DNA of 64,000 nucleotides from Geodermatophilus ruber. GTDB taxonomy: Bacteria > Actinomycetota > Actinomycetes > Mycobacteriales > Geodermatophilaceae. The position numbers and the translations under genes are program-made. Of the stretch, positions 1-64,000 are shown piece by piece (position 1 is the stretch's first letter; each line of letters starts with the position of its first letter). Below the pieces are notes generated by a model. The model was not told the DNA's origin. It ran no database searches and saw nothing but the letters and a program-made list of their open reading frames with translations. The stretch is from NCBI RefSeq assembly GCF_900114385.1, contig NZ_FOSW01000001.1:62001-126000 (forward strand). Reading direction: 5' to 3'.

Positions 1-250
1 CCATGCGCGTCTCGGCCGGCTTCTTGGTCAGGGGGCGGTCCGGGTAGATCGAGATCCAGACCTTCCCACCGCGGCGGATGTGACGGGTCATGGCGATACG
101 AGCGGACTCGATCTGCCGGTTGGTGACGTACGCCGGCTCGAGGGCCTGGATGGCGTACTCACCGAAGTTGATCTCGGTTCCGCCCTTGGCCCGGCCCTTG
201 CGACTCGGGTGGTGCTGCTTGCGGTGCTTGACGCGCCGTGGGATCAGCAC
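1..250 (-). CDS. rplP: 50S ribosomal protein L16 (partial, 3' end outside the window)
   Basis: L16 binds 23S rRNA near the A site and peptidyl-transferase centre. The visible 83 residues begin [15 protein letters not shown] and continue through [13 protein letters not shown] and [14 protein letters not shown], the typical conserved start of the family. The start is GTG at 248-250, three bases after the rpsC stop (254-256), so the two are probably translationally coupled. It is the last visible gene of the S10 operon; the C-terminal part lies beyond position 1. Confidence 0.97.
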
Positions 251-253
251 GTG

Positions 254-1168
254 TCAGCCCTCCGTGTTCTGCGCGGCCGTGTTCTCGGCCGCAGCGGTGG
301 CCTCGGCGCCTGCGGCGTCCGAAACGGTCTGCTCGGTCGCGACCTCACCAGAGGTCGCGGCCACGGTGGAGTCGGCGGGCTCGGCGGCGGGGCCGGTCGA
401 GGACTCGGCCGCGGCGCGACCGGCCTCGGTCCCGCCGGCGGTCGTGCCCGACGAGCCGGAGCGGCGCTGCGGGCGCTGGGCCCGCTCGCGACGCTGCTGG
501 CGGGCGGCGAGGGCCTCGAGGGCATCGCGCTCGGCACGCGAGCCGCTGACGTCACCCTTGTAGATCCACACCTTCACGCCGATGCGGCCGAAGGTGGTGC
601 GGGCCTCGTAGATGCCGTAGTCGATGTTCGCGCGGAGCGTGTGCAGCGGCACACGGCCCTCGCGGTAGAACTCCGACCGGCTCATCTCGGTGCCGCCCAG
701 GCGACCCGAGCACTGCACCCGGATGCCCTTGACCTGCGGGCTGCGCTGCGCGGACTGCATCGCCTTGCGCATGGCGCGGCGGAAGCTGACCCGGCTGGAG
801 AGCTGCTCGGCGACGCCCTGGGCGACCAGCTGCGCGTCGGCCTCGGGGTTCTTCACCTCGAGGATGTTCAGCTGCACCTGCTTGCCGGTGAGCTTCTCCA
901 GCTCGCCCCGGATCCGGTCGGCCTCGGCGCCGCGGCGACCGATGACGATGCCCGGACGGGCGGTGTGGATGTCGACGCGGACCCGGTCACGGGTGCGCTC
1001 GATCTCCACCTTGGAGATGCCGGCCCGCTCCATGCCCTTGGACATGAGCTTGCGGATCGCGACGTCTTCCTTGACGTAGTCCTTGTACAGCTTGTCGGCG
1101 TACCACCGGGACTTGTAGTCGGTGGTGATGCCGAGCCGGAACCCGTGCGGGTTGACCTTCTGACCCAC
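254..1168 (-). CDS. rpsC: 30S ribosomal protein S3, with low-complexity C-terminal tail
   Basis: S3 lies at the mRNA entry tunnel of the 30S subunit. The 304-residue product starts [13 protein letters not shown] at a GTG (1166-1168) that shares one base with the rplV stop codon (TAGTG). The KH domain is seen in the [18 protein letters not shown] segment at about residues 60-80, followed by the C-terminal S3 domain ending near KVWIYKGDV. The last 80 or so residues are an Ala/Glu/Thr-rich, probably disordered tail; S3 tails of this kind are common in high-GC actinobacteria. A longer in-frame reading to 1696 overlaps rplV and is not the gene. Confidence 0.97.
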
Positions 1169-1635
1169 TAGCGGGTCCCTCCCCTCGTGTTGCTGCTCTG
1201 CTGCTGGGTGGCCGGACCGGACTGGCCGGTGCGGCGACGCGCCTCGCGGGACTTGCCGGCCAGCTCGGCGCTGCCGCCGACCTCGGCGACCTCGACGGTG
1301 ATGTGGCAGGTCCGCTTGTTGATGCGGAAGGCCCGGCCCTGGGCGCGCGGGCGGATCCGCTTGAGCGTGGGCCCCTCGTCGACATACGCGGCGCTCACGA
1401 CCAGGGCGGCCGGGTCCAGCCGCAGGTTGTGCTCGGCGTTGGCGACGGCGCTGGCCACGACCTTCAGGACCGGCTCGCTGGCCGCCTGCGGGGCGTAGCG
1501 CAGCAGCGCCAGCGCCTCGTCGGTGGGCAGGTAGCGGATGAGGTCCACCACCCGGCGTGCCTTCATGGGGGTGACGCGGACGAACCGGGCCGTAGCCCGG
1601 GCCGCCGGCGCCTCCTGTCCCAACTGGGAAGTCAT
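1168..1635 (-). CDS. rplV: 50S ribosomal protein L22
   Basis: L22 lines the peptide exit tunnel through a beta-hairpin loop. The 155-residue product has the family landmarks [15 protein letters not shown] near the N-terminus, ANAEHN in the middle and [17 protein letters not shown] for the hairpin. The segment after about residue 122 ([13 protein letters not shown] onward) is a basic/Gln tail beyond the usual domain. It sits between rpsS and rpsC and overlaps rpsC by one base. No macrolide-associated hairpin change is evident by eye. Confidence 0.97.
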
Positions 1636-1655
1636 CGAAATCTCTCTCTACCTGG

Positions 1656-1937
<282 letters not shown>

Positions 1938-1960
1938 GTCTGTCGGACTCCTCTACCCGC

Positions 1961-2794
1961 TCAGCGCTTCTTGTTGGTGCGCCGGCGGCGCACGATCATG
2001 GCGTCACTGGCCTTCCGCTTGCGCGTCCGGCCCTCGGGCTTGCCCTTCGGGTTCACCGGGTGGCGACCACCGGAGGTCTTGCCCTCACCACCGCCGTGCG
2101 GGTGGTCCACCGGGTTCATGGCCACACCGCGGACGGTCGGGCGCTTGCCCTTCCACCGCATCCGGCCGGCCTTGCCCCAGTTGATGTTCGACTGCTCGGC
2201 ATTGCCCACCTCGCCGACGGTGGCGCGGCAGCGCACGTCGACGTTGCGGATCTCGCCCGACGGCATGCGCAGCTGGGCCAGGCGGCCCTCCCGCGCGACC
2301 AGCTGGACGCTGGTGCCGGCCGAGCGAGCGATCTTCGCGCCCCCACCGGGACGCAGCTCGATGGCATGAACCACGGTGCCGACCGGGATGTTCCGCAGCG
2401 GCAGGTTGTTGCCCGGCTTGATGTCGGCCCCGGGGCCGCACTCGACCGTGTCGCCCTGCTTGAGGCGGGCCGGCGCGATGATGTAGCGCTTCTCGCCGTC
2501 GGCGAAGTGCAGCAGCGCGATGCGCGAGGTGCGGTTGGGGTCGTACTCGATGTGCGCGACCTTCGCCGGCACGCCGTCCTTGTCGGCCCGGCGGAAGTCG
2601 ATCAGCCGGTAGGCACGCTTGTGCCCACCACCCTGGTGACGGGCCGTGACCTTGCCGTGGACGTTGCGCCCACCGCGCCCGTGCAGCGGCCGGACCAGCG
2701 ACTTCTCGGGATGGTCGCGGGTGACCTCGGCGAAGTCGGCGACGCTGGAGCCGCGGCGGCCCGGCGTCGTCGGCTTGTACTTGCGGATGCCCAT
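1961..2794 (-). CDS. rplB: 50S ribosomal protein L2
   Basis: L2 binds 23S rRNA domain IV and is needed for subunit joining. The 277-residue product starts [15 protein letters not shown] and shows [22 protein letters not shown], split here as [12 protein letters not shown] then [10 protein letters not shown], in the N-terminal OB domain. The conserved C-terminal [14 protein letters not shown] contains the histidine that is invariant in the family. It ends in a lysine/arginine-rich tail. A 70-bp gap separates it from rplW upstream. Confidence 0.98.
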
Positions 2795-2864
2795 GGGTCT
2801 GGAGTCCCTGTCTGTTCTCTCTGGTCCGGTCTGTGGGTGCGGTGGGCGCGCGGCGCAATCGCCG

Positions 2865-3167
2865 TCAGGCGCCCGGACCGCCGAAGATCTCGATGCGGTC
2901 GCCGGGGGCGAGCGAGACGATGGCGCGCTTGGTGTCCTTGCGCTTGCCGAGCTTGCTGCCCTTGCTCCGCTTGCGCTTGCCCTGGCGGTTGATCGTGTTC
3001 ACGCCGAGGACCTTCACCTGGAAGATCTGCTCAACCGCGATCTTGATCTGGGTCTTGTTCGCCTCGGGCAGCACGATGAACGTGTACTGGTTCTCGTCCA
3101 GGAGCCCGTAGCTCTTCTCCGAGATGACCGGGGCGAGCAGCACGTCCCGGGGGTCGCGGACGCTCAT
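2865..3167 (-). CDS. rplW: 50S ribosomal protein L23
   Basis: L23 sits at the tunnel exit and docks trigger factor and SRP. The 100 residues include [23 protein letters not shown] split as [12 protein letters not shown] and LLDENQYTF, plus [15 protein letters not shown] and the basic [16 protein letters not shown] loop, all typical. The ATG overlaps the rplD stop by four bases (ATGA). It ends with APGDRIEIF, the usual final strand. Confidence 0.97.
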
Positions 3168-3949
3168 GCGTTCTCCTCAGCGTCATCGGTGGCGAGGTCC
3201 AGGTCGGTCGTGCCCTGAACCGGCTCGATCGACGGGATGGCGCCGGGGATGTCCGGCGTCGTCAGGTCGGGCTTCTCGATCTCGTGACCCTTGCCCTTCG
3301 CCGGCCCGGCGACGAACTGGGCGAGCGCGGCCTCGGTGAAGACGACCTCGTCGGAGACCAGGACGTCGTAGGTGTTGAGCTGGCCGGCCTCGATCAGGTG
3401 CACCTGCGGCAGGTTGCGCAGGCTGACCCAGTTGAGGACGTCATCGCGGTCGAGGACCACGAGGACTCGCTTGGCCTGGGTGATCCCCTGGATGGTCGCC
3501 AGCGCGGCCTTGGTCTTGGGCGCGTCGCCCTCCACGAAGGTGCTCACCACGTGCACCCGGTTCTCGCGGGCCCGGTCGGAGAGGGCACCGCGCAGCGCGG
3601 CCGCCTTCATCTTCTTCGGGGTCTTCTGCGAGTAGTCGCGCGGCTGCGGGCCGTGGACGGTGCCACCGCCCTCGAACTGCGGCGCGCGGGTCGAGCCCTG
3701 CCGGGCGCGACCGGTGCCCTTCTGGCGGTAGGGCTTGGCGCCACCGCCACGGACCTGACCGCGGGTCTTGGTCGCGTGCGTGCCCTGGCGCGCGGCGGCC
3801 AGCTGGGCCACCACGACCTGGTGCATGAGCGAGACGTTCGCCGCCGCGTCGAAGAGCTCACCGGGCAGCGTCACGCTGCCGGAGGTCTCCCCCGCCGGGG
3901 TGCGGACGTCGACCTGGCGGTCGGTCCGGGTCTGGGTCGACTGGGTCAC
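3164..3949 (-). CDS. rplD: 50S ribosomal protein L4
   Basis: L4 contributes an extended loop to the exit tunnel and in many bacteria represses its own S10 operon; whether it does so here cannot be read from the sequence. The 261-residue product has the family loop [20 protein letters not shown] followed by [16 protein letters not shown]. The N-terminal about 15 residues and the C-terminal about 45 residues (acidic, ending [13 protein letters not shown]) are extensions common in actinobacteria. It starts at GTG and overlaps rplC by four bases (GTGA). Confidence 0.97.
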
Positions 3950-4611
3950 TGGTTGTCACTCCCCACGGGGCCGCCCTTGACGGCCGAGCGGACGAGCACG
4001 AGGCCGCCCTTCGGGCCGGGGATCGCGCCCTTGATCAGCAGCAGCCCGCGCTCGGCGTCCACCTTGTGCACGTTGAGCGAGAGCGTGGTCGTCTTGACCG
4101 CGCCCATGCGGCCGGCCATGCGCAGGCCCTTGAAGACGCGACCGGGGGTGGATGCGCCGCCGATGGAGCCCGGCGACCGGTGCTTGCGCTGGGTGCCGTG
4201 TGCGGCGCCGAGGCCCTTGAAGCCGTGACGCTTCATGACACCGGCGGTGCCCTTGCCCTTGCTGGTGCCGATGACGTCGACCTTCGCGACGCCGTCGAAG
4301 ACCTCAGCGGTCAGCTCCTGGCCGACCGTGTAGTCCGAGGCGTCCGCGGTGCGCAGCTCGACCAGGTGCCGACGCGGCGTGACGCCCGCCTTGGCGAAGT
4401 GCCCGCCCTCGGGCTTGTTCACCTTGCGCGGGTCGATCTCGCCGAACCCGAGCTGGACGGCGGAGTAGCCGTCGACCTCGGGGGTCCGGACCTGGGTCAC
4501 CACACACGGGCCCGCCTTCACGACGGTCACCGGCACGATGCGGTTGTTCTCGTCGAAGACCTGGGTCATGCCCAGCTTCTCGCCGAGGAGACCACGGAAT
4601 GTGCTCGCCAT
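3946..4611 (-). CDS. rplC: 50S ribosomal protein L3
   Basis: L3 is an early 50S assembly protein whose central loop approaches the peptidyl-transferase centre. The 221-residue product starts [20 protein letters not shown] and contains [19 protein letters not shown] and [19 protein letters not shown], the rRNA-binding segments of the family. It lies 15 bp downstream of rpsJ and overlaps rplD. Confidence 0.98.
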
Positions 4612-4626
4612 GTCTGCTGACTGCCC

Positions 4627-4932
4627 TTACTGGATGTTGACGTCGACCGAGGCCGGCAGGTCGATGCGCATGAGCGCGTCGACCGTCTTCGGCGTCGGGT
4701 CGAGGATGTCGATGAGGCGCTTGTGGGTGCGCATCTCGAAGTGCTCCCGCGAGTCCTTGTACTTGTGCGGGGACCGGATGACGCAGTACACGTTCTTCTC
4801 CGTCGGCAGCGGCACCGGGCCGACGACGCGCGCACCGGTCTTGGTCACCGTGTCGACGATGCGCCGCGCCGAGGCGTCGATCGCCTCGTGGTCGTAGGCC
4901 TTCAGCCGGATGCGGATCTTCTGTCCCGCCAT
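4627..4932 (-). CDS. rpsJ: 30S ribosomal protein S10 (NusE)
   Basis: S10 is a 30S head protein and, as NusE, a transcription antitermination partner of NusB and NusG. The 101 residues start [20 protein letters not shown] and include [20 protein letters not shown] and [15 protein letters not shown], diagnostic for the family. It is the first gene of the S10 operon, 104 bp downstream of tuf and just past the tuf terminator-like hairpin. Confidence 0.98.
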
Positions 4933-4993
4933 CGCTGTCTTCTGCTCCTGCCGATCGGTGTTCGAGTAGCTGTGGGGGTCGGGCGACCCGGTG

Positions 4994-5028
4994 GACGGGC
5001 GGTGGCCGGCGTGCGGCCACCGCCCGTC
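4994..5028 (-). terminator. Hairpin between tuf and rpsJ
   Basis: A perfect 15-bp inverted repeat (4994-5008 with 5014-5028, loop gcgtg) begins 8 bases after the tuf stop codon. There is no T-run on the minus strand. It could terminate or attenuate the str operon before the S10 operon, or protect the tuf mRNA end. Confidence 0.6.
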
Positions 5029-5036
5029 GCGGGGAC

Positions 5037-6230
<1,194 letters not shown>

Positions 6231-6290
6231 TGGGTTCCTCTCTCCGTGTCTTCGCAGTCGTGCGCGTGCTCTGGGGTGGGCAGTGCCCGG

Positions 6291-6318
6291 GGTCGGCGGA
6301 CGAGGTCGCCCGCCGACC
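6291..6318 (-). terminator. Intercistronic hairpin between fusA and tuf
   Basis: GGTCGGCGG at 6291-6299 pairs with CCGCCGACC at 6310-6318 (9 bp, 10-base loop). The element begins just 2 bases after the fusA stop codon on the minus strand and lacks a T-run. It may be a partial terminator or processing site that uncouples tuf from fusA. Confidence 0.45.
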
Positions 6319-6320
6319 TG

Positions 6321-8420
<2,100 letters not shown>

Positions 8421-8519
8421 CTCTGTCTCCTCTTTGGTTCGGGTCCGCGTGCGGGTCGTCCAGGGGTGGCCCGGACTTCCCGCCGGCCGCGGGGGCTGGT
8501 TGGACCAGCCGGGTGGCAC

Positions 8520-8990
8520 TTACCAGCGGTAGTGCGCGAAGGCCTTGTTCGACTCGGCCATCTTGTGGGTGTCCTCGCGGCGCTTCACCGCGGCCCCCAG
8601 GCCGTTGCTCGCGTCGAGCAACTCGTTCATCAGGCGCTCGGTCATCGTCTTCTCGCGACGGGCGCGGCTGTACTGGATCAGCCAGCGCAGGCCCAGCGTG
8701 GTGCTCCGCGACGGGCGGACCTCGACCGGCACCTGGTAGGTCGCGCCACCGACGCGGCGGCTGCGCACCTCGAGGGCCGGCTTGACGTTGTCCAGCGCGC
8801 GCTTGAGCGTGACGACCGGGTCGGTGTCGGTCTTGGCGCGGGCGCCCTCGAGCGCGCCGTAGACGATCGCCTCGGCGACCGAGCGCTTGCCGTCGACCAG
8901 CACCTTGTTGACCAGCTGGGTCACCAGCGGCGACTGGTACACCGGGTCGGCGACCAGCGGACGGCGCGGCGCGGGGCCCTTGCGCGGCAT
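8520..8990 (-). CDS. rpsG: 30S ribosomal protein S7
   Basis: S7 nucleates assembly of the 30S head and contacts E-site tRNA. From the ATG at 8988-8990 the product is 156 residues, the standard size, starting [20 protein letters not shown] and ending [13 protein letters not shown]. The start shares a base with the rpsL stop (TAATG). A longer upstream reading is the rpsL gene in another frame. Confidence 0.98.
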
Positions 8991-9364
8991 TAGCTCTTCT
9001 CCTTCTTCGCGCCGTAGCGGCTGCGAGCCTGCTTGCGGTTCCGGACACCCTGGGTGTCGAGCGAGCCGCGGATGATCTTGTAACGCACGCCGGGGAGGTC
9101 CTTCACCCGGCCGCCGCGCACGAGCACCATCGAGTGCTCCTGCAGGTTGTGGCCGACACCCGGGATGTAGGCGGTCACCTCGATGCCACTCGTGAGACGC
9201 ACGCGAGCGACCTTGCGCAGCGCCGAGTTCGGCTTCTTCGGCGTCGTCGTGTACACGCGGGTGCACACGCCACGACGCTGAGGGGAGCCCTTCAGCGCCG
9301 GGGTCTTGGTCTTCTCGACCTTGTCCTCGCGGCCCTTGCGGACCAGCTGGTTGATCGTGGGCAT
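8990..9364 (-). CDS. rpsL: 30S ribosomal protein S12
   Basis: S12 is the decoding-centre protein targeted indirectly by streptomycin. From the ATG at 9362-9364 it is 124 residues starting [15 protein letters not shown]. The streptomycin-resistance hot spots look wild type: [12 protein letters not shown] and [12 protein letters not shown] both keep their lysines. It is the first gene of the str operon, with a roughly 255-base 5' leader from the promoter at 9628-9656. Confidence 0.98.
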
Positions 9365-9621
9365 GGGTGGCCTGGATCTCCTACCTGCGCTGGGTCGTGC
9401 TGTGGACGGTGCTCTGCTCTGTCGCGCCTCGGGTGCCGGTCCTGCTGGGGTCGGCCCGATCCTGCCCGTGGACCACCACCGGTCCCCGCGGTCGGGCGTG
9501 TCGCCTTCCCCGGGACCGGCCGGCGATTCGAACCGGATCGGTCGCCCCCCGCGACTCGGCGCCACCACCTGTCGGCAGGCGCACCGCGAACGGGAGCAGG
9601 CCCAGGGCACCCTGGGCACGG
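9365..9621 (-). other. 5' leader of the str operon
   Basis: This gene-free stretch is the predicted untranslated leader of rpsL. Right at its 5' end is an 8-bp palindrome (9600-9607 with 9610-9617, 2-base spacer). I see no coding sequence with a ribosome-binding site and no riboswitch I can name. Whether the leader carries regulation is unknown. Confidence 0.5.
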
Positions 9622-9627
9622 CTGACC

Positions 9628-9656
9628 ACGATACCCGTGTGCCCGGACCCGGTCAA
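9628..9656 (-). promoter_or_regulatory. Sigma-70-type promoter of the str operon
   Basis: On the minus strand TTGACC (9651-9656) is followed after exactly 17 bases by TATCGT (9628-9633). This is a good match to the housekeeping actinobacterial promoter, placing the transcript start near 9621. Confidence 0.75.
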
Positions 9657-9929
9657 AGCCGGGTCCGCCACATGTCGACAGGCGGTGGTCAGCCTCACCC
9701 GTCGGGGCCGTGCACCCGGGTCAACGTCGCTGCCTCCGGGCTATTCCCGGGGGCCACAGACCCGGCGGGCGACCCCGGCGGTGGCGGCGAATGTACCGGT
9801 ACCGGGCCCGGCGCGGGAGCCTCCACGCGTGACACCCCGGCGATCTCCCCGGTGGGGTCGGCGGCGGGCGTCAGACCCCGGCCCTACGGTCTGTGCCAGG
9901 ACGCCCACCGATCGCCACCGGAGTACGCC
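9657..9929. other. Divergent intergenic region between rpsL and the protease gene
   Basis: No coding sequence is supported here. It holds a perfect palindrome GTACCGGTAC at 9793-9802 and, near the plus-strand gene, TACGGT (9885-9890) as a weak -10 candidate without a convincing -35. The ribosome-binding GGAG at 9920-9923 belongs to the gene starting at 9930. Confidence 0.4.
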
Positions 9930-10898
9930 GTGCACCTCGACCTCGCCCGGGAACTCAAGGCCCACCTCTCGACGCGGCTGGCCGCGTCCGCCGCGCCGGT
10001 GACGGCCAGCGACCTGGCCGGGCGGTCCTGGGCCCGCCCGGCCCTCGGGCTCGCGCCGGTCGCCCCGGGCCAGGCCCACCTGGCGATCCGGCTGAGCAAC
10101 AAGGACGACGTCGATCCGCTGGTCGAGGGCCTCCCCGACACGGTGCTCGGGGAGCTCGACATCCGGGTCATCGGCGCCGTGCACGCGCTCTCCTCCCCCG
10201 GGCAGCTGCAGCAGCGCACCCGGCCGCTCCACCCGGGACTGTCGGTGGGCCACCCGGCGGTGAGCGCGGGGACGCTGGGCGGCTTCGTCCACCGCGGGGG
10301 GCGGTTGGCGCTGCTCTCGAACAGCCACGTGCTGGCAGCCAGCGGCGCCGCCGTCCTGGGGGACGCGGTGCTGCAGCCCGGAACAGCGGACGGCGGCCGG
10401 GGGAATACCGACCGGGTGGCCTCGCTGTCGGCCTTCGAGCCGTTCCGGGCCGAGGGCGGCGCCAACCTCGTCGACGCCGCGGTGGCCGACCTGGACGCCG
10501 AGGTGCCGGTGGAGCCGGGCCGGCTGCCCGGTGGTCCGCTGATCGGCGCGGTCCTGCCGGTGGACGACGTCGACCCCGACGTGCAGGTGGAGAAGGTGGG
10601 ACGGACGACCGGGCACACCCTCGGGCGGATCACCGCGATCGAGGTCGACGGTGTGACCGTGCAGTACGACGACGCGGTGCACGTGTTCGACGACCAGGTG
10701 GAGATCGAGGGACTGGCGGGGGCGTTCAGCGCCGGGGGCGACAGCGGGTCGGTCGTCTGGCGCAGCGGGGACCGGGCTCCCCTGGGTCTGCTCTTCGCGG
10801 GCAGCGATACCGGCGGGAGCAACGGCGGCGGCGTCACGTTCGCCAACCCGCTGGCGACGGTGCTGGAGGTTCTCGGCCTGGAGTGGCTTCCCGCCTGA
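9930..10898 (+). CDS. Trypsin-like serine protease, NAL1-like, cytoplasmic
   Basis: The 322-residue product (GTG start with GGAG six bases upstream) carries a chymotrypsin-fold catalytic triad: His in LLSNSHVLA at about residue 133, Asp in LVDAAVADLD at about 185-190, and Ser in AGGDSGSVV at about 270. About 110 residues precede the protease domain and contain an ALGLAPV / LAIRLSNKD / LDIRVIGAV pattern like that of the small protein encoded at 11020. There is no signal peptide or membrane segment, so it probably acts in the cytoplasm. The overall layout recalls the poorly characterised NAL1-like/trypsin-like family; the substrate is unknown. Confidence 0.75.
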   Translation: MHLDLARELKAHLSTRLAASAAPVTASDLAGRSWARPALGLAPVAPGQAHLAIRLSNKDDVDPLVEGLPDTVLGELDIRVIGAVHALSSPGQLQQRTRPLHPGLSVGHPAVSAGTLGGFVHRGGRLALLSNSHVLAASGAAVLGDAVLQPGTADGGRGNTDRVASLSAFEPFRAEGGANLVDAAVADLDAEVPVEPGRLPGGPLIGAVLPVDDVDPDVQVEKVGRTTGHTLGRITAIEVDGVTVQYDDAVHVFDDQVEIEGLAGAFSAGGDSGSVVWRSGDRAPLGLLFAGSDTGGSNGGGVTFANPLATVLEVLGLEWLPA

Positions 10899-10956
10899 GG
10901 GTGGTCCGGGTCCGGCGGGGGCTGTCGCGCCGGGCGGAACCAGGGCACCATGGGGG

Positions 10957-10982
10957 CGGTGACCGCGCGTGCGAGGTCACCG
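10957..10982. terminator. Weak hairpin after the protease gene
   Basis: CGGTGACC (10957-10964) pairs with GGTCACCG (10975-10982), 8 bp with a 10-base loop. It lies between the protease and the next small gene and has no T-run, so it may be a weak terminator or have no role. Confidence 0.3.
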
Positions 10983-11019
10983 CCGGCCCAGCGTCGGCAC
11001 CCGCCACCGAGGAGGGTCC

Positions 11020-11235
11020 GTGACCGATCGCGCCTCCGCCAGAGCCGCCAAGAGTGCCCTCACCGAGCGACTGGCCGCCGATCCCGCCGTCGTCGGGGTC
11101 GGGCTGGCCCGCAGGGAGAGCGGGTACGTGGTCAAGGTGAACCTGGCGGATGCGGGCGCGGCCGGGCGCGTGCCCCGCGACGTCGACGGCGTCCGCGTGG
11201 TCACCGAGGTCGTCGGCGCCGTCCGCGCTGTCTGA
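11020..11235 (+). CDS. Small protein resembling the N-terminal domain of the neighbouring protease
   Basis: From GTG at 11020 (GGAGG six to ten bases upstream) the product is 71 residues: a helical start (SARAAKSALTERLAADP), then VVGVGLAR, a strand VVKVNLADAG, and VPRDVDGVRVVTEVVGAV. The pattern of strands parallels the pre-protease region of the gene at 9930, and resembles the VGVG...DGVPV domain often found ahead of trypsin-like peptidases. It is therefore read as a detached copy of that domain. No catalytic residues are present. Function is unknown; a role as partner or inhibitor of the protease is conjecture. Confidence 0.6.
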   Translation: MTDRASARAAKSALTERLAADPAVVGVGLARRESGYVVKVNLADAGAAGRVPRDVDGVRVVTEVVGAVRAV

Positions 11236-11274
11236 ACGCCCTGCGAGACCCGCGCGGCGCTGCCGTTAGCGTCG

Positions 11275-11304
11275 GTCCACGGCGCCAACAGGGGCGCCGT
11301 GGAC
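11275..11304 (+). promoter_or_regulatory. Perfect 12-bp inverted repeat before the LLM oxidoreductase
   Basis: GTCCACGGCGCC (11275-11286) and its exact reverse complement (11293-11304) flank AACAGG. The repeat ends four bases before the ribosome-binding AGGAG. It could be an operator for a dimeric repressor or an mRNA hairpin that hides or exposes the start region. Confidence 0.5.
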
Positions 11305-11317
11305 GTCAGGAGTGGAC

Positions 11318-12358
11318 GTGCGCATCGGCATCCAGGCCAGTTACAGCGGGGGGTTCCGCGAGACCGCCGCAGAGATCCGCGACCTCGAATCAGCCGGGCT
11401 CGACCTGGCGATGGTGGCCGAGGTGTACACCTTCGACGCGGTCAGCCAGCTGGGCTACCTCGCCGCGGTGACCGAGCGGGTCGAGCTCATGAGCGGCATC
11501 TTCCCGATCTACAGCCGTACCCCGGCGCTGACCGCGATGACCGCGGCGGGGCTCGACTTCGTCTCCGACGGCCGGTTCACCCTCGGGCTGGGCGCCTCCG
11601 GCCCGCAGGTGATCGAGGGGTGGCACGGGGTCCCCTACGACGCCCCGCTGCAGCGCACCCGCGAGATCGTCGAGATCTGCCGGCGGGTGTGGCGCCGCGA
11701 GCGGCTGGCCCACGAGGGGCCGAAGTACAGCATTCCGCTGCCGCCCGAGCAGGGCACCGGCCTGGGCAAGCCGCTGAAGCTGATCAACACCCCGGTGCGC
11801 GAGCGGATCCCGGTGCTGCTGGCCGCGATCGGGCCGAAGAACGTGCAGATGGCCGCGGAGATCGCCGAGGCGTGGGAGCCGATCTTCTTCGTGCCGGAGA
11901 AGGCGGCGTCGGTCTGGGGCGAGTCGCTGGCCGCGGGGCGGGCCAAGCGGGACCCCGACCTGGGTGACCTGCAGGTCGTCGTGGGCGTCCCGGTCGCGGT
12001 CGGGGAGGACGCCGAGCCGATGCTCGACCTGGTGCGCCCGCAGCTCGCGCTCTACATCGGGGGCATGGGGGCCCGCGGCAAGAACTTCTACAACGACCTG
12101 GCGCGCCGCTACGGGTACGAGGCCGAGGCGGAGAAGATCCAGGACCTCTACCTCGACGGCCGCAAGGACGAGGCCGCGGCGGCGGTGCCCGAGGAGCTCG
12201 TGCGCGCCGTCTCGCTGATCGGACCGGAGTCCCACGTGGCCGAGCGGATCGCTGCCTTCGCCGAGGCGGGCGTCACCACGCTGATGCTGCAGCCCCTCGA
12301 CGCCAGCCGCGAGGGTCGGCTGCGCACAGTGGAGACGATGAAGAGGCTGGCGGGGTAA
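11318..12358 (+). CDS. LLM class F420-dependent oxidoreductase (Rv3520c-like)
   Basis: The luciferase-like monooxygenase superfamily uses coenzyme F420 or FMN in a TIM barrel. The product is 346 residues from GTG at 11318, chosen because AGGAG at 11308-11312 gives normal spacing; GTG at 11312 would sit inside that site. The N-terminus VRIGIQASYSGG and the DGRFTLGLGASGPQVIEGWHG motif are typical, and the whole length matches the F420-dependent Rv3520c-type group. The substrate cannot be read from the sequence. It converges on rpoC with a shared terminator. Confidence 0.85.
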   Translation: MRIGIQASYSGGFRETAAEIRDLESAGLDLAMVAEVYTFDAVSQLGYLAAVTERVELMSGIFPIYSRTPALTAMTAAGLDFVSDGRFTLGLGASGPQVIEGWHGVPYDAPLQRTREIVEICRRVWRRERLAHEGPKYSIPLPPEQGTGLGKPLKLINTPVRERIPVLLAAIGPKNVQMAAEIAEAWEPIFFVPEKAASVWGESLAAGRAKRDPDLGDLQVVVGVPVAVGEDAEPMLDLVRPQLALYIGGMGARGKNFYNDLARRYGYEAEAEKIQDLYLDGRKDEAAAAVPEELVRAVSLIGPESHVAERIAAFAEAGVTTLMLQPLDASREGRLRTVETMKRLAG

Positions 12359-12387
12359 GCCATGACGTCGCCGTCCTCCGGATGACA

Positions 12388-12431
12388 GACGAAAGGGCCC
12401 CCAGGTCGTTCGACCTGGGGGCCCTTTCGTC
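12388..12431. terminator. Bidirectional terminator between the LLM gene and rpoC
   Basis: A perfect inverted repeat of about 21 bp spans 12388-12431 (arm GACGAAAGGGCCCCCAGG onward, centre TT). AAAGG/CCTTT ends give short T-runs in both directions, fitting a shared terminator of the two convergent genes. Confidence 0.85.
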
Positions 12432-12439
12432 ACTGCCGG

Positions 12440-12487
12440 CCTACCTCAGGGTCCCGCCGCGAGCGTGCGAGCGGTGGGGGAGGTAGG
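12440..12487. repeat. Dispersed hairpin repeat, copy A, just after rpoC
   Basis: An 8-bp outer stem (CCTACCTC 12440-12447 with GAGGTAGG 12480-12487) encloses a core at 12448-12480 that folds as an inner 8-bp stem with a 10-base loop. The core is identical, base for base, to 34315-34347, while the outer arms differ but stay complementary. It starts six bases after the rpoC stop codon. Confidence 0.8.
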
Positions 12488-12493
12488 TGCTTT

Positions 12494-16399
<3,906 letters not shown>

Positions 16400-16459
16400 G
16401 GGGACCCCTTTCCCGGGGCTCGTTACTGAACTTCTCTATGAATGTCTTGGCTGGAAGGC

Positions 16460-16503
16460 CCCCTCCGGGACCCCCTGGGCGTGCGCAGGGGGTCCCGGAG
16501 GGG
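16460..16503 (-). terminator. Strong hairpin between rpoB and rpoC
   Basis: An 18-bp perfect stem (16460-16477 with 16486-16503) with loop GGCGTGCG starts seven bases after the rpoB stop. Flanks (GGCCCC... and ...GGGGTCCCTTCT) resemble those of the repeat at 34305-34358, and the loop shares GCGTGCG with its core. No T-run follows, so attenuation, processing or a repeat-family member are all possible. Confidence 0.7.
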
Positions 16504-16510
16504 TCCCTTC

Positions 16511-20023
<3,513 letters not shown>

Positions 20024-20224
20024 GATGCGTCCTTCCAAGGACCTCACGACGTGCGGGCGGTGGGTGCGGGTCGTCCTGGGTCGTCGTCGGTAATGGCGGG
20101 GCTGTCCACCTGCCTGCTGAGGGGTCCGGCGCGGGCGGTCGACGGGCGTCCGGGCGTGGTTCCCCCGGGCACCCCAGGCGACCCGTCTCGGCGGGCAAGC
20201 AGTCAGGGGGCAGCGCAACAGAGA

Positions 20225-20253
20225 ACCCTACCCCTGCTCCGGGAGGCTGTCCA
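20225..20253 (-). promoter_or_regulatory. Promoter of rpoBC
   Basis: On the minus strand TGGACA (20248-20253) is followed after 17 bases by TAGGGT (20225-20230). The transcript would start near 20218, leaving a leader of about 190 bases before rpoB in which I see no gene. Confidence 0.65.
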
Positions 20254-20298
20254 CGTCGGGGGGTCCGTAGCGATCAGGACCACACCCGGAAAGGTCAG

Positions 20299-20317
20299 CC
20301 GCCCCGCAGCGGGGCGG
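20299..20317. terminator. Hairpin between the mce operon and rpoB
   Basis: CCGCCCCG and CGGGGCGG flank a 3-base loop. It lies about 100 bases after the last mce-associated gene and upstream of the rpoB promoter, so it may end the mce transcript. The rest of the 20254-20418 gap shows nothing else I can support. Confidence 0.5.
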
Positions 20318-20418
20318 GATGGGCCATCTCCACGATGACACGGCCATGATGCCAGCCGGACGGCGACCGGAGGGCTGCCACGCCGCGGCGTCGCGGCTCC
20401 CCGGTCCCGCCCGGCCGC

Positions 20419-21210
20419 TCAGCTGGTGGTCAGCAGGGTCAGCTCGCTGATCTTCCACTCCCCGTCGACCTGCACGATGTCGACCTGGACCGTCTGGGTG
20501 CACGACTGCGCACCCTCGGGTGTGACGGTGCACTCCGAGCCCTCCGGCGGCGCCTGGGTCCCGCTGTTCACCGACTCCACGACGTACTGGCCGAACACCA
20601 CGAGGGTGGCCGCGGTCTGGTCGTCGTCGACCTGCTGCAGGCCGATGTCGAGGACCTCGTAGCGGGTGGTCGCCGAGACCTGCTCGTAGGTGTCGATGAT
20701 CCCGCCCTGCAGGTCGGCCGCGTACTGCTCGCGGAGGTCGCCGGTCAGGACGTCCAGCTTGCCCTGCACGCTGCGCTCCGAGTCGCGGTAGTCGTAGGCG
20801 TAGAGCGCCTCGACGCCGCCGCGCGCCGCGTCGAAGACCTCCGGGCGGACGTACTGCGGCTCCGGGCGCTGCCACAGGAGCACGCCGAGGGCCACGGCGG
20901 CGACCCCGCAGAGGACGCCGAGCACCAGCGCCGCACGCGGCCGGCGGCCCGGCGGCGGCGCGGGGGCGGCCGCCGCGGCACGGGCGCCGGCCTGCTCGGA
21001 ACGGCGTGTGCCGGCTGCGACCGTCCCGGGCCGGGGCGGGGAGGACGGCGCCGCCTGTTCCCGGCCGGCGGGGTCGGCGGCCCGCCGCGGGCGCGGGCTG
21101 GGGCGGGTGCCGGCGACCCGGGCGCGCGGGGCGGGCCGGGCGGAGGCGGACGGCCGCGGGCGGGGGGTGGGCCGGGGGCGCTCGTCGGGGGTCTCGGGCA
21201 CCTGCCTCAC
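20419..21210 (-). CDS. Mce-associated membrane protein (second)
   Basis: The 263-residue product has a roughly 90-residue Pro/Arg/Ala-rich cytoplasmic N-terminus, one membrane segment (AALVLGVLCGVAAVALGVLL, about 93-112), then an extracytoplasmic domain starting YVRPEVFDAARGGVEALYAYD and ending VDGEWKISELTLL. That topology and the A-R-G-V-E-A-L / W-K-I-S motifs are those of Mce-associated (Mas/Mam) proteins, which stabilise Mce complexes in mycobacteria. It is the last gene of the mce operon and overlaps the preceding one by four bases. Confidence 0.8.
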   Translation of the reverse strand: MRQVPETPDERPRPTPRPRPSASARPAPRARVAGTRPSPRPRRAADPAGREQAAPSSPPRPGTVAAGTRRSEQAGARAAAAAPAPPPGRRPRAALVLGVLCGVAAVALGVLLWQRPEPQYVRPEVFDAARGGVEALYAYDYRDSERSVQGKLDVLTGDLREQYAADLQGGIIDTYEQVSATTRYEVLDIGLQQVDDDQTAATLVVFGQYVVESVNSGTQAPPEGSECTVTPEGAQSCTQTVQVDIVQVDGEWKISELTLLTTS

Positions 21211-21821
21211 CGCCCCGTGATCCCGGAGAGCAGCCAGCGGCCGTCCTCCCGCACCAGCTCGACCTGGATCCGGTAGCGCAGCACCTGGGCCTGGGGGCCG
21301 GCCGTGCTCTGCTGGGTGGACTGGATCACCAGCAGCACCGTCGCCTCGTCCTCCTCAGCGCGGGTGACGCCGGCGCCGACCACCTCGGTGTTGACCACGG
21401 CCTGGATGTCTGTGAGCTCCTGGCGCCGGTCCTCCAGCTGGGCCAGGGACTCCTCCCGCAGGTCGCCGGTGGCGACCCGGCGCACCTGCTCGATGTCGTC
21501 GTCGAGGGTGACGTAGTCGAAGGAGGTCAGGTCCACCACCCCGGACCGGGCTGCCTGCAGCGCCTCGACATAGCTGCCGGTGCGGACCGAGGACTCCGGC
21601 GCGGCGAACCGGGGCCACAGCAGGTAGCCCACCGCGGCCAGCAGCAGCACCAGCAGGACGGCGAGGACCGGGACCAGCGGCAGCGTCGGGCGGACCCGCC
21701 CGAGCGGCGCCTCGTCGGCGGCCTCGGCGGTCGGCTCCGCCTCGGCGGTCGGCTCCGCCGCGGTGTCCCGCTCCTTCGCGTCGGCCTCCTGCGGCCGGGT
21801 ATCGCTCGTCACGCGGGTCAT
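21207..21821 (-). CDS. Mce-associated membrane protein (first)
   Basis: From ATG at 21819-21821 (AGGAG eight bases upstream) the product is 204 residues: an acidic Thr/Glu/Ala N-terminus, one membrane segment (LVPVLAVLLVLLLAAVGYLL at about 47-66), and an outer domain beginning SYVEALQAARSGVVDLTSFD and ending DGRWLLSGI. It has the same architecture as the next gene and is probably its paralogue. It follows the sixth MCE gene by 42 bp. Confidence 0.8.
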   Translation of the reverse strand: MTRVTSDTRPQEADAKERDTAAEPTAEAEPTAEAADEAPLGRVRPTLPLVPVLAVLLVLLLAAVGYLLWPRFAAPESSVRTGSYVEALQAARSGVVDLTSFDYVTLDDDIEQVRRVATGDLREESLAQLEDRRQELTDIQAVVNTEVVGAGVTRAEEDEATVLLVIQSTQQSTAGPQAQVLRYRIQVELVREDGRWLLSGITGR

Positions 21822-21863
21822 CCTCCCGGCTCCTCTCGGTGTCGCGGTCGTCGGCATGCCGGC

Positions 21864-23132
21864 TCAGCCCTGGGTGCGGGCGAACGGCAGGGCGTCGAGC
21901 AGGCCGCCCACCACCTCGTCGAGCACCCCGGTGAGCGGCGCCCCCGTACCGAGCGCGCCCTGCGGCCCCGGCGGGCCGAGCCCGCCGTCCCGCCCGATGT
22001 TCTGCGCGCCGCGGATGGAGCTCCCGGTCTCGTCGACGCCGTCGCCCGGGTCGGGGTCCACGCCGTCGACCACGTCGCAGCGCACGGCGTCGGCGTCCAC
22101 GGCGGCGACCGCCCCCGGGCTGGGAGTCTGGCCGGTGGAGACGTAGCCGCTGACGCACGCGTGCGGAGCGCCGGCGTTGAGGACGAACCCGAAGTGCGCC
22201 CGCATGGTCCCACCGTCGTTGCGGACGACGGTGAAGCCGCCGGACACCACGTCCGGGTAGGTGGTCAGCATCTGCTCGACGCCGTCCAGCCGCGGGATGG
22301 TGACCCCGTTGAGGACGTCGAGGTTGCGGACCAGGGAGCCCAGCCCCGGCCCGGCGTTGTCGACCAGCTGCTGCAGCGCCGCGCCCGCGTCCGGCGCGTT
22401 CACCACGAGGCTGCGCAGGTCGGGGTCGATCTCCACCAGGGTGTCGGTGAGCAGCCGCAGGTCGGACGCCCACTGCTCGATCGCCGAGCGGCTCGCCACC
22501 TGGGTGTCGAGGACGGTCTGCCCATCGGTGATCAGCTGCAGCGTCTGCGGCAGGGACTGCTCGGCCCGGGCCAGCAGCAGGTCGCCGTTGTCCAGGAGCC
22601 GCCCCAGGTCGTCCCCGGCCCCGGCGAACGCCTGGCCCAGCTCCTCGACGACGATCCGCAGGTCCTCGGCGTCCAGCGAGGTGACCAGGTCGTCGACGTT
22701 GAGGAGCAGCTGCTCCACCGGGATCGGGATGGCGGTGCGCGACTGCGGGATGACCGCGCCGTCGGCCAGATAGGGGCCGTCGTCGGCGGCCGGGCGCAGG
22801 TCGACGTACTGCTCCCCCACCGCGCTGCGGGTGGCGACCACCGCGTCGGTGTCGGCCGGGATCGGCTCGGTGTCGGGATCGATGGTGAGGGTCACCCGGA
22901 CGCCGTCGTCGACCAGCTCCATGTCGGTGACCCGCCCCACGGCCACCCCGCGGTAGGTGACCTGGGCATTGACGAAGATGCCGCCGGAGTCCTCGAAGTC
23001 GGCGGCCACCTCGTAGCCGTTGCCCAGCAGCAGCCGGTCCAGCCCCACGTAGTTGAAGCCGACGTAGGAGATGCCCAGCAGGGCCACCGCGGCGAAGGCG
23101 AGCAGCTGGAGCCTGGTCTTGCGGGTGATCAC
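21864..23132 (-). CDS. MCE family protein, sixth of the operon (MceF-like)
   Basis: Mce proteins form hexameric periplasmic tunnels that carry lipids to the YrbE permease. From GTG at 23130-23132 (GTGA overlap with the preceding stop) the product is 422 residues: one N-terminal membrane anchor (LLAFAAVALLGISYVGF), then the MCE domain (VAADFEDSGGIFVNAQVTYR, GVAVGRV) at about 40-120, then a helical region with repeated Leu/Asp heptad-like patterns to about 330 and a Gly/Pro/Asp-rich tail. Its length and position as last MCE gene fit MceF. Confidence 0.88.
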   Translation of the reverse strand: MITRKTRLQLLAFAAVALLGISYVGFNYVGLDRLLLGNGYEVAADFEDSGGIFVNAQVTYRGVAVGRVTDMELVDDGVRVTLTIDPDTEPIPADTDAVVATRSAVGEQYVDLRPAADDGPYLADGAVIPQSRTAIPIPVEQLLLNVDDLVTSLDAEDLRIVVEELGQAFAGAGDDLGRLLDNGDLLLARAEQSLPQTLQLITDGQTVLDTQVASRSAIEQWASDLRLLTDTLVEIDPDLRSLVVNAPDAGAALQQLVDNAGPGLGSLVRNLDVLNGVTIPRLDGVEQMLTTYPDVVSGGFTVVRNDGGTMRAHFGFVLNAGAPHACVSGYVSTGQTPSPGAVAAVDADAVRCDVVDGVDPDPGDGVDETGSSIRGAQNIGRDGGLGPPGPQGALGTGAPLTGVLDEVVGGLLDALPFARTQG

Positions 23133-24373
23133 GGCAGGCCTCCCAGGATCTCGGGCAGGCCGGGCGGGCCGGCGCCGGTACCCGGGGACGGGACCACTCC
23201 CTCGAGGCCGCCGAGGCCGGGGGCGAGGGAGGTCGGCCCCGAGCCGCCCGGCGTCCCGCTGGCATTGCCCGGCGGGGCGCCCGGCGCCCCACAGCCGTCC
23301 CCCGCCAGGTCCTGCGGTTCGAGCTCGACCACCGCGCCGGTGGCCGGGTCGACGACGTAACGGCAGAGCAGCTCGCGCAGGTCGAAGTTGAGCGTCGCGG
23401 TCATGTTGGTGAACAGCCCGTAGCCGCCGGTGCGCAGGTCCGGCCGGTACTGCAGGGCCGACAGCGAGCTGGCCGGGAACGGGTAGGTGAGCAGCAGGTC
23501 CAGCGAGCCGGCCAGGTTCGGCCCGGCCGCGGCCAGCTGGCTGAGGATCGGCTGGAGGAGCTGCAGGTCGGCCACGGTGTCGGCCCCGGCCTGGTTGATG
23601 ACCCGGGTGCCGACGTCGCCGAGCCGGGCCAGGCTGTCGAGCATCGAGACCAGCAGCTCGCGCTGGTCGTCGATGACGTCCAGGCCCGGGCCGAGGGTGT
23701 CCAGGGCGGTCTCGATCGTCCCGGTGCGCGCGGCCAGGCTCTCGGCGAGGGCGTTCACGCTGTCCAGGGCCCGGCCGATCTCCTCGCGCTGCTGATCCAG
23801 CCCGCCGATGAAGGTGTCCAGCTCCCGCAGCGTGGTGCGGATGGCGTCCTCCCGGCCCTCCAGGGCGTCCCCGAGCTCGTGACTGATCGTCTGCAGCTGG
23901 GCCAGCCCGCCGCCGTTGAGCACGAGGGAGAGAGCGCCGAGCAGCTCCTCGACCTCCACGTTGCGGTTGGTCCGGTCGAGGGGGATCAGCGAGCCGTCGC
24001 CGAGCTCGCCCTCGGCCGGCTCGTTGCCCGGCGCGGCCAGCTCCACGAACTTCTCGCCGAGCAGGGAGGACTGGCCGATCATGGCCACGGCGTTGGCCGG
24101 CAGCTCGACGTCCCCGTCGACCTCGACGGTGACCAGCGCGGTCCAGTCCTCGCCGAGCTCGACCGCCCCGACCCGGCCGACCGGGACGTCGGCCACCCGG
24201 ACGCCGGCCTGCGGCACCAGGTCCAGGACGTCGGCGAACTCGATCTGCACCGTGTAGGGGTCCTCCCCGAGGTCGGCGCCCCCGGGCAGGTCCAGCGAGT
24301 AGGCGCCGCGGAACCCGCAGCCGGACAGCAGCAGCACGCCGGCGAGCAGGGCCGGGACCCGGCGGGCGCTCAC
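23129..24373 (-). CDS. MCE family lipoprotein, fifth of the operon (MceE/LprK-like)
   Basis: The 414-residue product begins MSARRVPALLAGVLLLSGC, a lipoprotein signal with lipobox LLSGC and Cys-19, as expected of the one lipid-anchored subunit in six-gene mce operons. The MCE domain (YTVQIEFADVLDLVPQAGVR, VADVPVGRVG) spans about 40-125, followed by a helical segment and a Gly/Pro-rich C-terminus after about 350. It overlaps both neighbours by four bases. Confidence 0.9.
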   Translation of the reverse strand: MSARRVPALLAGVLLLSGCGFRGAYSLDLPGGADLGEDPYTVQIEFADVLDLVPQAGVRVADVPVGRVGAVELGEDWTALVTVEVDGDVELPANAVAMIGQSSLLGEKFVELAAPGNEPAEGELGDGSLIPLDRTNRNVEVEELLGALSLVLNGGGLAQLQTISHELGDALEGREDAIRTTLRELDTFIGGLDQQREEIGRALDSVNALAESLAARTGTIETALDTLGPGLDVIDDQRELLVSMLDSLARLGDVGTRVINQAGADTVADLQLLQPILSQLAAAGPNLAGSLDLLLTYPFPASSLSALQYRPDLRTGGYGLFTNMTATLNFDLRELLCRYVVDPATGAVVELEPQDLAGDGCGAPGAPPGNASGTPGGSGPTSLAPGLGGLEGVVPSPGTGAGPPGLPEILGGLP

Positions 24374-25614
24374 TGCTGGCTCCCCGTGCTGATCGGCGGC
24401 AGGCCGATGAGCGGCGTGCCGCTGCCCCCGGGGACCGTTCCGCCGCCGAACACGCGGGTGAGCAGGTCCTGCAGGTCGGGGACACCGTTGCCGTCGACGT
24501 CGTCGAGGGTGCCGTCGTTGCCCGGGTCGCCGGAGAGCAGCCGGATGCAGATCTGCTCGGTGGGCGGCAGCGAGAGGAACTGGGTCAGGTCGGTGAGGTC
24601 CACCCCGGCGACCTGCAGCCGGCCGGCCTGGGCCAGCAGCTGGCAGACGACCACCTCGGGCGCGGTGGACCCGACCGAGTTGTCGCGGGTGTCCAGGGTG
24701 CCGTAGTCGGGGTTGTAGGCGCGCGCGACGTTCCCCAGGGCCGCGGGGGCCACGTCGAGCACCTCGGCCAGTGCCGCCCGCTGCTGCACCAGCACCAGGG
24801 TGACGTCGGCGAGCCGGTCGACGTTGGTGGTCAGCAGCGACGTGTTGGTCTGCACGAAGGACGCCACCTCACCGAGGGCCTGGGACAGCAGCGCGACCGC
24901 CGCGGCGAGGTCCTCCCGCTCGCCCTCGAGCTGGTCGGTGACCGCCGCCATCGTGTCGTTGAACTGGCCGACCTGGGCGTCGATCGACGCCAGGGCGCTG
25001 GTGAACGTCTGCAGGTTCTCGATCGAGTCGAACAGGCCGTCACGGTTCTCCGCGAGGGTCTCCACCGCCTGGGAGAAGCCGGTGAGGGTGCGGTTGAGCG
25101 CCGCCCCGTTGCCCTCCAGGTTGTCCGCGCCGACCTCCAGCAGGTCCGACAGCGCACCGTCGGCGTTGGCCCCCGTCGGGCCGAGCGCCGCCGACAGCTC
25201 GTCGAGGGCGCCGTAGACGGCGTCCAGCTCGACCGGGACGGCGGTGCGGTCGACGTCGAGCTCCGCGCCGTCGGCCATCGTCGGACCGCCGCTGTAGACG
25301 GGGGCGAACTGGACGTACCGGTCGGACACGAGCGAGGGCGCCAGGATGACCGCGTTCGCGTCGGCGGGGATGTCGTAGTCGTCGTCGACGAGCATCTCGA
25401 CCCGGACGCGGTCGCCGCTCGGCCGCACGTCGGTGACCTCGCCGACGTCGATGCCGAGGATGCGCACGTCCCCGCCCGGGTAGACGCCCACCGCCTGGGT
25501 GAACCAGGCCGTGACCCGGTACTGGCCGGCGGGACGGAGCACCGTCCAGCCGAGCGCGCCGAGCAGGACGACGGCGGCGGCCAGCGCGATGCCGCGCTGC
25601 AACGGGCCTGTCAC
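24370..25614 (-). CDS. MCE family protein, fourth of the operon (MceD-like)
   Basis: From GTG at 25612-25614, overlapping the preceding TGA as GTGA, the product is 414 residues. It has an N-terminal anchor (GIALAAAVVLLGALGW), the MCE domain (VTAWFTQAVGVYPGGDVRIL, GIDVGEV) at about 30-115, and a long helical region with many Asn/Asp/Leu repeats. The C-terminal stretch DGTLDDVDGNGVPDLQDLL resembles a calcium-binding dockerin/EF-hand-like loop (DVDGNGVPD); that reading is tentative. Confidence 0.88.
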   Translation of the reverse strand: MTGPLQRGIALAAAVVLLGALGWTVLRPAGQYRVTAWFTQAVGVYPGGDVRILGIDVGEVTDVRPSGDRVRVEMLVDDDYDIPADANAVILAPSLVSDRYVQFAPVYSGGPTMADGAELDVDRTAVPVELDAVYGALDELSAALGPTGANADGALSDLLEVGADNLEGNGAALNRTLTGFSQAVETLAENRDGLFDSIENLQTFTSALASIDAQVGQFNDTMAAVTDQLEGEREDLAAAVALLSQALGEVASFVQTNTSLLTTNVDRLADVTLVLVQQRAALAEVLDVAPAALGNVARAYNPDYGTLDTRDNSVGSTAPEVVVCQLLAQAGRLQVAGVDLTDLTQFLSLPPTEQICIRLLSGDPGNDGTLDDVDGNGVPDLQDLLTRVFGGGTVPGGSGTPLIGLPPISTGSQQ

Positions 25615-26642
25615 GGTGCCTCCCCGCACGAGACGGTCCCGCCGGGCAGCTGCGCGCCCCCGCCGCAGACGGCAGTGCCGACCGCCCCGGGGAGGAGGTT
25701 CTCCACGAAGCTGTCGAACCAGCGCCCGTTGCCCAGGGTGTTGGCGAACACGGTGACGAACGGCGCCAGGTTGGCCACCGTCTCGCCGAGCGCGGCCCGG
25801 TTGCGGAACAGGATGTCGGTGACCGTCGCCAGCTGCTGCAGCGCGGGGGTGAGCGCCTCGCGGTTGTCGGCGACCAGCCCGGAGAGCTGCTCGGCCAGCT
25901 GCTGGGTGCTGGTGAGGATGGCGTCGATGAGCTCCCGGCGCTCCTGCACCTCGGTGAGCAGGGTGTTGGCGTCGACGATCAGCCGGGTGAACTCGCCGTT
26001 GCGGTCGGCGAGGACCTGGGTGACGTCGCGGGTGGCGGAGAGCAGCTGCTCGAGCTCCGCGTCGCGGGAGGCGATCGTGTCCGACAGCCGGGCCAGGCCC
26101 TCCAGCGAGGTCTGCACCTCCTCCGGCGTCTCGGCGAAGGTCTCCGCGAGCACCTCGAACGAGCCGGCCAGCTGGGCGGTGTCGATCTCGTCGACCGTGG
26201 TCGAGAGGTCGGCGAAGGCGGCCACGACGTCGTAGGGGGACGCCGTCCGGTCCAGCGGGATCCGCTGGTCGGGGTCCAGCGGGGCGCTGCCGCGCGGGAC
26301 CAGCGCCAGGTACTTCGCCCCCAGCACCGTCTCGATCTTGATCGCCGCCTGCGAGCGGTCGCCGACGAAGGCGTCGCGGACGCGGAACTCCACGGTGACC
26401 GCGCCGTCCTCCAGCGCCAGGCTCTCCACCTGGCCCACCTTGACCCCGGCCACCCGCACCGGGTCGTCCGGCTTGAGGCCGGCGGCCTCGGAGAACTGCG
26501 CCCGGTACACCGTCCCGCCGCCGATCAGCGGCAGGGACTGCGCGTTGAACGCCAGCAGCACCAGGGCGGCGATCACCGTGAGGCTGACCGCGCCGATCAC
26601 GACCGGGTTGCGGTCGCGGAACGGCTTCGCGTTCCGGGCCAT
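25611..26642 (-). CDS. MCE family protein, third of the operon (MceC-like)
   Basis: From ATG at 26640-26642, sharing a base with the preceding stop (TGATG), the product is 343 residues. N-terminal anchor (VVIGAVSLTVIAALVLLAF), MCE domain (YRAQFSEAAGLKPDDPVRVA, GVKVGQV) at about 40-120, then a helical tunnel-forming region. It ends with Cys-containing AVCGGGAQLPGGTVSCGE, a short disulphide-capable tail seen at the same place in the MceB-like neighbour. Confidence 0.88.
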   Translation of the reverse strand: MARNAKPFRDRNPVVIGAVSLTVIAALVLLAFNAQSLPLIGGGTVYRAQFSEAAGLKPDDPVRVAGVKVGQVESLALEDGAVTVEFRVRDAFVGDRSQAAIKIETVLGAKYLALVPRGSAPLDPDQRIPLDRTASPYDVVAAFADLSTTVDEIDTAQLAGSFEVLAETFAETPEEVQTSLEGLARLSDTIASRDAELEQLLSATRDVTQVLADRNGEFTRLIVDANTLLTEVQERRELIDAILTSTQQLAEQLSGLVADNREALTPALQQLATVTDILFRNRAALGETVANLAPFVTVFANTLGNGRWFDSFVENLLPGAVGTAVCGGGAQLPGGTVSCGEAP

Positions 26643-27682
26643 CAGCCGCACCCCCCGGCGCCGGTGGACAGGCCGCCCTCGGGGATCTCGCTGCCGGTGG
26701 TCTGCCCCGGCAGGACGACGTAGCCCGACGCCCCGCACATGTAGAAGTTGAACCAGCTGCCGTTGACCGCGGTCCGGGTGATCAGGTCGATCTTGGTCGG
26801 TGCGAGTTGCAGGAACCCCTCCAGGACGTCTCCGGTGTCGGCCAGGTTGCCGGCCAGGTCGCCCAGCGACGCGATGTCGGCGGCCAACGGCGGCCGGCCC
26901 TGCTCGAGCAGCCCGCTGGTGGCCACCGCCAGCTCGTCGACCGTCTGCAGCGAGTCGAAGATCGCATCGCGGTCCTCGGCCAGGCCGGTGACGAACTGCT
27001 GCAGGCTCACGACCAGCGAGGAGAGCTGCTCGTCGCGGGCGGCCACGGTGCCCAGCACCGTGGACAGGTTGTCGATCACGCTGCCGATGACCGCGTCCCG
27101 GTCGGCCAGCGAGGAGGTCAGCGAGGCCACGTGGCCCAGCAGGCTCTGCACGGTGCCGCCCTCGCCCTGGAAGACCTGGATGATCTCGAAGGAGAGCCGG
27201 TTGACGTCGTCGGGCGACAGCGCCTGGAACAGCGGCTGGAAGCCGCCGAACAGGGTGGTGAGGTCCAGCGCCGGCCGGGTGCGGGCCAGCGGGATGACCG
27301 CCTCCTCCTCCAGGGTGCGCCCGGCCGAGCCCTCCCCCTCCGTCAGCGCGATGTACCGCTGGCCGACGAGGTTGCGGTAGCGGATCGTCGCCTCCACCCC
27401 GGCCGGCAGCGGGATGCCGGCGTCCACCTCCAGGGCCACCTCGGCCACCGGGCGGTCGGTCGCGTCGCTCAGCTCGATGCCGGTCACCTGGCCGACGCGG
27501 ACGCCGGCGATGCGCACCTCGTCGCCCTCGACCAGCCCGGCGACGTCGGTGAACTGCGCCCGGTACGCCCGCTGCTCGCCGTACCCGGCATTGGTGATCG
27601 TGGTGATGAGCACGTAGCTGGCCAGCACGGTGACCAGCGCGAAGACGGCCAGCTTGGTCAGCGGCCCCGCCAGCGACTTCAC
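26642..27682 (-). CDS. MCE family protein, second of the operon (MceB-like)
   Basis: From GTG at 27680-27682 (purine-rich GGTGGGG just upstream) the product is 346 residues. Anchor LAVFALVTVLASYVLITTI, MCE domain (YRAQFTDVAGLVEGDEVRIA, GVRVGQV) at about 30-120, then the helical region and a C-terminal NFYMCGASGY segment typical of MceB. It lies 19 bp after mceA and overlaps mceC by one base. Confidence 0.88.
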   Translation of the reverse strand: MKSLAGPLTKLAVFALVTVLASYVLITTITNAGYGEQRAYRAQFTDVAGLVEGDEVRIAGVRVGQVTGIELSDATDRPVAEVALEVDAGIPLPAGVEATIRYRNLVGQRYIALTEGEGSAGRTLEEEAVIPLARTRPALDLTTLFGGFQPLFQALSPDDVNRLSFEIIQVFQGEGGTVQSLLGHVASLTSSLADRDAVIGSVIDNLSTVLGTVAARDEQLSSLVVSLQQFVTGLAEDRDAIFDSLQTVDELAVATSGLLEQGRPPLAADIASLGDLAGNLADTGDVLEGFLQLAPTKIDLITRTAVNGSWFNFYMCGASGYVVLPGQTTGSEIPEGGLSTGAGGCG

Positions 27683-27701
27683 TGCCCCACCCCCGGCCCG
27701 C

Positions 27702-29081
27702 TCACGGGACCACCACCCGGGTCCCCCGCAGCAGCGGCGCCAGCGTGGCGGCGGAGAGGTCCGGGACGTCCGCGGGCTTCGCACCGGTCTGGTAGGCCAG
27801 CAGGCTCCGGACGAAGTCCAGCTCCGCCGTGGACCCGGCCAGGATCGACGGCAGCGAGGTCCCCGCCGTCGGGTTCGGCTCGCCCGCGCCCTCCGGGACG
27901 TCGTCGGGGTTGCGGCCGCCCAGGCAGACCGGGTTGCCGGTCCACGCGTTGTCCACCGAGTCGATGCCGTCCTCCGGCGGGGTCGGGCAGTGGTACTCGC
28001 CCCGCTCGGCCGCGGCGATCATCCCGTCGATGTCCTCCAGGCCCTGGCAGTCCGGGCCGGACCGGTCCAGGTAGGCCGGCTGGTCGCCGGGCTGGTACGG
28101 GTTCCGCGGCGGGAAGCTGACGACGATGTTCAGGTTCAGCGCCGGGTCGCCGTCCCCGCCGAACGCCTCGGTGATCATGGGATGGAACCGGGTGAGGCCT
28201 TCGAGCAGGCACGGGTAGACCGGCGAGTACTCCGCGAACAGGCCGAGCACCGGGCGCGACGTGGCGGCCAGCGAGATCAGGTTGCGCTCGTTGGTCTCGA
28301 GGAAGCCGGCGGCGGTGGCCGCGGAGCTGTCGCCCACGGTGAACGTCCGGCGCAGCTGTTCGGACTGGTCGACCAGCGTGGTGGCGGTGACCGCCAGGTT
28401 GTCGAGGACGGCGAGCAGGTCGTCGGCCGCCGCCTCGTAGGTATCGGCGAAGTCCGCCAGCCCGGTGATGTCGGCCTGCAGCTGCGGCAGGACGGTGTTG
28501 AGCTCCTCGACGTAGTCCCCGACCGAGGCCAGGTTCTCACCGAGGGAGTCCCCGCGGCCGCGCAGCGCGTCGGCGACCGCCCCGAGGGTGTAGCTCAGGT
28601 CCTGCGGCTCGACGGCCTGCAGCAGCGGCAGCAGGTCGTCGATCACCCGCTGGAGCTCGATCGCGTTCTCGGTGCGGTCCTGCTCGATGACGTCGCCGTC
28701 GGCCAGCCGCTCGGCCGAGGGCTGGTCGGGCAGCTCCAGGGAGACGTACCGCTCCCCGAACAGGGTCTTGGGCAGCAGCCGCGCGCTGACGTCGGCCGGG
28801 ATCTCGTCCAGGTGCTCCGGCAGGATCGCCAGCTCGACGCTGGCACCGGCGGCGCTCGCCGACACCTCCCGCACCTCGCCGACGATGACCCCGCGCACCT
28901 TGACGTCGGACGCCTCCTGCAGCTGGTTGCCCACGGTGTCGGTCTGCAGCGTCACGCGGGCCACCTCGGTGAACGCCTTCTGGTAGAGCGCCACCGACAG
29001 GCCCAGCAGCAGGGCGATGACGACGAGGAACGCCACCCCCTGCAGCCGCCGCCGCACCACGACCGCTCTCCCCCCGCTCAT
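27702..29081 (-). CDS. MCE family protein, first of the operon (MceA-like)
   Basis: The 459-residue product starts MSGGRAVVVRRRLQGVAFLV with one membrane anchor, then the MCE domain (VTLQTDTVGNQLQEASDVKV, RGVIVGEV) at about 40-125 and a long helical region. The C-terminal third holds YSPVYPCLLEGL and further Cys residues (GPDCQG, YHCPTP, VCLGG), as in MceA proteins. Its ATG overlaps the YrbE stop by four bases. It is the longest MCE protein here, as usual for MceA. Confidence 0.9.
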   Translation of the reverse strand: MSGGRAVVVRRRLQGVAFLVVIALLLGLSVALYQKAFTEVARVTLQTDTVGNQLQEASDVKVRGVIVGEVREVSASAAGASVELAILPEHLDEIPADVSARLLPKTLFGERYVSLELPDQPSAERLADGDVIEQDRTENAIELQRVIDDLLPLLQAVEPQDLSYTLGAVADALRGRGDSLGENLASVGDYVEELNTVLPQLQADITGLADFADTYEAAADDLLAVLDNLAVTATTLVDQSEQLRRTFTVGDSSAATAAGFLETNERNLISLAATSRPVLGLFAEYSPVYPCLLEGLTRFHPMITEAFGGDGDPALNLNIVVSFPPRNPYQPGDQPAYLDRSGPDCQGLEDIDGMIAAAERGEYHCPTPPEDGIDSVDNAWTGNPVCLGGRNPDDVPEGAGEPNPTAGTSLPSILAGSTAELDFVRSLLAYQTGAKPADVPDLSAATLAPLLRGTRVVVP

Positions 29082-29947
29082 CCGGCGATCCGGACCGTCG
29101 TCGTCGAGCCCCAGATCGCCAGGCTCAGGAACAGGTCGATGACCATCACGGCCACGATCGAGAAGCGCACCGCCCGGCCCACGGCCAGGCCCACGCCCGC
29201 CGGGCCGCCGCCGGCGCGGTAGCCGTAGTAGCAGTGGCTCAGGATGATCACGACGGCGAAGACGAGGACCTTCACGAACGACCAGAGCACGTCCTGCGGC
29301 GGCAGGAACAGGTTGAAGTAGTGGTCGTAGGTGCCGGCGGACTGACCGTAGGCCTGCGTGGTGATCGTGCGGGTGGCGAAGTAGCTGGACAGCAGGCCGA
29401 TGACGTAGAGCGGGATGACGGCGATGAAGCCGGCGACGATGCGGGTGGTGACCAGGAACGGCAGCGAGGGCACCCCCATGACCTCGAGGGCGTCGATCTC
29501 CTCGTTGATCCGCATGGCGCCGATCTGGGCGGTGAAGCCGCAGCCGACCGTGGCCGAGAGCGCCAGTCCGGCCACCAGCGGGGCGATCTCGCGGGTGTTG
29601 AAGTAGGCCGAGAGGAAGCCGGTGAACGCCGAGGTGCCCAGCTGGTCGAGCGCGGCGTAGCCCTGCAGGCCGACCTCGGTGCCGGTGAAGAAGGACAGGA
29701 AGGCGATGACGCCGACGGTGCCGCCGATGACGGCCAGCGCCCCGGTGCCGAAGCTGACCTCGGCCAGCAGCCGGAACGTCTCCCGCTTGTACCGCCGCAG
29801 CGTGCGCGGGGTCCAGGCCAGCGCGCGGCCGTAGAAGCTCAGCTGGTCGCCGAGGTCCTCGAGGGTGTCCATCGGCCGCCGGTACACCGTGCCGACCAGC
29901 CGGCGCGCCCCCAGGCGCACCCGGTCCACCGGGGAGAGCAGCGCCAT
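29078..29947 (-). CDS. MlaE-family ABC lipid permease (YrbEB-like)
   Basis: The 289-residue product is a polytopic permease of the MlaE/YrbE family that pairs with the Mkl ATPase and the MCE tunnel. Recognisable segments are TEVGLQGYAALDQLG, the EINEEIDALEVMGV-type coupling motif (RINEEIDALEVMGVPSLPFL) and YRAGGGPAGVGLAVGRAV near the C-terminus. About five to six membrane helices are visible. The start may be ATG 29947 or GTG 29950; both overlap the preceding stop. Confidence 0.9.
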   Translation of the reverse strand: MALLSPVDRVRLGARRLVGTVYRRPMDTLEDLGDQLSFYGRALAWTPRTLRRYKRETFRLLAEVSFGTGALAVIGGTVGVIAFLSFFTGTEVGLQGYAALDQLGTSAFTGFLSAYFNTREIAPLVAGLALSATVGCGFTAQIGAMRINEEIDALEVMGVPSLPFLVTTRIVAGFIAVIPLYVIGLLSSYFATRTITTQAYGQSAGTYDHYFNLFLPPQDVLWSFVKVLVFAVVIILSHCYYGYRAGGGPAGVGLAVGRAVRFSIVAVMVIDLFLSLAIWGSTTTVRIAG

Positions 29948-30762
29948 CACGCCCCCTTCGGGGGGACGAGCTGGAAGTACACGGCGGTCATCACGAAGTT
30001 CACCGCGAACAGCAGCAGGAACGTGATGACCACCGACTGGTTGACCGCGTCACCCACGCCCTTGGGTCCGCCGCCGGCGTTGAGCCCCTTGTAGGAGGCG
30101 ACGATGCCGGCGATCAACCCGAACACCAGTGCCTTGATCTCGCCGGACCAGAAGTCCTCGACCTGGGCGAGGGCACCGAAGGAGGCCAGGTAGGCCCCCG
30201 GTGTCCCGCCCTGGAGGACGACGTTGAAGAAGTAGCCGCCCGCGACACCGACCACGCTGACCAGCCCGTTGAGCAGGACGGCGACGAGCATCGCGGCGAG
30301 CACCCGCGGGACGACGAGGCGCTGGATGGGGCTGATGCCCAGGACCTCCATCGCGTCGATCTCGTCGCGGATCTTCCGCGCCCCGAGGTCGGCGCAGATG
30401 GCCGAGCCGCCCGCGCCGGCGATGAGCAGCGCGGTGACGATCGGGCTGGCCTCCCGCAGCACCGCGAGCACCGACGCCGACCCGGTGAAGGACTGGGCGC
30501 CGAGCTGGCGGGTGAGCGACCCCAGCTGCAGCGCGATCACCGCGCCGAAGGGGATCGCCACGAGCGCCGTGGGAAGGATCGTCACGCTGGCGACGAACCA
30601 GGTCTGCTGGACGAACTCCCGCACCTGGAAGGGCCGCCGGGGCAGCGCGCGGGCGACGTCGAGGGCGAAGGCGAAGAGGTTGCCGCTGGCCCGCAGCGGC
30701 CGGGTCGGGGAGAGCTTCCCGTCCAGCAGACCCGGCGCCTTCGGCTCGTCCCCGGCGCTCAC
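29947..30762 (-). CDS. MlaE-family ABC lipid permease (YrbEA-like)
   Basis: A 271-residue permease paralogous to the next gene. It has GSLTRQLGAQSFTGSASVLA, the coupling-helix motif KIRDEIDAMEVLGISPIQRL and the C-terminal GLNAGGGPKGVGDAVNQSVV, with five to six hydrophobic helices. The start GTG at 30760-30762 overlaps the ATPase stop as GTGA; another GTG lies directly upstream. Two YrbE proteins per operon is the standard actinobacterial arrangement. Confidence 0.9.
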   Translation of the reverse strand: MSAGDEPKAPGLLDGKLSPTRPLRASGNLFAFALDVARALPRRPFQVREFVQQTWFVASVTILPTALVAIPFGAVIALQLGSLTRQLGAQSFTGSASVLAVLREASPIVTALLIAGAGGSAICADLGARKIRDEIDAMEVLGISPIQRLVVPRVLAAMLVAVLLNGLVSVVGVAGGYFFNVVLQGGTPGAYLASFGALAQVEDFWSGEIKALVFGLIAGIVASYKGLNAGGGPKGVGDAVNQSVVITFLLLFAVNFVMTAVYFQLVPPKGA

Positions 30763-31874
30763 CACTGTCCCCGCGGACCCGGCAGCACGCTGGTCGGCGG
30801 CTCGTCGGGTGACCGGTGCCGGCCGGCGACGTCGGGGCTCGACGCGAACACGCCGGCGTCGGCCCGGGCCAGCAGGTCGGGGGGCAGGGATTCCCGGATC
30901 GCCGCGGCGGTGGCCGGGTCGAAGGTGTGCAGCATGCGCGCGACCCGCTCCTGGCGGCGGCGGACGGCCCTGCGCTCGGGCAGCCCCGGTGAGGGCTCCA
31001 GCTGCGGTGGGACGGCGTCCCCGCCGGTGGCGCCCTTGGGGCCGACGCCGTTGTGCTGGTCGCCGCCGCGGGCCGCCAGAGCGGCCATCTCGGCCTCGAC
31101 CTGGGCGACGTCCTTCTCCTCGCTCATGCCGATCGGTCCCTCACGGCGGCCGTTGAGGAACTGTTGCACGACCGGTTCCTGCGAGGTGAGCAGCTGTTCC
31201 CGGGGACCGAACATCGCCAGGTGCTTGCGGTAGAGCAGGCCCAGGTTGTCCGGCACGGTGCGGGCGGTGCCGATGTCGTGGGTGACGATCAGGAAGGTCG
31301 CGTCGATCTGCGCGTTGAGGTCGACGATCAGTTGGTTGAGGTAGGCGACCCGGACCGGGTCCAGACCGGAGTCCGGCTCGTCGAACAGGATGATCTCCGG
31401 GTCGAGGACCAGCGCCCGGGCCAGGCCGGCGCGCTTGCGCATCCCACCGGAGATCTCCCCCGGCAGCTTCCCCTCGGCGCCGGCGAGGCCGACCATGTCC
31501 ATCTTCTCGAGGACGATGCGCCGGATCTCCGTCTCGCTCTTCTTCGTGTGCTCACGCAGCGGGAAGGCGACGTTGTCGAACAGGTTCATCGAGCCGAACA
31601 GCGCGCCGTCCTGGAACAGGACGCCGAAGAGCCGGCGGATCTCGTAGAGCTTGGCCTCGCTGCAGGTGACGATGTCGGCGTCGCTCAGGATGATCGAGCC
31701 CTTCTCGGGCTTGAGCAGGCCGACCAGCGACTTCAGGAACACCGACTTGCCGGTTCCCGACGGCCCGAGCAGGACCGAGATCTCCCCGGGCGGCAGGGTG
31801 AGCGTGACGTCGCTCCAGATGTTCTGGCTGCCGAAGGACTTGGTCAGCCCCTCGACCTGGACCGCGACGCCCAC
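30759..31874 (-). CDS. mkl: Mce-system ABC transporter ATPase (Mkl/MlaF-like)
   Basis: This ATPase powers the YrbE permease. The 371 residues have Walker A GPSGTGKS at 37-44, a Q-loop LFQDGALFGS, the signature ISGGMRKRAG at about 140-150 and Walker B ILFDEPDSGLDP at about 163-175 with the H-loop VTHD. Roughly 110 residues after the ATPase domain form a charged tail, longer than in proteobacterial MlaF but as in mycobacterial Mkl. It is the first gene of the operon and lies between rplL and rpoB, the position of the solitary mkl gene in Mycobacterium. Confidence 0.9.
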   Translation of the reverse strand: MGVAVQVEGLTKSFGSQNIWSDVTLTLPPGEISVLLGPSGTGKSVFLKSLVGLLKPEKGSIILSDADIVTCSEAKLYEIRRLFGVLFQDGALFGSMNLFDNVAFPLREHTKKSETEIRRIVLEKMDMVGLAGAEGKLPGEISGGMRKRAGLARALVLDPEIILFDEPDSGLDPVRVAYLNQLIVDLNAQIDATFLIVTHDIGTARTVPDNLGLLYRKHLAMFGPREQLLTSQEPVVQQFLNGRREGPIGMSEEKDVAQVEAEMAALAARGGDQHNGVGPKGATGGDAVPPQLEPSPGLPERRAVRRRQERVARMLHTFDPATAAAIRESLPPDLLARADAGVFASSPDVAGRHRSPDEPPTSVLPGPRGQW

Positions 31875-32080
31875 CTTCGACCTCCCCTTGCTCCGGCCTC
31901 GTCGCCGGTCCCGCCCCGCTCAAGATCCGCAGGCCTCCGGCAGTCTGCGGCGTCCCGCCCCCTCCCGCACCTCAGGAGCGGGCAGCAACACCTACCAGCC
32001 AGTAACGAGACGCCGACCCGGAGGTTACGTGGGTCACGCGAAGAGGGTGACGCCGGTCGCGGGCGGGTCCCCCGAACGAC
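31875..32080 (-). promoter_or_regulatory. Upstream region of the mce operon
   Basis: This 206-bp gap must hold the mce promoter, but no clear -35/-10 pair is visible. On the minus strand it contains GTAAC and GTTAC as an inverted pair 17 bases apart (32024-32028 and 32002-32006) and a partly palindromic TACTGGCTGGTA (31993-32004). Either could bind a TetR/GntR-type lipid regulator; this is conjecture. Confidence 0.3.
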
Positions 32081-32116
32081 GCAGGGGCCGCCCTCCGAAC
32101 GGAGGACGGCCCCTGC
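32081..32116 (-). terminator. Terminator after rplL
   Basis: A 17-bp stem with one mismatch (GCAGGGGCCG... at 32081-32097 pairing with ...CGGCCCCTGC to 32116) and a 2-base apical gap follows the rplL stop by 45 bases, ending the rplJ-rplL transcript before mkl. Confidence 0.75.
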
Positions 32117-32161
32117 GGGTCGTGCGAGGTGGTGCTCACCCGGCGAGCGCCGGGTGGGGGG

Positions 32162-32554
32162 TCACTTGATGGTGACGGTGGCGCCGGCGCCCTCGAGAGC
32201 GGCCTTGGCCTTCTCGGCGGTGTCCTTGTCGACCTTCTCCAGGACCGGCTTCGGCGCGCCGTCGACCAGGTCCTTGGCCTCCTTGAGGCCGAGCGAGGTC
32301 AGGCCGCGCACCTCCTTGATGACCTGGATCTTCTTGTCACCGGCGTTCTCGAGGACGACGTCGAACTCGTCCTGCTCGGGAGCCTCCTCAGCGGCACCGC
32401 CGCCGCCACCGGCGGCCGGGGCGGCCGCGACGGCCACGGGGGCGGCAGCGGTGACGTCGAAGGTCTCCTCGAACTGCTTCACGAACTCGGACAGCTCGAG
32501 GAGGGTCATCTCCTTGAACGCGTCGAGCAGCTCCGCGGTGGACAGCTTGGCCAT
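32162..32554 (-). CDS. rplL: 50S ribosomal protein L7/L12
   Basis: L7/L12 forms the stalk that recruits translational GTPases. The 130 residues have the N-terminal dimerisation helix ([20 protein letters not shown]), an Ala/Gly-rich hinge at about 40-58 and the C-terminal domain with [20 protein letters not shown]. It lies 16 bp downstream of rplJ. Confidence 0.98.
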
Positions 32555-32570
32555 GATCTCTCCTTCTGGG

Positions 32571-33164
32571 TCAGTCGTTGCTGGCCGCGGCGTCGCCGGC
32601 GGCAGCGTCGGTGTCGGGGGTGGTGTCAGCAGCAGCGGAGTCGGCGCCCTCGGCGGACTTCTTCTCCTGCAGCGCGGCGGCCAGGCGGGCGACCTGGGAC
32701 AGCGGAGCCTGGAACAGACCCGCAGCCTTGGTCAGGTTGCCCTTCATGGCGCCGGCCAGCTTGGCCAGCAGGACCTCGCGCGGCTCGACGTCGGCGAGGG
32801 CGGTGACCTCGGCGGCGTTGACCGTGCGGCCCTCGACCACGCCGCCCTTGACGACGAGCAGCGGGTTGGCGCGCGCGAAGTCACGGATGGCCTTGGCCGC
32901 GTTCACCGGGTCGCCCTCGATGAAAGCGATCGCGGTCGGGCCGTTGAGCAGCGGGGCGAGGTCGGAGTAACCGACCTGCTCCGCGGCTCGCTTCGTCAGG
33001 GTGTTCTTGACGACGGCGTAGCTGCTGCCCTCACCGAGGGAACGGCGCAGCTGGGTCAGCTGGGCCACGGTCAGCCCGCGGTACTCGGTGAGCACCGCTG
33101 CGCTGGACGACTGGAACCGCTCGGTGATCTCCTCGATCACCGCGGCCTTCGCCTGCGTGGGCAT
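32571..33164 (-). CDS. rplJ: 50S ribosomal protein L10
   Basis: L10 anchors the L7/L12 stalk and, with L12, represses its own mRNA in many bacteria. From ATG at 33162-33164 the product is 197 residues, starting [20 protein letters not shown] and containing [16 protein letters not shown] and [11 protein letters not shown]. The C-terminus after about residue 170 is an Ala/Asp-rich tail. AGGAGG lies just upstream and an L10-type leader precedes it. Confidence 0.97.
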
Positions 33165-33299
33165 GGGCCTCCTCTCGTCTGTCGGGCGACCACCGGCCGG
33201 CGCACCGGACGCGGCCGGCCCCGGAGACGAGGAACGCCCCGGCGCAGGGCGCACGGGGCGAGGGGCGTACGCACAGGCGTCCGCCGATCGAACCGTCCT

Positions 33300-33376
33300 C
33301 CTGCGCGGGTCGCCCGGAACTCCGGGACCTTCGATCACACGCGGACGTGCGACGACCAGCGGTCTTGGGGGGAACA
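33300..33376 (-). ncRNA. L10 leader (autoregulatory 5' UTR of rplJ-rplL)
   Basis: The minus strand carries AAGACCGCTGG near the 5' end, then ATCGAAGGTCCC...GGGCGACC and CCGCGCAGGAG, in the order and wording found in actinobacterial rplJ leaders that bind the L10-L12 complex. It lies between a -10-like TATGCT (33383-33388) and rplJ. Assignment is by remembered motif similarity; the remaining leader to 33165 has no gene. Confidence 0.7.
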
Positions 33377-33382
33377 TCGGCC

Positions 33383-33388
33383 AGCATA
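33383..33388 (-). promoter_or_regulatory. Candidate -10 of the rplJ promoter
   Basis: TATGCT on the minus strand would start transcription near 33376, directly before the L10 leader motif. No matching -35 is visible upstream. Confidence 0.4.
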
Positions 33389-33464
33389 CGCCATGCCGCG
33401 GGGGGCGCCGCTGGGGCCGCCCGCACCCCGTCCCCTGGCCGCGGGAACGAGGCCCTGGACGCAC

Positions 33465-33500
33465 GGAGGCCCCGCAGCGCACGCGCGCTGCGGGGCCTCC
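33465..33500 (-). terminator. Terminator between rplA and rplJ
   Basis: A perfect 16-bp stem (33465-33480 with 33485-33500) with loop ACGC follows the rplA stop by 12 bases, separating the rplKA transcript from rplJL. Confidence 0.8.
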
Positions 33501-33512
33501 GGGGGCTGTCGC

Positions 33513-34232
33513 TCAGACGCTGGGCTCGTCCACCGTCAGGTTGCGGGTGCGGTTCGGGTCGACCGGGACGCCCGGACCCATGGTCGTGGAGAAGGTGACC
33601 TTCTTCAGGTACCGGCCCTTGGCGGACGACGGCTTGGCCCGCAGGACCTCGTCGAGCGCCGCGGCGTAGTTCTCGACCAGCCTGGCCTCGTCGAAGGAGG
33701 TCTTGCCGATCACCAGGTGCAGGTTGGCCTGCTTGTCGACGCGGAAGTTGATCTTCCCGCCCTTGATGTCGTTGACCGCCTTGGTGACGTCGGGGGTCAC
33801 CGTGCCGGTCTTCGGGTTCGGCATCAGGCCGCGCGGGCCGAGGATGCGGGCGATCCGGCCGACCTTGGCCATCTGGTCGGGGGTGGCGATCGCCGCGTCG
33901 AAGTCCAGGAAGCCGCCCTGGATGCGCTCGATCAGGTCGTCGGAGCCGACCACGTCGGCTCCGGCGGCCTCGGCCTCGGCGGCCTTGTCACCGGTCGCGA
34001 ACACGATGACGCGGGCGGTCTTGCCGGTGCCGTGCGGCAGGTTGACCGTGCCGCGGACCATCTGGTCGGCCTTGCGCGGGTCGACGCCCAGGCGCATGGC
34101 CACCTCGACGGTGGCGTCGTAGGCGGTCGTCGACGTCTCCTTGGCCAGCGTGGCGGCCTGGAGCGGGCTGTACAGGGTGTCGCGGTCGACCTTCTCGGCC
34201 GCGGCACGGAACTTCTTGCCGTGCTTCGCCAT
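33513..34232 (-). CDS. rplA: 50S ribosomal protein L1
   Basis: L1 forms the mobile stalk at the E site and can repress the L11 operon. From ATG at 34230-34232 ([20 protein letters not shown]) it is 239 residues, standard length, with [20 protein letters not shown] and [15 protein letters not shown], the hallmark of the family. An eight-residue in-frame extension upstream lacks support. A dispersed repeat hairpin lies between rplK and rplA. Confidence 0.97.
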
Positions 34233-34304
34233 GGTGGTTCCTCTCCTCCGGCTCATCGGCCGGGAGTCGTGTGGTGTGCGGGCCTGGCCGGCCCTCCCAC
34301 GAAC

Positions 34305-34358
34305 GGCCCCCTGCAGGGTCCCGCCGCGAGCGTGCGAGCGGTGGGGGGGCAGGGGGTC
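34305..34358. repeat. Dispersed hairpin repeat, copy B, between rplK and rplA
   Basis: The 33-base core (34315-34347) is identical to 12448-12480. Its outer arms CCCCCTGC (34307-34314) and GCAGGGGG (34349-34356) are different in sequence from copy A but equally complementary. It lies four bases after the rplK stop codon. Confidence 0.8.
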
Positions 34359-34361
34359 CTT

Positions 34362-34790
34362 CTACTGGACCGTGATGCCCATCGACCGGGCGGTGCCGGC
34401 GATGATCTTCTCGGCCTCGTCGAGGGAGTTGGCGTTGAGGTCGGCCATCTTGGTCTGGGCGATCTCGCGGACCTGGTCACGGGTGACCGTGGCGACCTTG
34501 GTCTTGTGCGGCTCGCCGGAGCCCTTCTCCACACCGGCCGCCTTGAGCAGCATGCGAGCCGCCGGCGGGGTCTTGGTGATGAAGGTGAACGAGCGGTCCT
34601 CGTAGACCGAGATCTCGACCGGGATCACGTTGCCGCGCTGCGACTCCGTGGCGGCGTTGTACGCCTTGCAGAACTCCATGATGTTGACGCCGTGCTGGCC
34701 GAGCGCCGGACCCACGGGCGGGGCGGGGGTGGCCGCACCGGCGTTGATCTGGAGCTTGATGACCGCGGTCAACCGCTTCCTGGGGGGCAT
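34362..34790 (-). CDS. rplK: 50S ribosomal protein L11
   Basis: L11 binds the GTPase-associated centre and is the thiostrepton-site protein. The 142 residues start [20 protein letters not shown] and contain [20 protein letters not shown] and the final [25 protein letters not shown] motif (split here). Length is standard. It lies 45 bp after nusG. Confidence 0.98.
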
Positions 34791-34835
34791 GACTTCCTTC
34801 TTCTCAGCAGATCAGGTCGGACGGGTGTGACCGGA

Positions 34836-35720
34836 TCAGATCTTCTGGACCTGGTTGAACGACAGCTCGACCGGGGTCTCGCGGCCGAAGATGGACACGA
34901 GCACCTGCAGCTTCTGCTGCTCGGCGTTGATCTCGTTGATCGTGGCCGGGAGCGTGGCGAAGGGGCCGTCCATGACGGTGACCGACTCGCCGACCTCGAA
35001 GTCGACCAGGGCCGTCGGCGCCGCGGCCGCGGTCGCGGTCTCGGCGGTCTTGGCCGCCTGCGGCGTGGTGGCCGGGGCGAGGATCTTGACGACCTCGTCG
35101 AGCGTGAGCGGTGAGGGGCGGGAGGTCGCGCCGACGAAGCCGGTCACACCCGGGGTGTTGCGGACCGCCCCCCAGGACTCGTCGTTGAGCTCCATGCGGA
35201 CCAGCAGGTACCCGGGGAACACCTTGCGGTTGACCTGCGTCCGCTTGCCGTTCTTGATCTCGGTGACCTCCTCGGTGGGCACCTCGATCTGGTAGATGTA
35301 GTCCTCCATGTCGAGGGACTGGATGCGGGACTCGAGGTTGGTCTTCACCTTGTTCTCGTAGCCCGCGTAGGAGTGCACGACGTACCAGTCGCCGGGCGCG
35401 ATCCGCAGCGCCTTGCGCAGCGCCTCGACCGGGTCCTCGTCCTCGGCAGCCTCGTCCTCGGCGATGTCGCTGTCGGCGGCCGGGGCCACCAGCGGGTCGC
35501 CCGCGACGCTGTCGGCGGCGCCGGACTCGACCTCGGGCGTCGCGTCGGCCACCTCGGTGAGGGCGTCCTGGTCGGCGGTGTCGGAAGAACCCTCGGCAGC
35601 ACCGGGCTCGCCCGCGCCGGTCTCCACATCCGCGGCGCCGCGGACGTCGAAACGGGCGTCGTCGAGGTCGATCGGCTCGACGTCGCTGTCGGTGTCGAAG
35701 GGCTCGCGGGGGTCGGTCAC
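34836..35720 (-). CDS. nusG: Transcription termination/antitermination protein NusG
   Basis: NusG binds RNA polymerase and couples it to Rho or the ribosome. The 294 residues have an acidic N-terminal extension of about 110 residues (rich in Asp, Glu, Ala), the NGN domain ([20 protein letters not shown], then [20 protein letters not shown] and [11 protein letters not shown]), an Ala/Thr-rich linker insertion of about 20 residues, and the KOW domain ([20 protein letters not shown] to [17 protein letters not shown]). The acidic extension is usual in actinobacteria; the Ala/Thr linker seems long. Confidence 0.97.
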
Positions 35721-35762
35721 GGGTGTCTCTTCCTTGTCGGTGGCGTGCAGGCGCGGGTGGGC

Positions 35763-36296
35763 TCAGCCGAAGACGGCGAGCACGCCCTGGGCGAAGAGCA
35801 GGTCCAGGCCGGCCACCAGCGCCACGATGAAGGCCACGAAGACGATGACGACGGTCGTGTAGGTGATCAGCTCCTTGCGGCCGGGCCAGATCACCTTGCG
35901 CAGCTCGGCGACGACCTCGCGGAGGAAGCGAGCCAGGCTGCGCTTCTGCCGCACCTCGTCCGCGCGGGCCCGCTCGGCGGCCGCCCGGGACCGCGTCCCC
36001 GCCCCCTCGCGTCCGGCCGGCCGCGACGAGGTGCGGGCGGCCCGCCGGGACCGTGAGGGAGCGGGCTCGTCGGCCTCGTCGTCCGACGGGGCGGTGATCC
36101 GCCCGCGACGGCGAGCCGGGCCGGCGACGACCTTGTCCTCGTCGGCCTCGGCCTCCTCGGCCACGGCGTCCTCGGCCGCCTCCAGCTCCCTGGCGTCGTC
36201 GACGCCCGGGGCCTCGCGGTCGAGCTGCTCGTCGGTCAGCTCGGCGTCGGAGGCGGCGCGGGGGTCGCCCCCGCTCTCCGGCTTCTCGTCGCTCAC
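35763..36296 (-). CDS. secE: Preprotein translocase subunit SecE
   Basis: SecE clamps SecY in the Sec channel. The 177-residue product ends with the SecE domain: amphipathic [20 protein letters not shown] and one membrane helix [20 protein letters not shown]. About 115 charged, Ala/Asp/Glu- and Arg/Ser-rich residues precede it, including [10 protein letters not shown] and [11 protein letters not shown]; such extensions occur in actinobacterial SecE. It follows tRNA-Trp and precedes nusG by 42 bp. Confidence 0.95.
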
Positions 36297-36396
36297 TGCG
36301 CCTCGCTCGCCTCGTGGTGGTGGCCGTTGCTCTCGGGCCGTCGGACCGATGTGGTGCTGTCGTGTCGCTCCGCCGGCGGTCGGCCGGCGGCACGGG

Positions 36397-36469
<73 letters not shown>

Positions 36470-36590
36470 ATGCCCCGGGCTGCTGCCCTGAGCCGGGCCC
36501 GGAACGGCATCGCCCGCCCACGCCAGCACCGAGCCCCGGGAGAGGGATCCGGGGCACGCCGGTAGCGGGGTCAGCTGCCCCAGGGTTGCC

Positions 36591-36596
36591 AGTGTA
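36591..36596 (-). promoter_or_regulatory. Candidate -10 of the tRNA-Trp/secE/nusG transcript
   Basis: TACACT on the minus strand lies about 120 bases before tRNA-Trp. TTGGCC is found 19 bases further upstream, a longer spacer than ideal. No other strong promoter is seen before the tRNA. Confidence 0.4.
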
Positions 36597-36709
36597 CGTG
36601 ACCGCCACACCCGACGGCCAACGGCACCGGAGCGGTGCGGTGGGACACCGACGAATCCCGGCCCGTCCCATGATCCCACCTGCAGCCGGAACAGCCCAGG
36701 GAGGACGAG

Positions 36710-36847
36710 GTGGGCGAGCGGCTCCTCGGCGGGCTCGACGGCTGGAGCTGCGTCGAGTTCGTCGCGTCGCCGTCGGTGGCGCACGTGCGGCTGCGTCCGG
36801 ACTGCGAGGTTCCGGGAACGGACGCGACCGGGGCCAGCGCACTTTGA
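36710..36847 (+). CDS. Possible small protein (45 residues) upstream of aspC
   Basis: GTG at 36710 is preceded by AGGGAGGA with four-base spacing, and the 46-codon frame to TGA at 36845-36847 has G or C at the third position of nearly every codon through residue 28. The product begins VGERLLGGLDGWSCVEFVAS and contains two Cys. It ends 12 bases before aspC. I do not recognise it. GC-rich DNA gives chance frames, so the ribosome-binding site and codon bias are the only support. Confidence 0.45.
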   Translation: MGERLLGGLDGWSCVEFVASPSVAHVRLRPDCEVPGTDATGASAL

Positions 36848-36859
36848 CACGATGGGGCC

Positions 36860-38116
36860 ATGACAGCCGTCTCCCCGTCGGAGCCCGCCGCCACCACCGC
36901 CGGCCTCCCGCCCGCGCAGCGCCGCGTCTCCCGCCGGATCGCCGCGATCGCCGAGTCCGCCACCCTGGCCGTGGACGCGAAGGCCAAGGCGCTCAAGGCC
37001 GCGGGCAAGCCGGTGATCGGCTTCGGCGCCGGCGAGCCGGACTTCCCGACACCGGACTACATCGTCGAGGCCGCCGCGGCCGCGTGCCACCAGCCGGCGA
37101 TGCACCGGTACACCCCCGCGGGCGGGCTGCCCGCGCTCAAGGAGGCGATCGTCGCCAAGACCGCGCGCGACTCCGGGCTGCAGGCCACCCCGGCGAACGT
37201 GCTGGTGACCAACGGCGGCAAGCAGGCGGTCTACGAGGCCTTCGCGACGATGCTGGACCCGGGCGACGAGGTCCTGCTGCCGGCGCCCTACTGGACGACC
37301 TACCCCGAGGCCATCGCGCTCGCCGGCGGCGTGCCGGTGCCGGTCGTCGCCGACGAGCAGAGCGGCTACCTCGTGTCGGTCGCCCAGCTGGAGGCGGCCC
37401 GGACGCCGCGGACCAAGGTCCTGCTGTTCTGCTCGCCGTCCAACCCGACCGGCGCCGTCTACCCGCCCGAGGTCGTCGAGGAGATCGGCCGCTGGGCGCT
37501 GGACAACGGGCTGTGGGTGCTCACCGACGAGATCTACGAGCACCTCGTGTACGACGGCGCGACGGCTCCCTCGATGCCCGTGCTGGTGCCCGAGCTCGCC
37601 GACCGCTGCGTCGTCGTCAACGGCGTCGCCAAGACCTACGCGATGACCGGCTGGCGGGTCGGCTGGATCCTCGGGCCGGCCGACGTGGTCAAGGCCGCGA
37701 CCAACCTGCAGTCGCACGCCACGTCCAACGTCGCCAACGTGTCCCAGGCGGCCGCCATCGCCGCGCTGACCGGCGACCTGTCGGCCGTGGCCACCATGCG
37801 CGAGGCGTTCGACCGGCGCCGCCGGACGATCGTGTCCATGCTGCGGGAGATCCCCGGCGTGGCCTGCCCCGAGCCGCGGGGCGCCTTCTACGTCTACCCC
37901 TCGGTGAAGGCCCTGCTCGATCGGCCCATCGCCGGGCGCACCGCCGCGAACAGCGTCGAGCTGGCCGAGATCATCCTCGAGGAGGCCGAGGTCGCCGTCG
38001 TCCCGGGCGAGGCGTTCGGCACCCCCGGGTACCTGCGCATGTCCTACGCCCTGGGCGACGAGGACCTGATCGACGGCGTGAGCCGCATGCAGCGGCTGCT
38101 GGGGTCGGCCGGCTGA
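36860..38116 (+). CDS. aspC: Aspartate aminotransferase family protein (class I/II, PLP)
   Basis: The 418-residue enzyme transfers amino groups using pyridoxal phosphate. Fold-type I motifs are present: [65 protein letters not shown] and the PLP lysine in [16 protein letters not shown] at about residue 258; the substrate arginine region [11 protein letters not shown] is also seen. Subgroup I-beta aspartate aminotransferase is the best call, though aromatic or arogenate activity is possible. An aspC gene beside secE/tRNA-Trp is a recurrent actinobacterial arrangement. A GTTCCGGGAAC palindrome lies at 36809-36819. Confidence 0.88.
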
Positions 38117-38125
38117 GCCCGCGGC

Positions 38126-38162
38126 GCCGACCTCCCCGGCCGGATCAGGCGGGGAGGTCGGC
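38126..38162. terminator. Convergent hairpin between aspC and the M1 peptidase gene
   Basis: GCCGACCTCCCC (38126-38137) pairs with GGGGAGGTCGGC (38151-38162), 12 bp with a 13-base loop that contains the stop codon of the minus-strand gene. It can serve the aspC transcript as terminator. Confidence 0.6.
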
Positions 38163-39569
38163 CGGCTGCAGTGCACCGGCGGCCAGGAGGACGTCGAGCG
38201 CCGCGGGTAGCGCGTCGAGGGCCGCGGCGAGGTCCTCTGGCGTGGCCGTCGTCCAGGCGTTGACCTGCACGTAGCAGCGCAGCGCGGCGTCGAACGCCTC
38301 GGCCCCGGCCGCCTCCCGGGCGGCGACGAGCGCAGCGCCGCCCTTGCCGTAGACCCGGGTGAAGTAGGCGCCACTGCCGGGGAACCCGTCCATGGCCGAC
38401 CCGACATCGCCGGGGGTCGCCAGCCTCCGGGCCACCTCGGCCTCGTCGACCGGGTCGGCCACCGACTCGGCGTAGCTGGCGAAGGCCTCGTCGAGCCAGG
38501 GATCGCGGAACTGCGAGTCCCCGACCATCCCGTAGAACCACATGTGCGCGACCTCGTGCAGCAGCACCAGCTGGTTGGCGCCGGCCAGGAGGATCGAGCT
38601 CGGGTACTCGATGCCACCGCCGAGCGAGGGGAGCAGCGGCACGGTGAGCGTGTCGTAGGGGAAGGCGCCGAAGCGCTCCTCCAGGGCGCCGACGGCCTCG
38701 CGCGCCCACCCGGCGAGGGCCTCCGCGCTCACCTCCGGGTCCGGCAGCACCCCCGTCGTCACCTCGACCCCGCTCCCCGTGGTGACCGTGGCGGTGGTGA
38801 ACCGGCCCACCGCGACGCTGACGTCCCGGGCGACCGGCTCGGTGGAGGTCCAGGTCCGGCGGCCGTCGCGCACCGCGGTGGGCTCGGCCTGGTCGCCGGT
38901 CATGAGGACGGCCAGCTCCGCCGGCGCGGAGACGCTGATCCGGGTGTCGGCGACCGGGCTGCTGGCCGTCTCCCCCACGACGTCGACGAAGGGGTCGCGG
39001 GCCCAGCCCACGCCGGGCTCCCAGGCCAGCAGCGGCGCACCGCTGGCCCACCAGGACACCCCTTCGGCGCTGCCCACGCGCTCGAAGCCGGCCGCCCCGA
39101 GCGAGAGGGTGAAGTCCAGTGCGACCTCCGTGGACTCCCCGGATGCGAGCTCCCGGTCCAACCGCACCTCGTAGAGGCCCCCTGGAGCGGCCGCCCGCGC
39201 GGCGACGTACCCGCCCTCGGCGACGTCCTCGCCGCGCACCGCGTCCACGGCGAGCCGGTTGCCACCGGCGGCCGCGCCGGGGGCGTTGGGCACCAGCCGG
39301 AACACCAGCTCGCCGGTGGGCAGGTCGGGGGTGAAGACGACGGTCTCGGTGCCGGTGACCGTGCGCAGATCGTCATCGAGGCGGAAGTCCAGGCTGACGA
39401 CCGGGCGGTCGGGGTCGGGCTCGGCCCGCCGCTCGCAGCTGCCGCCGGGCTCGGGGACGGCCGCGGACGGCGCGTCCTCGGCGGCGAGGGTGTCGACGAA
39501 GGAGGAGCCGCACCCGGGGAGCAGCAGCAGCGCCGCGGCCGCCAGGGCCGCCGGCCCCCGCGCGCTCAT
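38145..39569 (-). CDS. M1-family metallopeptidase lipoprotein
   Basis: The 474-residue product begins MSARGPAALAAAALLLLPGC, a lipoprotein signal with lipobox LLPGC. The gluzincin zinc site HEVAHMWFY lies at about 336-344 with the third ligand in DPWLDEAFASY about 18 residues later, as in M1 aminopeptidases. The usual GxMEN exopeptidase motif reads GGGIEYPS, so aminopeptidase activity on a free N-terminus is less certain. The N-terminal half is a beta-rich M1-type domain. It overlaps the dehydratase gene upstream by four bases. Confidence 0.85.
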   Translation of the reverse strand: MSARGPAALAAAALLLLPGCGSSFVDTLAAEDAPSAAVPEPGGSCERRAEPDPDRPVVSLDFRLDDDLRTVTGTETVVFTPDLPTGELVFRLVPNAPGAAAGGNRLAVDAVRGEDVAEGGYVAARAAAPGGLYEVRLDRELASGESTEVALDFTLSLGAAGFERVGSAEGVSWWASGAPLLAWEPGVGWARDPFVDVVGETASSPVADTRISVSAPAELAVLMTGDQAEPTAVRDGRRTWTSTEPVARDVSVAVGRFTTATVTTGSGVEVTTGVLPDPEVSAEALAGWAREAVGALEERFGAFPYDTLTVPLLPSLGGGIEYPSSILLAGANQLVLLHEVAHMWFYGMVGDSQFRDPWLDEAFASYAESVADPVDEAEVARRLATPGDVGSAMDGFPGSGAYFTRVYGKGGAALVAAREAAGAEAFDAALRCYVQVNAWTTATPEDLAAALDALPAALDVLLAAGALQPADLPA

Positions 39570-39994
39570 CCCAGCTGGACGGTCGCGCGGGCCAGGGAGA
39601 GCACCTTGTCGCCGCCGCTGGTGACGGTCAGGTCGACCCGGGCCCGGCCGTCCTCCCCCACGGCGCCGACCTTGCCGCGGACGGTGACCTCGGCGCCGAC
39701 GCCGTCGTCGGGGACGAGCACCGGGCGGCCGAAGCGGACGTGGTACTCCACGAGCGCGGCGGGATCGCCGGTCCAGGCGGTCACCGCCCGCGCCGCCAGG
39801 GCCATGGTCAGCATCCCGTGGGCGATGACGCCGGGAAGGCCGACCTCGGTGGCGACCCGCTCGCTCCAGTGGATCGGGTTGAAGTCGCCGGAGGCACCGG
39901 CGTAGCGCACCAGATCCGCGCGGGTGACCGGGAACGTCTGCTCGGGCAGTTCGGTGCCCGCGGCGACGTCGGCGGCCCGCACCGTGGCGGTCAT
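39566..39994 (-). CDS. MaoC-like (R)-3-hydroxyacyl dehydratase subunit (HadB-like)
   Basis: The 142-residue product has the hydratase-2 motif YAGASGDFNPIHWSERVATE at about 31-50 with catalytic Asp/His, and GVIAHGMLTMAL after it. In mycobacteria HadB is the catalytic half of the FAS-II 3-hydroxyacyl-ACP dehydratase; here, in a lineage presumably without mycolic acids, it more likely dehydrates ordinary fatty-acid intermediates. It overlaps the HadA-like gene by four bases. No HadC-like gene follows. Confidence 0.85.
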   Translation of the reverse strand: MTATVRAADVAAGTELPEQTFPVTRADLVRYAGASGDFNPIHWSERVATEVGLPGVIAHGMLTMALAARAVTAWTGDPAALVEYHVRFGRPVLVPDDGVGAEVTVRGKVGAVGEDGRARVDLTVTSGGDKVLSLARATVQLG

Positions 39995-40437
39995 GCGCTC
40001 CCCCGGGCGACGAGCATCGACGTCGCGGAGCAGACCGGCTCGCCGTCCTCGGAGGCGACGTCGACCCGCGTGGTGAGCAGGTCGTTGCCGGCGACGCTGC
40101 GCACGGCCTCGATCACCGGAGTGGCCACCAGCCGGTCCCCGGCGCGGATGGGCCGGTGGTGGACGAACTTCTGCTCGCCGTGCACCACCCGGCTGTAGTC
40201 CAGGTCGACGTCGGGGTCCTCCACCACCACGCCGGCCGCCGAGAGGGTCAGCACGATGGCGAAGGTGGGGGGCGCGATGACGTCGGGGTGGCCGGCGGCG
40301 CGGGCGGCGTCGGCGTCCCGGTGCACCACATCGGTCGCGCCGACAGCGGCGGCGAACTCGGCGATCTTCTCGCGGCCGACCTCGTAGACGGCGGAGGGCG
40401 GGTAGCTGCGCCCGACCAGTGCCGGATCAAGCGCCAT
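39991..40437 (-). CDS. FAS1-like dehydratase subunit (HadA-like)
   Basis: The 148-residue product is a hot-dog-fold protein of the N-terminal FAS1-like dehydratase family: GRSYPPSAVYEVGREKIAEF at the N-terminus, APPTFAIVL, and HGEQKFVHHRPIRAGDRL. It lacks the catalytic hydratase-2 motif and, as known for HadA, probably provides the substrate-binding half of a heterodimer with the next gene. It follows rpmG, as hadA does in Mycobacterium. Confidence 0.85.
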   Translation of the reverse strand: MALDPALVGRSYPPSAVYEVGREKIAEFAAAVGATDVVHRDADAARAAGHPDVIAPPTFAIVLTLSAAGVVVEDPDVDLDYSRVVHGEQKFVHHRPIRAGDRLVATPVIEAVRSVAGNDLLTTRVDVASEDGEPVCSATSMLVARGSA

Positions 40438-40470
40438 GCTCCCGCCCTCCCTACCGCGTGGGCCGCTGGA

Positions 40471-40635
40471 TCAGCGGGTCTCGCGGTGCAGCGTGTGCTT
40501 GCGCTCCCTGGGGCAGTACTTCTTCAGCTCGAGCCGGTCGGGGTCGTTGCGCCGGTTCTTGCGGGTGATGTAGTTGCGGTTCTTGCACTCCTGGCAGGCC
40601 AGGGTGATCTTCGGACGGATGTCGGTGGCTGCCAC
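40471..40635 (-). CDS. rpmG: 50S ribosomal protein L33
   Basis: From GTG at 40633-40635 the product is 54 residues: [54 protein letters not shown]. Length and sequence are standard for L33, but the zinc ribbon is incomplete: the first CxxC (CQEC) is present while the second reads CPRE, with Glu where the fourth Cys normally is. It follows the two tRNA genes and precedes the dehydratase pair. Confidence 0.96.
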
Positions 40636-40701
40636 GGGTGCTCTCCTAGCCTTGTGGGTCCGGGTCGGCCGACCCGGCGTGCGGGCAGGGCGCCCACACG
40701 A

Positions 40702-40730
40702 CGACGGACCCCGGGATGCGGGGTCCGTCG
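40702..40730 (-). terminator. Hairpin after tRNA-Met
   Basis: CGACGGACCCC (40702-40712) pairs perfectly with GGGGTCCGTCG (40720-40730) around a 7-base loop, five bases past the tRNA-Met 3' end. It probably ends or processes the tRNA transcript before rpmG. Confidence 0.7.
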
Positions 40731-40734
40731 AGAG

Positions 40735-40808
40735 TAGCGGTGACCGGATTTGAACCGGTGACACAGCGATTATGAGCCGCTTGCTCTGCCTGGCTGAGCT
40801 ACACCGCC
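40735..40808 (-). tRNA. tRNA-Met (CAT), elongator type
   Basis: The minus strand gives a 74-base cloverleaf: acceptor GGCGGTG/CACCGCT, D-arm GCTCAGCCAGGCAGAGC, anticodon loop CTCATAA in stem GCGG/TCGC region, T-arm CCGGTTCAAATCCGG. The anticodon is CAT. The paired first position (G-T) and absence of three G-C pairs in the anticodon stem favour elongator over initiator tRNA. Confidence 0.92.
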
Positions 40809-40853
40809 GGGATGACCGCGCGGCCCGGTCTCACGACAGGACCGGTTGGTCGG

Positions 40854-40926
40854 AGCCCCTTTACGGAATCGAACCGTAGACCTTCTCCTTACCATGGAGA
40901 CGCTCTGCCGACTGAGCTAAAGGGGC
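40854..40926 (-). tRNA. tRNA-Thr (GGT)
   Basis: A 73-base cloverleaf on the minus strand: acceptor GCCCCTT/AAGGGGC, D-arm GCTCAGTCGGCAGAGC, anticodon loop ATGGTAA in stem TCTCC/GGAGA, T-arm TACGGTTCGATTCCGTA. The anticodon is GGT. It is followed by tRNA-Met and rpmG, the same order as in mycobacteria. Confidence 0.95.
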
Positions 40927-40945
40927 GGGCTTTGAGCCGTCGTGA

Positions 40946-40951
40946 ACTCTA
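40946..40951 (-). promoter_or_regulatory. Candidate -10 of the tRNA-Thr/tRNA-Met transcript
   Basis: TAGAGT on the minus strand lies 20 bases before the tRNA-Thr 5' end. No good -35 hexamer is visible at the expected distance. Confidence 0.35.
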
Positions 40952-40993
40952 CCTGACGCGCCCGGGGGCCTGACGCAGGGGGTCCTACGGGTC

Positions 40994-43540
40994 TCAGGTG
41001 CGGACGAACAGCCGCCGGTGCGGTGCCCCCGGTGCGGCCGAGCGCACCCCGGTACGGGCCAGCAGCCAGCTCTCCAGCCGCTCGTCGGGCAGCGGCCGGC
41101 TGACCAGGAAGCCCTGCAGCTTGTCGCATCCCATCTCGGCCAGCAGGTTGCGGGTCAGCTCGTCCTCGACCCCCTCGGCGACCACCCGCAGGCCCAGGTT
41201 GTGCGCGAGCTCGATGATCGAGCGGGCGATGAACGACTCCCCCTGACTGGTGGACATGCCCAGCACGAAGGACTTGTCGATCTTCACCTCGTCGATCGGC
41301 AGCTGCCGGAGCTGGGACAACGAGGAGTAGCCGGTGCCGAAGTCGTCCATGGACAGCCGCAGGCCCAGTGCGTGCAGGTCGGCGAGGACGGTGCTGCTGC
41401 GCACCGAGTCGTCGACCACGCTGCCCTCGGTGAGCTCGAGGGTGAGCAACTCCCCCGGCACGCCGTGGCGGCGCAGGGCCCGGCGCACACGGTCGACCAG
41501 GTCGGGCTCGGTGAGGCAGCGCGCGGAGAGGTTCACCGCCACGGACAGGGCGATGTCCTGGTCCAGCCACCGGCGGCAGCGAGCGAGGGCCAGGTCGAGC
41601 ACGTGGTCGGTGAGCAGGCCGATCCGGCCGATCTGCTCGGCCAGGTGGATGAAGTCGTCCGGCGCGATCGCCCCGTAGCGGGGGTGCGCCCAGCGGACCA
41701 GCGTCTCCACGGACACGATGTCGGAGGTCCGGGCGTCGATGATGGGTTGGAAGACGACGCTGATCTGCCCCTCGGCCATGGCCTGCTCGAGCTCGGTGCC
41801 CAGCTGCAGCCGGCGGAGGCTCTGCTGGTCCAGCACGGGGTGGTAGCTGGCCACGCCACCGGCCCCGGAGCCGGCGAGCAGGGCCACGTCGGCCCGCTGC
41901 ATCAGCGTGCCGGCGTCGGCGCCGTGGACGGGCGCGGCGGCGACGCCGATGGAGAGCGTCACCTCCAGGTCCAGCCCGGCGACGCGGGCGCGGGTGGACG
42001 TCGCCTCGCGCAGCCGGCGCGCGGCGCGCTCACTGGCCGTCAGGGACAGCCCGGGCAGCAGGACGGCGAACTGCTCGCCCTCCATGCGGGCCACCAGGGC
42101 CTGCGGCGGCGCGTGCTCGCGAAGCAGGCCGGCGGTGACCAGCAGCAGCTCGTCGCTGGCCGCGTGGCCGAGCGTGTCGGTGACCTCGGTGTAGTTGTCC
42201 AGGGCGGCCAGGATCAGGCCGCCGCGGGCCGCGACCGGGTCAGCGGCCAGCAGCGCGTCGATCTCGGCGGCCAACCGCTGCCGGTTGGGCAGCCCGGTGA
42301 GCCGGTCGTGGTCGGCGTCGTAGCGGATCTGGGTGAGCAGCTGCTGCTGCCGGATCGCCGCGTTGACGTGGGTGATCATGGAGTCCAGCGCGGCGCGGTC
42401 GTCGTCGGCGAAGGAGACGACGTCGCTGCGACGGTCGCAGATCTCCAGGTACCCGGGCTCCCCCGCGGCCGTAGCCACCGGCGCGGCGAGCAGGTCACGG
42501 ACGCCCCGACGGGCGAGCGCGGCCGCCTCCGGCTCGGTCGCCCGGCTCAGCGAGACCAGCACCGGCCCGTCGACGAGGCCGTCGGTCGCCCGCCGGCGGA
42601 TCAGGTCGTCGGGGTCGCCAGGCCCGTCGTACCAGGTCCGGCCATCCCCGGAGACCACGACCAGGCGCGGCCCCTCGTCCAGGTACGGGGGCAGCCAGAG
42701 GGCTACCCGGTCGGCGTTGAGCAGCTCCTGGACCGCCTCGACGATCCGCAGCGCGCCGTCCTCGTCCGCGCATACCTGCTCCACCCGCCGGGCGAACTCG
42801 TAGACCTGCTGGAGGCTCTCGCTCTCCCGCGTGACCCGCGCGAACCGGCGGTAGAGCAGGCCGAGGGTCAACAGGACGGGGACGAGCAGCAGCCAGGCCC
42901 AGGCCGTGTGGTCCACCAGCAACGAGCAGGCCAGGCCGACGACGACCGAGATCGGGTAGACGACCAGCACCGGAACGAACAGACGCGCCAGCCTTGCCCG
43001 TCCGGGGTTGCCCTGGGTGATCGTGATCGCTGCGACGACGACGAGGGTGCCCACCGCGGCAGCCGGCAGGATGGCCACCAGGTAGGCGAGCCACGTGCCG
43101 GGATCGGAGAGAGGGCCCGCGGGCAGCTGGTCGAGGATCAGGACGGCGACGCCGACCTGCAGCACGGTGACCGCGATGTTGACGAGGATCTTGGCCACGA
43201 CGGTCCGGTCACGGACGCTGATGACACCGATCGCCCCGGCCCATGCCACGGCCGTCCAGGCGCCATCCATCTGCACGAGCGAGACGACGAGCACGGCCTC
43301 GCTGACGGAGCAGTTGAAGGTGTGTGAGCGCACCTCGATGGGCAGGGTGAGCGACTCCGCCACGAGGAATGCGGCGAAGAAGGCCACGACCGTCCACGGC
43401 TGGACGGACCGGCCGGCCACGTCAGCCAGCAGGACGACGAAGGGCAGAGCGAGGGCGCTCACCCCAGCGGCGACCACATCAGGCTGCCGGAGCGCCGACC
43501 ACCGCTGGGTCGTGCGCGTGTCCAGGTCGGCCACGGTCAC
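40994..43540 (-). CDS. Membrane c-di-GMP protein: GAF, degenerate GGDEF, EAL
   Basis: The 848-residue product has six to seven membrane helices in the first 230 residues, a GAF-like domain at about 245-390, a GGDEF domain at about 405-560 and an EAL domain at about 585-835. The cyclase signature reads MEGEQF (about 487) instead of GGDEF, so cyclase activity is unlikely. The EAL side keeps its metal and catalytic residues: VETLVRW, NLSARCL, LELTEG, DDFGTGYSSLSQL, IDEVKIDKSFV and VAEGVED, so a c-di-GMP phosphodiesterase is the likely role. Start GTG at 43538-43540. A repeat-peptide gene lies just upstream on the same strand. Confidence 0.9.
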   Translation of the reverse strand: MTVADLDTRTTQRWSALRQPDVVAAGVSALALPFVVLLADVAGRSVQPWTVVAFFAAFLVAESLTLPIEVRSHTFNCSVSEAVLVVSLVQMDGAWTAVAWAGAIGVISVRDRTVVAKILVNIAVTVLQVGVAVLILDQLPAGPLSDPGTWLAYLVAILPAAAVGTLVVVAAITITQGNPGRARLARLFVPVLVVYPISVVVGLACSLLVDHTAWAWLLLVPVLLTLGLLYRRFARVTRESESLQQVYEFARRVEQVCADEDGALRIVEAVQELLNADRVALWLPPYLDEGPRLVVVSGDGRTWYDGPGDPDDLIRRRATDGLVDGPVLVSLSRATEPEAAALARRGVRDLLAAPVATAAGEPGYLEICDRRSDVVSFADDDRAALDSMITHVNAAIRQQQLLTQIRYDADHDRLTGLPNRQRLAAEIDALLAADPVAARGGLILAALDNYTEVTDTLGHAASDELLLVTAGLLREHAPPQALVARMEGEQFAVLLPGLSLTASERAARRLREATSTRARVAGLDLEVTLSIGVAAAPVHGADAGTLMQRADVALLAGSGAGGVASYHPVLDQQSLRRLQLGTELEQAMAEGQISVVFQPIIDARTSDIVSVETLVRWAHPRYGAIAPDDFIHLAEQIGRIGLLTDHVLDLALARCRRWLDQDIALSVAVNLSARCLTEPDLVDRVRRALRRHGVPGELLTLELTEGSVVDDSVRSSTVLADLHALGLRLSMDDFGTGYSSLSQLRQLPIDEVKIDKSFVLGMSTSQGESFIARSIIELAHNLGLRVVAEGVEDELTRNLLAEMGCDKLQGFLVSRPLPDERLESWLLARTGVRSAAPGAPHRRLFVRT

Positions 43541-43629
43541 CCGGTCTCTCGGGAAGGGGGAGGAACGGCGGCGCAGAGGCTAACAGCCTCAGGCAGTCGT
43601 TCCGGGGCGTCGGAAAGGCCGCCCATACC

Positions 43630-43669
43630 CGAAGGGGGTAGCCGGCCACCTGACCGGCTACCCCCTTCG
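43630..43669 (-). terminator. Strong hairpin between the RGTRWS peptide gene and the EAL gene
   Basis: A perfect 16-bp stem (43630-43645 with 43654-43669, loop of 8) starts 13 bases after the peptide stop codon and 90 bases before the EAL gene start. It has no T-run. It may terminate a peptide-only transcript or attenuate read-through into the EAL gene. Confidence 0.7.
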
Positions 43670-43682
43670 AAAGCGCTGGGGA

Positions 43683-43769
43683 TCAGCTCCAGCGGGTGCC
43701 GCGGCTCCAGCGGGTGCCACGGCTCCACCGGGTACCGCGAGCGGAACTCACGTGCGCATTCGTGCTCAT
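43683..43769 (-). CDS. Repeat peptide, 28 residues with three RGTRWS units
   Basis: From ATG at 43767-43769, preceded by GAGGAGG with four-base spacing, the product is MSTNAHVSSA followed by RGTRWSRGTRWSRGTRWS. The DNA is an 18-bp unit repeated three times, and all differences between units (CGC/CGT, GGT/GGC, CGG/CGC) are silent third-position changes, which argues that the peptide is selected. It has no signal peptide or Cys and is strongly basic and Trp-rich. It lies upstream of the EAL gene on the same strand with a hairpin between. Function unknown: leader peptide, secreted or modified peptide precursor, or ligand of the neighbouring protein are all possible. Confidence 0.8.
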   Translation of the reverse strand: MSTNAHVSSARGTRWSRGTRWSRGTRWS

Positions 43770-43807
43770 GACGCCTCCTCAGGCATGACGGACTGCAACG
43801 TGCGGCA

Positions 43808-43963
43808 GTCACCCAGGCGCGGGGGCAGAGCGTCGTTCGGTACGGACCGCGCCGGTGAGATTGCTGCCCGTCACCCGTCTGGGGCAAGCACCCACGATCA
43901 TGGGTGGGTGACGTGTCGCAATGTCGTCACTCTCTGCTACCTGAGATAGGCAGAACGTCACCC
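43808..43963. promoter_or_regulatory. Divergent regulatory region with repeated GTCACCC sites
   Basis: GTCACCC occurs at 43808-43814, 43870-43876 and 43957-43963, and inverted at 43906-43912. A minus-strand promoter candidate for the peptide gene, TTGCCC (43882-43887), 18-base spacer, CAATCT (43858-43863), holds one site in its spacer. No gene is supported between 43770 and 44167. Confidence 0.4.
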
Positions 43964-44056
43964 AGCAGTGTGTCCCCCGGGGGGCGCCGGGACGCGTGGG
44001 TGCGTGGGGGCCGGCGAGGCACGAGGGGCCGTCATCCACCGGCACCCGGGAGTGGC

Positions 44057-44139
44057 GTCCACAGGGCCGGCGCCGGTCATCGGCCTCGGAACCGGGCGGG
44101 TCCACAGCCGTCCACAGTGCCGTCCACAGATCGTGGACA
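44057..44139 (+). promoter_or_regulatory. Cluster of DnaA-box-like sequences
   Basis: GTCCACA occurs at 44057-44063, 44100-44106, 44110-44116 and 44122-44128, with an inverted TGTCCACG at 44132-44139. The last three direct copies are 10 and 12 bases apart. They match seven of nine positions of the actinobacterial DnaA box TTGTCCACA, so this is a candidate, not a proven, DnaA site. Confidence 0.4.
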
Positions 44140-44154
44140 GGGCGCGGCAGCCCC

Positions 44155-44160
44155 TACGCT
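44155..44160 (+). promoter_or_regulatory. -10 of an apparently leaderless promoter
   Basis: TACGCT ends seven bases before the GTG at 44168, so transcription would start at or next to the start codon. TGGACA (44134-44139) 15 bases upstream is a possible -35. No ribosome-binding site precedes the GTG, which fits a leaderless mRNA. Confidence 0.5.
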
Positions 44161-44167
44161 GCCCCGC

Positions 44168-44599
44168 GTGCAACGGGACCGGCAGGCGACCGAGCGGGGC
44201 TCCACGCTGCCGCTGGTCCTGGTGTGCTGGCTGGTCGCGGCGTTCATGGCCGTCGGGGCGATCGCCGCCTCCGACGCCTTCCTGGAGCAGCAGGAGGTGC
44301 AGTCGATCTGCGACGGCGCGGCCCTGGCCGCGGCCAACGCCACGGACGAGAGCGTCCTGTACACGGCGGGGGTCGGTTCGGCCCTGCCACTGACCCGCGC
44401 CAGCACGCAGGCCGCCGTCGCCGACCAGCTCGCCGACGGCGGGACACGCCTGGACGCCTGGTCGGCCGAGACCGATGGCGCCGAGGTGACCGTCCGCTGC
44501 ACCCGCTGGGTCCAGATCGCCTTCGGCTGGTTGTTCCTCGGCGGGCAGCCGCTCGAGCGGACCGCCGTCGCGAGCGCCCGGGCGCCGACGGCCCCCTAG
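44168..44599 (+). CDS. TadE/G-like pilus-assembly (pseudopilin-type) protein
   Basis: From GTG at 44168 the product is 143 residues. It starts VQRDRQATERGSTLPLVLVC with one N-terminal membrane helix and continues FLEQQEVQSICDGAALAAAN, the pattern of TadE/TadG-like and Rv3657c-type Flp pilus-associated proteins, whose Gly-Ser/Thr before the hydrophobic stretch resembles a prepilin site. The remaining outer domain holds two Cys (SICDG, VRCTRW). No other tad/flp genes are nearby, so this copy is isolated. A longer upstream reading has no similarity. Confidence 0.75.
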   Translation: MQRDRQATERGSTLPLVLVCWLVAAFMAVGAIAASDAFLEQQEVQSICDGAALAAANATDESVLYTAGVGSALPLTRASTQAAVADQLADGGTRLDAWSAETDGAEVTVRCTRWVQIAFGWLFLGGQPLERTAVASARAPTAP

Positions 44600-44614
44600 C
44601 TACCGGAACGAGAA

Positions 44615-44646
44615 CGGCCCCCGACCTCGTGCGAGGTCGGGGGCCG
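44615..44646. terminator. Terminator between the TadE-like gene and tRNA-Tyr
   Basis: A perfect 15-bp stem (CGGCCCCCGACCTCG at 44615-44629 with its complement at 44632-44646) around TG. It lies between the convergent plus-strand gene and the minus-strand tRNA and can serve both. Confidence 0.8.
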
Positions 44647-44656
44647 CATGTACCTG

Positions 44657-44738
44657 TGGCGGGTGAAGGATTCGAACCTTCGTAGGCTAAGCCGACGGAT
44701 TTACAGTCCGCTCCCATTGGCCACTCGGGCAACCCGCC
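44657..44738 (-). tRNA. tRNA-Tyr (GTA)
   Basis: An 82-base class II tRNA on the minus strand: acceptor GGCGGGT/ACCCGCC, D-arm GCCCGAGTGGCCAATGGGA, anticodon loop CTGTAAA in stem GCGGA/TCCGT, a long variable arm (CGGCTTAGCCT region) and T-arm GAAGGTTCGAATCCTTC. The anticodon is GTA. Confidence 0.94.
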
Positions 44739-44825
44739 GTGGTGGTACCCGGAGAGCCTACAAGATGCCGGACGGCGACCTGCGCCGGTGGGTGGCGGGT
44801 GGACGAACCGAGAGGAGCACCACAC

Positions 44826-45317
44826 ATGGCCGACTCATCCTTCGACGTGGTGAGCAAGGTCGACCGCCAGGAGGTCGACAACGCGTTGAACCAGGCCGCC
44901 AAGGAGCTCGGCCAGCGCTTCGACTTCCGCGGCACCAACGCCACGATCGCCTGGGCAGGGGAGGAAGGCGTCACCCTGCAGGCCGACACCGAGGAGCGGG
45001 TCAGCGCCGCCCTCGACGTGTTCAAGGACAAGCTGGTCAAGCGCAAGATCTCGCTGAAGTCCCTCGACGCCGACGAGCCGCAGTCCTCCGGCAAGAGTTA
45101 CAAGATCTCCGCACGCATCAAGCAGGGCATCGAGTCCGAGGTCGCCAAGAAGATCGCCAAGATCATCCGCGACGAGGGCCCGAAGGGCGTGCAGGCGCAG
45201 ATCCAGGGCGATCAGCTGCGGGTGAGCGGCAAGAAGCGCGACGACCTGCAGGCGGTCCAGCAGCTGCTCCGGAACCAGGATCTCGACGTCGCCCTGCAGT
45301 TCGACAACTACCGCTGA
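44826..45317 (+). CDS. YajQ family nucleotide-binding protein
   Basis: From ATG at 44826 (AGGAG 10 bases upstream) the 163-residue product starts [20 protein letters not shown] and contains [33 protein letters not shown] and the final [12 protein letters not shown], all typical of YajQ. Some YajQ proteins bind c-di-GMP and act as effectors; with a c-di-GMP protein gene nearby, that is an interesting but unproven role here. Its stop codon abuts that of htpX. Confidence 0.93.
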
Positions 45318-46196
45318 TCAGCGCTGTCCCAGCTCACGGGCCATCCGCTCCAGCCGGGCGATCCGCTCGGCCATGGGCGGGTGGGTCGAGAACATCGACG
45401 CCAGGCCCTGCCCCCGGAACGGGTTGGCGATCATCAGGTGGCTCTGGGTGACCAGCCGGTCGTCCGGGGGCAGGGGGCGCACCGCCGTCCCCCGCTCGAT
45501 CTTGCGCAGGGCGCTGGCCAGCGCGAGCGGATCGTGGGAGAGCCGCGCCCCGGTCGCGTCGGCCTGGAACTCGCGGCTGCGGCTGACCGCCATGTGGATC
45601 AGCCCGGCGGCGACCGGGCCGAGCAGCATCAGCAGCAGCCCGCCCAGCGCGTTGCCGCCACCCCGGCCCTCGTCGGACCGCCCGCCGAACAGCGAGGCGA
45701 ACATCGCCATGTGCGCCAGGTAGGTGATGACCGCGGCCATGGCGCCGGCCACGGAGCTGATCAGGATGTCGCGGTTGTAGACGTGGGCGAGCTCGTGCGC
45801 GAGGACGGCGCGCAGCTCCCGGCGGTCGAGCAGCTCGAGGATGCCCTGGGTGACGCAGACAGCGGCATTGCGCGGGTTGCGCCCGGTGGCGAAGGCGTTG
45901 GGCTGGGCGACCGGACTGACGTAGAGCCGGGGCATCGGCTGGCGGGCCTCGGTGGCCAACTCCCGGACGATCGCGTACAGCTGCGGCGCCTGCGTCTCGG
46001 TCACCGGAAAGGCCCGCATCGCGCGCAGCGCCAGCTTGTCGGAGTTGAACCAGGCGTAGCCGTTCATCGCGACAGCGATCACCAGGGCGATCAGCAGCCC
46101 GCTCCGCCCGCCGATCAGCGCGCCGGCGGCGAGGATCAGTCCGCCCATGAGACCGAGGAGGACCGCGGTCTTCAGTCCGTTGCTCCAGCGCTGCAC
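45318..46196 (-). CDS. htpX: Zinc metalloprotease HtpX homologue
   Basis: HtpX is a membrane protease for quality control of membrane proteins. The 292 residues have two N-terminal membrane helices (about 8-50), the zinc motif [10 protein letters not shown] at about 134-143, two further hydrophobic helices and the third ligand in [11 protein letters not shown] at about 210-220. The C-terminal [15 protein letters not shown] is characteristic. Starts at GTG 46194-46196. Divergent from korA. Confidence 0.95.
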
Positions 46197-46419
46197 GCCC
46201 GTCCCAACGTGGGCCGCGGGAACGCCGTTCCCGGGTTCGACCCCGGTCGCGGCCCCGGTCGCCGCTGGCCGCGACCGGGGTCACGGAATGGCAGCGCGGG
46301 GCGCAGAGTTGGCAGACGCAGGCGACCGGGCACATCGCCGGCCGGGCCGGCTGTGGCTCCCGTCATAGACCTGTAGATGAAACTGCCACGTAATCTCGGC
46401 CGGTGGAGGTACACCACTG
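46197..46419. promoter_or_regulatory. Divergent promoter region htpX / korA
   Basis: The region holds TAATCT at 46391-46396, a plausible -10 for korA with start site about 15-20 bases before the ATG and GGAGG at 46404-46409 as ribosome-binding site. No clear -35 is visible, and no clear promoter for htpX. Confidence 0.4.
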
Positions 46420-48378
46420 ATGACTGCGACCAACCCGCACCTCACCGACCCCGAGGCGGGCAGCTCAGCGCCCGGCGGACTGGTGAAGAGCGTCGTCGAG
46501 CTGGACCGGGTGGTCATCCGGCTGGCCGGTGACTCCGGCGACGGCATGCAGCTGACCGGTAACCGGTTCACCAGCGAGACCGCGTCCTTCGGCAACGACC
46601 TCTCGACGCTGCCGAACTTCCCGGCCGAGATCCGCGCGCCGACGGGGACCCTGCCCGGTGTCAGCTCCTTCCAGCTGCACTTCGCCGACCACGACATCAT
46701 GACCCCGGGCGACGCCCCGGACGTGCTGGTCGCGATGAACCCGGCCGCGCTGAAGGCCAACCTGGCCGACCTGCCCGGCGGTGGGTTGCTGATCGTCGAC
46801 TCCGACGAGTTCACCCCGCGCAACCTGGCGAAGGTCGGCTACGCCACCAGCCCGCTGGAGGACGGCTCGCTGGAGGGCTGGCAGACGGTGGCCGTGCCGC
46901 TGACCTCCATGACGCTGGACGCGCTGACCGGCTCCGGTCTGGGTAAGAAGGAGGCCGAGCGCAGCAAGAACATGTTCACCCTCGGCCTGCTGTCCTGGAT
47001 GTACCACCGGCCGACCGAGGGCACCATCCGCTTCCTGGAGCGCCAGTTCCGCCGCAAGCCGGAGATCGCCGCGGCCAACATCGCCGCCTTCCGGGCCGGC
47101 TACAACTACGGCGAGACGACCGAGGCGTTCGCGGTCTCCTACGAGATCAAGCCCGCCCCGATGGCGCCGGGCCGGTACCGGAACATCTCCGGCAACCAGG
47201 CCCTCGCCCTCGGCCTGGTGGCCGCCGGACAGCGCGCGGGCCTGCCGCTGTTCCTGGGCGCGTACCCGATCACCCCGGCGTCGGACATCCTGCACGAGCT
47301 GTCCAAGCACAAGGCCTTCGGCGTGCGGACCTTCCAGGCCGAGGACGAGATCGCCGGGGTCGCCGCGGCGATCGGCGCGTCCTTCGGCGGGGCGCTGGGC
47401 GTCACGACGACGTCCGGCCCGGGGATCTCGCTGAAGTCCGAGGCGATCGGGCTGGCGGTGATGACCGAGCTGCCGCTGCTCGTCGTCGACGTGCAGCGCG
47501 GCGGCCCCTCCACCGGGCTGCCGACCAAGACCGAGCAGTCCGACCTGCTGCAGGCGATGTTCGGCCGCAACGGCGAGGCCCCCCTGCCGGTGATCGCGCC
47601 GCGCTCCCCCGGCGACTGCTTCGACGCCGCGCTGGAGGCCGCGAGGATCGCGCTGACCTACCGCACCCCGGTGATCCTGCTCTCGGACGGCTACCTGGCC
47701 AACGGCGCCGAGCCATGGGCGGTCCCGGCCGCCGACGCGCTGCCGGACCTGACCGGCGCGGTGGGGTTCGCCACCGAGCCCAACGGTGCCGACGGCGAGT
47801 TCCTGCCCTACCTGCGCGACCCGGAGACCCTCGCCCGGCCGTGGGCCATCCCCGGCACCGCGGGCATGCAGCACCGGATCGGCGGGCTGGAGAAGGCCGA
47901 CAAGACCGGCAACATCTCCTACGACCCGGCCAACCACGACCTGATGACCCGGCTGCGCCAGGCAAAGGTCGACGGCATCGCGGCGAGCCTGCCGCCCACC
48001 GAGGTCGATGACCCCGACGGTGACGCGACGGTCGCGGTCATCGGCTGGGGTTCCACCTACGGGCCGATCGGCGCGGCCTGCCGGCGGATCCGCCGCTCGG
48101 GCCGGTCGGTGGCGCAGCTCCACCTGCGGCACCTCAACCCGATGCCGGCCGACCTCGGCGACATCCTGGCCCGCTACGAGCGGGTGATCTGCCCGGAGAT
48201 GAACCTCGGGCAGCTGGCCCTGCTGCTGCGCGCCAAATTCCTGATCGACGTCGTCAGCCACACCCAGGTCCGCGGGCTGCCCTTCCGGGCGGCCGAGCTG
48301 GCCGCGGTGATCCAGGACGTCATCGACTCCACGAGCGGCACTCCGCTCGCCGCCGACCCCACCGGAGGAGCGGAATGA
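46420..48378 (+). CDS. korA: 2-oxoacid:acceptor (2-oxoglutarate:ferredoxin) oxidoreductase, alpha subunit
   Basis: With KorB this enzyme oxidises 2-oxoglutarate (or another 2-oxoacid) to the acyl-CoA, reducing ferredoxin. The 652 residues fuse the gamma domain (VVIRLAGDSGDGMQLTGNRF at about 28-47) to the pyrimidine-binding alpha domain (GAYPITPASDILHELSKHK, AEDEIAGVAAAIGASFGGAL, TTSGPGISLKSEAIGLAVM, RGGPSTGLPTKTEQSDL) and a C-terminal domain with GWGSTYGPIGAAC and HLNPMP. This fused layout is the actinobacterial KorA type. It overlaps korB by four bases. Confidence 0.92.
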   Translation: MTATNPHLTDPEAGSSAPGGLVKSVVELDRVVIRLAGDSGDGMQLTGNRFTSETASFGNDLSTLPNFPAEIRAPTGTLPGVSSFQLHFADHDIMTPGDAPDVLVAMNPAALKANLADLPGGGLLIVDSDEFTPRNLAKVGYATSPLEDGSLEGWQTVAVPLTSMTLDALTGSGLGKKEAERSKNMFTLGLLSWMYHRPTEGTIRFLERQFRRKPEIAAANIAAFRAGYNYGETTEAFAVSYEIKPAPMAPGRYRNISGNQALALGLVAAGQRAGLPLFLGAYPITPASDILHELSKHKAFGVRTFQAEDEIAGVAAAIGASFGGALGVTTTSGPGISLKSEAIGLAVMTELPLLVVDVQRGGPSTGLPTKTEQSDLLQAMFGRNGEAPLPVIAPRSPGDCFDAALEAARIALTYRTPVILLSDGYLANGAEPWAVPAADALPDLTGAVGFATEPNGADGEFLPYLRDPETLARPWAIPGTAGMQHRIGGLEKADKTGNISYDPANHDLMTRLRQAKVDGIAASLPPTEVDDPDGDATVAVIGWGSTYGPIGAACRRIRRSGRSVAQLHLRHLNPMPADLGDILARYERVICPEMNLGQLALLLRAKFLIDVVSHTQVRGLPFRAAELAAVIQDVIDSTSGTPLAADPTGGAE

Positions 48379-49466
48379 GCACCATCGATCTCGGCATGCC
48401 CGCCGACGGTCCCATCGCGGACGCCATCAGCGCGTCCGTGACGGCCCAGGGTGAGAAGCAGACCGCGCTGAAGGCCAAGGACTTCAAGACCGATCAGGAG
48501 GTGCGCTGGTGCCCCGGGTGCGGTGACTACGTCATCCTCAACGCGGTCCAGAGCTTCCTGCCCAGCCTCGGCATCGCCCGCGAGGACATGGTCATCGTCT
48601 CCGGCATCGGCTGCTCCTCGCGTTTCCCGTACTACATGAACACCTACGGGATGCACTCGATCCACGGCCGCGCGCCGGCGATCGCCACCGGCCTGGCCGC
48701 CTCCCGCCCCGACCTGTCGGTGTGGGTGGTGACCGGGGACGGCGACGCGCTCTCCATCGGCGGCAACCACCTGATCCACGCGCTGCGGCGCAACGTGAAC
48801 ATGACGATCCTGCTGTTCAACAACCGGATCTACGGCCTCACCAAGGGCCAGTACTCGCCTACCAGCGAGGTCGGCAAGGTCACCAAGTCCACCCCGATGG
48901 GCTCCCTGGACCACCCGTTCAACCCGGTGTCGCTGGCCCTGGGCGCGGACGCCACGTTCGTCGGCCGCGCGATGGATTCCGATCGCAAGGGCCTCACCGA
49001 CGTGCTGCGGCAGGCCGCCGAGCACCAGGGCACCGCGCTGGTGGAGATCTACCAGAACTGCAACATCTTCAACGACGGCGCCTTCGACCTGCTCAAGGAT
49101 CCGGCCACCGGCCCCCAGTGGACGATCCCGCTGGAGCACGGCAAGCCGCTGGTGTTCGGCCCCGAGGGCGCCTCCTGCGTGGTCCGCGACGAGTTCGGCG
49201 GCCTGCGGATCGCCGAGACCAGCCAGGTCGACGCCACCGAGATCGTGGTGCACGACGCGACCCGCGAGGACCCGTCGTACGCCTTCGCGCTGTCCCGCCT
49301 GTCCAGCCAGGACCTCCGCTACACCCCGATGGGCGTCTTCCGCGCCGTGCAGAAGCCGACCTACGAGGCGATGATGGCCGAGCAGCTCCACGCTGCCGGC
49401 ACCGGGTCGCCGGCCGACCTCGACGCGCTGCTCGCCGGCGGCGACACCTGGACCGTGCAGGGCTGA
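48375..49466 (+). CDS. korB: 2-oxoacid:acceptor (2-oxoglutarate:ferredoxin) oxidoreductase, beta subunit
   Basis: The 363-residue beta subunit binds thiamine diphosphate and an iron-sulphur cluster. WCPGCGDYVILNAVQSFLPS at about 50-70 holds cluster cysteines, GIGCSSRFPYYMNTYGMHSI follows, and the ThDP motif is GDGDALSIGGNHLIHALRRN with NNRIYGLTKGQYSPTS. The GLTKGQ pattern is that of the 2-oxoglutarate/pyruvate family. Normal length. Confidence 0.93.
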   Translation: MSTIDLGMPADGPIADAISASVTAQGEKQTALKAKDFKTDQEVRWCPGCGDYVILNAVQSFLPSLGIAREDMVIVSGIGCSSRFPYYMNTYGMHSIHGRAPAIATGLAASRPDLSVWVVTGDGDALSIGGNHLIHALRRNVNMTILLFNNRIYGLTKGQYSPTSEVGKVTKSTPMGSLDHPFNPVSLALGADATFVGRAMDSDRKGLTDVLRQAAEHQGTALVEIYQNCNIFNDGAFDLLKDPATGPQWTIPLEHGKPLVFGPEGASCVVRDEFGGLRIAETSQVDATEIVVHDATREDPSYAFALSRLSSQDLRYTPMGVFRAVQKPTYEAMMAEQLHAAGTGSPADLDALLAGGDTWTVQG

Positions 49467-49496
49467 GGCAGGTCGGGCTCCACCCCTGTCACGACA

Positions 49497-49528
49497 GGGC
49501 GCCCGGGAACGCACGTTCCCGGGCGCCC
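49497..49528. terminator. Convergent terminator after korB
   Basis: GGGCGCCCGGGAACG (49497-49511) pairs perfectly with its complement at 49514-49528 around CA, followed by TTCGCGTT. It lies between convergent korB and the sugar dehydrogenase gene. Confidence 0.8.
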
Positions 49529-49559
49529 TTCGCGTTCCCCGGGCATCCCGGCAGGGCGC

Positions 49560-50768
49560 TCAGGAGCGCGGGCTCTCAGAACGTGGCGTGACCCGCAGCA
49601 GCCGGTCCGTGCCGTCCCCGTTGTCGGTGGTCACGTAGAGGGCGCCGTCGGTCCCCTGCTGCACGGTGCGGATGCGGCCGTAGGCGCCCTCGAGCTCGGG
49701 CACCCGGAACTGCTCCTGGAGGGTGCCGTCGTCGGCCAGCCGCAGGGCGAGCACGCCCTCCCCCCGCAGGAGGCCGAGCAGCAGCAGGCCGTCGTAGGTC
49801 TGCCACTGGTCCCCGTCGAGGAAGGTCGCGCCGGAGGGGGCGACCGTCGGGGCTCCCGAGGCCCAGGTGGGCGGCATGACGTCGGGCAGGGCGGGGTCCG
49901 TCATCGGCACGAACTCCCCGTAGCCGGGCCCGTGGGGGGCGAAGCCGCCGTTGCCGCCCGGCCGCAGCAGGGTGACCTCGTCGTCCCGGTCGGGGCCGTG
50001 CTCGGCGGCGAACACCTGGCCGGACCCGGGGCGCACGGCCAGGCCCTGGACGTTCCGGTGCCCGTAGGTGAACAGACGGGCCGCCGCACCGTCCTGGCCG
50101 GCGAACGGGTTGCCCGTGGCCGGCTCGCCGGTGGCCGGGTCGATCCGCAGCACCTTGCCGGCCAGCGTGCCGCGGTCCTGCGCGTTGCGGGAGTCGGCGT
50201 TGTCCCCGGTGCTCACCAGCAGGGCGCCGGTGGGGTCGAACCGCAGGCGGCACCCCCCGTGCCGGCCCGAGCCCTCGTTGACCGGGATGCCCCCCAGCAG
50301 CGGGTCGGCGACCCGGGTGGCCGCGCGCCAGTCGGGGTCGACGGTCCAGGCGACGACGGCGATCGAGGCGTCCCCGCCGTCACGCCGCCCCTGACAGGTG
50401 TAGAACCGCCGGTTGTCCGCGAACCCGGGGTCGAGCACCAGCCCCATCAGGCCGGTCTCCCCGCGGGCGAACAGGTCGTCGAAGTCGGCCTCGACCTCCT
50501 GCACGGTGCCGTCGGGCCGGACGGCGGACAGCCCGCCACCGCGCTCGTCGACGAGCAGGGTGCCGTCGGGGGCCTGGCCGACGTCCCACGGGTGGTCCAG
50601 GCCGTCGGCGAGCTCGGTGACCTCGAGGGCGGGCGGCGCGCTCGGGGAGGTCAGCGGTGGGGTGCTCACCGACGCCGACGTCGCGGCGGCCCGGCCGTCG
50701 GACCCGGTCCCGGTACAGCCGGCGAGCAGCAGGCTCACGGCGACCAGGCCGGTCAGGAGGCGCGGCAC
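49560..50768 (-). CDS. PQQ-dependent sugar dehydrogenase-type lipoprotein
   Basis: From GTG at 50766-50768 the product is 402 residues, beginning VPRLLTGLVAVSLLLAGC, a lipoprotein signal with lipobox LLAGC, then a Thr/Ser/Pro linker. The six-bladed beta-propeller of the soluble glucose/aldose dehydrogenase family is seen in LDHPWDVGQAPDGTLLVDER, GSGRHGGCRLRFDPTGALLV, GDNADSRNAQDRGTLAGKVL and YGHRNVQGLAVRP. It would oxidise a sugar or alcohol outside the membrane using PQQ; no PQQ synthesis genes are in the window. Substrate unknown. Confidence 0.85.
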   Translation of the reverse strand: MPRLLTGLVAVSLLLAGCTGTGSDGRAAATSASVSTPPLTSPSAPPALEVTELADGLDHPWDVGQAPDGTLLVDERGGGLSAVRPDGTVQEVEADFDDLFARGETGLMGLVLDPGFADNRRFYTCQGRRDGGDASIAVVAWTVDPDWRAATRVADPLLGGIPVNEGSGRHGGCRLRFDPTGALLVSTGDNADSRNAQDRGTLAGKVLRIDPATGEPATGNPFAGQDGAAARLFTYGHRNVQGLAVRPGSGQVFAAEHGPDRDDEVTLLRPGGNGGFAPHGPGYGEFVPMTDPALPDVMPPTWASGAPTVAPSGATFLDGDQWQTYDGLLLLGLLRGEGVLALRLADDGTLQEQFRVPELEGAYGRIRTVQQGTDGALYVTTDNGDGTDRLLRVTPRSESPRS

Positions 50769-50793
50769 CCGCCCAGCATGCCCCCTCCCGGGC

Positions 50794-51852
50794 TCAGCTG
50801 GTGCGCGTGACGACGTACTCGCAGAGGGCCGAGAGCGCCTCGCGGACCGGCCCCTCCGGCACGCCGCCCAACCGGGCACGCGCGCGGTCGGCGTACTCGC
50901 GCAGCACCTCGGTGGTCCGCTCCAGCGCCGCCGAGGCGCGGAGCAGGGCCAGCGCCTCGGCGTGCTCGTCGTCGTCGGTGATCGGGCCGGAGACCAGTTC
51001 CCGCAGCCGAGCCTCGGCCGGGTCGTCGCCGGCCAGGGCGAACAGGGCGGGCAGCGTGGCCACGCCCTCCCGCAGGTCGGTGCCGGGCGACTTCCCCGAG
51101 GCGCCGTCCTGGCTGACGATGTCGAGGACGTCGTCGGAGAGCTGGAAGGCGACCCCGACCTCCTCCCCGAACGCGGTCAGGGCGGCCACGAGCTCGTCGT
51201 CCACCCCCGCGAAGGCGGCGCCGAACCGGGCGGAGGTCGCCACCAGCGAGCCGGTCTTGTCAGCCAGCACCTCGAGGTAGTGCGCGACCGGGTCGTCGCC
51301 GGGCCGGGCGCCGATGGTCTCCCGCAGCTGCCCGGTCACCAGCCGCTCGTAGGTGCGCGCCTGGACCCGCACCGCCTCGGGACCGAGGTCGGCCAGCAGA
51401 TCGGAGGCGCGGGCGAAGAGCAGGTCGCCGGTGAGGATGGCGATGCTGTTGCTCCACCGGCTGTTGGCGCTGGGCGCCCCGCGGCGCACGGCCGCCTCGT
51501 CCATGACGTCGTCGTGGTACAGCGTCGCGAGGTGGGTGAGCTCGCAGACGACGGCCGCGCGGGTCACCTCGGGGAAGGTCGGGTCGCCCAGCTGCGCGGC
51601 CAGGAGGGCCAGCATCGGCCGGAACCGCTTGCCCCCGGCCGCCATGAGGTGGCCCGCGGCCTCCCGCACGAACGGGTGCTCGCTGTCGACGGCCTCGAGC
51701 AGGGCGATCTCCACGCGCGCCAGCCCCTCGGCGAGGCGCGCCCCGAGGTCACCGTCGGGCAGCCAGGGCCCGATGGTCGAGGCGGGGGTCGAGATCCGCT
51801 GCCAGGTCTCGACCGGAGTGGTCCCGTCCACGGTGGCGCTGGCTCCGGTCAT
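50794..51852 (-). CDS. Polyprenyl diphosphate synthase (trans, menaquinone side-chain type)
   Basis: The 352-residue enzyme has the two Asp-rich motifs: YHDDVMDEAAVRRG at about 113-126 and QLSDDVLDIVSQDG at about 238-251, with GGKRFRPMLALLAA before the first. This is the all-trans medium/long-chain family (hepta- to decaprenyl) that makes quinone side chains. The ATG shares a base with the nuoN stop (TGATG), so it is translated with complex I. Chain length cannot be read with confidence. Confidence 0.9.
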   Translation of the reverse strand: MTGASATVDGTTPVETWQRISTPASTIGPWLPDGDLGARLAEGLARVEIALLEAVDSEHPFVREAAGHLMAAGGKRFRPMLALLAAQLGDPTFPEVTRAAVVCELTHLATLYHDDVMDEAAVRRGAPSANSRWSNSIAILTGDLLFARASDLLADLGPEAVRVQARTYERLVTGQLRETIGARPGDDPVAHYLEVLADKTGSLVATSARFGAAFAGVDDELVAALTAFGEEVGVAFQLSDDVLDIVSQDGASGKSPGTDLREGVATLPALFALAGDDPAEARLRELVSGPITDDDEHAEALALLRASAALERTTEVLREYADRARARLGGVPEGPVREALSALCEYVVTRTS

Positions 51853-53390
51853 CAACCGACGAAGATAGCCGCCTGCTCGGCGATATCGAGCACCGCCCCG
51901 GGCGCGATCCCCAGGACGAGGGTCGCCGTGACCGTCACGGCCAGCACGATCGTGGTCGGGAGGCCGGGGACGGCGACGGTCGGGCCGTCCTCCGCGGGCT
52001 CGGAGAAGTACATGAGCACGATGACCCGCAGGTAGAAGAACGCCGCCACCGCGCTGGCCAGGACCGCGACGACCACCAGCGGCCAGGCGCCGTCCTCGAT
52101 CGCCGCCCGGAAGACGGCGAACTTGCCGGTGAAGCCGCTGGTGAGCGGGATTCCGGCCAGGGCCAGGAGGAACAGCGCCATCACCGCCGCGGTCAGCGGC
52201 GAGCGCCGGGCCAGGCCCGCCCACTGGGAGAGGTGACTGGCCTCGCCGTCGCCGTCCCGGACCAGGGTGAGGACGGCGAAGGCGCCGACCGTCGTGAGCC
52301 CGTAGGCGAGCAGGTAGAACATCGTGGCGGCCAGCCCGGACCCGCCGCCGTCCGGGGACAGGCCGATGACGCCGGTGAGCAGGAAGCCCGCGTGCGCGAT
52401 CGAGGAGTAGGCGAGCATCCGCTTGAGATCGGTCTGGGTGAGCGCGAGTACAGCGCCGACGACCATCGAGATGATCGCGATGCCGTAGACCAGCGGCCGC
52501 CAGGTCCACTCGCTGGTACCGAAGGCGACGTAGAGCAGCCGCAGGATGGCGCCGAACGCGGCGACCTTCGTGCAGGCGGCCATGAACGCGGTGACGGGCG
52601 TGGGCGCGCCCTGGTAGACGTCGGGCGTCCAGGCGTGGAACGGGGCGACGCTGGCCTTGAACATCAGGCCGACGATCAGCAGGGCCAGGCCCAGGACCAG
52701 CAGGACGTCGCTGCCGCTCTCCGTGGTGGCGGCGCGGATGTCGGCCAGCCCGATGCTCCCGGTCGCGCCGTAGACCAGCGCCAGGCCGTAGAGGAAGAAC
52801 GCCGAGGCGAAGGCGCCCAGGAGGAAGTACTTGACCGCCGCCTCCTGCGACAGCAGCCGCCGGCGGCGGGCCAGCCCGCTGATCAGGTACAGCGGCAGGC
52901 TGAGCACCTCGAGCGCCACGAACATGATCAGCAGGTCGTTGGCGGCGACGAAGAGCATCATGCCGCCGATGGCGAAGGTCGCCAGCGGGTAGACCTCGGT
53001 CTGCACCCGCGGGGCGGTCATCAGCTCGCGGTCGCGCGGGCTGCCGACCGGCACCGCCGCGGCGGCGACGAACGCCGAGCGCGCGGGGTCGAGGGAGCGC
53101 TCGGCGAACAGCAGGATCGCCAGCGCCCCGAGGCCGGTGATCGTGGCCTGCAGGAAGACCGCCGGCCCGTCCACGGCCAGGGCGCCGGCAGCGGTCACCT
53201 CCCGCTCCCCCGCCAGCAGCAGGCTGGTCACCAGGCCGCCGAGCGTCCCGACCAGCGCGAGGGTCACCTGCACGGCGTGGCGGCGCTCCCGCGGCCCGAA
53301 CGCCTCGACGAGCACCCCGAGGCAGGCGGCACCGAAGACGAACAGCAGGGGCGCGAGCGCCGCCAGCGACAGGTCGGGGGCCTCGATCAT
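51852..53390 (-). CDS. nuoN: NADH-quinone oxidoreductase subunit N
   Basis: One of three antiporter-like proton-pumping subunits of complex I. From ATG at 53388-53390 (TGATG with nuoM) it is 512 residues with about 14 membrane helices. Family segments include VALEVLSLPLYLISGLARRR, EAAVKYFLLGAFASAFFLYG, PFHAWTPDVYQGAPTPVTAF and TQTDLKRMLAYSSIAHAGF with the key lysines. A much longer in-frame reading upstream is only nuoM in another frame. Confidence 0.96.
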   Translation of the reverse strand: MIEAPDLSLAALAPLLFVFGAACLGVLVEAFGPRERRHAVQVTLALVGTLGGLVTSLLLAGEREVTAAGALAVDGPAVFLQATITGLGALAILLFAERSLDPARSAFVAAAAVPVGSPRDRELMTAPRVQTEVYPLATFAIGGMMLFVAANDLLIMFVALEVLSLPLYLISGLARRRRLLSQEAAVKYFLLGAFASAFFLYGLALVYGATGSIGLADIRAATTESGSDVLLVLGLALLIVGLMFKASVAPFHAWTPDVYQGAPTPVTAFMAACTKVAAFGAILRLLYVAFGTSEWTWRPLVYGIAIISMVVGAVLALTQTDLKRMLAYSSIAHAGFLLTGVIGLSPDGGGSGLAATMFYLLAYGLTTVGAFAVLTLVRDGDGEASHLSQWAGLARRSPLTAAVMALFLLALAGIPLTSGFTGKFAVFRAAIEDGAWPLVVVAVLASAVAAFFYLRVIVLMYFSEPAEDGPTVAVPGLPTTIVLAVTVTATLVLGIAPGAVLDIAEQAAIFVG

Positions 53391-55006
53391 CAGTCGGTCC
53401 CCCCGGCGTCGGTGGTGGCGGGCGCGATCCCGGCCGGGGCGGCGCCGACGTCCTGCATCGTGGCGGCGACCGCCGGCTCGATCAGGTCGATCAGTGGTTG
53501 CGGGTAGAAGCCGAGCACGATGATCAGGGCGACCATCGGGGCGGCTACGGCCATCTCCAGCCGGTCGAGGTCGCGGACCCGCAGCCGGGCCGGGGCGGGC
53601 GCGGTCAGGGTGGCGGTGGCACCGTCCGTACCAGCGGGCTCCGGCGTCCCGTCGTCCACGAGCAGCACGCCGCGCGGCGGGCCGTGCATGGTGCGCTGGT
53701 ACACGATCAGCACGTACAGGGCAGCGAGGATCATGCCGAGCGTCGCCAGGACCGTGAAGAGCGGCACCGCCGGGAACGAGCCGACCAGCACGAGGAACTC
53801 GCTGACGAAGCTGTTGGTGCCCGGCAGCGCGAGCGAGGCGAGGCCGGCGATCAGGAACACCCCGGCCAGCCGCGGGGCCTGCGTGGCGACGCCCCCGTAG
53901 TCGCTGATCCGCCGGGAGCCACCGCGGGCGATCAGCATGCCGACCACCAGGAACAGCAGCCCCGTGGCGATGCCGTGGTTGACCATGTAGAGCACGGCCC
54001 CGGTCGCCGCCTCGGTGGTGAAGGCGAAGATGCCCAGGGTGATGAACCCGAAGTGCGCGATCGAGGTGTAGGAGACCAGCCGCTTCAGGTCGGTCTGCCC
54101 CATCGCCAGCAGCGCGGCGTAGAGGATCCCGGCGACCGCGAGCACCAGCACGAACGGCGCGAGGTCCCGGGCGGCGTCGGGGAACAGCGGCAGGCAGTAG
54201 CGGATGAGGCCGAAGGTGCCGACCTTGTCGAGGACGCCGACCAGCAGCACCGCGCCCCCGATCGGCGCCTCGGCACCGGCGTCGGGCAGCCAGGTGTGGA
54301 AGGGCACCAGCGGGGCCTTGATCGCGAAGGCGATGAAGAAGCCGAGGAACAGCAGCTTCTGCACGCCCGGATCGATGTCGAGCTGGCGCAGCGCGTCGAA
54401 GGCGAAGGTGCCCTGGCCCAGCTCGCTGGTGCTCACCACGTAGAGACCGATGACCGCGGCGAGCATGATCAGGCCGCCGACCAGGCTGTAGAGGAAGAAC
54501 TTGATCGCCGCGTACTGCCGTCGCGGCCCGCCGAAGCTGCCGATCAGGAAGTACATCGGGACGAGCATCGCCTCGAAGAAGACGTAGAAGAGGAAGACGT
54601 CGGTCGCGGCGAAGACGCCGACCATCATCGCCTCGAGCAGCAGCACCCAGGCGAAGAAGGTGCGCATCGAGCGCCGGCCGGGTGCGGTGTCCCGCCACGA
54701 GGCGAGGACGACCACCGGGACGAGCACGCCGACCAGCAGCAGCAGCACCAGCGCGATGCCGTCCACGCCGAGGGCGAAGTCGACGCCGAAGTCCGGGATC
54801 CAGGACGCCGACATCGTCAGCTGGAAGCGCTCGCCGTCGGGGTCGAAGGCGACGGTGGCCAGCACCGCGAGCAGCAGGACGACGGCGCTGATGCCGAGGG
54901 CCAGCCGCTTGGCCAGCTCGTCGCTGCCCCTCGGCAACGCGGCCACGACCGCGGCGCCGACCGCCGGGACGGCGATCATCGCGAGCAGGAACGGGAAGTC
55001 AGTCAC
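53390..55006 (-). CDS. nuoM: NADH-quinone oxidoreductase subunit M
   Basis: Antiporter-like subunit of complex I, 538 residues. It contains YVFFEAMLVPMYFLIGSFGG, AIKFFLYSLVGGLIMLAAVI, PFHTWLPDAGAEAPIGGAVL and GQTDLKRLVSYTSIAHFGF, with the lysine/glutamate proton-path residues, and about 14 helices. The C-terminal loop before the last helix is somewhat long (DDGTPEPAGTDGATATL). It starts 34 bp after nuoL. Confidence 0.96.
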   Translation of the reverse strand: MTDFPFLLAMIAVPAVGAAVVAALPRGSDELAKRLALGISAVVLLLAVLATVAFDPDGERFQLTMSASWIPDFGVDFALGVDGIALVLLLLVGVLVPVVVLASWRDTAPGRRSMRTFFAWVLLLEAMMVGVFAATDVFLFYVFFEAMLVPMYFLIGSFGGPRRQYAAIKFFLYSLVGGLIMLAAVIGLYVVSTSELGQGTFAFDALRQLDIDPGVQKLLFLGFFIAFAIKAPLVPFHTWLPDAGAEAPIGGAVLLVGVLDKVGTFGLIRYCLPLFPDAARDLAPFVLVLAVAGILYAALLAMGQTDLKRLVSYTSIAHFGFITLGIFAFTTEAATGAVLYMVNHGIATGLLFLVVGMLIARGGSRRISDYGGVATQAPRLAGVFLIAGLASLALPGTNSFVSEFLVLVGSFPAVPLFTVLATLGMILAALYVLIVYQRTMHGPPRGVLLVDDGTPEPAGTDGATATLTAPAPARLRVRDLDRLEMAVAAPMVALIIVLGFYPQPLIDLIEPAVAATMQDVGAAPAGIAPATTDAGGTD

Positions 55007-55040
55007 GCCGTCGTCGCCTCTCGTTCCGTGGAGGAGCCGC

Positions 55041-56945
55041 TCATCCGGCCGTCACCGCCAGCAGGGCGCCCGCGACGACGACCGCGCCGCCGAGCATCCC
55101 CAGGGCGTAGGAGCGCACGAACCCGGTCTGCGTGCGGCCCAGCCGGGACGACGAGCCGCCCAGCGCCGCGGCCAGGCCGTTGACCGCGCCGTCGACGCCG
55201 CGGTTGTCGAGGAACACCAGCGCCCGGGTGAGCCACTGGCCCGGGCGCATGAACAGCGACTCGTTGACCGTGTCCGCGTACAGGGCGCGGCGGGCAGCGA
55301 GGACCACCGGCGAGACCCGCGCCGGGGCGGTCACCGGCACCTCGCGCCGGCCGACGAACATCCACGCCGAGGCCACCCCGAGCAGCATCACGACGGTCAC
55401 CAGCGCGCTGACCACCAGCGGCGCGACCACGTGCTCGGCCGCCTCGGGCCGGCCGAACACCGGGACCAGCCACTCCTCCAGCGGGAAGGCCACCACCAGC
55501 AGGTAGCCGGCCAGCACCGAGCCGAGGGCGAGCAGCACCATCGGCGCGGTCATCACCGACGGCGACTCGTGCGGGTGGACGCCCTCGTCCCACCGCGGCC
55601 GGCCGAAGAAGGTCATCAGCATCAGCCGGGTCATGTAGAAGGCGGTGAGCCCGGCGGCGAGGATCGCCACCCCGCCCAGCACGTAGCCCCAGCCGTCGCC
55701 CCGGTCGAACGCGGCCTCGATGATCGCGTCCTTGGTGTAGAAGCCCGACAGGAACGGGAAGCCGATCAGGGCCAGGTAGCCCAGCCCGAAGGTGACGAAG
55801 GTGATCCGCATCCGGGAGGCCAGCCCGCCGAACCGGCGCATGTCCACCGCGTCGTTCATGGCGTGCATGACCGACCCGGCGCCGAGGAACAGTCCGGCCT
55901 TGAAGAAGCCGTGGGTGAGCAGGTGGGCCAGGCCCGCGACGTAGCCGGCCGGCCCCAGCCCGACGGCCAGGAACATGTAGCCGATCTGGCTGACCGTCGA
56001 ATAGGCCAGCACCTTCTTGATGTCGTCCTGGGCGCAGCCGACGATCGCCCCGATCAGCAGGGTGATCGCGCCGACGGCGAGGACGACGGCGCGGGCGGTC
56101 GGCGTCTCGTCGTAGATCGGGGCGCTGCGGGCGATCAAGTAGACGCCGGCGGTGACCATGGTGGCAGCGTGGATGAGCGCCGAGACCGGCGTCGGGCCCT
56201 CCATGGCGTCGGGCAGCCACGCCTGGAGCGGGAACTGGCCGGACTTGCCGCAGGCGCCCAGCAGGAGCAGCAGGCCGATCGCGGTGACCGTGCCGCCGGC
56301 CAGCGCCCCCACCGAACCGAAGACGCCGTCGTAGGTGACCGTGCCCAGCTGGGCGAACATCAGGAAGATCGCCAGGGCCAGCCCCACGTCGCCGACCCGG
56401 TTCATGATGAACGCCTTCTTCGCGGCGGTCGCCGCCGCCGGGCGCTCGTGCCAGAAGGCGATGAGCAGGTAGGACGCGAGGCCCACGCCCTCCCAGCCGA
56501 CGTAGAGCACCACGAAGTTGTCGCCGAGGACCAGCAGGAGCATCGCGGCGACGAACAGGTTGAGGTAGGCGAAGAAGCGCCGCCGCCGCGGGTCGTGGGC
56601 CATGTAGCCGATCGAGTAGATGTGGATCAGCGCGCCGACGCCGGTGATCAGCAGCACGAAGACCGCCGAGAGCGGGTCGAACAGCAGGCCCACCGGCACG
56701 TCCAGCGATCCGGTCTCGATGAACGTCCACAGCTCGACCGAGACCGGCCGGCCGCCGGCGTCGGCCAGCTGCAGGGTGCACAGCAGACCGAGCACGAAGG
56801 CGGTCACGACCGTCCCGGTGCCCAGCAGGTGACCCCACCGGTCGGTGCGGCGGCCCCCGAGTAGCAGCACGGCGGCGCCGGCCAGGGGCAGGGCGATCAG
56901 CAGCCAGGACCAGGCGAGCAGGCCGTCGGCGGCCACGGTGTCCAT
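55041..56945 (-). CDS. nuoL: NADH-quinone oxidoreductase subunit L
   Basis: The largest antiporter-like subunit, 634 residues, whose long C-terminal lateral helix runs along the membrane arm. Family segments are [60 protein letters not shown] and [20 protein letters not shown], followed by the [20 protein letters not shown] motif. It starts with ATG 20 bp after nuoK. Confidence 0.96.
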
Positions 56946-56964
56946 CTACCGGCTCCCCGTCTCG

Positions 56965-57264
56965 TCAGTACTTGAGCAGGTTGGCGTCGTCGACCGACGC
57001 CGACCGGCGGGTCCGGTAGATCGACATGATGATCGCGAGGCCGACGACGACCTCGGCCGCGGCGACGACCATGACGAAGAACGCCATGACCTGGCCGTCG
57101 AGGGTGCCGCCGGCCCGCGCGAAGGTGACCAGGGTGAGGTTCACCGAGTTGAGCATCAGCTCGATGCACATGAACACGACGATCGCGTTGCGCCGCACCA
57201 GGACGCCGACCGCGCCGATGGTGAACAGGATCGCGGCCAGCACCAGGTAGTGCGTGAGCGTCAT
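56965..57264 (-). CDS. nuoK: NADH-quinone oxidoreductase subunit K
   Basis: A 99-residue, three-helix subunit starting [20 protein letters not shown] with the conserved [20 protein letters not shown] glutamate helix and [14 protein letters not shown] with the second conserved glutamate. ATG overlaps the nuoJ stop by four bases. Size is normal. Confidence 0.96.
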
Positions 57265-58076
57265 GGCTGACGGCCTCCGTCCAGGGGCGCCGGGTCGAGG
57301 GTGCCCAGCGCCGCATCGGGGCTGCCGAGCTGGGCCCGGCCGGTCGGACGCGGCATCTGGTCGACCTCCTGGGGATCGATCCCGGTGGCGAAGCTGTCCT
57401 CGGCCGGCCGGCCGTCGGGCAGCAGCGCCGGCGCGGCGACGGAGTTGGCGCGGGCGTGCACGCCCGGCCCGGGCAGGGTCTGCGGCCGGTCGGTGAGGAA
57501 GCGGGCCCGCGACAGCTCCTTCTGGGTGCGGCGGGTGCCCGGTTCCCGCTCGATGTGGGCGAGCACCATCGCGCCGACCGCGGCGGTGATGAGCAGCGCG
57601 CTGGTGACCTCGAAGGCGAGCAGGTACCGGGTGAACAGCAGCTGCGCGATCGCCTCGATGTTGCTGGTGTCCCCGCCCTGCACCGCGTCCAGGCCGGCGA
57701 CCGGCAGGTCCCGGGTGGCCCGGGCGATGCCCGCGCCGACCAGCCCGGCGAAGCCGATGCCCAGCAGGATCGCCGCGACCCGCTGCCCCCGCAGGGTCTC
57801 CACCACCGAGTCGGAGGTGTCGCGGCCGACCAGCATGAGCACGAACAGGAAGAGGATCATGATCGCGCCGGTGTAGACGATGATCTGCACCGCGCCGAGG
57901 AACGGCGCCTCCTGGACGACGTAGAAGACGCCCAGCGCCAGCATCGTGTTGATCAGCCACAGCGCCGAGTGGACGGCGTTGCGCGAGAGCACCATGCCCA
58001 GCGCCCCGGCCAGCGCGAGCGGCCCCAGGATCCAGAAGACGACGGCCTCGCCGGTGCCGATGACGACGTCGTTCAT
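57261..58076 (-). CDS. nuoJ: NADH-quinone oxidoreductase subunit J, with long C-terminal tail
   Basis: The 271-residue product has five membrane helices in the first 175 residues, including [20 protein letters not shown] and the conserved [20 protein letters not shown] segment. The last about 90 residues (ERE...GGRQP) are a charged, Pro/Arg-rich cytoplasmic tail, longer than the family core. The ATG overlaps the nuoI stop (ATGA). Confidence 0.95.
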
Positions 58077-58732
58077 GCCTGCTCCACCGGCCGTGCCGCC
58101 GCCCGCCCCGCCACCCCGAGGGCATCGGTGGGCTGGGCGGTGTCGGGCGTCCGGACGTAGTAGTCGCGCTCGTCGTCCCCGAGCCGCATGGGGTGCGGCG
58201 GGGCCTCCATGCCGGGCAGGAGCGGAGCCATGAGCTGCTCCTTGGTGTAGATCAGGTCCTGCCGGTTGTCGTCGGCGAGCTCGAAGTCGTTGCTCATGGT
58301 CAGCGAGCGGGTCGGGCAGGCCTCGATGCACAGCCCGCAGAAGATGCAACGCAGGTAGTTGATCTGGTAGATCCGCCCGTACCGCTCCCCGGGCGAGTAG
58401 CGCTCCTCCGCGGTGTTGTCCCCGCCCTCGACGTAGATGGCGTCGGCCGGGCAGGCCCAGGCGCACAGCTCGCAGCCGACGCACTTCTCCAGCCCGTCGG
58501 GGTGCCGGTTGAGCACGTGCCGCCCGTGGTAGCGCGGCTTGGTCACCTTGGGCACCTCGGGGTACTCCTCGGTGGTCACCTTGCGGAAGATCTGCGCGAA
58601 GGTGACGCCGAAGCCCTGGCCGGGTGCCGGCAGCCGGCTCGCCCGCTTGGCCGGGACATCGCCGCGGCGGGGCCGCTCGACCGCCCCGTTGGCGCGCGGG
58701 GACACGGCCCCGCGCCCGTCGCGCTCACTCAT
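58073..58732 (-). CDS. nuoI: NADH-quinone oxidoreductase subunit I
   Basis: The peripheral-arm ferredoxin-like subunit next to the quinone site. From ATG at 58730-58732 the product is 219 residues with two 4Fe-4S motifs, [12 protein letters not shown] and [12 protein letters not shown], at about 85-140. N- and C-terminal extensions flank the core. The start lies inside the 3' end of nuoH, giving an 8-bp overlap. Confidence 0.96.
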
Positions 58733-60200
58733 CGACGTCCTCCTCCGGGGTGGCGCCCGCACCGCGGCGGCCGGTGCCGACCACGCCGCCGGCGGCGACG
58801 GTCTCCCGGCTGCGCAGCCGCGGGGACGGGGGCACCTTCAGGTCCATGGGCGGGATGGGGAAGCCGCCCTCGGCGCGGCTGGGGCCACCGCCCCGGGCGG
58901 GCCGGTGCCGTGGCCCCGCCGGCGGCAGGACCTCCGGCTCGGCCTCGGTGGGGTGGATCGACCCGGCCGCCGCCTCACGAGCCGCGAGCCGGGTGGCGCG
59001 GTTGCTCGCCCGGCTGGCGATCAGCAACCCCGCCAGCACCAGCAGGGCGATCGGGACGCCGACGAACAGCGCCACCTCGCCGGTGGACAGGTCGGCCTCC
59101 CGGGCGACGGTGCGCATGGTGGCGACGGCGAGGATCCACACCAGGGCGGTGGGGACCAGCACCTTCCAGCCGAAGCGCATGAACTGGTCGTAGCGGAGCC
59201 GGGGCAGGGTGCCCCGCAGCCAGATGAAGACGAACAGCGCGGCGACGACCTTGAGGAAGAACCACAGCAGCGGCCACCAGCCGGTGTTCGCGCCGTCCCA
59301 GAGCGAGATCGGCCACGGCGCCCGCCAGCCGCCGAGGAACAGCGTGGCGGCCAGCGCCGAGACGGTGACCATGTTGATGTACTCGGCCAGGAAGAACAGC
59401 GCGAACTTCAGCGACGAGTACTCGGTGTGGAAGCCGCCGACCAGCTCGCTCTCGGCCTCGGGCAGGTCGAACGGGGCGCGGTTGGTCTCGCCCACCACGG
59501 CAACCACGTAGATCACGAAGGAGACCGGCAGCAGGATCGCGTACCAGCTCGGTCCGGTGAACTCCACTCCGGCCAAGGACAACCGGCTGCCGTCGGCCTG
59601 GGCGGCGACGATCTCCGAGGTGGACATCGTGCCCGCGTAGAGGAACACCGCGACGATCGACAGGCCCATCGCGATCTCGTAGCTGACCATCTGCGCGGCG
59701 CTGCGCAGGCTGCCCAGCAGCGGGTAGGTCGACCCCGAGGCCCAGCCGCCCAGCACGATGCCGTAGACGCCCATCGCCGAGCAGGCCAGCACCACCAGGA
59801 CACCGATGGGGGCGTCGGTGAGCTGCAGGGGGGTCTGCTGGCCGAAGATGCTCACCGTCGGCCCGAGCGGGATCACCGAGAAGGCCAGGAACGCCGGGAT
59901 GGTGGCGATGACCGGCGCGAGGAAGTAGACCGGCTTGTCGGCCAGCGCCGGCATGATGTCTTCCTTGAACGCCAGCTTCAGCCCGTCGGCGAGGCTCTGC
60001 AGGTAGCCGCGGGGGCCGACCCGGTTGGGACCGATCCGCTGCTGCATCCGGGCGACGACCTTGCGCTCGAAGACGATGGCGAACAGCGTCAGCAGCACGA
60101 GGACGGCGAAGACGCCGACGATCTTGATGAGGACGATCCACCAGACGTCGGTGCCGAAGTCCTCGAGGGTGGGCTGGTCGGCCGCGGCGAGCACGTTCAT
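58725..60200 (-). CDS. nuoH: NADH-quinone oxidoreductase subunit H, with long C-terminal tail
   Basis: NuoH joins the peripheral and membrane arms and forms much of the quinone chamber. The 491 residues contain [60 protein letters not shown] and [20 protein letters not shown]. About 90 residues beyond the last helix form a Pro/Arg/Gly-rich tail that also overlaps nuoI. The ATG overlaps the nuoG stop. Confidence 0.96.
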
Positions 60201-62665
60201 GCGGTACCTCCGGCGATGAGGCGGACGACCCCGCCGGGTGGGGTGCCCAGAGCCGCGCGGAGCTCGCTGCCGGGCGAGCGCATCGGCAGCCAGACGACCT
60301 GGTCGGGCATCTCGGTGACCCGCACCGGCAGGGTCACCTGGCCCATCTCGCCGCAGACGGTGACCCGGTCGCCGTCGGCCAGGCCGAGCCGGCGGGCCGC
60401 GTCCTTGCCCAGGCGGGCGACCGGTGGGCGGGCGGTGCCGGCGAGCTCGGGCTCGTCCCGCTGGAGGGTGCCGGCGTCGAGCAGCTGCCGCCAGGAGGCG
60501 AGCACCGCCTCGTCCTCGGCGAGCTCCGGGTCCGCCGGGGCGGGGACGTCCAGGCCGGCGCCGTCGGCGCGGCGCTGCGCCACCCCGAGGGCGGCGAGCT
60601 CCGCGCGGGCGACCTCGGGTGCGGGCAGCCGCAGGTCGACGTCCAGCGCGTCGGCCAGCCCCTGCAGCACGCGGCCGTCGGGCAGCTGGCCGGTGCCGTG
60701 CAGGGTGGCGTCGAAGGAGCGCGGCCGGCCCTCCCAGTCCAGGTAGCTGCCGGCCTTCTCCGGGGCGGCGGCGACCGGCAGCACGACGTCGGCGTGCGCG
60801 GTGACCGCGCTGGGGAACAGCTCGAGGCTGACCACGAACTGCGCGGCGGCCAGCGCGGCCTCCGCCAGCCGCGGGTCGGGGAGGTCGGCCGGGTCGACGC
60901 CGCCGACCAGCAGGCCGGCGAGCTCCCCGTGGGTGACGGCGGCCAGGATGCCGGTGAGATCGCGCCCGGGACCGGCCGGCAGCTCGCCGACGCCCCAGAC
61001 GGCGGCGACCTCGGCGCGGGCGGCGGCGTCGGTGACCGGGCGCCCGCCGGGCAGCAGGGTGGGCAGCGCGCCGGCCTCGACCGCGCCGCGCTCACCGGCC
61101 CGCCGCGGCACCCACGCCACCCGGGCGCCGGTCGCCCGGGCCAGGGCGGCCAGCGCGGAGAACGCGCCAGGGGCCTCGGCCAGGCGCTCCCCGGCGAGCA
61201 CGACGGCGCCGGGCTGCCGCAGCGCCTCGACCGCCGGGCCGCCCCAGCTGCCCTCGGCCAGCGCCGCGAGCGAGCGCGCCTCGGTGCCGGGCAGCGTGGT
61301 CAGCACCGTGGCCTGCAGCTTCTCCGCGGCCCGGGTGACGAAGGGGGCGAGGTCGAAGACCGGCAGCGTGCGGGTGCGCACCGCGCGGCGCAGCCGCAGG
61401 AAGACGATCGGCGACTCCTCCTCCGGCTCGAACCCGGCGAGCAGCACCGCCGGGGCGGCGGCGAGGTCTGCGTAGGTGACGGCACCGTCGTCCGGGCCGG
61501 CGCCGGCGACGTGGGTGGCGAGAAAGGCCAGCTCCTCGGCCGAGTGCGCGCGGGCCCGGGCGTCGACATCGTTGGTGCCCAGCGCCACCCGGGCGAACTT
61601 GGCGTAGGCGTAGGCGTCCTCGACGGTCAGCCGGCCGCCGGGCAGGACGCCGACCCCGCCGGCCTCCCGCGCGGCGCGCAGCCCCTCGGCGGCCACCGCC
61701 CAGGCCTCGGGCCAGGACGCCGGCTGCAGCACCCCGTCCCGGCGGACCAGCGGCTGGGTCAGCCGGTCGTTGGCCGTCGCGTAGCGGAACGCGAAGCGGC
61801 CCTTGTCGCAGTTCCACTCCTCGTTGACGGCCGGATCCTCGCCGGCCAGCCGGCGCAGCACCTTGCCGCGGCGGTAGTCGGTGCGCTGGGCGCAGCCGGA
61901 AGCGCAGTGCTCGCAGACGCTGGGCTCGCTGCGCAGGTCGAACGGGCGGGACCGGAACCGGTACTGGGCGCTGGTCAGTGCGCCGACCGGGCAGATCTGG
62001 GTGGTGTTGCCGGAGAAGTAGGACTCGAAGGGCTCGTCCTCGTAGACCGCGACCTGCTCCAGCGCGCCGCGCTCGAACAGCTCGATGAACGGATCGCCGG
62101 CCACCTGCTGCGAGAAGCGGGTGCAGCGGGCACACAGCACGCAGCGCTCCCGGTCGAGCAGGATCTCGCTGCTGATCGGCAGCGGCTTGGGGTAGGTCCG
62201 CTTGACGTCGACGAACCGGCTCTCGGCGCGGCCGTTGCTCATCGCCTGGTTCTGCAGCGGGCACTCCCCGCCCTTGTCGCAGACCGGGCAGTCCAGCGGG
62301 TGGTTGATCAGCAGCAGCTCCATCGTGCCCTGCTGGGCCTTGTCGGCCACCGGGCTGGTGAGCTGGGTCTTCACCACCATGCCGTCGGTGACCGGCATGG
62401 TGCAGGAGGCCACCGGCTTGCGCTGGCCCTCCACCTCGACCAGGCACTGGCGGCAGGCGCCGACCGGCTCGAGCAGCGGGTGGTCGCAGAACCGGGGGAT
62501 CTGGACGCCGATCATCTCGGCCGCCCGGATGATCAGCGTCCCCTTGGGCACGGCGACGTCGAAGCCGTCGATGGTGCAGTGGACGGCGTCCGGGGGTGTG
62601 TGCGGACCGGGCGCTCCGGGCGGGACCGCGGGCGAGGGCTGGGGGCTCGTCGGGGTCAGAGTCAC
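60197..62665 (-). CDS. nuoG: NADH-quinone oxidoreductase subunit G
   Basis: The large iron-sulphur subunit, 822 residues. An N-terminal 2Fe-2S ferredoxin domain ([25 protein letters not shown]), the [15 protein letters not shown] and [13 protein letters not shown] cluster motifs, and an extra [11 protein letters not shown]...NCDKGRF site (N7 type) lead into a molybdopterin-oxidoreductase-like domain. A degenerate catalytic domain and a final beta-barrel ([20 protein letters not shown]) follow. Starts at GTG overlapping the nuoF stop. Confidence 0.95.
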
Positions 62666-63990
62666 GAGGCAACTCCCACGGGCTCGATCGGGAGGCTGCG
62701 GCCGAGGCGCGCCTGCTCCTCCGGGGGCAGCAGGGCGACGTAGTCGTCCTTGAAGTACTTCAGCGAGCTGGAGATGCAGCTGGTCGCGCCGTCACCGAGA
62801 GCGCAGAACGAGCGGCCCAGGATGTTGTCGCAGGTGTCGACCAGCAGGTCGAGGTCGGCGGCCCGGCCGTCGCCCTCCACCAGCCGCTGCAGGATCTGCA
62901 CCAGCCAGTAGGTCCCCTCCCGGCACGGGGTGCACTTGCCGCAGCTCTCGTGCGCGTAGAACTCGGTGAACCGCAGCGTGGCCTCGACGATGGAGTCGGT
63001 CTCGTCGAAGACCATCAGCGCGGTGGTGCCGAGCATCGAGCCCGCGGCCGCCACCGAGTCGAAGTCGAGCGGGACGTCGAGGTGCGCAGAGGTGAAGTAC
63101 GGCGTCGAGGAGCCGCCCGGCGTCCAGAACTTCAGCTCGTGCCCGGGCCGGATGCCGCCGGCCATCTCCAGCAGCTCGCGCATCGTCGTCCCCATGGGGG
63201 CCTCGTACTGGCCGGGCCGGACGACGCGGCCGGACAGCGAGTAGATCTTCGGCCCGGGCGACTTCTCCGGGCCGAACTCCTTGAACCAGTCCGATCCGCC
63301 GCGGACGACGAACGGCACGGTGGCCAGGGTCTCCACGTTGTTGATGACCGTCGGCGCGCCGTAGAGGCCGGCGACGGCGGGGAACGGCGGCTTGAGGCGG
63401 GGCTGGCCGCGGTAGCCCTCGAGGGAATCCAGCAGCGCCGTCTCCTCGCCGCAGATGTAGGCGCCGGCGCCGGCGTGCACGATCAGCTCGAGGTCGTAGC
63501 CCGAGCCGAGGATGTCCGTGCCGAGGTAGCCGGCCGCGTAGGCCTCCTCGACCGCTGCGGTCAGCCGGCGGTGGGCGTGCACCGCCTCGCCGCGGACGTA
63601 GATGACCGCCAGGTGCGACCGGATCGCGTAGGCCGAGATGATCACGCCCTCGATCAGCGAGTGCGGGTCGGCCATCATCAACGGCAGGTCCTTGCAGGTG
63701 CCCGGCTCGCCCTCGTCGGCGTTCACCACCAGGTACTTGGGCATCGCCGCGGGCCCGGTGGGCGTCTCCCCCGGCTTGGGCTGCGGGATGAAGCTCCACT
63801 TCATGCCGGTCGGGAAGCCGGCACCGCCTCGGCCGCGCAGGCCGGAGTCCTTGACCAGGGCGACGAGCTCGTCGGGGGCCATCGTGAGGGCGGTGCGCAG
63901 CGCGGCGTAGCCGTCGAGCGACTCGTAGGTCGACAGCCGCCAGGACCGCTCGGCGCCCCAGCGGGTGGTGAGCACGGGGGTGAGGGGCAT
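62662..63990 (-). CDS. nuoF: NADH-quinone oxidoreductase subunit F
   Basis: NuoF binds NADH, FMN and cluster N3. The 442 residues have [18 protein letters not shown] at about 49-66 (FMN/NADH glycines), [34 protein letters not shown] and [15 protein letters not shown] with the N3 cysteines at about 345-360. Start ATG 63988-63990. A TGA at 63995-63997 just upstream is probably the stop of nuoE, which otherwise lies outside the window. Confidence 0.97.
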
Positions 63991-64000
63991 CGGGTCAGGC

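Follow-up and report, generated by a model that had tools for sequence, protein, structure and literature searches.

The peptide gene and its neighbourhood

The window, by which we mean the whole 64,000-nt stretch of Geodermatophilus ruber DNA that was analysed, contains a very small gene on the minus strand (43769..43683) whose translation is MSTNAHVSSARGTRWSRGTRWSRGTRWS followed by a stop codon (Table 1). As the sequence-only reading had described, its DNA comprises an 18-bp unit present three times, in which the changes between units are third-position and silent (CGC/CGT/CGC, GGT/GGC/GGC and CGG/CGC/CGC across the units), and a ribosome-binding site (GAGGAGG, 43780-43774 on the minus strand) lies 4 nt 5' of the ATG. 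The GAGGAGG is largely conserved in an alignment of the leader (45 sequences). The array has a TRF score of 87 with a period of 18, the second-highest among the 88 rows that TRF gave for the window. Searches of three peptides against Pfam and NCBIfam gave no usable match, and no signal peptide could be recognised by eye in the Geodermatophilaceae peptides.

The next gene on the strand encodes a membrane EAL protein, again as had been claimed, in which Pfam finds EAL, GGDEF and GAF domains. We call this protein the receptor, its proposed role. At E 0.001 these were its only Pfam matches, with none to 5TMR (PF07694) or to a transporter. The GGDEF domain is probably degenerate, judging by its signature. 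A search of the N-terminal membrane domain against PDB sequences returned 0 hits; its predicted model resembles S-components, with the fold of the ECF S-component class. Another receptor that shares this membrane domain is encoded elsewhere in the source genome (L317; G000:C15:346582, an 877-aa frame), with no visible Trp-repeat gene upstream.

Two genes for proteins are divergent from the peptide gene: one for a Tad/TadG-like pilus protein (PF13400; 44168-44599) and one for a YajQ-like protein (44826-45317), with a tRNA-Tyr (GTA) on the minus strand between them (44656-44738). The YajQ-like protein, which we take to belong to a c-di-GMP-binding family, is encoded ~1 kb from the peptide gene and near it in most of the family loci fetched. 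There was no exporter, protease or modification enzyme among the neighbours examined (GGDEF-EAL, Tad-like, YajQ, HtpX and KorA). A literature search, which reached neither preprints nor most subscription papers, found no description of the peptide or of the gene pair.

Table 1. Positions of the peptide gene, the receptor gene and associated elements in the window
Feature	Position	Strand	Basis
Multi-copy peptide gene, 28 aa, MSTNAHVSSA(RGTRWS)3	43683..43769	-	Translation; counterparts in relatives
RGTRWS unit 1	43722..43739	-	Sequence
RGTRWS unit 2, silent differences only	43704..43721	-	Sequence
RGTRWS unit 3, silent differences only	43686..43703	-	Sequence
Conserved 5' leader (predicted start) with short GCGG...CCGC hairpin	43770..43852	-	Leader alignment; consensus fold
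Putative -10, CAATCT	43858..43863	-	A2 and T6 invariant in 45 aligned sequences
Putative -35, TTGCCC, 18 nt from the -10	43882..43887	-	Sequence
Hairpin 3' of the peptide stop, 19-nt arms, 95% complementary, terminator-like, without a T run	43630..43669	-	Inverted-repeat search
TTAGCC, putative -10-like motif of the receptor gene	43578..43583	-	Motif recurrence across loci
Membrane GAF-GGDEF-EAL protein, 848 aa, proposed receptor	40994..43540	-	ORF; Pfam
Hypervariable N-terminal membrane domain, S-component-like predicted fold, proposed ligand-binding part	42806..43501	-	Sequence comparison; domain model
GAF domain, residues 265-396	42353..42748	-	Pfam
GGDEF domain, residues 409-555, signature EGEQF	41876..42316	-	Pfam; signature reading
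EAL domain, residues 583-816	41093..41794	-	Pfam

A consensus promoter scan found no sigma-70 site. The leader, for which 45 of 77 references could be aligned, had no Rfam match near the gathering score, and we do not claim it as a riboswitch: its consensus RNA fold is a single 5-pair hairpin with almost no covariation. A second leader hairpin was seen by eye (GACTGC/GCAGTC versus GACAGC/GCTGTC). Upstream of the peptide promoter there are GTGAC/GTCAC inverted repeats (43903-43965), and in several relatives a TNAC-N5-GTNA sequence is visible by eye, which we take to resemble a BldD box. On the other side of the gene, the hairpin past the stop codon was not called by a terminator scan; at 70 of 81 loci the sequence past the stop can form a helix of 9 pairs or more, as it also can in 45% of shuffles. 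The -10-like TTAGCC occurs no more than 330 nt past the stop at 50 of the 81 loci, versus 4.6% in shuffles. The sequence pattern favours, but does not prove, two transcripts, with the peptide gene and the receptor gene on separate ones.

Conservation of the gene pair

The sequence-only reading had suggested that a real peptide gene should recur beside the orthologous gene in relatives with its repeats in frame, and a small-ORF search bore out both points. Among 41 genomes searched there were clear short-ORF counterparts in the genus Geodermatophilus, where the peptide gene lies 5' of the receptor gene in 26/26 genomes. In genus g25 it is upstream of the receptor in 22 of 23 genomes; the first unit is irregular in G117 (L237). 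A pattern of leader plus start retrieved 47 stretches in named records, from Geodermatophilus, Blastococcus, Modestobacter and Trujillonella plus two labelled otherwise. A contig named 'UNVERIFIED_ORG: Bacillus sp. AZ43' (L263) bears the Geodermatophilaceae element, and that record name looks wrong. At 68 family loci (L158 being the same place as L227) the receptor gene is shortly downstream of the peptide gene, and the pairing is kept even where a ~2.4 kb insertion occupies the other side. The number of copies per peptide gene ranges from 1 to 5. Because the arrangement recurs beside the orthologous receptor gene across the Geodermatophilaceae, the repeat ORF stands far above chance; this tiny repeat peptide is the product of a real, conserved gene.

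Peptide-profile searches matched 18/296 genomes of the class and 54/397 of the order. The profile gave false negatives (G007, G024 and most of g25, with G023 matched at an unrelated place) where direct inspection found the gene. Outside the family only G035 (family f12) was judged genuine; there RNTHWA x3 adjoins the gene for a membrane GGDEF protein. The membrane part of that protein (L150:5970-7607) does not match the domain profile; from the sequences, the pair may be convergent, and the GGDEF protein is a possible second receptor type. The remaining outside matches were mostly long frames or low-complexity, along with a few short ones (L165, L168, L180). Matches to HHWGKR (L151, L152) were dropped as counterparts; they are part of a longer secreted-looking protein.

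Selection on the repeat unit

For unit statistics, we kept 81 of 94 oriented loci. Those dropped were L150 (other family), L151, L152 and L161 (unrelated), L158 (duplicate of L227) and the g25 loci L223, L224, L230 and L233-L237, which are without two full in-register R...W. units. The 81 genes hold 247 unit copies and, taking the last unit of each gene, 51 unit types. In these last units Arg1 and Trp5 are invariant, while position 3 takes 14 different residues. Copies within a gene differ at 10 of 1674 residues, with a pN of 0.008 against a pS of 0.405, which upholds the earlier claim of selection on the peptide sequence. Between genes, pN and pS for the units are 0.32 and 0.47. Positions 3 and 6 are identical among the copies inside one gene and free to vary across species. 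Where the amino acid is identical, its codons differ in 35% of comparisons within a gene and in 41% of those between genes, against 47% expected if codons were independent; DNA homogenisation is therefore at most partial, and what is kept is the amino-acid identity of the copies. There are exceptions: the first unit starts with Pro in L101 and has Ala at position 2 in L106, L149 ends in RGAKWS where its other units are RGASWS, several g25 genes lack Arg in their first unit, and in L427 an RTTA insert separates intact RGIKWG units.

Co-variation of the unit with the membrane domain

Across the same receptor proteins, median identity between species is 41% for the membrane domain, 71% for GAF, 84% for GGDEF and 85% for EAL. 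With the core controlled for, unit distance tracks membrane-domain identity (partial Mantel -0.25, 0/2000), and the GAF domain co-varies weakly with the unit (-0.13, 4/2000). By unit position, 2, 3 and 4 are linked to the membrane domain and 6 is not. We also used flanking genes as a clock (65 loci, 2080 pairs). For pairs with the marker above 0.94, membrane-domain identity with 0, 1, 2, 3 and 4 unit differences was 0.834 (6 pairs), 0.685 (6), 0.578 (10), 0.493 (6) and 0.486 (2), respectively. Within genera, the correlation between the unit and the membrane-domain residual was -0.59 (630 pairs, 0/2000 restricted permutations), and the membrane domain was at least 60% identical in 41/41 same-unit pairs. 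The four same-unit pairs that cross genera have membrane domains 39-47% identical, which argues against a strict one-to-one code.

Twelve pairs of loci were profiled along their length. In the nine with different units the leader is conserved (71-98%), the stretch from the start codon through the membrane domain is variable, and there is a step at GAF beyond which GGDEF-EAL is conserved. The variation is less marked in L098/L101 and L090/L107, two pairs with similar units. Of the same-unit pairs, L114/L118 and L124/L160 have no membrane-domain dip and L147/L148 a small one (83-88%). These comparisons show that the peptide and the membrane domain change as one unit, which speaks of co-inheritance and does not by itself prove binding.

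Trp repeats beside receptor relatives in other families

In the class, a profile of the membrane domain has matches in 47 of 246 genomes, among them the source genome. We examined 98 loci (97 outside the family plus the source-genome paralogue) and left out 4 with <150 nt upstream. A Trp-repeat gene lies upstream of the receptor in 60 of the remaining 94, versus 1/94 on the opposite strand. The 60 comprise 46 long ORFs, at most 500 nt away, whose 3' ends encode chains of Trp pentads or hexads, 5 such tails cut by the contig end, and 9 small precursors with one Trp core x2-4. Single-core endings (e.g. GRRWI, GHRWS) and two tails ~900 nt away (L314, L336) were excluded from the count. By the rule used, 34/94 loci have no repeat gene upstream, the source-genome paralogue among them.

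When the S8 domain of one long tail ORF is taken as reference, all 46 show homology to it (E 1e-5 or better). Pfam Peptidase S8 (PF00082) was confirmed in four, TIGR03921 falling below its cut-off. The tails on four scanned S8 ORFs matched no Pfam family except GETHR (PF05671), above cut-off in two, and the N-terminal stretches of L344, L353, L329 and L322, which are full frames, are hydrophobic by eye. One of the small precursors reads MTTSAVRAL...AGASWNKTTTKAGASWNAVVATKSGASWN; others carry SNGWQ x4, SIWN x3, SGWH x3, SHTWE x4 or GTRWG x2. Seven of the small precursors were checked, and in each the copies of the core encode the same amino acids, with silent changes. A hydrophobic start is visible by eye in 8/9, the other being L332 (TPGTGWHLI x4).

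Tails occur in 43 genomes and the receptor domain in 47; of the 246, 29 have both, where 8.2 would be expected (p 2e-15). Profile matches merged by hand gave 66 tail loci, of which 26 have a listed receptor at most 2 kb downstream and 40 are not beside one. Among those 40, L358, L373 and L381 show a weaker domain match on the fetched piece, and several come from large genomes and resemble frames of low complexity. Many shorter frames with a weak domain match (L392-L415, ~470-550 aa) have ASSWS- or ANSWS-type tails upstream. From the sequences, the pairing may extend beyond GAF-GGDEF-EAL proteins.

Interpretation

We propose, with a probability of roughly 0.68, that the ORF encodes a precursor holding several copies of a short Trp peptide signal, and that the adjacent membrane receptor senses this signal. 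GTRWS is the likely core, and the near-invariant Arg would serve as a separator or cutting site. Two of the roles offered by the sequence-only reading fare differently: that of a ligand or regulator of the EAL protein is strongly favoured by the pairing, the co-variation and the Trp repeats beside receptor relatives, whereas that of a leader sensing Arg/Trp supply is unlikely. The pair looks like part of a system for signalling between cells of soil actinobacteria that has yet to be described.

In such a system the small gene would yield a precursor with several copies of the Trp peptide. In relatives, the protease that bears the repeats could release them, or small and mostly secreted-looking precursors would carry them. 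Export, cutting and binding are steps we infer for the Geodermatophilaceae peptide, and export of its leaderless form would be the weakest link. The S-component-like domain would bind the peptide from outside and pass its state via GAF to EAL, with a consequent change in c-di-GMP whose direction is likewise presumed. Several observations weigh against the proposal: no signal peptide is recognisable in the Geodermatophilaceae peptides and the examined neighbours include no exporter or protease; 34/94 receptor loci have no repeat gene; same-unit pairs across genera differ in the membrane domain; unit position 6 is not linked to the receptor, while GAF co-varies weakly; the G035 peptide adjoins a GGDEF protein that lacks this membrane domain; and 40 of the 66 tail loci are not beside a listed receptor.

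A bolder reading, which we hold at about even odds, is of a widespread actinobacterial system of extracellular (G/A)xxW(S/N/T/H/Q) pentapeptides. These would be carried in tandem on the tails of secreted subtilases, which may cut off their own tails, or on small precursors, and S-component-like receptors would make or break c-di-GMP in response. In the Geodermatophilaceae, dozens of matched specificity types would set who responds to whom, and may gate a motile-multicellular switch. Passages of one paper describe Geodermatophilaceae with flagellar genes, and Blastococcus as motile rods and aggregating cocci (PMC9686282), and passages of another report the twin-motif RsiG, a c-di-GMP-binding anti-sigma factor, in 16/16 Geodermatophilaceae species (PMC8325347). 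A role in a motile/aggregate switch is a plausible hypothesis.

Alternatively, the peptide could stay inside the cell, neither exported nor cut, and bind the membrane protein from within as a regulatory subunit, the repeats giving multivalency. The pairing and co-variation fit this just as well, and both the Geodermatophilaceae peptides, with no visible signal peptide, and the outside precursor L332, with no hydrophobic start, speak for it. However, the repeats beside receptor relatives are S8 tails or small precursors, most with hydrophobic starts, and the variable copy number means that valence is not fixed. Moreover, S-component ligands bind from outside, as with RibU, ThiT and FolT. We consider an intracellular partner unlikely.

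It is more doubtful still that this is a nucleotide- or nucleic-acid-binding or antimicrobial Arg/Trp peptide, with the receptor merely a neighbour diversifying for another reason. The composition is indeed basic and Trp-rich, and linkage by itself would yield co-inheritance, but this leaves unexplained both the identity of unit copies at positions 3 and 6 and the Trp repeats beside receptor relatives in other families.

A cis-acting leader peptide or attenuator of the EAL gene, working through Arg/Trp supply or ribosome stalling, would account for the conserved leader and the hairpin after the stop. We regard it as highly improbable, because a promoter-like motif follows the hairpin at 50 of 81 loci and related repeats form the C-terminal tails of proteases in other families; the species-variable residues are also identical between unit copies while codons drift, and no Rfam attenuator was found. 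Finally, although tandem repeats arise easily in GC-rich DNA and the weak outside-family profile matches mostly looked like tandem repeats of this kind, a chance ORF or a product-less DNA-level repeat is refuted by 81 loci in which the gene is conserved, keeps its frame and shows silent differences.

Comparison with known systems

Short signals cut from small precursors are familiar from RRNPP/Phr, SHP and PapR of Firmicutes, whose receptors are cytoplasmic and act after import; the receptor here is a membrane protein. The yeast alpha-factor precursor likewise holds several identical short peptide copies, whereas the present peptide is bacterial, is built of pentads around Trp and has an unrelated receptor. 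The likeness to Peptidase S8/mycosin-like subtilases lies in the upstream genes of other families, all of whose long tails are on S8 homologues; the Trp-pentad tails themselves differ, with GETHR as the one Pfam match of the four scanned.

Closest on the receptor side is the 5TMR cluster, in which, according to passages of one paper, an S-component-like membrane domain can be fused to GAF/GGDEF/EAL, as here (PMC11109136); the window protein differs in having no 5TMR match at the threshold used. That paper contains neither the word 'quorum' nor 'autoinducer' (0 occurrences each); none of the passages retrieved from it names a peptide ligand of the S-component fold, and one of them mentions BceS and antimicrobial peptides (PMC11109136).

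Peptide signalling in actinobacteria is little explored, the S-component fold is known for vitamin uptake and, to our knowledge, most c-di-GMP receptors are without known ligands. If our reading is true, the fold gains a role as a peptide receptor. With dozens of natural ligand/receptor types and a ligand readable from the genome, the trigger of a c-di-GMP enzyme becomes testable with cheap synthetic pentapeptides.

The nearest parallels are the polymorphic peptide quorum-sensing systems ComQXP of Bacillus and agr of Staphylococcus. Their receptor is a histidine kinase, whereas here a c-di-GMP enzyme bearing an S-component-like domain takes that place; the ligand here is multi-copy, and no ComQ/AgrB-like enzyme is seen beside the peptide gene. 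No dedicated export or processing protein was found among the family neighbours examined, and in other families a protease itself carries the ligand tail. As in a quorum cassette, a small ligand gene lies beside the receptor in a conserved pair, with ligand and sensor domain polymorphic and output conserved. In ComQXP and agr, too, the ligand gene adjoins the 5' part of the receptor gene and the two are hypervariable together between conserved flanks and output domains, so that the profile of leader, unit and membrane domain seen here is the specificity-cassette pattern of those systems.
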